DNA from: Alphaproteobacteria bacterium
Lineage (GTDB): Bacteria > Pseudomonadota > Alphaproteobacteria > GCA-2731375
DNA length: 44,581 bases
NCBI GenBank assembly: GCA_030747035.1
Contig: JASLLM010000007.1
Location: 1 to 44,581 of the forward strand
Direction of reading: 5' to 3'
Positions within the stretch are counted from its first letter, which is position 1. The number at the start of each line of letters is the position of its first letter. This document shows, piece by piece, positions 1 to 44,581 of this stretch. The translations under genes were made by a program, and so were the position numbers. The notes under the pieces were generated by a model that worked only from the letters and a program-made list of their open reading frames with translations, did no database searches and was not told the origin of the DNA.

Positions 1-1
1 C

Positions 2-268
2 GCCATCGCGGCCATTCTGACGGCGGCGCCGGCGGCGGAGGTTAAGCTTTGGGATCTGGTACAGGCCGGCGAGCATGCTGCCGCCCGGCATCTGCATGAG
101 CAGCTTTTGCGCTTGTGGAACGCCATGATCGATGACAACCTGCCGGCGGCGGTGAAGTTTGCCCTGTCCGAGCAAGGCGTCCCCGGCGGCCTGCCCAGGG
201 CACCCATGCCGGCCGCCTCCCTCCAGCAGCAGAAAGCCATCGCCAGGGCCCTGAAAAAGCTGCTCTAG
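2..268 (+). CDS. DapA (dihydrodipicolinate synthase) family protein, C-terminal end
   Basis: Only the last 88 codons are in the window; the start lies upstream of base 1. The frame ends at TAG 266-268. The tail has the helical C-terminal pattern of the DHDPS/N-acetylneuraminate lyase family: LWNAMIDDNLPAAVKFAL, then GVPGGLPRAPMPA, then a helix ending ALKKLL. In this family the TIM-barrel N-terminal part holds the Schiff-base lysine, which is not visible here. The family includes 4-hydroxy-tetrahydrodipicolinate synthase and related aldolases, and the tail matches the DapA branch best. Its place upstream of dnaN does not reveal its pathway. Confident on family, moderate on exact enzyme. Confidence 0.72.
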   Translation, partial: AIAAILTAAPAAEVKLWDLVQAGEHAAARHLHEQLLRLWNAMIDDNLPAAVKFALSEQGVPGGLPRAPMPAASLQQQKAIARALKKLL

Positions 269-403
269 AAGCCCGTTTAAGGCACAATTTCCGGGCAAAA
301 AGAGTGCGATTCCGCGCACTATCTGTTATGCTTTTGCCCCGACAGGGTGGGCCGTGATTCTCTTGCGCCTTAACCGTGGCGGGACCGTCGTTTTTGTCCG
401 CGC

Positions 404-409
404 TATAAT
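404..409 (+). promoter_or_regulatory. Possible -10 element upstream of dnaN
   Basis: A perfect TATAAT lies 20 bases before the dnaN start in the 161-base gap after the DapA-family gene. No convincing -35 hexamer is found 16-18 bases upstream, so this is a weak promoter candidate. A 6-bp hairpin (303-308 with 315-320) lies nearer the upstream gene but has no T-run. I see nothing else in this gap. Confidence 0.3.
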
Positions 410-429
410 TGCTTTGAAACGAAAAAATC

Positions 430-1545
430 ATGAAGCTAACCATTGAACGTTCCGCCCTTTTGCGCGCCTTGGGGCATGTCCAAAATGTTGTCGAACGGCG
501 TAATACGATCCCGATTTTGTCCAACGTGCAACTGGTCGCGGATGACGGGGGCCTGAGCCTGACGGCGACGGATCTGGACCTGGCCATCGTTGAAACGGTC
601 GCGGCGGAGGTGCAAAGCCCCGGCGGTACAACCGCGCCGGCACACATCCTCCACGACATCGTGCGCAAGCTGCCCGACGGGGCCCAGGTGGAACTGGATT
701 ACGGCGCCGAGGACGGCCGCCTGGTGGTGCGCGCGGCGCGTTCGAAATTTGCCCTCTCCTGCCTGCCACGGGAGGATTTTCCGGTCATGGCCGACGGCGA
801 CCTGCCGCATCAGTTCGTCCTGCCGGCGCCGGATTTACAGCGCCTGATTGAAAAAACCCGCTTCGCCATCTCGACCGAAGAAACCCGATATTACCTGAAT
901 GGTATCTATCTGCATGCGCCCGAGGATGCGGCGGTGCTGCGCGGCGTGGCGACCGACGGTCACCGCCTGGCCCACATCGAAATCCCCCTGCCCCAGGGCG
1001 CGGCCGGCATGCCCGGCGTGATCATGCCGCGCAAGGCGGCCCTGGACGTGCACAAATTGATTGAGGACGGCGAAGGCGCGGTCGAGATCGCCTTGAGCGA
1101 TAGCAAGATCCGCTTTGCCCTGGGCGATATCGTGCTGACCTCGAAACTAATCGACGGTACCTTCCCCGACTACCAACGGGTGATCCCGGCCGGCAACGAC
1201 AAGCAGATGGAAGTGGATTGCAAAAGCTTCGCCGCCGCCGTGGACCGGGTGGCGACCATCAGTTCGGAAAAATCCCGGGCGGTGAAGCTGACCGTGAACG
1301 GCGATGCGGTGGTACTCTCCGCCAACAGTCCCGAACAGGGCAGCGGCACCGACGAAGTGGCGGTTAATTTCAGTGGCGATGGCCCCTTGGAAATCGGCTT
1401 TAACGCCAGATATCTGCTCGACATAGCCGGGCAGATCGATGGCGAAAACGCCTGTTTCGATCTCTCCGACGGCGCTTCGCCCACCATTATCAGAGATGCC
1501 GCTGATCAGGGCGCGCTGTATGTCCTGATGCCCATGCGGGTTTGA
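430..1545 (+). CDS. dnaN: DNA polymerase III beta subunit (sliding clamp)
   Basis: A protein of 371 residues, the usual length for the bacterial beta clamp. It forms a ring dimer that tethers DNA polymerase III to DNA. The start MKLTIERSALLRALGHVQ, the early segment VVERRNTIPILSNV and the C-terminal YVLMPMRV are hallmark clamp sequences. Three clamp domains of about 120 residues each can be traced along the chain. The ATG has little Shine-Dalgarno sequence ahead of it. recF follows closely, the classic dnaN-recF-gyrB order. dnaA is not immediately upstream; a DapA-family gene is there instead. Confidence 0.97.
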   Translation: MKLTIERSALLRALGHVQNVVERRNTIPILSNVQLVADDGGLSLTATDLDLAIVETVAAEVQSPGGTTAPAHILHDIVRKLPDGAQVELDYGAEDGRLVVRAARSKFALSCLPREDFPVMADGDLPHQFVLPAPDLQRLIEKTRFAISTEETRYYLNGIYLHAPEDAAVLRGVATDGHRLAHIEIPLPQGAAGMPGVIMPRKAALDVHKLIEDGEGAVEIALSDSKIRFALGDIVLTSKLIDGTFPDYQRVIPAGNDKQMEVDCKSFAAAVDRVATISSEKSRAVKLTVNGDAVVLSANSPEQGSGTDEVAVNFSGDGPLEIGFNARYLLDIAGQIDGENACFDLSDGASPTIIRDAADQGALYVLMPMRV

Positions 1546-1640
1546 GAGGGCCCTTGCTGGCGGCGCGGCAAAACATGGGACCAGGGATCGGGATTGCCAA
1601 TCCCACGGCCCCGGCGGCAGTTGACGCGGTTTCCGGCGTG

Positions 1641-5262
<3,622 letters not shown>

Positions 5263-5263
<1 letters not shown>

Positions 5264-5295
5264 TGTCCTGGTTCAAGAATACGCCGTACTTAGGA
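5263..5295 (+). repeat. Left terminal inverted repeat of the MITE-like element
   Basis: Begins GTGTCCTGGTTCAAGAATAC and pairs with the reverse complement of 5493-5525. The only mismatches are at repeat positions 21 and 24. The internal repeat at 5296 begins with no gap. Confidence 0.85.
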
Positions 5296-5389
5296 CGGCC
5301 ATACAGGCCTCTCGGCTAGGAGCGTGGCCCGCCGTGATGCCAACCATCATAAGGGCCGCGCGACGACATCCGAGAGGCCTGTATGGCCG
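5296..5389. repeat. Internal hairpin 1 of the MITE-like element
   Basis: The arms 5296-5315 (begins CGGCCATACAGG) and 5370-5389 are perfect 20-bp reverse complements around a 54-base loop. The left arm abuts the left terminal repeat. Confidence 0.82.
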
Positions 5390-5398
5390 CCAAAATGG

Positions 5399-5492
5399 TC
5401 GCTTCTCCTGGCCACCGGATGGCGTCGGCGCTCCTTGACGATGGCCGGCATCGCCGGCGGAACGCCTCCTACCCGGAGGCCAGGAGAAGCGA
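5399..5492. repeat. Internal hairpin 2 of the MITE-like element
   Basis: The arms 5399-5413 (TCGCTTCTCCTGGCC) and 5478-5492 are perfect 15-bp reverse complements around a 64-base loop. The right arm abuts the right terminal repeat. Two short segments of this loop (5429-5435 and 5447-5452) complement segments of the other loop (5318-5324 and 5336-5341). Confidence 0.8.
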
Positions 5493-5525
5493 TCCTAAGT
5501 ATGGTGTATTCTTGAACCAGGACAC
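5493..5525 (-). repeat. Right terminal inverted repeat of the MITE-like element
   Basis: Partner of 5263-5295, ending CTTGAACCAGGACAC before TA. The AGGA inside it (5519-5522) lies 9 bases before the GTG start of the next gene, so the element end may supply that gene's ribosome binding site. Confidence 0.85.
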
Positions 5526-5531
5526 TAGATT

Positions 5532-7517
5532 GTGAACAAGACTGCCGCCGCGGGATCTGGGGGCGGGAACAAAAAGAAGACATCAAAATCGTCCGGCCGC
5601 GGCTGGTTCGCAACCCTGCTCTATTGGTTGATCGTCATGGCGGTCTGGGGTCTGATCGCCGTCATGGGCGTGATTGTCTGGTACGCCTATGATCTGCCAT
5701 CGGTGGACAAACTATCGGCGATCCAGCGCAAACCATCCCTGACCCTGCTGGATTACAAAGGCCGGCATATCGCCCGTTTCGGGGATGTCTATGGCGAGCC
5801 GGTGCAGGCCGGCCAATTGCCCCGTCATTTGCCCCAAGCTGTCGTCGCCACGGAGGACCGGCGGTTCTACAGCCACTTCGGCGTCGATCCCATCGGCCTG
5901 ACGCGGGCCATGGTGACCAATCTATTTGCCGGCCGCATCGTTCAGGGCGGCAGCACCATCAGCCAGCAATTGGCCAAGAACGTCTTCTTGACCCATCAGC
6001 GCACCTTGAAGCGCAAGGTGCAGGAATTTCTGCTGGCCCTGTGGCTGGAAGCCAATTTTTCCAAGGACCAGATCCTGACCCTGTATCTGAACCGGGTCTA
6101 TCTGGGCGCCGGCGCCTATGGCGTCGATGCCGCCGCCAGGCGCTATTTCTCCAAGCCGGCGGCGAAGGTCAATCTGGCCGAGGCCGCCATGCTGGCCGGC
6201 CTATTGAAGGCGCCCTCGCGCCTGGCACCGACCCGTAACCTCAAGGCGGCACGGAAACGGGCGGCGGTGGTACTGAACAACATGGTCGCCGCCGGCTACA
6301 TTGACGAGGCGGCGGCCAAGGGCGCCAAGACCAAGCCTGCGGGATTGCGGCGGGGACGGGCGGGCGCAAGTGCGCAAAGCGCACGCTATTTCGCCGATTG
6401 GGTAATGGATCGCCTGCCCGACTACCTCGGCCCGACGGAGCGCAATCTGGTGATCAAGACCACCCTGGACCGGGACATCCAGGCACGGGCCGAGACCGCC
6501 ATGCTGCGTATCGCGGGTGACGCCGCGCGCAAGCGGAAGATCGGCCAGGGCGCCCTGCTGGCCATGGCATCGAATGGCGCGGTGCGGGCCATGGTGGGCG
6601 GCAAGGACTATGGCAAAAGCCAATATAACCGCGCCACCCAGGCCCGGCGGCAGCCTGGTTCCGCTTTCAAACCGGTGGTCTTTCTGGCTGGCCTGGAAGC
6701 GGGTATCCGCCCCGACACGAAGTTCATGGACAAACCCATTACCGTGGATGGCTGGTCGCCGAAGAATTATGCCGGCAAGTACCGGGGCCGGATCAGCTAC
6801 ACAGACGCATTGGCCTATTCCTCCAATTCCGTTGCCGTACAGGTACAGGAAAAAGTCGGCCGGGAAGATGTCGCCGCCACGGCACGGCGCCTGGGCCTTG
6901 GTTCGGCCAACCCCCGCCATCCGTCCATGGCCCTTGGTGCCGGGGAAACCAGCCTGCTGCGGCTGACGGCGGCCTATGCGGCCTTCGCCAATCAGGGCCA
7001 TGCAGTCCTGCCCCATGGCATCCTGGAAGTGCGCGACGGCAAGGGCAATTCGCTTTATCGCCGCAGTGGCTCCGGCGGAGGCGAGGTGGCCCGGCCCTGG
7101 CACATAGCGGAATTGAACCAGATGCTGGCCCGCACCATCCGTGAAGGCACCGGCCGGAACGCCAGGATCGGCCGCCCCGCCGCCGGCAAGACGGGCACCA
7201 GCCAGGATTACCGGGATGCCTGGTTCCTGGGCTACACCTCTCAACTGGTCGCCGGCGTCTGGCTCGGCAATGATGATGGTTCGCCCATGGCCAGGGTCAC
7301 GGGTGGCGGCGCGCCGGCCCGGCTATGGCGGGATTTCATGAAGGCGGCGCACCGGGGACAACCCGCGATGGCGCTGGGCCGTCCGGGCCGCAAGCCGCCG
7401 TCAAGGCCATCCGGCAATCTGCTCGACCGGCTGTGGCGCAGCCTTGGCTCCAGTGGCGATGTCCAGCCCGGCGAGGGCCGGGACCTGAACGACCCGGCAA
7501 ACCGGGAGGGGCAGTGA
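5532..7517 (+). CDS. Class A penicillin-binding protein (PBP1A family)
   Basis: A bifunctional peptidoglycan synthase: an N-terminal GT51 glycosyltransferase polymerises lipid II and a C-terminal transpeptidase cross-links it in the periplasm. It has 661 residues, shorter than the 800 or more of E. coli PBP1A. A short basic cytoplasmic tail is followed by one membrane anchor (about residues 26-52). The GT51 motifs are EDRRFYSHFGVDP (catalytic Glu near 108) and GGSTISQQLAKN. The transpeptidase motifs are SAFK (Ser about 377), SSNS and KTGTS (Lys about 553). The GTG start lies 4 bases past the inverted-repeat element, with AGGA from that element 9 bases upstream. The original promoter and leader were probably displaced by the insertion. 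Confidence 0.92.
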   Translation: MNKTAAAGSGGGNKKKTSKSSGRGWFATLLYWLIVMAVWGLIAVMGVIVWYAYDLPSVDKLSAIQRKPSLTLLDYKGRHIARFGDVYGEPVQAGQLPRHLPQAVVATEDRRFYSHFGVDPIGLTRAMVTNLFAGRIVQGGSTISQQLAKNVFLTHQRTLKRKVQEFLLALWLEANFSKDQILTLYLNRVYLGAGAYGVDAAARRYFSKPAAKVNLAEAAMLAGLLKAPSRLAPTRNLKAARKRAAVVLNNMVAAGYIDEAAAKGAKTKPAGLRRGRAGASAQSARYFADWVMDRLPDYLGPTERNLVIKTTLDRDIQARAETAMLRIAGDAARKRKIGQGALLAMASNGAVRAMVGGKDYGKSQYNRATQARRQPGSAFKPVVFLAGLEAGIRPDTKFMDKPITVDGWSPKNYAGKYRGRISYTDALAYSSNSVAVQVQEKVGREDVAATARRLGLGSANPRHPSMALGAGETSLLRLTAAYAAFANQGHAVLPHGILEVRDGKGNSLYRRSGSGGGEVARPWHIAELNQMLARTIREGTGRNARIGRPAAGKTGTSQDYRDAWFLGYTSQLVAGVWLGNDDGSPMARVTGGGAPARLWRDFMKAAHRGQPAMALGRPGRKPPSRPSGNLLDRLWRSLGSSGDVQPGEGRDLNDPANREGQ

Positions 7518-7591
7518 TGACATTGCTTAATCCCGGCGTGCGCCGGAAAGCGGCAACTGCTAAAACGGCTGACAAACAATAAAGGTGGAAC

Positions 7592-9196
7592 ATGACCATC
7601 GACAGTTTTGATTACATCATCGTCGGCGCCGGCACCGCCGGCTGCGTCCTCGCCAACCGGCTTTCCGCCGATCCGAAAACCTCGGTGCTGCTGTTGGAAG
7701 CGGGGGGCAAGGACAATTATCATTGGATCCATATTCCCGTCGGCTACCTCTATACCCTGGGCAATCCGCGCACCGATTGGTGCTACAAGACGGAGGTCGA
7801 GGAAGGCCTGAACGGCCGTGCCATCGACTATGCCCGCGGCAAGGTGCTGGGCGGCTGTTCCTCCATCAACGGCATGATCTACATGCGCGGCCAGGCCAGG
7901 GACTATGAGCAATGGCGGCAGATGGGCAATGTGGGTTGGTCCTGGGATGATGTGCTGCCCTATTTCCGCAAGACCGAGGATCATTACGCCGGCGCTGATG
8001 ACATGCATGGCGCGGGCGGTGAATGGCGGGTCGAGGAACAGCGCCTGTCGTGGGAGATTCTGGCGGCCTTTCGCGAGGCGGCGGCGGAGGTCGGCATTCC
8101 CAAGACCAATGACTTCAACCGCGGCGACAACGAGGGCTGCGGCTATTTTCAGGTCAACCAGCGGCGGGGCCGACGCTGGAGCGCGGCGACGGCGTTCCTG
8201 AAACCGGCCATGCAGCGGCCCAACCTGAAGGTCATGACCCATGCCCAGGCCGGCCGGATCATTATTCAGGACCGCCGGGCCACGGGCCTGGAATTCCGCC
8301 ATGAAGGCCAGGCGGTCCAGGCCAATGCGAATTGCGCGGTCATTCTCTCGGGCGGCTCCGTCACCTCGCCGCAGTTACTGGAACTGTCGGGCATCGGCCA
8401 GGGCGCTCTGCTGCAACAGCATGGCATCGCGGTGGAGCACGAACTGCCCGGCGTGGGCGAGAATTTGCAGGACCACCTGCAGGTCCGCCTGGTTTACAAA
8501 GTCGCCAATACCCGGACGCTCAACCTGCGGGCCAACAGCCTGCTCGGCAAGGCCGCCATGGGCCTCGAATACGCCTTGTTCCGCACCGGTCCCCTGACCA
8601 TGTCGCCGAGCCAGCTTGGCGCCTTCGCCAAAAGCGATCCGGGCAAGGAAACCGCCAATATTCAGTATCACATCCAACCCCTGAGCACGGACAAGCTGGG
8701 GGAGGATCTGCACCCCTTCGAGGCCTTTACCGCCTCGGTCTGTAATCTGCGGCCGGAAAGCCGGGGCAGCATTCACCTCGCCTCGCCCGATCCCATGGTA
8801 CAGCCGTCGATCCGCCCCAACTATCTGACGGCGGAGGCCGACCGTACCGTGGCGGCGGACGCCATCCGTCTGACCCGCAGGATCTGCGCCACCGACGCCC
8901 TGGCGCCGTTCCAGCCTGAAGAGTTCCGCCCTGGACCGGAGGTCGGCGACAGCGATGAAGATCTGGCCAAGGCGGCGGGCGGTCTGGCGACAACCATTTT
9001 CCACCCCGTCAGCACCTGCCGCATGGGCAATGACAACCTGGCCGTTGTCGACGACCGCCTGCGGGTGCATGGCGTTGACGGCCTGCGCGTCGTCGATGCC
9101 TCCATCATGCCCGCCATCACCTCTGGAAATACCAATTCCCCGGTCGTGATGATCGCGGAAAAGGCCTCGGAAATGATCATCCAGGACGACCGTTGA
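7592..9196 (+). CDS. GMC family FAD-dependent oxidoreductase (choline dehydrogenase-like)
   Basis: A 534-residue flavoprotein of the glucose-methanol-choline family, which oxidises primary alcohols. The FAD-binding Rossmann motif DYIIVGAGTAGCVLANRLS is at the N-terminus. The GMC signature KVLGGCSSINGMIYMRG follows near residue 85, and a second one (GSVTSPQLLELSGIG) near residue 255. The active-site pair appears as His in HPVSTCRMG (about 471) and Asn in SGNTNSPVV (about 515). The ATG has AAAGGTGG just upstream. There is no betB- or betI-like neighbour, so the substrate cannot be named. It could be a choline or another alcohol dehydrogenase. Confidence 0.9.
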   Translation: MTIDSFDYIIVGAGTAGCVLANRLSADPKTSVLLLEAGGKDNYHWIHIPVGYLYTLGNPRTDWCYKTEVEEGLNGRAIDYARGKVLGGCSSINGMIYMRGQARDYEQWRQMGNVGWSWDDVLPYFRKTEDHYAGADDMHGAGGEWRVEEQRLSWEILAAFREAAAEVGIPKTNDFNRGDNEGCGYFQVNQRRGRRWSAATAFLKPAMQRPNLKVMTHAQAGRIIIQDRRATGLEFRHEGQAVQANANCAVILSGGSVTSPQLLELSGIGQGALLQQHGIAVEHELPGVGENLQDHLQVRLVYKVANTRTLNLRANSLLGKAAMGLEYALFRTGPLTMSPSQLGAFAKSDPGKETANIQYHIQPLSTDKLGEDLHPFEAFTASVCNLRPESRGSIHLASPDPMVQPSIRPNYLTAEADRTVAADAIRLTRRICATDALAPFQPEEFRPGPEVGDSDEDLAKAAGGLATTIFHPVSTCRMGNDNLAVVDDRLRVHGVDGLRVVDASIMPAITSGNTNSPVVMIAEKASEMIIQDDR

Positions 9197-9266
9197 ATGT
9201 TGCCGCACGCCATAAGCGCCTTGCTTTGTCTTGACGCCGCCGCAGCGCGCGGTAGGCTGCGCCACC

Positions 9267-9485
9267 ATGCTTAGCCTGCCAAAAATACTGCTGCTGCTTG
9301 CCGTCGTCGCCGTGGTCGCCTTGCTTTCCAAGTCCTTTCGCGGCCGGGCCGGGAAGTCCGATGATGACGGCCAGGTGGCGGAGAAAAACGAAGCATTGGA
9401 TTTGAGCCAATGCACGGTCTGCGGCAATTTCGTGGCCCCGGACAGCCGTGGCTGCGAGCGCGCCGATTGCCCGCTGGCGAATTGA
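9267..9485 (+). CDS. Small membrane-anchored protein with four cysteines (PP0621-like)
   Basis: A 72-residue protein. One hydrophobic helix (LPKILLLLAVVAVVALL) is followed by a basic and acidic linker. A C-terminal module of about 25 residues has two cysteine pairs, CTVC and CERADC, plausibly a small metal-binding ribbon facing the cytoplasm or periplasm. The layout recalls the short PP0621-type proteins of proteobacteria, whose function is unknown to me. A start at 9231 would add 12 residues ahead of the membrane helix and fits less well. It sits alone between the GMC oxidoreductase and glyQ, on the same strand. Confidence 0.68.
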   Translation: MLSLPKILLLLAVVAVVALLSKSFRGRAGKSDDDGQVAEKNEALDLSQCTVCGNFVAPDSRGCERADCPLAN

Positions 9486-9597
9486 AGCAACAGCCATTGC
9501 CAAGGTGCGAAGCGGCGATTAGGTTGCGCCAAACCCGGAGCCAATTTCAAACCTACGGGCCACGCCAGAATTACTGTTTCACGGACAAGTCATCGTC

Positions 9598-10518
9598 ATG
9601 ACGGGCACGCCGCAATTCAACACCAAGACTTTTCAGGGACTGATCCAGGCCCTGCAGCATTATTGGTCGGAACAGGGCTGCGTCATCCTCCAGCCCTATG
9701 ACATGGAAGTGGGCGCCGGCACCTTCCATTGGGCCACCACCTTGCGCTCACTGGGAAGCAAGAGCTGGAACGCGGCCTATGTGCAGCCGTCGCGCCGGCC
9801 CACGGACGGCCGCTATGGCGAAAATCCCAACCGGCTGCAGCATTATTACCAGTTTCAGGTGATCATGAAGCCTTCGCCCCCTGATTTTCAGGCGCTTTAT
9901 CTGGGCAGTCTGGAAGCCATCGGGTTGGACGCTTCGAACCACGACATCCGCTTTGTCGAGGATGATTGGGAAAGCCCCACACTGGGCGCCTGGGGCTTGG
10001 GCTGGGAGGTTTGGTGCGACGGCATGGAAGTGAGCCAGTTCACCTATTTCCAACAGGTCGGCGGCTTTGACTGCAACCCGGTCTCGGGCGAGCTGACCTA
10101 TGGTTTGGAGCGCCTGGCCATGTATGTTCAGGGCGTGGAGCATTTTCAACAGCTGGCCTGGAACGAGCCGGGCACGGAGCGGTCGAAAACCTATGCCGAC
10201 GTCTACCTGGCGGCGGAACAGCAATATTCCGCCTATAATTTCGATCACGCCAATACTGAAATGCTGTTCCGGCATTTCGCAGATGCCGAGACGGAATGCG
10301 CCGCCCTGGTTGCGGCGAAATTGCCGCTGCCGGCCTATGATCAGTGCATCAAGGCCTCGCATCTGTTCAATCTGCTGGATGCACGCGGGGTGATCTCGGT
10401 GACCGAGCGGGCCGCCTATATCGGCCGGGTAAGGGAGCTGGCCAAGGCCTGCGCCACCGCCTATCTGCAGGCCGAGGGCGAATTGTCACCTGAAGACGCG
10501 GCCGGGGGGGCGGCTTGA
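9598..10518 (+). CDS. glyQ: Glycine--tRNA ligase alpha subunit
   Basis: The catalytic subunit of the bacterial tetrameric (alpha2beta2) glycyl-tRNA synthetase, which activates glycine and charges tRNA-Gly. It has 306 residues, the family norm. Conserved blocks are [54 protein letters not shown] and GLERLAMY. The 115-base leader after the previous gene shows no clear attenuator or T-box. The ATG has only a weak Shine-Dalgarno. glyS starts one base after the stop, so the two subunits are almost certainly co-translated. Confidence 0.97.
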
Positions 10519-10519
10519 G

Positions 10520-12574
10520 ATGGCGGATCTGTTGCTGGAGTTGTTCGGTGAGGAAATTCCCGCCCGTATGCAGGCACGGGCGGCGGATGATCTGAAGCGT
10601 CTGGTCTGCGCCGGCTTGAAGGACGCGGAGCTGCCCGTCGAATCGGCCGCGGCCCACGTCACGCCGCGGCGCCTGATCCTGCATATTACGGGCCTGCCCC
10701 TGGCCCAGGCGGATGTGCGGGAGGAAAAACGCGGCCCCAAGGTCGATGCCCCGGAAAAGGCCATCGAAGGATTCCTGCGGGGAAATGGTATCAGCCGCGA
10801 GCAATGCGAGGAACGCGACCTGCCCAAGGGCCGCTTTCTGTTTGCCGTTATCGAGCGCCGGGGCCGGCCCACGGGCGAGGTTCTGGCTGAAATTCTGCCC
10901 GCCGCCCTTGCCGCTCTGCCCTGGCCGAAGTCCATGCGCTGGGGCGCGGGAGAGATCCGCTGGGTGCGCCCGTTGCATTCCATTATTGCCCTGTTCGATG
11001 GCGCGGTGGTGCCGCTGTCCTTCGCCGGCATAGAAAGCGGCAACCGGACCCAAGGCCATCGCTTTCATGCACCCGAGACGGTCGCGGTTACCGATTTCGC
11101 CGACTATCGGGAGAAAATGGCAGCCGCCAGCGTGTTGATTGATGCCGGGGAACGGCGCGCCCGCATCGCGGACGGCGCCGGGCAACTGGCCCAGGCGGCT
11201 GGCTTGGAACTGGTGGCTGACGATGCTCTGGTGGCGGAGATCGCCGGCCTGGTGGAATGGCCTGTACCGATGCTGGGCAACTTCGACCGCCGCTTCCTGG
11301 ATGTCCCGGCGGAGGTTCTGGTGACCACCATGAAGGTTAACCAGAAATACCTCTCTGTGCGCGATGGGGATGGCAATCTGGCGCCCAACTTCATTACCGT
11401 GGCGAACTTGGAAGCCCAAGACGGCGGCAAACAGATCATCGCCGGCAATGAATATGTTCTGACCGCCCGTCTGGCGGACGCGGAATTCTTCTGGACCCAG
11501 GACAAGAAGAAAACCCTGGAAAGCCGCCTGCCGGCGCTGGATGACATGGTCTTTCACGCCAAGCTGGGCAGCGTGCGCGACAAGGTTGGGCGCCTGGAAA
11601 AACTGGCGGCGGCGCTGGCGGATTTTGTACCTGGCGCTGACGGGCAGAACGCGGGCCGCGCGGCGCATCTGTGCAAGGCCGATCTGGTCAGCGAGATGGT
11701 TTATGAGTTCCCGGAGGTGCAGGGCGTTATGGGCCGTTACTACGCCCTGAACGATGGCGAGGGTGCCGACGTCGCCGATGCAATCCTGCAGCACTATTCT
11801 CCCGCCGGGCCGTCGGATGATTGCCCCACGGCGCCGACGGCGGTCTGCCTCGCCCTGGCGGACAAGCTGGATATTCTGGTTGGCTTCTGGGCCATCGACG
11901 AAAAGCCCACGGGCTCCCGCGATCCCTTTGCCCTGCGCCGCGCCGCCCTGGGTGTGATCCGCATGGTGTTGGAGAACGGCTTGCGCCTGCCCCTGCGTGA
12001 AGTCTTCGCCCAGGCAATGGACGGCTATACGCTGGACACTTCGCCGGATGACAGCCTGCTCGATTTCTTTGCCGACCGCCTGAAGGTGCATCTGCGCGAA
12101 CAGGGTGTGCGCCATGATCTTATCCAGGCGGTTTTTGCCTTGGGTGGCGAGGACGATTTGGTCCGTCTGATTGTCCGGGTCGAGGCCCTGAACGGTTTCC
12201 TGGGCAGCGAGGACGGCGCCAACCTGTTGGTGGCTTACCGCCGCGCCGCCAATATCCTGCGCATCGAGGAAAAGAAAGATGGCGTGGCCCATGACGGCGC
12301 CGTCGACGCGTCCCTGCTGCAACAGCCGGAGGAAGCCGCCCTCTCTGATGCATTGGCACGGGCGGTGGAAAAGATCGATGGCGCCCTGGCGGAGGAAGAT
12401 TTCGCCCGGGCCATGAGCGCCATGGCCGCCCTGCGGCAACCGGTGGATCAATTCTTTGACGCCGTGACGGTCAATGCTGACGAGTCGGCGCTACGTGACA
12501 ATCGATTGCGGCTGCTGTTGGGAATCCGCGCCACGCTGCACAAGGTGGCCGATTTCAGCGAGATTGAAGGCTAG
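10520..12574 (+). CDS. glyS: Glycine--tRNA ligase beta subunit
   Basis: The beta subunit of the tetrameric glycyl-tRNA synthetase, needed for tRNA recognition and full activity. It has 684 residues, the usual length. It starts [18 protein letters not shown], a strong family mark. Other marks are [13 protein letters not shown], the HD-like [11 protein letters not shown] segment and [17 protein letters not shown]. The C-terminal part looks like an anticodon-binding domain. The start overlaps the end of glyQ closely. ppdK follows 16 bases later on the same strand. A 694-codon open frame on the opposite strand is a shadow of this gene. Confidence 0.96.
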
Positions 12575-12590
12575 TGCGAAAGGCATTGCC

Positions 12591-15257
12591 ATGACGAAAT
12601 GGGTGTACAGTTTTGGCGATGGCCAGGCCGAGGGCGGCGCGGGGGACAGGAACCTCCTCGGCGGCAAGGGCGCCAATCTCGCCGAGATGTCCGGCCTTGG
12701 ACTGCCGGTACCGCCCGGCTTTACCCTGACGACGGAAGTCTGCACCGCCTATTACGAAAATGATGAAACCTACCCGGCCGAACTGCGGGATCAGGTGCAA
12801 GAGGCCATGGGGCTGGTCGAAACCATCGTCGGCGCCAGGTTCGGTGATGCTGAAAACCCGTTACTGGTTTCCGTCCGTTCAGGCGCCCGCGCCTCCATGC
12901 CTGGCATGATGGATACCGTGCTTAATCTGGGCCTAAACGACGACACCGTGCAGGCCCTGGCCCGGCACAGCGGCAACGAGCGCTTTGCCTGGGACAGCTA
13001 TCGCCGTTTCATTCAGATGTATTCCGATGTGGTTTTGGGGATCGACCATTATCACTTTGAAGGCCTGCTGGAAGATTTGAAGGAAGATAAGGGTCTGCGC
13101 CTGGATACCGATCTAAGTGCAGACGATCTGCGCCAGCTGGTGGATCAATTCAAGGCCAAGGTGAAAGATGCCCTGGGCGAGGCCTTTCCCCAGGACGTGA
13201 ACGATCAGCTATGGGGCGCCATCGGCGCGGTCTTTGGTTCCTGGCAGAATGCCCGCGCCGTGACCTATCGCCGCCTGCACGACATCCCCGCCTCGTGGGG
13301 CACGGCGGTCAATATCCAGGCCATGGTGTTCGGCAACATGGGTGATGATTCCGCTACCGGCGTCGCCTTTACCCGGGATCCATCGACCGGCGAGCGGCGT
13401 TTTTTCGGTGAATATCTGATCAACGCCCAAGGCGAGGACGTGGTCGCCGGGATCCGCACGCCGCAGCATTTGACCCTCGCCGCGCGTGAGAACGCCAAGG
13501 ATGACAAACCTTCCCTGCAGGAGGTCATGCCAACGGTCTTCGCCGAGTTGGAGGCGATCTATCAACGTCTGGAAGCCCACTACCGGGATATGCAGGATAT
13601 CGAGTTCACGGTGCAGCGGGGCAGTCTGTACATGCTGCAAACCAGGTCCGGCAAGCGCACCGCCGAGGCAGCCATCAGGATCGCCGTGGAAATGGTCAAC
13701 GAAGGCCTGTTGCACCGGGAAGAGGCGGTTCAGCGCGTGGCCCCCGACAGTCTCGATCAGTTGCTGCATCCGACCCTGGATCCCGAGGCCGACCGTCAGG
13801 TCATTACGCAAGGTCTGCCGGCCTCGCCCGGCGCGGCCACGGGCAAGGTGGCGTTTTCCGCCGATCAGGCCGAAAGCCTGGCCGCCCAGGGCGAGGACAT
13901 TCTGCTGGTGCGGATCGAGACCTCGCCGGAGGATATCCACGGCATGCACGCCGCCCGCGGTATTCTGACATCGCGGGGCGGTATGACCAGCCATGCTGCC
14001 GTGGTGGCACGCGGCATGGGCCGGCCCTGCGTCTCCGGTGCCGGGCAGCTGCGCATCGACTATCAAACCCAGACCATGCAGGTCGGCGACAATAAGATCG
14101 TGGCGGGCGACGTCATCACCATCGATGGCGGCAGCGGCGAGGTGATGCTGGGCGAAGTTGCGACGATACAGCCGAAGCTGTCGGGTGACTTCGCCACCCT
14201 GATGGCCTGGGCCAACGATATTCGCCAGCTAGGCATCCGCACCAATGCCGAAACCCCGGCAGAGGCAAAGGCGGCGATCAAATTCGGCGCCGAGGGCATC
14301 GGTTTGTGCCGGACAGAGCATATGTTCTTTGACGCCGATCGCATTCTGGCGGTGCGCGAGATGATCCTGGCGGAAGACCTGGCGGGCCGGCAGGCGGCGC
14401 TGGCCAAGATCCTGCCCATGCAGCGGCAGGATTTCGTGGATCTGTTTACGATCATGACCGGCCTGCCGGTGACGATCAGGCTGCTGGACCCGCCGCTGCA
14501 CGAATTCCTGCCAAGATCCGACGCCGAATTGGCACAGTTGGCCAACGTTACCGGGGCCACCGCCGAGGATTTACGCTTTCGGGCCAATCAACTGCATGAA
14601 TACAATCCCATGCTGGGCCATCGCGGCTGCCGGCTGGGCATTTCCTATCCCGAGATCTATGAAATGCAGGCCCGGGCCATTTTTGAAGCCGCCGCCCTGG
14701 TCAGTGCCGAGCAAGGTAAGACTGTGGTTCCGGAAGTGATGATCCCGCTGATCGCCAGCAAGGCGGAATTCACTTTCCTGCAGGCGCGCATCGCGGCGGT
14801 GGCCGATCAGGTTGCGGCGGAACAGGGATCTGAACTGGAATATCTGATCGGCACAATGATCGAGCTGCCGCGTGCCGCCTTGCGGGCGGGAGAAATCGCG
14901 GAAGGCGCGGAATTCTTCTCGTTTGGAACCAATGATCTGACCCAGACGGTTTTCGGTATCAGCCGGGACGATTCAGCCGGTTTCCTGGAAGACTATCACG
15001 ACAAGGGTATTTTGGATGGCGACCCGTTCGCGACCCTGGACATCGACGGTGTCGGAGAGATGGTCGCATTGGCGTCGGAGCGGGGACGAAAATCGCGGCC
15101 CGGTCTGAAGCTGGGCATTTGCGGCGAACACGGCGGCGACCCGGCCTCAATCGCGTTCTGCCAATCCATCGGACTGGACTATGTCTCCTGTTCACCCTTC
15201 CGAGTGCCCATTGCACGGCTGGCCGCCGCCCAGGCGGCGGTCAAGAACACCCAGTAG
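12591..15257 (+). CDS. ppdK: Pyruvate, phosphate dikinase
   Basis: Interconverts ATP, phosphate and pyruvate with AMP, diphosphate and phosphoenolpyruvate, linking pyruvate to gluconeogenesis. It has 888 residues, standard for PPDK. It begins TKWVYSFGDGQAEGG and GGKGANLAEMSGLGLPVPPG in the nucleotide-binding domain. The phospho-carrier histidine is in GGMTSHAAVVARGMG (His about 468). The C-terminal barrel has CRTEHMF, GTNDLTQ and the catalytic cysteine in CGEHGGDP (Cys about 844). The frame is open upstream into glyS, but the conserved start at 12591 fits best. The glyQ-glyS-ppdK order occurs in other alphaproteobacteria. Two palindromes, likely terminators, follow the stop. Confidence 0.96.
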   Translation: MTKWVYSFGDGQAEGGAGDRNLLGGKGANLAEMSGLGLPVPPGFTLTTEVCTAYYENDETYPAELRDQVQEAMGLVETIVGARFGDAENPLLVSVRSGARASMPGMMDTVLNLGLNDDTVQALARHSGNERFAWDSYRRFIQMYSDVVLGIDHYHFEGLLEDLKEDKGLRLDTDLSADDLRQLVDQFKAKVKDALGEAFPQDVNDQLWGAIGAVFGSWQNARAVTYRRLHDIPASWGTAVNIQAMVFGNMGDDSATGVAFTRDPSTGERRFFGEYLINAQGEDVVAGIRTPQHLTLAARENAKDDKPSLQEVMPTVFAELEAIYQRLEAHYRDMQDIEFTVQRGSLYMLQTRSGKRTAEAAIRIAVEMVNEGLLHREEAVQRVAPDSLDQLLHPTLDPEADRQVITQGLPASPGAATGKVAFSADQAESLAAQGEDILLVRIETSPEDIHGMHAARGILTSRGGMTSHAAVVARGMGRPCVSGAGQLRIDYQTQTMQVGDNKIVAGDVITIDGGSGEVMLGEVATIQPKLSGDFATLMAWANDIRQLGIRTNAETPAEAKAAIKFGAEGIGLCRTEHMFFDADRILAVREMILAEDLAGRQAALAKILPMQRQDFVDLFTIMTGLPVTIRLLDPPLHEFLPRSDAELAQLANVTGATAEDLRFRANQLHEYNPMLGHRGCRLGISYPEIYEMQARAIFEAAALVSAEQGKTVVPEVMIPLIASKAEFTFLQARIAAVADQVAAEQGSELEYLIGTMIELPRAALRAGEIAEGAEFFSFGTNDLTQTVFGISRDDSAGFLEDYHDKGILDGDPFATLDIDGVGEMVALASERGRKSRPGLKLGICGEHGGDPASIAFCQSIGLDYVSCSPFRVPIARLAAAQAAVKNTQ

Positions 15258-15304
15258 GGATTTCGGAAAAGTAATATTGCCCGTGCGCGGGCGACCGCCA
15301 TAAG

Positions 15305-15327
15305 AGCATGTTTCTTCTAAACATGCT
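15305..15327 (+). terminator. Hairpin downstream of ppdK
   Basis: A perfect 9-bp stem (AGCATGTTT with AAACATGCT) closes a 5-base loop 48 bases after the ppdK stop. No strong T-run follows. It may terminate ppdK transcripts or protect their 3' end, and could also belong to a dispersed palindromic repeat. Confidence 0.45.
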
Positions 15328-15342
15328 TCGATTATTAAGAAA

Positions 15343-15403
15343 AGAGCAATTGAATCAATTGCTTGGATCGTAATGGCGAATCCAATTAATTGAAAATTGC
15401 TCT
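15343..15403 (-). terminator. Long AT-rich hairpin between convergent ppdK and response regulator
   Basis: The outer arms 15343-15351 (AGAGCAATT) and 15395-15403 pair perfectly. Inside them CAATT pairs with AATTG and TTGGAT (15363-15368) with ATCCAA (15380-15385), about 20 base pairs in total. Read on the minus strand, the stem is followed by TTTTCTTAAT, so it fits an intrinsic terminator for the response regulator. A competing perfect 9-bp palindrome (15345-15353 with 15355-15363) lies within it. Confidence 0.5.
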
Positions 15404-15424
15404 AACGGCGATACTTGGCGCCAT

Positions 15425-16138
15425 TTATTCGTACTGAATATTGCCGGTAAATTCGTAACCGATACCGCGTATCGACTTGATCAGATTTTCCCTGGCGTCA
15501 TCGGACTCCAGCTTGCGGCGCAAACGGCCAACCAAGACATCGATATTCCGGCTGTTGCTTTGCATATCGTATCCCAAAGCCTCCCGGTGCAGGGTTTCAC
15601 GCGACACCGTCTGGCCGGCATTGTCGATCAAGGTCTGCAGCAGCCGGGATTCACCCGCCGTCAGCACCGTGTCGTTACCCTCCGGGTCCGTCAAACGCTG
15701 AAAAGCACTCTCGAAACGCCAGCCATCGAAGCGTGCGATGCCGCCACCCGTTCCCGGCTTGGCACTGCGCACTTCCTTGGTGCGGCGCAACACACTGCGT
15801 ATACGCGCCAGCAGCTCCCGCGCCTTGAACGGCTTGGCGACGTAGTCATCGGCTCCGACCTCCAGGCCGACAACCATGTCGACCGAGGTGCCCTTGCCCG
15901 TCAGCATGACGATGCCCGCATCGGTTTTTTCGCGTAGCACCTTGACTAAATTCAAGCCGTCCTCGTCAGGCAACTGTAAATCCAGAATGACGAGATCCAC
16001 CTCTTCCCGCTCAATCAGGGCACGCATTTCGGCACCGTTGCCCGCGTCCAAAACTTCAAAACCTTCCGGTTCAAGGTGTTCGCGCAGCACCAGACGCATA
16101 TCGGGATCATCGTCGACAATGAGAATTCGTCCCAGCAT
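15425..16138 (-). CDS. OmpR/PhoB-type response regulator
   Basis: A two-component DNA-binding regulator of 237 residues. The receiver domain (about 1-120) has the acidic cluster DDD, the phospho-accepting Asp at about 53 (VILDLQLPDEDG), Thr at about 80 and Lys at about 102 (VAKPF). The C-terminal winged helix (about 135-235) ends with NIDVLVGRLRRKLE and IRGIGYEF, the OmpR recognition region. A GTG at 16141 would add one residue. It is not CtrA, whose N-terminus differs. No histidine kinase is adjacent, so it is an orphan here. A 7-bp direct repeat lies about 90 bases upstream and could be its own binding site. It lies downstream of ftsY across a 235-base AT-rich gap, so it probably has its own promoter. 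Confidence 0.92.
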   Translation of the reverse strand: MLGRILIVDDDPDMRLVLREHLEPEGFEVLDAGNGAEMRALIEREEVDLVILDLQLPDEDGLNLVKVLREKTDAGIVMLTGKGTSVDMVVGLEVGADDYVAKPFKARELLARIRSVLRRTKEVRSAKPGTGGGIARFDGWRFESAFQRLTDPEGNDTVLTAGESRLLQTLIDNAGQTVSRETLHREALGYDMQSNSRNIDVLVGRLRRKLESDDARENLIKSIRGIGYEFTGNIQYE

Positions 16139-16174
16139 CACATGTCTCGTACGATTAATGTTGCAATTTCCTTC

Positions 16175-16190
16175 TCCTGGCGAACCAGGA
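16175..16190. other. Short hairpin in the response regulator leader
   Basis: TCCTGG and CCAGGA pair perfectly around a CGAA tetraloop, about 37 bases before the response regulator start on the minus strand. It may structure the leader. I cannot assign a function. Confidence 0.25.
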
Positions 16191-16226
16191 CCTTAGAACA
16201 TGCGGCAGGAGGATAACCTATTTTTT

Positions 16227-16242
16227 CAAATGTTACAAATGT
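16227..16242 (-). promoter_or_regulatory. Direct repeat, possible OmpR-type operator
   Basis: CAAATGT occurs twice with a period of 9 bases (16227-16233 and 16236-16242) upstream of the response regulator. OmpR-family proteins bind direct repeats with a period near 10-11 bases, so autoregulation is possible but unproven. The rest of the 16142-16373 gap is AT-rich without another feature I can name. Confidence 0.25.
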
Positions 16243-16373
16243 CTACGATGATAAGTTCATTAAGATTCGCAGTCCAATTCGCGACCGGTAATTTCAAGAA
16301 CTTATGTGACATTATAGTATTAATTGCGAATTTAGCCTTTTGCGCGGGGAGACAACCGCGGACCGGGCAATAG

Positions 16374-17306
16374 CTAGTCATCATTTCCCGCAACGGCGCG
16401 GGCAAAGTCCTCGGCGGCAAAGGGCTGCAAATCATCAAGGCCCTCGCCAATACCGATATAATGCACCGGTAACTCGAATCGTTCGGCCAGGGCGACCAGA
16501 ACGCCGCCGCGGGCGGTACCGTCCAGCTTGGTCATGGCCAGGCCGGTAACATTGCAAACCTCGGCAAAGACTTCCACCTGCCTCAGGGCGTTTTGGCCCG
16601 TCGTGGCGTCCAGCACCAGAAGGCAGTCGTGCGGCGCGTCCGGGTCCAATTTGGCCAAAACCCGCACGACCTTGGCCAATTCTTCCATTAGATTCGCCTT
16701 GTTCTGCAGACGGCCGGCGGTATCCACCAGCAAGACATCGGCGTTCTGGGCCTGGGCCTGCTGCAATCCTTCATAGGCCACTGCCGCCGGGTCGGCGCCG
16801 ACATCACGGCGGACCACCGCCGCACCCGTCCGCTGGCCCCAGATTTCCAATTGCTCTATTGCCGCAGCGCGAAAGGTATCGGCGGCGGCGAGGACCACCG
16901 ATTTGCCCTCGGCGGCCAGATTGTGCGCGATCTTGCCGATCGTCGTGGTTTTGCCGGTACCGTTCACACCGACCACCAATATGACATGCGGGCGTTTGGC
17001 GCCATCGATGAGCAATGGTTTCGCCACCGGCTGCAGGATTTCGGTCACCACCCCCGCCAAGGCCGCCTTGACCTCGTTCTCGCTGACCTCCCTGTCGAAG
17101 CGGTCGGCGGCCAGCTTGCCGCTGACCCGCGCGGCCACTGCGGGGCCCAGATCAGCAGCGATCAGCAGATCCTCCAGCTCTTCCAAGGCGGCGGCATCCA
17201 GCTTGCGTTTGGTGAAAACCGCCGTCACGCCGGAGGTAAAGTTGCCCGCCGTACGGCTGAGGCCCGCCTTAAGGCGGGAGAACAGGCCGGATTTACCTTC
17301 ACTCAT
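16374..17306 (-). CDS. ftsY: Signal recognition particle receptor FtsY
   Basis: The membrane-associated GTPase that receives ribosome-SRP complexes for membrane protein insertion. It has 310 residues and lacks the long acidic N-terminal domain of the E. coli protein, as in most alphaproteobacteria. The NG domain shows VGVNGTGKTTTIGKIAH (P-loop), DTFRAAAIEQL, LLVDTAGRLQNKANLM and TKLDGTARGG. The closing motif is YIGIGEGLDDLQPF. The start overlaps the mtaB stop by an ATGA, so the two are likely coupled in translation. It is the last gene of the dapF-mtaB-ftsY operon. Confidence 0.96.
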   Translation of the reverse strand: MSEGKSGLFSRLKAGLSRTAGNFTSGVTAVFTKRKLDAAALEELEDLLIAADLGPAVAARVSGKLAADRFDREVSENEVKAALAGVVTEILQPVAKPLLIDGAKRPHVILVVGVNGTGKTTTIGKIAHNLAAEGKSVVLAAADTFRAAAIEQLEIWGQRTGAAVVRRDVGADPAAVAYEGLQQAQAQNADVLLVDTAGRLQNKANLMEELAKVVRVLAKLDPDAPHDCLLVLDATTGQNALRQVEVFAEVCNVTGLAMTKLDGTARGGVLVALAERFELPVHYIGIGEGLDDLQPFAAEDFARAVAGNDD

Positions 17307-18574
17307 GCGGCCAACCGTCCGATCAGATGATCCGCGGCGGCGCCGACAATGTCCACCGTAACGATGCCGTGGTCAGGCCGCGCGCTTGGCTGGTTCGGCT
17401 GATCCAGCTGGATCAAGGCAAACTGCTCGCTGCGCCCTTGGCCGGGCCGCTCCAGCAACATGCGCGAGGTGCCCCCAATCTGCCTGGCCAGAAACGAGGC
17501 CAGGGCTGCCGCACCCTTTTCCCGCAACAAGGCGGCACGGCGGCGGCGTTCGTCGCCGGGTACCTGGGGCATGCGTGCAGCGGGTGTCCCGGGCCGTTCG
17601 GAATAGGGAAAAACATGCAGGTAGGTCAGGCCGCAGTCATCGATCAGGGCCAGTGAATTCTGGAACTGTGCTTCTGTTTCCGTGGGAAAGCCCGCGATCA
17701 GATCGGCCCCGAACACCATCTCCGGCCGGCCGGCAGCCAGGCGCTGGCATAGCTCGACCGCCTGGGCCCGGCTGTGGCGCCGGGCCATGCGCTTCAGGAT
17801 CAGATCATCGCCGGCCTGCAGGCTGAGATGAAGATGGGGCATCAGCCGTTCCTCAGCCAAAAGCAATTCCTCGAGTTCGGGATCGATTTCCACGGCATCC
17901 AGCGAGGATAGGCGCAGGCGGGGCAAATCCGGCACTGCCCGCAACAGCCTGCGCAATAACTGTCCGAGGCTGGGCCGGCCCGGCAGGTCAGCGCCATAGG
18001 CGGTGATATCAACGCCGGTCAAGACCACCTCGCAGTAGCCATTGTCGACCAACGCCTTGATCTGCCGCACGATGGCACCCATGGGCACCGAGCGCGAGGG
18101 TCCACGGGCGAACGGGATGACACAGAACGTACAGCGGTGATCACAACCCTGTTGCACCTGAACAAAGGCCCGGCTGCGGCCGTCGAAGCCCGGCACAAGA
18201 TGGCCGGCAAGCTGCTCGACGGACATGATGTCATCAACCAGAAACTTGCCCTCAACCGGCGCAACAAAGCTGTCGCCCAGCAGCTTTTCCCGGTTGCCCA
18301 GAACCCGGTCGACCTCATCCATGGCGGCAAAGGCCTCTGGGTCCAGTTGCGCCGCGCATCCGGCAACCACGATGGTGGCGTCCGGTTGCTGCCGGCGCGC
18401 CTTGCGGATCGCCTGCCGGGTCTGACGCACGGCTTCCGAGGTAACGGCACAAGTGTTGACGATGACCGCATCGCGCAGACCGGCATCCCAGGCCGCCTCG
18501 CGCATCACTTCCGCCTCGTAGGCATTCAGGCGGCAGCCGAAATTGATCACCCTGTTGGCATTCTGTTCGGTCAT
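17303..18574 (-). CDS. mtaB: tRNA t6A37 methylthiotransferase MtaB
   Basis: A radical SAM enzyme that adds a methylthio group to N6-threonylcarbamoyladenosine at tRNA position 37. It has 423 residues. The N-terminal domain has [30 protein letters not shown] and VVAGCAAQ, whose cysteines (about 14, 42, 73) bind the auxiliary iron-sulfur cluster. The radical SAM triad is in [18 protein letters not shown] (Cys about 144, 148, 151). A C-terminal TRAM-like region follows. The frame is open 85 codons further upstream into dapF. I chose the ATG at 18574 because it forms an ATGA overlap with the dapF stop and matches the family start. The same window carries tsaE, which helps make the t6A substrate. 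Confidence 0.93.
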
Positions 18575-19464
18575 GCGACGGACCGTGGCCGTGACCCGTG
18601 CGCCCGTTGAGTATCGAGCAAACTTTCGTCCAGAACGCCGGAAAAAGCCGTCGCCACCGGGCCGGACATCAGGACATGGCCATCCCCGGCCCGCCATTCG
18701 ATAACCAATTCGCCGCCATCCAGGGTCAACCGCGCCCGGCGCCCGCATTTGCCTCGGCGATGGGCCGCAACCAGGGCCGCACAAGCACCCGAACCACAAG
18801 CCAGGGTTAATCCGGCGCCACGCTCCCACACGCGCAGGCGGAATTTGTCCGCGCCCAACATCTGAACAAAGCCGATATTGGCCCGCTCCGGAAACAAGGC
18901 ATGGTTTTCCAAGATCGGTCCCACGGCCGGAATATCCACGGCGTCCATGTCATCGACAAAGAACACTGCATGGGGATTACCCATGCCCACCGCACAGGGA
19001 TCCGACAAGCGGGGACCATGTTCGGGTTCCAGGCTCAAATCCAGCCGCAGACTGTCCATTTCGCCGGCCAACGGGATCTCCCGCCAATCCAGATAGGCAG
19101 GCCCCATATCGACCTGGATCCAGCCGTCATCGGCCGTCTGGCTGTGCAACAGGCCGGCAACGGTTTCAATTACAGCATGTTTCTGGCCGTTTTCCGCAAA
19201 AATCAGGCTGGCCACACAGCGCGTGGCATTACCGCAGGCCTGCGCCTCGCTGCCATCCGGATTGTGAATGCGCATGAAGACGTCACCCCGCTCGGAAGGT
19301 TCGAGCGAGATAACCTGGTCACAGCCGACGCCCGTGCGACGATCGGCCAGGGCACGCGCCAGGGATTCGTCCATGCGCAAGGACAGGTGGCGCAGATCGA
19401 GCACGACAAAGTCGTTGCCCGCGCCATGCATCTTCAAGAAAGGCTGTCCTGTCATCCCGGTCAT
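18571..19464 (-). CDS. dapF: Diaminopimelate epimerase
   Basis: Converts LL- to meso-diaminopimelate for lysine and peptidoglycan synthesis. It has 297 residues, with an alternative ATG three codons in. The two catalytic cysteines are in [11 protein letters not shown] (Cys about 77) and [11 protein letters not shown] (Cys about 223). The [15 protein letters not shown] start and [11 protein letters not shown] block are typical. It is the first gene of the overlapping operon dapF-mtaB-ftsY. A perfect CtrA-type box lies 67 bases upstream of its start, in the region shared with a divergent PAS protein gene. Confidence 0.95.
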
Positions 19465-19530
19465 AGGGCGGATATAGGCAATTCCCGGCTTCCCGTCCAG
19501 AACGCAATATTTACGAATTTTCCAGTCATG

Positions 19531-19545
19531 TTAACGATTTGTTAA
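19531..19545. promoter_or_regulatory. CtrA-type box TTAA-N7-TTAA
   Basis: TTAACGATTTGTTAA matches the full CtrA consensus of two TTAA half-sites 7 bases apart. It lies between divergent dapF (67 bases away) and the PAS protein gene (180 bases away), so either or both could be regulated. CtrA is the cell-cycle master regulator of alphaproteobacteria, and DivL, which acts in that pathway, is encoded in this window. The rest of the 19465-19724 gap shows no gene. Confidence 0.55.
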
Positions 19546-19724
19546 GACATTGGTCGGATAAGAGCCGTACGTCGAGGGCATCCAAAAAAAATCAAGACAA
19601 AAATCGCGGAAGTCCAGGGTGTAGATGAAAATACGGCGCTTGTTTCCCCATATTGGCAATCCCGGCCGACACAAACGCTTGGAATTCCTGCACCGGCATG
19701 GAGCCAGCCTTGCCGAGGGGCATC

Positions 19725-20228
19725 ATGACGGTATTTGTTAGATCTTCCATATGCGAACTGTCGGACGCGCCTGACGATGCCGCGTCCCTGCTGGCCCATT
19801 GGCAAAATCTATGCGGCACGCGCAAGCAGCCGGCCCGGCGTGAAATCGATCCGGCGCAACTAAGACCATATCTGGGATTCTTATGTATCCTTGATGTCCG
19901 CGACCAGCCCGAGGATTTCATTTTCCGTCTGTTCGGCACTGGCATTTCCGACTTTATGAATATGGATCTGACCGGGCGCAGTGTCCGGGACTTTCAGCCG
20001 GCCGAGTTGGGCGAGCGTATTTTCACGCAGATCAAGGACGTGGTGGAGGCCGGACGGCCCGCGCTATACCGGATGGAGGTGAGCCGGGACAAACCGCCAA
20101 GAACGACGGCGTCCTACCGCTTGCTTCTGCCCCTCTCCGACGACGGCACGGCCATCAACCATGTTCTCACCTACACCCGCTTCGACGCCATGCCGCCGGA
20201 CTTTTGGTCCCGGATCAACCCCTCGTAG
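19725..20228 (+). CDS. Single-domain PAS protein (PAS_5-like)
   Basis: A 167-residue soluble protein of the PAS_5-like type common in Rhodospirillales and relatives. The conserved part runs from LLAHWQNLCGTRKQPARREIDP through LRPYLGFLCILDV, then FIFRLFGTGISDFMNMDLTGRS, then YRMEVS and YRLLLPLSDDG. No kinase, cyclase or DNA-binding domain is attached, so it probably works by binding a partner. The start at 19725 has GAGGGG just upstream; 24 further codons upstream are open but lack family likeness. The CtrA-type box upstream suggests cell-cycle control. In Caulobacter a single-domain PAS protein (MopJ) acts on DivJ and DivL. Whether this is its equivalent is only a guess. Confidence 0.8.
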   Translation: MTVFVRSSICELSDAPDDAASLLAHWQNLCGTRKQPARREIDPAQLRPYLGFLCILDVRDQPEDFIFRLFGTGISDFMNMDLTGRSVRDFQPAELGERIFTQIKDVVEAGRPALYRMEVSRDKPPRTTASYRLLLPLSDDGTAINHVLTYTRFDAMPPDFWSRINPS

Positions 20229-20354
20229 CCCCACCGGAACGCCGCACGGATCGCCGGTTGGCTGATCCCGGATCGGCCCGTCGTCCGCACTCCCCATTTC
20301 ACGAACCCTTCGTTGCTTGATAGGCTAGGGATCCTAACAAGCAAGGAGAGAGCT

Positions 20355-20816
20355 ATGAGCGCGGAAGCAACAATGAAGAACCTGGGCATCGAACTGCCGG
20401 AGGCACCTACACCCATGGGCAGTTACGTGGGCGCGGTGCGCACGGGCAATCTGGTCTATATATCCGGCCAGGGGCCACGCAATCCCGACGGCAGCTCGAT
20501 CACGGGCAAGGTCGGCACCGACGGCATGAGTATAGAGGATGCCCAGGCAGCGGCCCGCCAGGTGGGCTTGAACGCGCTGGCCACGCTACGCGCGGAAATC
20601 GGCGATCTGGATCAGGTCAAGCAGGTCGTCAAGGTTCTCGGCATGGTCAATGCCACGCCGGACTTCAAGGAACATCCAAAAGTCATCAATGGCTTTTCCG
20701 ATTTGATGTTCGAGATTTTCGGCGAGGCCGGCCGGCATGCGCGCTCCGCCGTTGGCATGAGTTCCCTGCCGTTTCAAATTCCGGTAGAGGTGGAAATGAT
20801 CGTTGAGTTGGTCTAG
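20355..20816 (+). CDS. RidA (YjgF/YER057c/UK114) family protein
   Basis: A 153-residue member of the RidA family; the best-known members hydrolyse reactive enamines and imines. The fold marks are LVYISGQGPRNPDG, the mid-helix ALATLRAEIGDLDQVKQVVKVLGMV and the C-terminal ARSAVGMSSLPFQIPVEVEMIVEL. The arginine of HARSAVG matches the substrate-binding arginine of RidA. It belongs to a longer subgroup than the 130-residue RidA proper, so its substrate is open. A strong AAGGAG at 20343-20348 precedes the ATG at 20355. The gene for an enolase-superfamily enzyme follows 37 bases later, perhaps in the same unit. Confidence 0.9.
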   Translation: MSAEATMKNLGIELPEAPTPMGSYVGAVRTGNLVYISGQGPRNPDGSSITGKVGTDGMSIEDAQAAARQVGLNALATLRAEIGDLDQVKQVVKVLGMVNATPDFKEHPKVINGFSDLMFEIFGEAGRHARSAVGMSSLPFQIPVEVEMIVELV

Positions 20817-20853
20817 CTAAAATCGACATGGCTGTGGAAAGGAAAAACCGGGA

Positions 20854-22020
20854 ATGAAAATCAGATCGGTTGAGGCAACCTGGCTGGAGGTGCCGATCCC
20901 CGAGGACAAGCAGCATACCTCCGACTTCGGGCGCATGCGTTCCTTCAACACGGTGCTGGTGCGGATCGAGACCGAGGATGGTCTGGTCGGCCATGGCGAG
21001 GCCAAGGCCGGTGTCGGCAACCTGGGCGACGGCAGGGCTTTGGTGGCTCTGATCCAGGATGAACTGGGGGCGCAATTGGTGGGCCGGGATGCCCGCCGTA
21101 TCGCCGGCCATTGGGAGGAGATGTACAACGGCAGCCGGACCCATTTCGCGGTGGAGCGGGGCCACGTCTTCCCCGCCCTGGGCCGGCGCGGCCTGACTAT
21201 TTCCGCCATCAGCGGTATTGATATCGCCCTATGGGATATCTTGGGACAGTCGCTGGGCGTGCCGATCTGGCAATTGCTGGGCGGCAAATGCCGTGATGAT
21301 TTGGCGGCCTATGCCTCCGGCGGCTGGGCGCCGGCGGAAAGTATTGGCGAGCAACTGGCGGGCTATATCGACGGCGGCGGCTTTGGTGCCGTGAAGATGC
21401 GAGTCGGGTCCGCCGACGGCGATGCCAAAACTTCCGCCCAACGGGTGGCCGCCGCGCGCAAGTATCTGGGCGACGATGTCGGCATTATGGCCGACGCCCA
21501 CGGCACATTCGACTGTGCCGAGGCCAAGCGCTTTTGCCGCCTGGTCACGGACTATGACCTGGCCTGGTTCGAGGAGCCGGTGACGGCGGACGATATTCCC
21601 GGCTGCGCCGAGATCCGGGCTGGCACGGATATCCCGATCGCGGCCGGCGAGAGCATCTTCACCCGGTTTGACTTTCGCGATCTGGCCCTCGCCCGCGCGG
21701 TCGACATTTTTCAACCCGACCTGGCCATCTGCGGCGGCATAACCGAGGCCATGCGTATCGCCGCCCTGGCCACAAGCCAGCAGATTCGCCTGGCCCCGCA
21801 CATGTGGGGCGGCGCGATCATGTTCGCGGCCGGTCTGCAAATCTGCGCCGCCGCGCCGGCGGCTTTCATCGTGGAATATTCCCTGGGCCATAATCCGCTT
21901 ATGCATGATCTGGTGGCGGAGAACTTCCCTGTTACAGATGGCCGCATCGATATTCCCGACCGTCCCGGTCTAGGCTTGACCATCGACCCCGATTTCGTCC
22001 GGACCTATTCCGTGCAATGA
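20854..22020 (+). CDS. Mandelate racemase/muconate lactonizing enzyme family protein
   Basis: A 388-residue enolase-superfamily enzyme that abstracts the alpha-proton of a carboxylate and stabilises the enolate with a divalent metal. A capping domain (1-130) precedes the barrel. The catalytic marks are KMRVG (Lys acid/base), the metal ligands in MADAHGTF, FEEPV and AGES, and the His of LAPHMWGG, which with the upstream Asp (FQPDLAICGG) fits the mandelate racemase-type His/Asp dyad. It may act as a sugar-acid dehydratase or a racemase; the sequence alone does not say which. The RidA protein gene just upstream could remove reactive by-products. Confidence 0.88.
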   Translation: MKIRSVEATWLEVPIPEDKQHTSDFGRMRSFNTVLVRIETEDGLVGHGEAKAGVGNLGDGRALVALIQDELGAQLVGRDARRIAGHWEEMYNGSRTHFAVERGHVFPALGRRGLTISAISGIDIALWDILGQSLGVPIWQLLGGKCRDDLAAYASGGWAPAESIGEQLAGYIDGGGFGAVKMRVGSADGDAKTSAQRVAAARKYLGDDVGIMADAHGTFDCAEAKRFCRLVTDYDLAWFEEPVTADDIPGCAEIRAGTDIPIAAGESIFTRFDFRDLALARAVDIFQPDLAICGGITEAMRIAALATSQQIRLAPHMWGGAIMFAAGLQICAAAPAAFIVEYSLGHNPLMHDLVAENFPVTDGRIDIPDRPGLGLTIDPDFVRTYSVQ

Positions 22021-22039
22021 GCATTCGATAGGAGCACCC

Positions 22040-23239
22040 GTGGCGACAGATAGCATGGGTCCACAAGGTTCACGTCGGGGCCTGGTTATAGCCCTTGCGG
22101 CGGGCGTTGCGGCGGCCTGTCTGGCCCTGTCCCTTGCCTATATCTCCCTGTGGCGCGGCGATCATGATGGTCTGAACCATGCCGTCGGCCGCGATTTCAT
22201 CAACATGTGGACCGCCTCGCAATTGGTCGAGGCGGACCGCACCGTAGATATCTTCGATCAGGAAAAATTTCTGGCGGCCCAACGACAACATATGGGGACG
22301 GAGTTTCCTTTTCACTTCTGGTCCTATCCGCCCCATGCCCTGGTGCTGAGCGAGCAGCTATCCAACCTGCCCTATCGCTGGGCCTTTATCCTGTGGACGC
22401 TTTGCGGCCTGGGCCTGATGTTCTATGCGGCGGGGAAGTATTGGTCCGGTAAATTCGCGCCCTGGCTGCTGCTATTGGCGCCATCCAGTTTTGTGAATAT
22501 TTTCCTGGGCCAGAATGGATTTTTCACATCCGCCCTGGCGCTGTCCGGCTTTGCCTTGCTGCCCCGGCGGCCGGTTCTGGCGGGGGTGATGTTTGGCCTG
22601 CTGACCTTCAAGCCGCATCTGGGTCTGATGATCCCCGTGGCCCTGCTGGCCATGCGGGGGTGGCGGTGCATGGTGGCGGCGACCCTGACAACGGCTCTGT
22701 TTGTCGGTGTCTCTGTCTGGATGTATGGCGCGGAGGCATGGTGGCAGTTCCTGCAGTCCACCCTGCCACACCAAATGCGCTTCATGGCCGAAGGAGACGG
22801 GCCGTTTCAATGGATGATGCCAAGCTGGTTCATGGCCGGCAGGATCGTCGGGCTGCCCTTGTGGTTGGCCCAGCTCATTCAGGCCCTCGCGGCCGTGGCC
22901 GCCGTGGTGGTGGTCTATCGGGTCTTTCGTGGCGAGGCTGAATGGCACCTGAAGGTATCGCTGCTGTTCGTGGCAACCCTGGTCGCCAGCCCCCAGGGTT
23001 TCAACTATGACATGGGCCTGGTTTCGGCGGCGTTGATCTGCCTGGCGGGCCTGGCGTTCGGGACCGGCTGGCGGCGCGGTGAACTTGCCGTTGCCGCGTG
23101 CTGCTGGATCCTGCCGTTGGCCGTGATGCCTCTGAATGCCGCCGGCATCCCCATTGGGCCGCTCCTATTGGCGGGACTGCTGGCCTGTCTGTACCGCCGC
23201 TGGCAAATAAGCCTCGAACCAGGCCGCCACGCCAGCTAG
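22040..23239 (+). CDS. Polytopic membrane glycosyltransferase (GT87/DUF2029-like)
   Basis: A 399-residue membrane protein with roughly ten hydrophobic segments. The segment GRDFINMWTASQLV after the first membrane helix is the conserved catalytic-loop pattern of GT87 mannosyltransferase-like proteins, which use polyprenyl-linked sugars on the outer side of the membrane. Later parts such as LLAPSSFVNIFLGQNGFFTS and GLLTFKPHLGLMIP are also family-typical. The GTG start is supported by AGGAG 5 bases upstream. The last 75 bases overlap the end of the convergent amgK gene. The acceptor is unknown. Confidence 0.85.
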   Translation: MATDSMGPQGSRRGLVIALAAGVAAACLALSLAYISLWRGDHDGLNHAVGRDFINMWTASQLVEADRTVDIFDQEKFLAAQRQHMGTEFPFHFWSYPPHALVLSEQLSNLPYRWAFILWTLCGLGLMFYAAGKYWSGKFAPWLLLLAPSSFVNIFLGQNGFFTSALALSGFALLPRRPVLAGVMFGLLTFKPHLGLMIPVALLAMRGWRCMVAATLTTALFVGVSVWMYGAEAWWQFLQSTLPHQMRFMAEGDGPFQWMMPSWFMAGRIVGLPLWLAQLIQALAAVAAVVVVYRVFRGEAEWHLKVSLLFVATLVASPQGFNYDMGLVSAALICLAGLAFGTGWRRGELAVAACCWILPLAVMPLNAAGIPIGPLLLAGLLACLYRRWQISLEPGRHAS

Positions 23240-24157
23240 GGCGGGGTGGGCCAGGGCCCGGGTCAAGAGGCGCCACAGGCGCGGCATGTGTTGCAGATAA
23301 CCGGGCTTTCCCTGGCCGGCCAGCCGGGCGAAGATGGCGATGACCCTGACATGGCGCTGTGCCGCTAGCACGGCGCAGGACGTCTCGAACGCGGTTTGCT
23401 CAAGTTCGGGAAAGGCGGCACGGTAGCGGGTCAAACAGGCGGCGCTGATCTGCGCCGGGACATCGCGGCGGGCATCCTGCAAAAGCGAAACTAAGTCATA
23501 GGTCACCGGGCCGATGCCACCATCCTGAAAATCTATCAGACCACAGGCCCGCACGCCGGACCGCTCCGGCAGCAGAAACAGATTGCCCGCATGAAAGTCC
23601 CGCAACAACAACGATTGGGGCACGGCCATTGCCGGCGCCAGGGCCGACCGCCAGGCCGCCTTGAAGGCACGAACGGCCGCTTCATCGACCGTTTCAAAGA
23701 CGCTCGGCAGATAGGTTTCGCAGAACAGCATGGTCTGTTTCAGAAACAGGCTCTGATCAAAAATCGGCAACTCCGTCCCTGCGGGGGCGGCGAAGTTCCG
23801 ATGCAAATGGATCAAGGCATCAACCGCAAGCTCGTACAATGGCCGGGCGTCCGCGCCGCCATCCAATAGCGCGGTATAGGTATCGTCGCCAAAGTCCTCC
23901 ACCAGCAACAAACCGTGCTCCCGCTCGGCGGCCAATATTCTTGGCGCCGACAGGCCCACGTCCTGCAACAAACCAGCAATCAGGTTAAAGTCGTCATGAT
24001 GCTCCCCCGGCGGCAGCATCGCCAGCAAGGCGCGGCGCTCTCCCTGCACCAGCCGTTCGTAGCGCCGGCTTGAGGCGTCACCGGCCAAGGTATCCCGGCG
24101 GGCATCATGCCAGCCCTGTCGGCGCAAAAAAATCGCCGTCTGATCCGGACTCACCAT
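23165..24157 (-). CDS. amgK: Aminoglycoside phosphotransferase-fold sugar kinase (AmgK-like)
   Basis: A 330-residue kinase of the aminoglycoside phosphotransferase fold. The AmgK branch phosphorylates the anomeric position of N-acetylmuramic acid and N-acetylglucosamine in peptidoglycan recycling. The visible marks are GDASSRRYERL, the catalytic loop RDFHAGNLFLL and the metal-binding GLIDFQDGGIGPVTYDLVSLLQDAR, all typical of AmgK. The start at 24157 overlaps the tsaE end by 7 bases; 17 upstream codons are open but look like tsaE shadow. The partner nucleotidyltransferase murU is not next to it. The C-terminal end, including the conserved WFEAYLP, overlaps the convergent membrane glycosyltransferase gene by 75 bases. 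Confidence 0.82.
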   Translation of the reverse strand: MVSPDQTAIFLRRQGWHDARRDTLAGDASSRRYERLVQGERRALLAMLPPGEHHDDFNLIAGLLQDVGLSAPRILAAEREHGLLLVEDFGDDTYTALLDGGADARPLYELAVDALIHLHRNFAAPAGTELPIFDQSLFLKQTMLFCETYLPSVFETVDEAAVRAFKAAWRSALAPAMAVPQSLLLRDFHAGNLFLLPERSGVRACGLIDFQDGGIGPVTYDLVSLLQDARRDVPAQISAACLTRYRAAFPELEQTAFETSCAVLAAQRHVRVIAIFARLAGQGKPGYLQHMPRLWRLLTRALAHPALAGVAAWFEAYLPAAVQTGQQSRQ

Positions 24158-24624
24158 GGGTTTCGCCAGCGCTCGGCCCCCGGCCCAACGGCACGCAGGT
24201 TCAACCACCGCCCGCTGCCGCCGTCATCATCGGACAGGTGAATCTCAATCCGCTCGCCAGGCAGCCAGGGTCCAAGACGGTCCGGCCATTCGATCAGGCA
24301 GATACCATCGGCAAAGGCGTCCTCCATGCCCAGTTCAATGACTTCATCGGGGCTGCCGAGACGATACAGATCAAAATGCCAGACCGTGCCCAGCGCCGTT
24401 TCATAGGTCAGCAACAGATTGAAGGTCGGACTGGGGATATCTTCCTCGATGCCCAGGGCACGCAGGAAGCCACGGGCGAACGAGGTTTTGCCGGCTCCCA
24501 ATTCACCGATCAGGCAAAATACATCCCCCGTCTGGGCCAACTTCGCCACGGCCGCCGCTGCCGTATCCGTGGCGGCCGCATCCGGCATGAAGAGCTGAGC
24601 GGTAGTGGCTTGCGGAATATTCAA
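24151..24624 (-). CDS. tsaE: tRNA threonylcarbamoyladenosine biosynthesis protein TsaE
   Basis: The ATPase of the TsaBDE complex that makes t6A at tRNA position 37. It has 157 residues, the usual length. Walker A GELGAGKTSFARG is at about 40-52. SPTFNLLLTYE and HFDLYRLGSPDEVIELGMEDAF are the family blocks, followed by ICLIEWPDRLG. It overlaps the divL stop upstream by ATGA and amgK downstream by 7 bases, so the three genes are one transcription unit. Its product feeds the substrate of MtaB, encoded 6 kb away. Confidence 0.94.
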   Translation of the reverse strand: MNIPQATTAQLFMPDAAATDTAAAAVAKLAQTGDVFCLIGELGAGKTSFARGFLRALGIEEDIPSPTFNLLLTYETALGTVWHFDLYRLGSPDEVIELGMEDAFADGICLIEWPDRLGPWLPGERIEIHLSDDDGGSGRWLNLRAVGPGAERWRNPW

Positions 24625-27014
24625 TCCCCATCACCGGTGGCGGAAACTATTTCGGCGCTGGCCTGGCTGGGCGGCAGAAAACAGGTCACGGTCGTGCCTT
24701 CGCCCAAGGTCGAGTCCAACTGTACGTAGCCGCCGTGCAACTCAACAAAACTTCGAACCAATGACAGGCCAAGTCCGACACTGCGCTGACGATCGGTCGG
24801 CGCGGCCTGCTGGAATTTCTCAAACACCAGATTCTGATCGGCCTCACTCATCCCGATACCCTTGTCGGCGATATACAGGCCAACCATGTCGTCCTGGCGA
24901 AGGGCGCCGATCTTGATCTGGCCGCCCGCGTTGGAGAATTTCAGGGCATTGCTCAACAACCGATACATGACCTGCTTGATCCGCCGCTCATCGCCCCTGA
25001 TGGCGCCGAAATCGGTCGGACAATCCAAAACCAGATCCAGCTTCTGCCGCGCCGCCGGTTCCCGCGCCAGGGTCATGACATTTTCCAGAACCTCGTGGAC
25101 ATCGAATAGATTGACATCCAGTTCCATCTTCCCGGCCTCGACGCTGGCGAGATCGAGAATGTTGTTGATCAAATCCAGCAACTGGTTTGACGACAGCAGG
25201 ATATCGGCGGTGTATTCCTTTTGCTGCTTGTTCAATGTGCCGAAGAATTCGTTGCCCAGGACCTCGGTAAAACCGATGATGACATTCAACGGCGTACGCA
25301 ATTCGTAGCTGACATTGGCCAGGAATTCCGATTTCAGCCTATCGGCAGCCTCCAGCGCCTCGTTCCGTTCCATCAGGGCCATCTCAACATTCACACTGTC
25401 GGTCACATCGACATAGGTGAACAGGGCGTTGCCATCGGGCAGCGCGACCGAGGCAAAATCGATAACCGTACCGTCGCGCCGGCGTATGCGGCCCTTCTTG
25501 CTCTGCCGTGTCGTGGCCTGGGCGATGAGGGTTTCGCGCAACTTGGGCCAGTCCTGGGTCTTGACCAGGGTGGCCCCGGCCGCCTCGATAACATCAGCAA
25601 TATGAGGTTCCCCAACAAGATCGGCTTCTTCCAGCTGCCAAATCCGGGCGAACGCGGAATTCGCCAGTTTCAGCCGGCCATCGCCGCCATAGACGGCCGC
25701 CCCCTCGTACAGATTGTTCAGGGTTTCCTGCTGCACGGCGATCAATGTGTTGTAGGAACGCTCCAGCACCAGACTGTCCGTGATGTCTTCCGCCAGGAAC
25801 AGCAGTCCGCCGAACGGATGTGGCGAAATCACCTCACGGAAAACCCGGCCGTCCGGGGCGTAGATGATATCTTCGCGGGTCTCCAACAGGTCCGTGTAGA
25901 GCCGCATGAAACCTTGTTTGTAAGCGGGAAAGTCAGTCTGCTCGGGAATCCGCCTGCCTTCGCGAAGTTCATCCAGGACCTCGCTATGGGTCGGACCACG
26001 GTTGAGCCAGTCTTCCTCCAATTGCCACAGTTCGGCATAAGCGTTGTTGTAATAGGACAGCCTTTTTTCGGGGCCGAATATGGAGATGGCGGTGGAGAGA
26101 TTGTTCAAAACCTCGGCATGGGCATCGATATGGCGGCTCAGTTCGACCTCGGCCTCTTCCACATGGGTGATATCCTGGACAAAACCTATGATGCTCTCGC
26201 CGCCCGACGACGGCGTTTCGGTGACCTCCAATGTCCGCCGTTGCCCGCCGACGACAAAATGCCGGCCTTCGCTGTTGCTTTCGCCATCGCGCCGAACCTG
26301 CTCCGCCAAGGCCTGCGCCTGATTGGGTATCAGCGGTGTTTCAATTTCCACCCCGCCCCCGGCGATGACTTCATCCACGCTGGAATTAACCAGCCTGGCA
26401 TAGGCCTCGTTGCACCAAACCATGACCAAATCGGAATTTCGCCGGTAGACGGGCACGGGCAAGTCGGCCAGCAGGGCGACGTAATTGTCCAGCGCCTGCG
26501 ATGCCTCGGACAATTTCGCTTCGTTGTTTTGGCTGACGGCGCGGGCGTTCCGGGCCTCGTCGGACAATTTGCGCAGCCAAATAACCGCTGAAACAACATC
26601 ATCGCCGGAACCGGATTGACCGCGGACCTCGATAATGCTGTTGCCGTCGGCGGCATTCAGTTCATGGACGAAGGCTGCCCCCTTTTGGCGGAGAGCGGCG
26701 GTTTTCTCCAGCAGTTCGGCAAATTCATCGGCCGCGACATAAGGCGAAAGGTCTTCGAGCGAGCTAACATTCTCGGGTGCCGGATCGAACAAATTCTGCA
26801 AGCCCTCGGACCAGAACGCACCGTCAACCAGCCAGGCCACAAAACCGCCGTCGCTCAATGCCTCCAGGGAACGGAACCGGCCGCGCAACGCTGCCGCCGC
26901 ATCACTGGCCACAGCCAGTTGCTGCTTACTTTTCTGCGCTTGTCGCCATGTCACAAGGGCCAGGGCAATTCCCAACCCCGCAGCCACGGCAAACAAAGTG
27001 GTCAAGCCGACCAT
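24621..27014 (-). CDS. divL: DivL-type PAS pseudokinase (Tyr in place of phospho-His)
   Basis: A membrane-anchored regulator of 797 residues in the histidine kinase fold. One membrane helix is at 3-22. Three or more PAS domains lie at about 185-290, 310-420 and 435-540. The dimerisation region follows at about 560-625 and an HATPase domain at about 670-785, with NALKFSNAGG, DKGIGM and GLGLSLVRSF intact. The phospho-acceptor box reads ANVSYELRTPLN: residue 570 is tyrosine (codon TAC, plus-strand 25305-25307) where kinases have histidine. This is the hallmark of DivL, which in Caulobacter works through the CckA-ChpT-CtrA relay to control the cell cycle. The neighbourhood ahcY-divL-tsaE-amgK supports the call. 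Confidence 0.9.
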   Translation of the reverse strand: MVGLTTLFAVAAGLGIALALVTWRQAQKSKQQLAVASDAAAALRGRFRSLEALSDGGFVAWLVDGAFWSEGLQNLFDPAPENVSSLEDLSPYVAADEFAELLEKTAALRQKGAAFVHELNAADGNSIIEVRGQSGSGDDVVSAVIWLRKLSDEARNARAVSQNNEAKLSEASQALDNYVALLADLPVPVYRRNSDLVMVWCNEAYARLVNSSVDEVIAGGGVEIETPLIPNQAQALAEQVRRDGESNSEGRHFVVGGQRRTLEVTETPSSGGESIIGFVQDITHVEEAEVELSRHIDAHAEVLNNLSTAISIFGPEKRLSYYNNAYAELWQLEEDWLNRGPTHSEVLDELREGRRIPEQTDFPAYKQGFMRLYTDLLETREDIIYAPDGRVFREVISPHPFGGLLFLAEDITDSLVLERSYNTLIAVQQETLNNLYEGAAVYGGDGRLKLANSAFARIWQLEEADLVGEPHIADVIEAAGATLVKTQDWPKLRETLIAQATTRQSKKGRIRRRDGTVIDFASVALPDGNALFTYVDVTDSVNVEMALMERNEALEAADRLKSEFLANVSYELRTPLNVIIGFTEVLGNEFFGTLNKQQKEYTADILLSSNQLLDLINNILDLASVEAGKMELDVNLFDVHEVLENVMTLAREPAARQKLDLVLDCPTDFGAIRGDERRIKQVMYRLLSNALKFSNAGGQIKIGALRQDDMVGLYIADKGIGMSEADQNLVFEKFQQAAPTDRQRSVGLGLSLVRSFVELHGGYVQLDSTLGEGTTVTCFLPPSQASAEIVSATGDGD

Positions 27015-27110
27015 TACCCTTGCTAGTGCCCCTCAAGCGATTCGTCCGCTCCGGCAGCTTAAGCGCCCCTTACCGGCAAGACAAGCAAGGCGGCGCCTGG
27101 ATTTGACCCC

Positions 27111-28406
27111 CTAGTAGCGGTAATGCTCCGGCTTGAACGGGCCTTGCTCGCCCACGCCGATATATTCAGCCTGTTCGTTGCTCAAGGTGGTCAGGTGCAC
27201 GCCCAGCTTTTCCAGATGCAGGGCCGCGACTTTCTCGTCGAGAACCTTGGGCAAGGTGTAGACCTTGCGCTCGTAATCGGCATATTTTTCCCACAATTCG
27301 ATCTGCGCCAGCACCTGGTTGGTGAACGAGGCACTCATCACGAAGCTGGGATGGCCGGTGGCGCAGCCCAGATTGACCAGGCGCCCCTCGGCCAGAACGA
27401 TCAGGCGGCGGCCGTCGGGCATTTCGACCTCGTCGACCTGGGGCTTGACGTTGTGCCAGGGATGATTGCGCAGGGCATCGATCTGAATCTCGCTATCGAA
27501 ATGGCCGATGTTGCAGACGATGGCCCGGTCCTTCATGGCCCGCAGATGGTCGATGGTGATGACATCCTTGTTGCCGGTGCAGGTGACGAAAATATCGCCC
27601 ATGGGCGCGGCCTCTTCCATGGTCACGACCTGATAGCCTTCCATGGCGGCCTGCAGGGCACAGATGGGATCGATTTCCGTGACCATGACCCGGGCGCCCT
27701 GGCTGCGCAGGGACGCCGCCGAGCCCTTGCCCACGTCGCCAAAGCCGCAGACGACGCCGATCTTACCGGCCATCATCACATCCGTGGCGCGCTTGATGCC
27801 GTCAACCAGGCTTTCCCGGCAGCCATACAGGTTGTCAAACTTCGACTTGGTGACGGAATCGTTGACGTTGATGGCTGGCACCGCGAGGGAGCCGTCCTTC
27901 TCCATTTCGTACAAACGATGCACACCGGTGGTGGTTTCCTCGGACAGGCCGCGCACATCCTTCATCAATTCGGGGTATTTCTCGTGCATCAACCCGGTTA
28001 GGTCGCCACCGTCGTCCAGGATCATGTTCGGGCGCCAGCCGTCAGGCCCGATGATGGTCTGCTCGATGCACCACCAGAATTCCTCCTCCGTCTCGCCCTT
28101 CCAGGCAAAAGTGGGGATACCCGCCTCGGCCATGGCCGCGGCCGCCTGATCCTGGGTGGAAAAGATATTGCAGGAAGACCAGCGCACTTCGGCGCCCAGG
28201 GCGATCAGGGTCTCCATCAGCACCGCTGTTTGGATCGTCATATGCAGACAACCGGCAATTCGGGCACCTTTCAGGGGCTTGGAGTCGCCAAATTCGTCCC
28301 GCAACGCCATCAGGCCCGGCATCTCGGTCTCGGCGATGGTGGTTTCCTTGCGGCCCCAATCAGCCAGAGAAATGTCGGCAACCTTGTAGTCGGTGAACGT
28401 GCTCAT
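27111..28406 (-). CDS. ahcY: Adenosylhomocysteinase
   Basis: Hydrolyses S-adenosylhomocysteine to adenosine and homocysteine and so regenerates the methyl cycle. It has 431 residues and begins [20 protein letters not shown]. The active-site region [13 protein letters not shown], the substrate lysine and aspartate block [21 protein letters not shown] and the NAD-binding GFGDVGKG are present. The C-terminal PEHYRY is typical. The ATG at 28406 has GGGAGA just upstream; ten more open codons upstream do not fit the family. The 5' leader (28407-28575) shows no structure I can equate with an SAH or SAM riboswitch. divL follows after 96 bases. Confidence 0.97.
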
Positions 28407-28575
28407 GAATGGTCTCCCAATCTTCGTCAGGCTCAATGCGCCGGGCGGTTAAGGCGCCCCGCATGCAGGCCCATTTGATAGTTGAAAATCGTTATTGCTG
28501 GTGTCTAAGGGCTATGTAGCAAACCACAGGCTCATATGCAAGCATAAAAAAATCTTTATATGTTTAATCGTTCAT

Positions 28576-29778
28576 TTACTTTTCAATTCGGGGCATTTGC
28601 CGTTGGACGAGGACAAAAATCGTGCCGCTCAATGCAAGGGCTGCCATCCACCAGGTTTGCCAGACACCAAAACTCAGGTGCGCGACAACCAATCCCACCA
28701 GCAAAAGCCCCGTTGCCGCGGCCCTATCGTGGTTCGTCGCCAATTTTCCGCATTGGTACCAAAGCAGCGCCAGAAATGCAGCCGTCAGAATCGCACCAAC
28801 AGCGCCCAATTCCAGCCAAATTTGCAAGCTGGCGTTGTGCGGATGAACACTCATGACATTGCCGCCGCCGGGTAGCTTTGTATCGCCGCCAGGAATTCGC
28901 CGGGCCGCGTCCATGCCCCAGCCCAAGACCGGCGCCTGGCCGATTTCTTGTGCCGCGAACTGCCAGATATGCAGGCGGTGCAGGGCGGAATAATGACCCT
29001 CGCCGATATATCCCGCCCATTTGTCCGGAGCCAGCAGGGTCGACGGCAGCAGGGGCGCCGCCAGAACACCGGCCACGATCAACAGCGCCAGAAGCCGTTG
29101 CAGCCACGGACCCAGACACAAGGCGATTACCGCGACCGCCAACGCCGCCACCGTGGCGATATGGTTGGAATTGGAGACACCAATGACGACGATCGCACCC
29201 GCCACCAGGACGGCAAAGAACGACCACAGAGGGCGCCCGCGCCGCCACAAGGCAAGCGCGGTGGGCCAAACCGCCAGCAGCAACAGCGCCTCGGCCCGAT
29301 TCAGGACGGTCTCGTCAAACTCTTTACGCCGGCCTTGCAGGTCATAAAACCATTGATGCGCGGCGGCACCGGACAGACTTTCCAGAGCCAGCAGCACCGC
29401 CGAAAGGCCGAAGGTCAGTAAAAGCGCGTTGCCCAGGGGCGCATGGTCATCCGCGGCAACATCTTGCAGACCGTCCAGCAAGATCAATGCCGAAAGCAGC
29501 ACGCCCGCCAGTTTCGCGAAGGTCATCAGCCCGGCTGACGGATCAAGCGCCCATAGAACCGACAGCAGGGACCAAAGGGCGATCGCCCCGGCCAGCACTG
29601 CCGTCCGCCCCTGGAATGGCCGCCGAAGCTGTCCCAGGCGCGCGCGCCTGAACAACAGCCAAAGCGCCGCGACAAACAGCAACGGCGCCAACGCCTTCGG
29701 CGCGATAACGCCCACGGGGGCGTAAAGGCATACCAAGAGCAGGAACGGCCGGGCACCCAGGGTCGGAAGTAGAGGCAT
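28576..29778 (-). CDS. O-antigen ligase/polymerase family membrane protein
   Basis: A 400-residue protein with about ten to twelve hydrophobic segments. A long periplasmic loop near residue 280-320 carries SVHPHNASLQIWLELGAVGAI, the Wzy_C signature with the HxHN core. Proteins of this family either join O-antigen to lipid A-core or polymerise repeat units at the outer face of the inner membrane. The start overlaps the stop of the upstream glycosyltransferase by one base. It is the last gene of the minus-strand surface-glycan run. Ligase versus polymerase cannot be settled from the sequence. Confidence 0.85.
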   Translation of the reverse strand: MPLLPTLGARPFLLLVCLYAPVGVIAPKALAPLLFVAALWLLFRRARLGQLRRPFQGRTAVLAGAIALWSLLSVLWALDPSAGLMTFAKLAGVLLSALILLDGLQDVAADDHAPLGNALLLTFGLSAVLLALESLSGAAAHQWFYDLQGRRKEFDETVLNRAEALLLLAVWPTALALWRRGRPLWSFFAVLVAGAIVVIGVSNSNHIATVAALAVAVIALCLGPWLQRLLALLIVAGVLAAPLLPSTLLAPDKWAGYIGEGHYSALHRLHIWQFAAQEIGQAPVLGWGMDAARRIPGGDTKLPGGGNVMSVHPHNASLQIWLELGAVGAILTAAFLALLWYQCGKLATNHDRAAATGLLLVGLVVAHLSFGVWQTWWMAALALSGTIFVLVQRQMPRIEK

Positions 29779-30923
29779 CAGGGCCGCTCCCGGCGCGGCA
29801 GGACCGCCTCGTAGGTGGCCATGGTATCGGCGACGAAAGCCTCGACCGTGAATTCATCCAGGGCCAGCTGCCGCGCCGCCCGGCCCATGCTACGGCGCAA
29901 GCCGGAATCGGCCAGTAATTTCCCTATGGCCTCCGCCGTCGCCGGGCCGTCGCGCACCGGCACCAGAAGGCCGCTTTCGCCCTGGCGCACGACCTCGCGG
30001 CAGCCGGGCACATCCGCCGTAACGATGGGCAGACCGCAGGCCGCCGCCTCGATCAGGCCGCGGGGCAGGCCTTCGCGGTAGCTGGGCATGCAGACAATAT
30101 GGGCCTGGCGCAGAACATCCGGCATGTCGCTGTGAAAGCCCCACCATTCCACCAGGTCCTCCGCCTCCCATGCCCTGATGGTCGCTTCCGCCACGTCCGT
30201 GGGATTGGACGGATCGCGGCGTCCGACCAGGACGAACCGCGCCTCGCTGCCGGCATCTTTCAGGGCCCTGGCGGCCTGCACGAACTCGTGCACGCCCTTG
30301 TCGCCCAGGATGCGGGCGGGAAACATCACCACGATTGGTTCGCCAGGCGTTTCACCGGGGGCAAAGATGGTCATATCCACGCCGCAGCCCTTGATCATCA
30401 CGGTCGTTTCTTCACGTACCAGGCCGCGGTCGAGAAACATCTTCAGATCATCGGGGTTTTGAAAGATCACCCGGGCATTGGGGTGTCCCAGGGCAAAGCG
30501 GTACAGCGGCATGATCAGGGCGCGGATGATACGGGCCAGCCAATCGTCGCGAATGAACAGGAATCCCAGGCCGGTAACCGCGTGCACCACCGCCCCGACC
30601 CCCATCAGGCGAGAGGCCAGACCGCCGAAGATCACCGGCTTCATGGCGACGTGATGCACCAGATCGGGCTTGATCAGGCGGATCAGGCGAAAACAACGGG
30701 CCAACAGCCGCGCCTCGCCCCACAGACTGCGCCCGCCCCGTTTCAGCGGCATGACATGGTAGTGGAAACCACAGCCGCGAATAACCTCAACCGGGTCCGC
30801 CGCGAACGGCGCGGCCACGTGCACCTCGAAGCCGGCCGCCTGCGCTGCCAGGGCCACGGGCATGCGGTGCGTCGTGAAGAACAGCGCTTCATTCATCAGG
30901 AACAGTAGCCGCGGCCCGCTCAT
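29778..30923 (-). CDS. GT4-family glycosyltransferase
   Basis: A 381-residue GT-B-fold glycosyltransferase acting at the cytoplasmic face. The N-terminal acceptor domain starts [16 protein letters not shown], followed by [17 protein letters not shown]. The donor-binding half has [29 protein letters not shown] and the nucleotide-sugar motif [23 protein letters not shown] with the two GT4 glutamates. The sequence resembles WcaA/WbpY-type transferases of polysaccharide clusters. The ATG at 30923 overlaps the asnB stop by ATGA. Twenty upstream open codons belong to asnB on the same strand and were excluded. Sugar and linkage are unknown. Confidence 0.9.
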
Positions 30924-32833
30924 TGGGCTTGACCGTCCCGCCAGGCCTGAAACATCAGAATATCCCAAAGCTGATGCTGCCAATTGCGCCGGCCCGAAAG
31001 ATGCTCGGCCCAGGTGCGGCGGATGGGTTCGGGATCAAAAAAGCCATCGCCCGCCAAGCGCTCCGGCGCCAAAAGATCCTCGGCCCAGTCCCGCAAGGGG
31101 CCGCGCAGCCAGTCATGGATCGGTACGGCGAAACCCATTTTCGGCCGCTCGATCATTTCCCGCGGTACGTGGCGGTACAGCACCTGGCGCAACAGCCGCT
31201 TGGAGACACCGCCGCCCAGTTTCATGGAGAGCGGCAGGGACCAGGCGAAATCCACCACCCGATGATCCAGCAGGGGCACTCGCGCCTCCAACGAGACCGC
31301 CATGGCGGCACGGTCGACCTTGGTCAGAATATCGTCGGGCAGATAGTTCATGGCGTCGAGATACATCATGGCGTGGGCCACATCATGCACGTCCGCGCCC
31401 AAATCGCGGGGCAGATCGCCGGCCCGGTCCAGCACCATGGCCTCGGCGCCGGGCCAATGGCTGGTCAGTCCCTCGTACATTTGCGCCGCATCGCGGGCAT
31501 GCAGGACGCCGGCCAGCTTGTGCAGTTTGTCGCCGGGATTGCGTTGCCGCAGGAACCCCGCCAGGCGGTCCCACTGCTGCGGCGGCAAAGCAGTCAAGAA
31601 AGCCGCCATGGCCGCCTTGATGGGCCAAGGCAGCCAGCCGACCGTGTAGATCATACGCTCGACCCAGAGGTAGCGGTTATAACCGCCGAACATCTCGTCG
31701 CCGCCATCGCCCGACAACACCACGGTGACCTTTTCCCGGGCCATCTTCGAAACAAGATAAGTAGGAATTTGCGATGAATCCGCGAACGGTTCGTCATACA
31801 TCCCGCCCAGGCGCGGCACCACATCCAAGGCATCGGCCTCGGACAAATACAATTCGTGATGATCAGTGCCCAGATGCCCGGCAACGGCCTTGGCGTCCTT
31901 CGCCTCGTCATAGGCAGCATCGCTGAAACCGATGGAAAAGGTCTGAACCGGGCGGTCGGACTGACGCTGCATCAGGGCGGCGACCGTCGATGAATCGATA
32001 CCGCCGGAGAGAAATACGCCGAGGGGAACGTCCGCGATCATGCGGCATCGCACCGCCTCGGCCAATAGCTGTTCCAACTCCGCCGCCGCATCCTGTTCGC
32101 TGCCTCGAAACCGGTTGCCCTGACCGCTTTCCGCGACCTGGCGCAGTGACCAATAGGGCGTCAGTTCAACTTCGCCCTTTGGGCCACAGCGCAGGATGGT
32201 GCCCGCCGCCAGCTTATGGACGCCCTGAAATATGGTCTTCGGCGCGGGCACGCAATTGCGTTTCAGATACAGCGTCAGGGCATCCCGGTCGACGTCACCC
32301 TGAAAGGCGGGATGGCGGCGCAGAGCCCGCAGTTCCGAGGCAAAAATCAAATGCCGGCCGAACTGGGCGTAATACAGCGGCTTGATCCCCAGTCTGTCCC
32401 GGACCAGGGATAGGGTCCGCTCCCGCCGGTCCCATAGGGCGATGGCAAACATGCCCACGAAACGGGCCACCGCCGCCTCAAGACCCCATTCGACGATCGC
32501 CGCCAAAATCACTTCGGTATCGGAACGACCTTTGAATTTATGGCCCTTCTCCGTCAATTCCGCCCGCATTTCCGGGAAGTTATAGACCGCGCCGTTATAG
32601 ACCATGACGTAGCGGTCATCGTGGGAGGTCATGGGCTGGGCGCCGGTTTCAGAAAGATCGAAGATCGCCAGGCGGCGAAAGCCAAAGGCGATGCCGGCCT
32701 TGGCATCGATCCATTGACCGTCCGAATCCGGGCCGCGATGGCGCAGGGTATCCGCCATCGCCCGAACCTGACGGCCCAGGGTTTCCGCCGGGGTGGCGGG
32801 TTCGAACTCCAGCGATCCGGTCAGGCCGCACAT
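30920..32833 (-). CDS. asnB: Asparagine synthase (glutamine-hydrolysing) family protein
   Basis: A 637-residue glutamine amidotransferase of the AsnB type. The N-terminal class II glutaminase has the nucleophile Cys2 ([10 protein letters not shown]), [10 protein letters not shown] and YNGAVYNF. The C-terminal synthetase has the ATP pyrophosphatase loop [13 protein letters not shown] near residue 275 and [15 protein letters not shown]. It could make asparagine. In polysaccharide clusters such enzymes are thought to amidate sugar carboxyls, which fits its neighbours: a sulfotransferase immediately upstream (no gap) and a glycosyltransferase downstream with ATGA overlap. Confidence 0.93.
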
Positions 32834-33637
32834 TTAGCCACCCTCCGACAGCCCAAGGCAGTCGAAATCGACGCCGGGATAATGTCGGGTCAGGCTATTG
32901 ATACGGGTCATTTGAGCCGCGCTCAGTTGCTCTTCCCCGCGACCGAGGACACCTTTGTTGAGGCGGCTGCCCTCCCCCCTTGCCTGGCTCAGGGCCTGAT
33001 CGATGGCGGCCTTGTCCGCCGGCAAATTGTGGTAGGTCAAAATTCGCCCGACCGTATCAACGCCCTCTGCGGTTAGGTCTTCATAGCGCAGCCAAAGGCA
33101 ATCATGATCCGCACTGCTCCAGTCGGCGACAAAACGGATGTACCAGGGCAGCGCCAGATCGATCACCATGTCCAGGCGCGCGGCCCGGTCCCGGTCCATG
33201 AAATCCGCGGGCACATTCAACAACGGCGTATCCGCCGACTCCCGCTCCAGATGGTCCGTCAGGCTGACCGTGGCATCGTAGATATTGCGGGTCAGGATCA
33301 CCGGACGGATGGCGAACCGAGCCAGCAAATCCAGGTTTGGCGCGCTGGGCCGGGTATGTTGATGGCTGATCACGTTCATGGACCAGGCATCGATCAAATT
33401 GGGCAAATATAGATCCTGCTCGTTTAGTTGGTGATAGCCCAGAAAGAATGTCTGATAGCCTGTGACCCGGGCCAGCGCATTGACCAGAAAGGTGGAGCCG
33501 GACTTGGGCAAGGCCGAGATAAAGATCGTTTTGCCGCGCCGGCCAAACAGCTTCTTCAGGCGCAGGTTCATGCGCAGGATCCGGCGCGAGGTGGTCTTCA
33601 AACCCCGTTCCAGGCGCTGGCTGGTCGAACGGCTCAT
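32834..33637 (-). CDS. Sulfotransferase family protein
   Basis: A 267-residue PAPS-dependent sulfotransferase. The 5'-phosphosulfate loop ISALPKSGSTFLVNAL is at about 40-55. The 3'-phosphate region is VILTRNIYDATVSLTDHL. Other family parts are WYIRFVADW and LWLRYEDLTAEGVDTVGRIL. The basic N-terminal segment has no signal peptide, so it acts in the cytoplasm. The ATG at 33637 overlaps the upstream gene stop (ATGA). The frame is open further up but that part is a shadow. It most likely sulfates the glycan made by this cluster. The PAPS-forming genes are not in the window. Confidence 0.85.
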   Translation of the reverse strand: MSRSTSQRLERGLKTTSRRILRMNLRLKKLFGRRGKTIFISALPKSGSTFLVNALARVTGYQTFFLGYHQLNEQDLYLPNLIDAWSMNVISHQHTRPSAPNLDLLARFAIRPVILTRNIYDATVSLTDHLERESADTPLLNVPADFMDRDRAARLDMVIDLALPWYIRFVADWSSADHDCLWLRYEDLTAEGVDTVGRILTYHNLPADKAAIDQALSQARGEGSRLNKGVLGRGEEQLSAAQMTRINSLTRHYPGVDFDCLGLSEGG

Positions 33638-35031
33638 GCCGCGAGGCCATAGCATTGATGGGCCAGGGGCGCCACACGAATGCCGGTGAAGCGGCCCGAG
33701 GCGGCGGCCAGGCATGCCAATTCGCGACGCATCTCGCCCAAGCCAAGGCCGGGGAATTTTTGCCCTGCATAATCGGCGACCTGGGGGCGAAGGACCCGGC
33801 GGGCCAGATCACGGGCCGGCAATGTCAGATGGCCCGACCAGCGCTGCAACTGATTAACGGGCCCGCTAGGTTGCGGCAAAGACAGATCCAGTCGATCAAC
33901 CACATCCAGCACCCGTTCCGCCGCCGCCGCCCCGTCCAGCGCCGAATAGTAGCGCGCCGCCTCCGCCCGTCCCTCGCAGCCGCCATTGATAGGCTCGCCG
34001 GCCAGGGCGTCACGCACCGCATCGATTAACGGTGCCATCTCGCTCACCTGCCGGCTGACCACATTGGGCAGATGGGAATCATAGATCTCCGACCGTACCG
34101 GATGGTAGGAGATGACCGGCCGGTCCAGCAAAAAGGCTTCCAGACCGGTGGTGCAGGAATTGTGGATCAATACGCGGGCAGCCATCAACCAGGGCACCAC
34201 GTTGCCACTGAATTCCACCGAAACATTTTCCAGTTCCGCGCACTCTCCCATCCAGCGCTGATGATTTTCCGAAGGATGCGGCCGCAGGATGATCCGGTGC
34301 CCAGGAAAAGCCCTGGCAAGAGGTTCCAGCATGGCGGCAAAGCCGTGGTACATCTCGCCCAGGAAGTCGCGCCAGGCCAGTAAGAAAGCCTCCTCCTCCG
34401 CCCCCTGGACCGTGCCCCGCTGGCGGTTCGCCTGCAATAGATAGTCCTCGCCATAAAAATGGTTATAGCGGGCGAAGTTGGTATTGATCAGAATGAAATC
34501 ACCGTGGCGTTGGCGTAGTGCCGCCGCCTCGTCCGCGAACAGATTGCGATAGCCCGGACGCAACAGATCGAAGCGTGGATTGCCCGTCGCCACCAGCTTG
34601 TCTTCCGCGCCCTTGGCCTTGCCCGCCATATCCGCCCGCTGCACCTCGCCCCAGCAGAAGAAGCATTCCGCCTCGGCCAGGGACTCGAGAGAGATCCGCT
34701 GCCGCAAATAGGCATCCCGGTCGCGATAGACCAGCCCCTCCTCGCACCATGCAGCAACCTTGTTGCCTTGCCGGCGCAAGCGTTGAAAATGCCGGGTCTT
34801 GGTCGTGGCAATGGATTTATCCACATAAAGGCCGCGGGGCAGACGGGCTATCTGCCGCACCATGGCATTCTGCTCTCCCAACACCACCTCGTAGCCGCGC
34901 TCCACCGCCAAGGCGGCGAGCAACAGCTTGGCGTGAAATTCCCGCGCCTTGGTTTCCACGGGCAGCAGCAGCCATGGCGCCTGGTCATTCACCGCTCTAA
35001 CCGCCACCGCTGTCATGGCTTCTGGAGGCAT
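33634..35031 (-). CDS. Surface carbohydrate biosynthesis protein (GT-B-like)
   Basis: A 465-residue protein that I place with the surface carbohydrate biosynthesis family found in polysaccharide loci. Its first half has LLLPVETKAREFHAKLLLA and GYEVVLGEQNAM, its middle VATGNPRFDLLRPGY and INTNFARYNHFYG, and its later half IILRPHPSENHQRW, then VLIHNSCTTGLEAFLLDRPVISYHP. The last block resembles the nucleotide-binding part of GT-B and CDP-glycerophosphotransferase-like enzymes. No reaction can be assigned. The ATG at 35031 has GGAG just upstream and overlaps the preceding gene by 35 bases. A second ATG is at 35016. Confidence 0.78.
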   Translation of the reverse strand: MPPEAMTAVAVRAVNDQAPWLLLPVETKAREFHAKLLLAALAVERGYEVVLGEQNAMVRQIARLPRGLYVDKSIATTKTRHFQRLRRQGNKVAAWCEEGLVYRDRDAYLRQRISLESLAEAECFFCWGEVQRADMAGKAKGAEDKLVATGNPRFDLLRPGYRNLFADEAAALRQRHGDFILINTNFARYNHFYGEDYLLQANRQRGTVQGAEEEAFLLAWRDFLGEMYHGFAAMLEPLARAFPGHRIILRPHPSENHQRWMGECAELENVSVEFSGNVVPWLMAARVLIHNSCTTGLEAFLLDRPVISYHPVRSEIYDSHLPNVVSRQVSEMAPLIDAVRDALAGEPINGGCEGRAEAARYYSALDGAAAAERVLDVVDRLDLSLPQPSGPVNQLQRWSGHLTLPARDLARRVLRPQVADYAGQKFPGLGLGEMRRELACLAAASGRFTGIRVAPLAHQCYGLAA

Positions 35032-36394
35032 CGATCTCCGACAACACGGCCTCTCTCACCCTTTCGGAGGCCTTGCCGTCGGGATTGCCGGTCCACTTCT
35101 GCAACAGCGCCCTGGTCTCCTGGGACAATTCAAAACCCTGGACCGGTTGTTCCAGGCTGGCCCGCAACTTGGCCACCAGATCATCGCCCGATGCGGCATA
35201 GCTGACCACCGCTTCGTAATCGACAATAAAAGGCGCATAGGCCGGATCCAGCGCCTCGGCGAAATAGGGCACCACCACGGCCTTGCCCGCGGTAATGGCC
35301 TCGAACAAACCGGTGGTGTTGAAGCCGCATACCGTATGGGCCGCCACCATCAATTTGAATGGATCGCCCTTGCTGACGAGTTTCAGGTTTTGCGGCCAGG
35401 TGGACGGCTCACCCAGCAATTCGATCACCGGATCATAGTCCCGGGGCCGCGGCTTGGTCTTGATCACCACGTCAATGTCAGGCTGTTCCTGGGCCAGGCG
35501 GTAGATCGCCTGATGGCTGTCGCGGAACAGTTTGTCCCAGGATAGCTGCCCAACGGCATCTTCCATGGGTTCGGCCAGATTGGCAAAGCCGGAACGGCTC
35601 TTGCGGCGGATTTGCGGCAGGCCGGTCTTAACCGTGAAAGAAAAGAACAGAACCTGTTTGCGGCCGCTATCATTGGCCGCGCCACCGGCTTCGTTCCGGC
35701 GCCAATGATGCACCCGGTCCAGGCGCGGCATGCCGCAGATGGTAACCCGGTCCGGCGTGATGACTTCGGCCTTGGTTTGCACGATGCGCTCGATCTCGTT
35801 GTAGACCAAAATGCGCCGGCCGGTGAAAGGCCCGCGCCGGGAACGGTACAGATCGGCGAAGAAATCCATGCGGCCTGGGCTTTTCAGGTTTTCCTTGTGC
35901 AGGGCCAGAAACGGCACGCCCAGGGCTTCCAGCGCGCCGGCGAATTCCCGCTCCGCGTAGTAACCGAAATTGGCCGAAACCACGGCATCGATGGGCAGCA
36001 GACGCCTCAGGTAAGGCCACATGGCCGTTAGAAAAGCGCCATAGTCCCGTTTCGCCTGCACCGTCTTCGGGTCGTCGCTGACATAAAAATTGTCGTCCAG
36101 TTCGGGCGGCAGAAAAGCGGCGGCGATTGATTTCACCACCACACGGTTGGCCACATAGACCCGGACATCGGGCGCCGTGCCCAGGGAGGCAAGGACGTCC
36201 TCGTAAAAGGTGTCCTTGTCGATCATCAGCACGTTGTAGCGCTTGCGCCCGCCCCTGTCGGTCGCGCTGGGCATGCGCCGGGTCAGGACGCGGAACAGGA
36301 CCGCGACCAGGAGATGCAGATGCAGGCCGGCCAGCAAACGCAAAAGGCGCTCCACCGCGCCTCTGCCCGCGATGTGGACGAGAAAGTGTTTCAT
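34997..36394 (-). CDS. Uncharacterised polysaccharide-locus protein, GT-B-like
   Basis: A 465-residue protein, the first gene of the overlapping minus-strand run of six genes. The N-terminal segment is hydrophobic in part (LLAGLHLHLLVAVLFRVL), possibly a membrane contact. Later parts include PFLALHKENLKSPGRMDF, VTICGMPRLDRVHHWRR and the distal block VCGFNTTGLFEAITAGKAVVVPYF. That block resembles the donor-binding region of GT-B or capsule-type transferases. I do not recognise a characterised family. It has the same length as the next gene and a similar C-terminal pattern, so the two may be distant relatives acting in succession. Confidence 0.7.
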   Translation of the reverse strand: MKHFLVHIAGRGAVERLLRLLAGLHLHLLVAVLFRVLTRRMPSATDRGGRKRYNVLMIDKDTFYEDVLASLGTAPDVRVYVANRVVVKSIAAAFLPPELDDNFYVSDDPKTVQAKRDYGAFLTAMWPYLRRLLPIDAVVSANFGYYAEREFAGALEALGVPFLALHKENLKSPGRMDFFADLYRSRRGPFTGRRILVYNEIERIVQTKAEVITPDRVTICGMPRLDRVHHWRRNEAGGAANDSGRKQVLFFSFTVKTGLPQIRRKSRSGFANLAEPMEDAVGQLSWDKLFRDSHQAIYRLAQEQPDIDVVIKTKPRPRDYDPVIELLGEPSTWPQNLKLVSKGDPFKLMVAAHTVCGFNTTGLFEAITAGKAVVVPYFAEALDPAYAPFIVDYEAVVSYAASGDDLVAKLRASLEQPVQGFELSQETRALLQKWTGNPDGKASERVREAVLSEIDASRSHDSGGG

Positions 36395-36495
36395 GCCTGC
36401 CTAGCCACGCGGTCAAAGGATTGACCGTCAAAGGTTATTCCCGTAATCGTCCGGCGTCCCGTAAGGAAACACCAACCGAATCGACAAATCATAGA

Positions 36496-37101
36496 ATGAC
36501 CCTGGTCCCGAGCAAGCTGAGACTTTCGCTCAAGCCATCGAAGCAGCTGCTTTGGCTGTGGCTGTGGCGGGAGATGCGGGCCAGCCGTGGCCGCGCGCTT
36601 GGCATCGATGCCGGTTGCGGCCTGATGCAGAACCGCACGCTGTTCGAAACCAGGGACTATGTGGGCATCGATGTGGATGCGGAGCGGCTGGCGGCCAACA
36701 AGGCGCGGTTTCCCGGTGTGCGGACGGTTTGCGCGGAAATTGAACAGGCCGGGGAGGCGGCGGACCTTGTCGGCGACGTGGTGCTCTGTGTTCAGGTTAT
36801 GCACAACCGCTTTTTCGCGACCGAGCGTACCGTGGCCACGGTTTTGGCCATGTGCGAGATGCTGCGCCCCGGCGGCATGCTGATCTTCAACCTCGGGGAG
36901 CGCAACATGCCGTTCGAGGGCGAGATCGATGCATTGCTGGCGCAACAGTTTACCAAGGTGAAAAAGCGGCCCTACGGGGCGTTTTCCGCCAACGAGACCT
37001 ATCTCTCGCCCCTGCTGGCCGGATTGATGTTTCTGCTGCCGCCCTTGCGCCTGCTGGGCGGGGCGCGCAAGATTCTCTACGTCTGCCACGACCGCAAATA
37101 G
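36496..37101 (+). CDS. SAM-dependent methyltransferase, small class I
   Basis: A 201-residue class I methyltransferase. Motif I is ALGIDAGCGLMQNR, followed by DYVGIDVDAERL and an acidic-end segment, then LVGDVVLCVQVMHNRFF and MLRPGGMLIFNLGE. The C-terminal tail is hydrophobic (LLAGLMFLLPPLRLLGG), so it may touch the membrane. The frame is open far upstream into the divergent gene, but ATG 36496 is the first fitting start; no clear Shine-Dalgarno is seen. It is the only plus-strand gene inside the cluster and lies between the ABC exporter and the glycan genes. Its substrate may be a cluster sugar or lipid. Confidence 0.8.
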   Translation: MTLVPSKLRLSLKPSKQLLWLWLWREMRASRGRALGIDAGCGLMQNRTLFETRDYVGIDVDAERLAANKARFPGVRTVCAEIEQAGEAADLVGDVVLCVQVMHNRFFATERTVATVLAMCEMLRPGGMLIFNLGERNMPFEGEIDALLAQQFTKVKKRPYGAFSANETYLSPLLAGLMFLLPPLRLLGGARKILYVCHDRK

Positions 37102-37114
37102 ACCACACGCCGCT

Positions 37115-38890
37115 TCACTGATCATCGACATCCGCCAGCGCAATTTTTTCCACTTTGCGCCCGACCCGGTAGATGGCGTCCGCATGCTCGATGGTGGATA
37201 GCCGGTGCGCGATCATAATCACCGTCGCCTCGCCCACCAGTGCCCGCACGGAATCCTGCACCAGGCGCTCCGATTCATGATCCAGGGCCGATGTGGGTTC
37301 GTCAAAAATAAAGATATCCGGCTTGCGCACGATGACCCGGGCCAGGGCCAGGCGCTGACGCTGACCGACCGATAGCGCCTTGCCCCGATCGCCGACCTGT
37401 GTGAGGTAGCCTTGCGGCAATTGGCTGATGAATTCGTCGGCATGGGCCAGCCGGGCCGCCGCCATGCAGTCTTCGTCAGTGGCCCCCGGTTGACCCAGAC
37501 GGATATTCTCCATCGCCGTGTCGTCGAAGATCTCGGGCTCCTGGGTCAAATAGCCGATCCGCCCACGCAGCGATGCCAGGCTGTAGTCGCCAATCTGGTG
37601 GCCGTTCAAGGTAATGCTGCCCCTTTGCGGCCGCCGGAAGCCGGTCAGAATATCCACCAGGGTGGACTTGCCGGCACCTGATGGCCCAATCAGGGCCGTG
37701 GTCCTGCCCTTTTCGATGGTCAGGTCGAAGCCGTCAAACACCTCCCGGCCATCGGCATAGGAAAAGGTAACATCCTGGCAAACCAGGTCGGTCTCCAAGC
37801 CATCGAAGGTCAGGCCCTCGTCCAGATTTTCCCGGTTCGGCGCGTCCTTGAGCAACTGGTAGATCAAGTGCAAGGACGGCAGGGCGGAACCGATGACCAT
37901 GCGCCGCGAGGTCAAATAGGTGACGTTTGATACCAGCCGTTGTGCCACCAGAATAAAGAAACCCAGCAGAACGGCGACACTTTGCACATCGCCGCCGGCC
38001 ACCTGTTGCACCCAGATCAGCGCGCCGGCGACCATGATGATCACCGATAATTCCGTCATCTGTTTCGGAATTTCGCTGACCGCCTGAAAAATCGCGGCGG
38101 CTTCGGCAAAACGGCGCAGACGATCATGAAAGACTTCGTGGCGCTGCGCGTAGGCATCGAACAGTTTGATCTGGCGCATGCTATGCAGGGATTCCGTGGC
38201 GACCTCGGCTATTTGCCGCGACAGCCTGATGCGAATCTTGCCGAAACGCAGGGAATATCCGTTCAGGCCACGGCGGATCAAGGCCAGGACCGCAAAGGTC
38301 ACGGCACCAATAATCAAGGTTGCCTGCCAATGCACCGCCAGCAGAACCCCGAATAGCAGCACCGAGAGGATCAGCTTGTTGATGAAATCCACCATGTTGG
38401 TCATCACTTTGCCGCCGATCTGGGTCTCGTTCAGCACATTCTGGATCAGGGCGCCTTGGGGCATCTGGTCCAGGTAGGCATAGTCGGCATGCAGGTAGTG
38501 CCGCAACAGCTTGGTGGCCCAATCCTGGCGCAGGCGGTGGGCGAACAAGGCCGTCAGGCCACGGTTTACCACCAGCAGGATGCCCTTGATGAGAAACGCA
38601 ATGGCAAACAATACCAACAAGCCTTCGATCTGCGCGCCCTTGGGCAACAAATCCAAAACCCCGGTGACGAGATCGGCAAACTGGCCCTGGGCGCCCTGGC
38701 CAACTCCCATCAGGCTGTTCAGCAACGGCAGGACCAGGGACAGGCCCAGGCTTTCCGCCAGGGCGCCAACAAAGAGAGCGAACAGCAAGAACAGGGCAAA
38801 GCGCCGCCGCCCGGCGATCAGGCTTAGCAACTTCCCGACCTTGCCAATGGTGGAGGATGCGCTTTTGGAAAATGCGGCCGTTTCCGCCAT
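37115..38890 (-). CDS. ABC exporter, permease and ATPase fused (MsbA-like)
   Basis: A 591-residue half-transporter. The membrane domain (about 30-330) has six predicted helices, starting FALFLLFALFVGALAESLGL. The ATPase domain has Walker A LIGPSGAGKSTLVDILTG (about 400), ABC signature LSVGQRQRLALARV, Walker B IFIFDEPTSALD and the switch IAHRLST. A dimer of this kind flips lipid-linked glycans or lipids across the inner membrane. The ATG at 38890 lies 10 bases after the methyltransferase stop; 34 open codons upstream are excluded. Its place in the cluster suggests export of the repeat unit or of a glycolipid. Confidence 0.92.
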   Translation of the reverse strand: MAETAAFSKSASSTIGKVGKLLSLIAGRRRFALFLLFALFVGALAESLGLSLVLPLLNSLMGVGQGAQGQFADLVTGVLDLLPKGAQIEGLLVLFAIAFLIKGILLVVNRGLTALFAHRLRQDWATKLLRHYLHADYAYLDQMPQGALIQNVLNETQIGGKVMTNMVDFINKLILSVLLFGVLLAVHWQATLIIGAVTFAVLALIRRGLNGYSLRFGKIRIRLSRQIAEVATESLHSMRQIKLFDAYAQRHEVFHDRLRRFAEAAAIFQAVSEIPKQMTELSVIIMVAGALIWVQQVAGGDVQSVAVLLGFFILVAQRLVSNVTYLTSRRMVIGSALPSLHLIYQLLKDAPNRENLDEGLTFDGLETDLVCQDVTFSYADGREVFDGFDLTIEKGRTTALIGPSGAGKSTLVDILTGFRRPQRGSITLNGHQIGDYSLASLRGRIGYLTQEPEIFDDTAMENIRLGQPGATDEDCMAAARLAHADEFISQLPQGYLTQVGDRGKALSVGQRQRLALARVIVRKPDIFIFDEPTSALDHESERLVQDSVRALVGEATVIMIAHRLSTIEHADAIYRVGRKVEKIALADVDDQ

Positions 38891-38900
38891 CGCTAATGCA

Positions 38901-39965
38901 TTATCCGTTGTCTTCGCCGGACCCGGTGGCCTCGGCCAAATGGGCCTTGGCCAGGTCGCCGGCCCGCTGTTTCGCCGCCGCGTCCGGGGCATACAATATG
39001 CCGGTCAGAATGCGGTCGACAAATTTCAGCGGCGTCCGTTTCACCGTCTGGCGCCAGCCATGGCCAAAACGCCGGTCGAGACCGCTGTGCGGACCATTCG
39101 CTGCTGGCTGTTTCTCCGCCGCGCGCCGTTTCGCCACCAGGGTCAAATAGCGCGGGATCAAGGCGGAGCTGGGCCGTCCGGAGGCGCGCAGAGATACAAT
39201 TTCGAAGCCATGGCCGCCAAACAACTGACGCAATGAATCCTGGGAGAAGCAATAGGGATGATAAATGTGGGTGGAATTCTGCACCGTAGAATTGGGCGTC
39301 TCCATCAGCACCACGCCGTTGGGCGCCAGCCAGCGGTCTATGGCGGCGAAGACCCTGTTCAGGTCGACCACATTTTCCATGACATGCGAGAACAGGATCA
39401 CGTCCATCTCCCCGCCCGGCCCGGGCGCGGTCTCGCTCAACTGATCAATGGTCGGGGCTATTATTTCCACGTCGCCAAGGGTCTTGGCAAAACCCGCCGC
39501 CATTTCCGACGGCTCCACGCCAAACGGCGTGGCCTGATAATGTTCCGCGATGGAGCTAATAATCAAGCCAAAGGCGCAGCCGATTTCCAACAGCCGGGCG
39601 CCCGGTGCCGGCGAACAGCCCGCGGCATCAAGCGCGGCGCACAGCTTGTCCGTGCGCTGTAGTTCCTTGATCAGCTGTTTTTGCCGCGCCTGGGTTTTTT
39701 CCGCTGCTGCTTTCGCCGATTTGGTCTCCCAAAAGGCCTGGCCGTACAGGCGGTCATACCATTCCTGATTGGGCACCGGGTTCATGAAAACCAGGTCGCA
39801 ACGGCGGCAACGCTGATAGGGAATGATGATCTCGTGAAAGGTCAGTTCGGTATAGGCAACAAGATCATCGCCATCGCAAACCGGACAGCGCCCGTGCGGG
39901 ATCACGTCGTCCGGCGTCAGGGCGATGGCGGGCGTGTTCTTTTGCTCCTTTTGCGGCGCGCTCAT
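38901..39965 (-). CDS. Class I SAM methyltransferase with N-terminal zinc-finger-like motif
   Basis: A 354-residue protein. The N-terminal part has CPVCDGDDLV and CRRCDLVFMNPV, a four-cysteine module common to sugar and lipid methyltransferases of this type. The catalytic domain has motif I LLEIGCAFGLI, then PFGVEPSEMAAGF, VILFSHVMENVVDLNRVF and LAPNGVVLMETPN. The arrangement fits methyltransferases that modify nucleotide sugars or glycans. It is first in a two-gene minus-strand unit with the ABC exporter. The 207-base gap upstream (39966-40172) separates it from a divergent methyltransferase. Confidence 0.87.
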   Translation of the reverse strand: MSAPQKEQKNTPAIALTPDDVIPHGRCPVCDGDDLVAYTELTFHEIIIPYQRCRRCDLVFMNPVPNQEWYDRLYGQAFWETKSAKAAAEKTQARQKQLIKELQRTDKLCAALDAAGCSPAPGARLLEIGCAFGLIISSIAEHYQATPFGVEPSEMAAGFAKTLGDVEIIAPTIDQLSETAPGPGGEMDVILFSHVMENVVDLNRVFAAIDRWLAPNGVVLMETPNSTVQNSTHIYHPYCFSQDSLRQLFGGHGFEIVSLRASGRPSSALIPRYLTLVAKRRAAEKQPAANGPHSGLDRRFGHGWRQTVKRTPLKFVDRILTGILYAPDAAAKQRAGDLAKAHLAEATGSGEDNG

Positions 39966-40046
39966 TTGGTCGGACTCATTTCAAATTTACCGGCCGGGAG
40001 TCTGTTCCCGATTGACCGTCGCGGCTGATTTAGGCCGTCAGCGGTC

Positions 40047-40076
40047 TTGATGCAAGCAATGCCTGCGCAATATAGC
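40047..40076 (+). promoter_or_regulatory. Possible sigma-70 promoter for the methyltransferase at 40173
   Basis: TTGATG (40047-40052) and TATAGC (40071-40076) are spaced by 18 bases, 97 bases before the gene. Each hexamer matches 4 of 6 consensus bases. A short hairpin (CGGGA with TCCCG) lies earlier in the same gap. Weak evidence only. Confidence 0.25.
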
Positions 40077-40172
40077 ACTGTTATGCCGCATTTTTCGCCC
40101 AGCCAGTTTGTGGACAGGGCGCTGAGCCATTGTTAGTTTGCGCCGCAGCAGCATCAGCGCCGGGAAACCTGC

Positions 40173-41105
40173 ATGAACCTCAACTTGGACGCCCCCGCGG
40201 CCGGCCTGGATCTGGCTCTTTCCCGCACTCGAATAGCCGAAACCCTGGCGCCCTTCGTTGCCCGCGAAATCGGCCCCGGGGACGAGGAGGAATGGCGGGC
40301 CGTCCTGGCCAGCCGGGGCCGGAAAATCCTCAAGCGGCGGCTGCACCGGCAGTTCATGGGCTGGATGACAGGCGGCGGACGGGGCCCGGACGTTGTGCAA
40401 GATGTCTACGGCAGGACCTGGCAGGAAACCACGCTGGCACGGTTGGTGGACACTGATGCCCGCGCCGTGCCCTGCGTCTGGGGGCATCGGCGCATGATGG
40501 CCGCCGCGCCGGGTCTGAAGCGGGTTCATTTGCTGCATCTGACACGGCTAATCGATGTCCTGCGCCCCAAATCGGTGCTGGAGGTCGGCTGCGGCATGGG
40601 TGTCAATCTGTTCGTACTGGCGGCCCGCTTCCCCGAGATCAGGTTTCACGGCATCGATCTGACCGCCAGCGGTATCGAGGCCATCCGGGCAATGGCGGAA
40701 CATGAGAACCTGCCGCAATACTTGTTGGACTACTGCCCCGAACCCAGCCGGGACCCCGGCGCCCATCGCCGCATTGAGGTGCGCCAGGGCAGCGCCGCGG
40801 CGTTGCCATACGATGACAATGGCTTCGATCTGATCTATTCCATTTCGGCCCTGGAGCAAATGGAGGCGATCCGCGTGGATGTGATGCGGCAGTTGAAACG
40901 GGTCGCGAAAGGCCACGTGGCCATGGTCGAGGCATTTCGCGATTGGAACCGCTGGGGCATGCGGCGCAACTATATCGTCGCCCAGGACTATTTCGCCTGC
41001 CGCCTGAACGAACTGCCGGGCTATGGACTGCAGCCCCTATTGGTTAGCAACGATATGCCCTCCAAGGTCAATATGGCGCACGGCCTTGTCGTGGCTTCGG
41101 CCTGA
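40173..41105 (+). CDS. SAM-dependent methyltransferase
   Basis: A 310-residue class I methyltransferase. A helical N-terminal part of about 110 residues precedes the domain. Motif I is VLEVGCGMGVNLFVLAARFP, followed by HGIDLTASGIEAI, then GSAAALPYDDNGFDLIYSISALEQM and a late segment VAKGHVAMVEAF. The substrate is not visible. It is divergent from the methyltransferase and ABC exporter and ends 16 bases from the convergent beta-barrel gene, so it marks one edge of the glycan locus. Confidence 0.83.
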   Translation: MNLNLDAPAAGLDLALSRTRIAETLAPFVAREIGPGDEEEWRAVLASRGRKILKRRLHRQFMGWMTGGGRGPDVVQDVYGRTWQETTLARLVDTDARAVPCVWGHRRMMAAAPGLKRVHLLHLTRLIDVLRPKSVLEVGCGMGVNLFVLAARFPEIRFHGIDLTASGIEAIRAMAEHENLPQYLLDYCPEPSRDPGAHRRIEVRQGSAAALPYDDNGFDLIYSISALEQMEAIRVDVMRQLKRVAKGHVAMVEAFRDWNRWGMRRNYIVAQDYFACRLNELPGYGLQPLLVSNDMPSKVNMAHGLVVASA

Positions 41106-41121
41106 AGATATTTCGGCTCCG

Positions 41122-42597
41122 CTAGTACACCAGTTGGACCTCGAAGCGGCCGCCGCTGCCATCGGGAAGGCCGTCATTGACGGCATAAAAGGCTTCCAAT
41201 TGCAGTTGAATGTGCTGGCCCACCGCCTGTTGAAGCTGGAACCCGACGCCGAGCGAATCGATGCCTTCGCCTGCCCCGCCGTAGTCCTCGCGTCCGGCCA
41301 ACTCGAGGATCAGGTTGCGTCTTTTGTTGTCCCAGAAGGCCTGATAGCCAAGCGCGAAGCCGGCGGTGTCATCGACGAAATTGCGAAGCTCCGAGCCATG
41401 CAGACCCGGGTTTGGCGAGGCGAACAGAATTCCCGTGTTGGCGAGAGGTCCGCCGGCGATGCGCTCACGCCCGGCCTGGGTATAATTGCCGACGCTGACG
41501 AATGGGTTGAAATAGACGATGTCGTCAGACCCCTTCGGCGTGGCCGATATTTCCGCCGTGATCAATGCGCCGTCGCCGACCACGTTGCCCGAAATCTCGT
41601 CCTCGAGCGCGGCGGAACTGTTGACCCGAAAGGCCGTGCTGATACCGCCCAGCGCCCTGATCCGCTGGATCGCCGAAACGCCAGCGTAGAAGCCATCGCC
41701 ATTGTTGCTGTTGTCATCGACATAGATAAGGTCAAGATTGTAGGTGCTGACCGGCGCGTCGACGGCAGTGAACAGCGCGTACATATTCTCGTCGGCACCG
41801 CGTGACTGGTCGTTGCGGTCCAGGCGGTCCCAGGCCCACATCCCGGAGATTCTGAGATTCGAAGTGCCCGTGAAGGGAATGTTGTTGCGCACCAGGCCGA
41901 AGGCATCGACCGTGTCATTGATCAGAATGCCCTCCTGAAAGGTGATCGGCTGGCGCCCGACAGTGAAGCCGTAGTCGATCGGCTTGATGCCGGCACGGTC
42001 CAGATTGGGCACCAGACTGCCGAAGTCGCCTTCGAAAAACAGGGTCTCGACATCGACATTCAACTCGTTCTCGAAGCCCTCGTCGGAGCCTTCGAAGGTA
42101 TATCGCGAGAACCGGCTGGGGACGTTGTTATCCACCGGGCGAAGGCCGAGTAGGATTTTTTCCGTGCCGGTGAGTTGCAGGTTGGCATAAAGGTCCAGCC
42201 GGTTGGCCCATTCCGATTCCCGCTGCCGGCCAGGCTGTTCGTTGTCGAAGCTCTGCAGCGCCGAACGCCATATCAGATATGACCACAGGCGCGGTTGCCA
42301 AACAGCGCCGATCACCGGCACCTCGAAACCCGCATCGAGCTTGCCGGTGTCAAGGAAAGGGTCGCCCAACTCCAGCAACAGTCCGGGCCGATAGGGGATA
42401 TCGCCGACCGTCTTGAATGGAACGTATTCCTCCTTCAGGGCCTCGGCATGGACCCGTTCGCCAAGGGGCCAGAACGAGCTGTACCATTTATCTTTATTAT
42501 CCGCCGCGCCCGCTGATCCTGCCAATGCCAGACTGAAAAAGACGGCGGCGGCCAGTATCGGGATCCGGCCGAGCGTTTCATGCCGTATTGCCATCAT
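41122..42597 (-). CDS. Outer-membrane beta-barrel protein, alginate-export-like
   Basis: A 491-residue exported protein. A signal peptide with a hydrophobic core (IPILAAAVFFSLALAG) ends in AGA before ADNK. The rest is rich in amphipathic strands and ends in aromatic Tyr (FEVQLVY), the usual signal for outer-membrane insertion. The overall look resembles the alginate-export or related porin family; a specific family call is uncertain. The start at 42597 has AGGAAG 6 bases upstream and is preferred to one at 42618, which would overlap the cytochrome gene. It directly follows the multiheme cytochrome gene, so the two may form a porin-cytochrome conduit. Confidence 0.75.
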   Translation of the reverse strand: MMAIRHETLGRIPILAAAVFFSLALAGSAGAADNKDKWYSSFWPLGERVHAEALKEEYVPFKTVGDIPYRPGLLLELGDPFLDTGKLDAGFEVPVIGAVWQPRLWSYLIWRSALQSFDNEQPGRQRESEWANRLDLYANLQLTGTEKILLGLRPVDNNVPSRFSRYTFEGSDEGFENELNVDVETLFFEGDFGSLVPNLDRAGIKPIDYGFTVGRQPITFQEGILINDTVDAFGLVRNNIPFTGTSNLRISGMWAWDRLDRNDQSRGADENMYALFTAVDAPVSTYNLDLIYVDDNSNNGDGFYAGVSAIQRIRALGGISTAFRVNSSAALEDEISGNVVGDGALITAEISATPKGSDDIVYFNPFVSVGNYTQAGRERIAGGPLANTGILFASPNPGLHGSELRNFVDDTAGFALGYQAFWDNKRRNLILELAGREDYGGAGEGIDSLGVGFQLQQAVGQHIQLQLEAFYAVNDGLPDGSGGRFEVQLVY

Positions 42598-42607
42598 CAA
42601 TTGCTTC

Positions 42608-44485
42608 CTATTTGACATCGAAGACGACCTCGCGCTGCCACAACACCTGGGCGCCCGCGACCAGGGCGTCGCCGGCCTGCCGCGGCGTAATTCCATAGTC
42701 GAAACCGACGCTTTGCATGGCGACCAGAAGGTTGACCGGAGCCGGCTGCGAAATCAGCTTGATGTCCGCCCGGTACGGCCCCTTGCCGGTCAAGGCATCG
42801 CCGGCAATTTCGTATGGCGCCCAACGTTGGCCATTGGGTTCGATCCCCATCTTGTGGTTGCGCTCGGTCGGCGGCTCGCCGGTGAATACCAGGGACACCG
42901 CCGAGGGCAACACCCGGGGCAGCGCGGTCACCGGATAGGGAATTGGGATAACATGCTCGATCTCGCCGCCGCGTCCATTTTGGGTGACGAAGATCGACTG
43001 CAAACTGAACAGATAGGGGTCGAGTTCGATCTCGCCGGCATGGACATAGGCCGAGTGGCCGTCACGCAGATCACCGTTCGGATCCCGGTCGCCGGACCTG
43101 AAGACGACGGTGCCTTCCCGGTCAGTGACCGTCACGTCAAGCCAGACCAATCGTTCGCCCGAAAAGCCGGTCGGCACATTGTGCCCGTCGGTGCCGTTCT
43201 TCACCTGAACCTGAAACTCGATGCCACTTCGATCGGCGCGCTTGGTAACAATTTTTCCCATCACGTAGCCGTTGCGCAGGACCTCGAGACGCTGCTGCCG
43301 GGCCCATTCCAGGCGCTCAAACTGCGTATTCAGGATCTCGCGCGCGTCATAGCGGTCGTCGATCGAGCGCCAGCGTTCGGGAAACTCATGACCCTCGGGA
43401 ACATTGTCCTCGAACTTATCCGTGCCCCAGCCGGCGGCGACGTCGAACTGCAGCCATTCGGCAAGGGTGGCCATTTGCTGCGCCTCGGCGTTGTGGGGAA
43501 AAATGCCCGGATGGATGACGGAATAATCGGGGCCCGCGAAAAAGTGGTTGGTCAGTTTTCGCGGTGCGGACGGCACCCCGCCAACCACGGCGGCCGGCCC
43601 GGTTTCATAACCCGAGACCACGCCCTGAACCTTGCCCATATGACAATCCTGGCAGGTCTCGCCTCGTGCGGCGGCCGGTGAAAGCCGGTATTCGCTATAC
43701 GCCTCTTCCAGCCGGAACCCGTTGAAAAGGGTTACATCGTGGCAGGTGCCACAAAATACCGGCTGTGAGATATTAGTGAACTGCTTGATTTCCTTGTGAA
43801 TTTTTCGGCCCGGCTCTTTCGGGTCGGTGACCACCCGGTATTCATGGGTGTTCTCCAGCACCCGCGCCAACTCGGCATTGCCCGCCGGGCCGTACACGGC
43901 CTCCGTCAGGCCACCTTCGACCAAGGCAAGACGGCCGCTGGCCTTGTTGTAGTCGCGGTCGATACGGTGACAGACCACGCAGGTAATGCCCTCGCGCGAG
44001 GTTGGGTGGCGGTCCAGATTGGAAATGAAGGAGTTTTCGCCCAGGTTGGCGCCGACCTGGTTGTGACAACGCAGGCAGAAGTCGCCGTTCGAACCGTTCG
44101 CCAGCTCGTTAATCTTATTGTTGAGAGACAGGTAGACGGGGCTGAGCTGAGAGTAGGCATGCTGGGAGACGGACCATTCACGATATTGCTTGGGGTGACA
44201 GGTGCCGCATGTCCCCGCCGATGGATACCGGGTCTCGGCGAATAGGGCATCGTGGGCCGCCGCTGCCTTTTGATCGACTTCCCTTATCTCGTCTTTCTTA
44301 TCTTCCTCGTCGTCGTCATCATCGTCCTTGCTCAGCAGCGAGTCTTTGTCGTCGTCGTCGTCATCGTCGTCCTTGCTCAGCAGCGAGTCCTTGTCATCAT
44401 CGTCGTCGTCATCCTTTTTCAGGAGATCGTCGTCATCCGATTGGCCGGACTTGGCGCCGGCCGCCGCCGAGGCACTTTGCAGACC
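42608..44485 (-). CDS. Multiheme c-type cytochrome (five CxxCH), 5' end without start codon
   Basis: An open frame of 625 codons runs from a TGA at 44488-44486 to the stop at 42608. Five heme sites are present: CGTCH (44195-44209), CLRCH (44063-44077), CVVCH (43967-43981), CGTCH (43739-43753) and CQDCH (43640-43654). The C-terminal half has NGTDGHNVPTGFSGERLVWL, a domain seen in other multiheme cytochromes. Before the first heme lies an aspartate-rich tandem repeat. No ATG, GTG or TTG occurs in frame until the GTG at 43978, inside the third heme site. The frame begins with ASAAAGAKSG, which looks like the end of a signal peptide. The gene therefore seems truncated or frameshifted at its 5' end. 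Confidence 0.8.
   Translation of the reverse strand, partial: GLQSASAAAGAKSGQSDDDDLLKKDDDDDDDKDSLLSKDDDDDDDDKDSLLSKDDDDDDEEDKKDEIREVDQKAAAAHDALFAETRYPSAGTCGTCHPKQYREWSVSQHAYSQLSPVYLSLNNKINELANGSNGDFCLRCHNQVGANLGENSFISNLDRHPTSREGITCVVCHRIDRDYNKASGRLALVEGGLTEAVYGPAGNAELARVLENTHEYRVVTDPKEPGRKIHKEIKQFTNISQPVFCGTCHDVTLFNGFRLEEAYSEYRLSPAAARGETCQDCHMGKVQGVVSGYETGPAAVVGGVPSAPRKLTNHFFAGPDYSVIHPGIFPHNAEAQQMATLAEWLQFDVAAGWGTDKFEDNVPEGHEFPERWRSIDDRYDAREILNTQFERLEWARQQRLEVLRNGYVMGKIVTKRADRSGIEFQVQVKNGTDGHNVPTGFSGERLVWLDVTVTDREGTVVFRSGDRDPNGDLRDGHSAYVHAGEIELDPYLFSLQSIFVTQNGRGGEIEHVIPIPYPVTALPRVLPSAVSLVFTGEPPTERNHKMGIEPNGQRWAPYEIAGDALTGKGPYRADIKLISQPAPVNLLVAMQSVGFDYGITPRQAGDALVAGAQVLWQREVVFDVK
44306..44395 (-). 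repeat. 45-bp tandem repeat encoding an Asp-rich segment
   Basis: Two units (44306-44350 and 44351-44395) match at 42 of 45 bases. Each encodes the 15-residue unit DKDSLLSKDDDDDDD, the last residue being Glu in the distal copy. A degenerate partial third copy extends to about 44425. It lies between the signal-peptide-like remnant and the first heme of the multiheme cytochrome. Confidence 0.85.
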
Positions 44486-44545
44486 TCATGGCGGCGCTGT
44501 AGGATGCCGCCTAGTATGTAACAACAAATTGGAGGAGGCCGGCCG

Positions 44546-44581
44546 ATGGAACCTATTCGCTATGTCGATGCCTTGAACAAC
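44546..44581 (+). CDS. Start of an unidentified plus-strand gene
   Basis: ATG at 44546 is preceded by a strong GGAGGAGG (44531-44538) with 7-base spacing. The first 12 codons read MEPIRYVDALNN and run out of the window. Too little remains to name the family. The gene diverges from the cytochrome, leaving about 60 bases between them. That is too short to hold both a promoter region and a missing signal-peptide code for the cytochrome. Confidence 0.55.
   Translation, partial: MEPIRYVDALNN

Follow-up and report, generated by a model that had tools for sequence, protein, structure and literature searches.

A 263-bp insert between gyrB and a penicillin-binding protein (PBP) gene belongs to a family of bacterial elements in which, judging from sequence comparison, the constant part is the interior, two arms (T1 and T2) that face inward, and the variable part is the terminal repeat. 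Comparisons of the ends show that elements with this T1/T2 interior carry IS630-type ends, IS1380-type ends and at least one further end type. We consider it probable that they form a family of non-autonomous DNA transposons (MITEs) with a constant interior and changing ends, which is mobilised in trans and whose arms work independently of the transposase.

A folded element at the gyrB stop codon

The window, the whole stretch of DNA analysed here, comprises 44,581 nucleotides. By sequence reading, its MITE-like insert occupies positions 5263-5525, between gyrB (2807-5263, + strand, 818 aa, with DNA_gyraseB and GyrB_insert domains) and a gene assigned by domain match to a transglycosylase/transpeptidase PBP (5532-7517, + strand, 661 aa). 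The left terminal inverted repeat (TIR; 5263-5295, + strand) is of the A type, GTGTCCTGGTTCA..., which is also found in family copies. It matches the right TIR (5493-5525, − strand) at 31 of 33 positions, both mismatches being G·T on the + strand. Arm T2 has its sense on the + strand (5296-5389) and is closed by a perfect 20-bp stem (5296-5315/5370-5389), while arm T1 has its sense on the − strand (5399-5492) and is closed by a perfect 15-bp stem (5399-5413/5478-5492). Both stems touch the TIRs without a gap. Re-reading the sequence confirmed the coordinates and lengths that an initial annotation had given for the TIRs and for these two internal repeats. Between the arms lies a 9-nt spacer (5390-5398), in which CCA and TGG can pair according to alifold.

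Each arm contains a 78-nt core. The T2 core (5304-5381, + strand) holds GGAG opposite CGAC, where tandem G·A pairs are possible, and an inner hairpin, and it matches a covariance model of T1 arms (R1) with 57.6 bits (L001 1544-1621). The T1 core (5407-5484, − strand) holds GGGTAGGAG, GGCGATG-n5-CATCGTC, AA and CGACGC and matches the same model with 89.7 bits (E 1.6e-17; G000:C329:5407-5484:-). A single strand of the insert is predicted to fold into a three-way junction. Its MFE as single-strand DNA is −112.2 kcal/mol, compared with −47.4 (sd 4.1) in 200 shuffles (z −15.8), none of which equalled it. This supports the three-arm fold of the initial annotation, and the three-way junction is conserved in the family. 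The entire element is an imperfect palindrome with a minus-strand self-match at 74%, and its outer 19 nt occur within the window only at its two ends (0/100 shuffles). The annotation had also described complementary segments in the loops of the two arms. These are present in the window copy but not conserved: among 52 aligned elements only the window copy keeps the 7-mer, while 23 keep the 6-mer, which is what two homologous arms would give when inverted relative to each other. Kissing loops were therefore ruled out as a conserved feature.

Besides the end of gyrB, a single ORF of at least 80 aa overlaps the insert (5613-5347, − strand, 88 aa), starting outside and ending inside it. The insert is short, lacks coding capacity and has terminal inverted repeats, and both dispersed copies and a target-site duplication were found. 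We classify it as a MITE inserted in CTAG at the gyrB stop codon. The MITE identity first proposed is thus borne out, with 12 of 12 relatives lacking the element at this site and related DNA present in 10 of 60 relatives.

Insertion sites and target duplication

At the orthologous gyrB/PBP junction, the 12 relatives without the element include seven that have CTAG where the window has CTAG-element-CTAG. In the window, the left TA (5261-5262) lies inside CTAG 5260-5263 and belongs to TAG (5261-5263), the stop codon of gyrB, which falls within the insertion target and is kept. The right TA (5526-5527) lies inside CTAG 5525-5528. These empty sites are consistent with duplication of TA, or of CTAG, which would result in the identical sequence and is indistinguishable from it; insertion without duplication was not observed. 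One of the 12 relatives (L178, G001) carries a different palindromic insert at the same junction. In the nearest relatives the PBP start codon is 3 nt past the gyrB stop. In the window (5520-5534) the right TIR (CCAGGACACTAG) puts AGGA about 9 nt upstream of the GTG start of the PBP gene, and the insert may provide this gene with a new ribosome-binding site.

Elements with another end, the C type, fit a different target. One C-type copy was absent from 11 of 11 relatives, and the 8 nt between the stop codon and the next start in seven of them fit a 3-bp TNA duplication. For this reason, a TA target inside TNATATNA that had been considered for the C type was dropped. TNA was present on both sides of 46 of 61 C copies, and N was equal in 27 of those 46.

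Insertion at stop codons was frequent. Among 50 typed elements (24 untyped ones were left out), 23 were located where an ORF of at least 150 codons has its stop codon, compared with 176 of 3193 control sites, which had the same target sequence and lay nearby; as each element has two ends, about 11% would be expected. Stop codons fit both the CTAG and the TNA targets and insertion there spares the gene, so that the preference may stem from selection or from the choice of target. The orientation of T1 relative to the flanking genes was unbiased (++ 11, −− 18, convergent 16 and divergent 24 of 69), a count that used crude ORF calls, omitted elements near contig ends and counted five elements inside ORFs apart.

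Family architecture

Complete elements begin and end with a terminal repeat of roughly 36 nt and hold T1 followed by an inverted T2, the two 78-nt cores mostly lying 25 nt apart. The 25-nt core spacing was found in 87 of 98 arm pairs. Pairs were composed of one T1 and one T2 arm in 95 of 98 cases in one set and 123 of 124 in another. The compact design that had been thought unusual for a non-autonomous element is therefore not peculiar to the window copy, and represents the rule of a class-wide family.

T1 and T2 are homologous but non-identical and lie in opposite orientation; the best T2 arm scored 63.7 bits with the T1 model. Both comprise an outer stem, an internal loop in which AGGAG faces CGAC, a second stem, P2, and the inner hairpin P3. 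The GGAG/CGAC loop permits tandem G·A pairs, and its two closing G-C pairs were present in 63 and 60 of 66 arms. In P2 the sequence is free to vary while pairing is kept, and in T1 P3 reads GGCGAUG-n5-CAUCGUC, followed by AA. The TIR stem also keeps its complementarity, although the middle of the repeat varies. GTAG (GUAGGAG) preceded the hairpin in 26 of 27 T1 arms found by BLAST, but in only 7 of 26 T1 arms found by R1 in distant genomes; these counts exclude matches from a pattern scan, since its pattern required GTAG. In T2, GTAG is variable and often missing.

When 60 arms were placed in a tree, T1 arms separated from T2 arms across end types, with 6 changes compared to 20.4 in shuffled data. 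This tree is based on few columns and has many open forks, its labels were assigned by bit score for 60 of 67 arms, and several distant rows fell into the other group.

Terminal repeats and transposase families

The A end of the window, GTGTCCTGGTTCA, is identical to the IS630 ends GTGGCCTGAATCA and GTGGCCTGTATCA at 10 of 13 positions. Both this identity and the empty site agree with the IS630-type TA insertion suggested in the initial annotation. By contrast, a search of 15 genomes that allowed up to 3 mismatches yielded no pair of A-type ends at IS distance, which leaves an IS630 transposase a candidate for the cognate enzyme. Twenty stretches with A-type ends were read and contained only solo ends and mini-hairpins and no autonomous element, and plasmids searched with the A end gave no match. 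In the window's own genome, the search for an autonomous partner covered a MAG of 351 contigs that is 84.7% complete. Thus, IS630-family elements with matching ends were found for other members of the family, but none for the exact end of the window copy.

The element at L206 (G066) has ends, CTAGTGGCCTGTATCACCTAAAT, that agree with IS630-family ends at 16 of 16 nt. The IS630-family elements L209 (G072) and L224 (G064) have CTAGTGGCCTGTATCA with a similar continuation at one end and CTAGTGGCCTGAATCA at the other. The L206 arms reached E-values of 8e-15 and 8e-9. At L206, roughly 120 bp separate the arm element with its IS630-type ends (1110-1379) from a match to an IS630-family (DDE_3) gene (1501-2025). 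L046, from the genome of L224, has the same end type as L206 and is intermediate to the window's A end (GTGTCCTGTATCA); this genome also has 120 matches to the C-type end. Two elements from the window's genus, L276 and L277, carry CTAGAGCAGTTCCGG at one end, which matches CTAGAGCACTTCCGG of the IS630-family elements L198 and L213 at 14 of 15 positions.

Other members have the ends of a different transposon family. L278 (G303), L280 (G390), L284, L291 and L297 (G314) end in AGCCCGCATTTCTCAC, exactly as annotated IS1380-family elements do, and their T1 arms scored E-values of 3e-7 to 6e-11. In L278 the identity to the IS1380 end extends over 19 nt, CTAG included. The matched IS1380 elements (L298/L299; PF13701) are located on plasmids of Pseudomonas putida and Stutzerimonas. 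A search of 13 genomes for IS1380 genes gave matches in nine. In G390 a fragment of an IS1380 gene lies close to an IS1380-type end with one mismatch, the PF13701 match in G303 (19.4 bits) was below the cut-off, and PF13701 had no match in G314, the genome with the largest number of IS1380-like ends (34). The commonest end is the C type, TACCAAGG..., which fits a TNA duplication. For the ends GAGCCTGT..., AGAGCCCTTT..., TGTGGTG... and GGGGCCAGG..., no annotated transposase was found among the plasmid matches listed, of which some regions were opened.

The interior is shared between end classes, with identities of 79.7% (L206/L273) and 77.7% (L124 with C-type and L022 with B-type ends). The ends of L206 and L273 have 10 of their first 13 letters in common. 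The A, B and GTGGCCTG (L206-type) ends may all have diverged from one another within a single IS630 group. If ends and transposases had drifted apart in one lineage, this would account for these three but not for the IS1380 type. The L276/L277 type, the IS1380 type and the C type look distinct from one another, and we count at least three plainly distinct end types rather than the dozen end sequences seen.

Distribution

BLAST detected related DNA in 10 of 60 relatives, or 11 of 61 genomes including the window's own, some of it as fragments (39 bases in G005). In the window's own genome BLAST found the window copy only; the covariance model added two arms, one within a C-type element (L258) and one running into a contig end (L259). 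The initial annotation had proposed a search for further copies in the genome and its relatives, and the element did not prove to be a single copy.

The R1 model found arms in at least 29 of 385 alphaproteobacterial genomes and at least 25 of 276 genera (E ≤1e-4), counts that are lower bounds since filters were strict and at most 12 candidates were scored per genome. A pattern scan of species genomes found at least 120 stretches, in records titled Proteobacteria or its subgroups, many titles reading merely Proteobacteria. T1 arms also occur in Sinorhizobium and Terrarubrum plasmids. The exact pattern had no match in viral contigs. Rfam 15 gave no match for the window at the gathering score; for five carrier loci at E ≤5 it gave four matches, none on the arms. 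Copies within a genome are up to 97.6% identical, which suggests fairly recent activity in some hosts.

Covariation and strand polarity of the arms

Arm pairing is kept through compensating changes. In an alignment of 27 T1 arms (A1), 94.0% of the cells were paired and covariation was 0.465, compared with 0.157 in shuffled alignments (reached by 0/500) and with no more than 0.126 after sliding. Twelve of the 500 shuffles did as well on one of five measures, pairs changed on both sides, and the seemingly invariant columns of A1 are so partly by construction, because 17 of its 27 rows were found by pattern. In 26 T2 arms (A2), 91.8% of the cells were paired and covariation was 0.466, compared with 0.204 in shuffled alignments (0/500); the outermost P3 pair was unpaired in 24 of the 26 rows. 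A third alignment, of 67 arms with many end types (A3), had two-sided changes in 28 of 28 pairs, bearing in mind that it was fitted to the model and leans towards it. Together, these alignments show that the arms are conserved as base-paired folds.

We compared G·T with A·C cells on each arm's own strand in 52 of the 72 typed elements, namely those without indels (two more have like types). G·T exceeded A·C in T1 (73:17, outer stem and P2, with P3 omitted because the search pattern fixed parts of it) and in T2 (126:22), whereas the terminal stem was balanced (55:53). Counted by column, the ratios were 15:3, 12:5 and 12:12, respectively. Family copies are related, so these cells are not independent events, and 42 of the 52 elements came from the pattern scan, which fixed GTAGGAG and parts of T1 P3. 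The T2 excess comes mostly from two P2 columns and one outer column with G·T as the commonest pair. In 10 elements found by BLAST the ratios were 7:7 for the T1 outer stem and P2, 11:0 for T1 P3, 25:6 for T2 and 10:6 for the terminal stem. The polarity is therefore clear for the whole family and for T2, but not for T1 in the closest copies of the window element. Alifold values for the sense and antisense strands of the arms were −38.4/−18.3 and −28.2/−12.4. With these reservations, the data support a fold preserved on whichever strand leads inward from the end in question, and a terminal stem without strand preference. Such a polarity would be expected of RNA or single-stranded DNA and not of cruciform DNA.

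Possible roles of the arms and alternative explanations

Considering the end identities and the duplications, resident DDE transposases would cut and paste the element in trans by way of its ends, and the arms would be compatible with any transposase at hand. The common interior under the ends of unrelated transposons suggests that the job of the arms is independent of any one transposase. Arms of this kind would serve the element itself or the host's tolerance of it. Most likely they act in RNA, a role to which we would give slightly less than an even chance. It is favoured because each side of the element offers a sense arm first to incoming transcription. Read-through from either flank would then yield a correctly folded arm first, and this folded RNA might be bound by a host factor or control how the mRNA is processed or terminated. 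In this way, insertions at the ends of genes, frequently right at stop codons, might do no harm. Of the 69 placements, however, 24 are divergent, which argues against read-through being required. Almost as likely as the RNA role is that the arms are recognised as single-stranded DNA when the element is replicated. More tentatively, and with perhaps one chance in three, the paired arms could themselves be the replicating unit, a transposase-independent selfish cassette that works as structured RNA or single-stranded DNA and has repeatedly swapped ends to make use of unrelated transposases (IS630, IS1380 and TNA-type) across Alphaproteobacteria, in other words a mobile hyperparasite.

If the arms instead served as a DNA device for pairing the ends, with cruciform extrusion joining the TIRs for any DDE transposase, the conserved three-way junction and the preserved complementarity of the TIR stem around its variable middle would be readily understood. 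This reading gains, and the main one loses slightly, because T1 polarity is missing in the 10 BLAST-found copies. Extrusion, however, folds both strands, so no G·T excess would be expected where the 52 elements gave 73:17 and 126:22. It also leaves the conserved loops unexplained, and we regard it as unlikely. Much less credible is an ordinary IS630-derived MITE whose palindromes are neutral leftovers or were perfected by replication slippage. MITEs often fold, and the TIRs and the CTAG/TA target are IS630-like. Against this, the interior occurs under several end types, its unpaired motifs are conserved, and its covariation score was reached by 0/500 shuffles. Slippage repair, moreover, would produce perfect palindromes and would not account for the G·T pairs and internal loops that are conserved. 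The neutral reading is largely contradicted.

A REPIN-like nature, in which the arms would be two REP-like hairpins that carry GTAG tags, are joined head to head and are bound as single-stranded DNA by a RAYT (Y1) transposase, seems just as improbable. An inverted pair with GTAG outside does correspond to a head-to-head dimer, REP dimers in long palindromes are known (PMC3733652), and GTAG precedes the hairpin in nearly all BLAST-found T1 arms. This reading is weakened by the failure of distant arms to keep GTAG and its frequent loss from T2, and the insertion has TIRs and a target duplication. PF01797 was missing from 9 of 22 genomes searched, including the carriers G061-G065, G067 and G071, and no arm lay within 12 RAYT loci; RAYT was rejected as the mobiliser on these grounds. 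Least probable of all, in our estimation, is that the arms are double-stranded subterminal binding sites of a transposase. Each end does combine a TIR and an arm in the same relative orientation, and the element as a whole is an imperfect palindrome. The same arms occur with both IS630-type and IS1380-type ends, however, and pairing is kept through two-sided changes that double-stranded sites do not need. We thus prefer transposase-independent arms in a trans-mobilised MITE.

Relation to known repeats

MITEs are usually grouped according to their terminal repeats and regarded as derived by deletion from a single parent IS. Here the interior is common and the ends change, which reverses the question of what defines a MITE and makes the selected part testable. 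Like RUP, NEMIS/Correia, Nezha and ERIC, bacterial MITEs described in PMC3733652 as short and non-coding with TIRs recognised by mobilising transposases, the arm family is short, non-coding and bounded by TIRs. Unlike them, it has a defined two-arm interior with conserved loops under different end types and target duplications. The end sequences and the CTAG target resemble those of IS630 and IS1380, but the arm elements have no transposase gene and their interior is unrelated.

The arms share opposed hairpins, G·T pairs in stems and, in the window's relatives, GTAG before the T1 hairpin with REP/REPIN sequences of the GTAG superfamily. In contrast to these, the arms are 78-94 nt long with an outer stem of 15-20 bp, are framed by TIRs with target duplication, have lost GTAG in most distant copies and show no association with a RAYT gene. 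REP dimers inside longer palindromes are described for A. variabilis and H. neapolitanus (PMC3733652). The likeness of the arm pair to such head-to-head dimers is descriptive; a link to RAYT, which defines REPINs, was not borne out in the 22 genomes and 12 RAYT loci examined. The same paper describes the CGTC REPs of Alphaproteobacteria as palindromic head-to-head dimers, with 8-9-bp stems and a tail resembling CCA, for which no dedicated transposase is known. Our arms are also palindromic and head-to-head, but appear longer and otherwise folded, a distinction drawn from that description. MITEs as such are well established, and REP dimers within palindromes have been described (PMC3733652); the new part would be the two-arm interior with interchangeable ends. 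In the literature covered, which holds few subscription papers, we found no account of a conserved two-arm interior shared by elements with the ends of unrelated transposase families.

The covarying fold offers a handle, in terms of strand and nucleotides, on the persistence of palindromic repeats at bacterial gene ends. Cultured Sinorhizobium strains carry at least remnant copies, which makes tests possible. In the copies of S. fredii NGR234 and S. americanum CCGM7, T1 is clear but no right end was recognised, so they may have decayed. In the pattern scan, arm repeats were located at many contig ends, and they therefore bear on the assembly of marine alphaproteobacterial genomes.

Derivatives and nested elements

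Derivatives with one arm or none also exist. Mini-hairpins of two A-type TIRs, lacking both arms, were found at L152 (497-552), L158 (1095-1139) and L160 (2629-2684), and solo A-type ends at many loci. One solo A-type end lies about 140 bp past the 3' end of a Y1 gene on G000:C48. This gene (L171 3017-3900) is the sole Y1/RAYT-like gene found in the window's genome and lies among TTTCGGTGACAGTTTAC-like repeats that are unrelated to the arms. At L260 (G360:C8), two adjacent arms have the same orientation, an exception to the inverted T1/T2 arrangement. On a Nitratireductor thuwali plasmid (L303 2001-2178), the hypothetical protein WP_338531987.1 is annotated within a short one-hairpin element with C-type ends and is probably not a gene. 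Finally, the arms of L049, L072, L081 and L132 contain a nested GC-rich palindrome (ggggcgccccccg...) in their stems, apparently a second small mobile palindrome.
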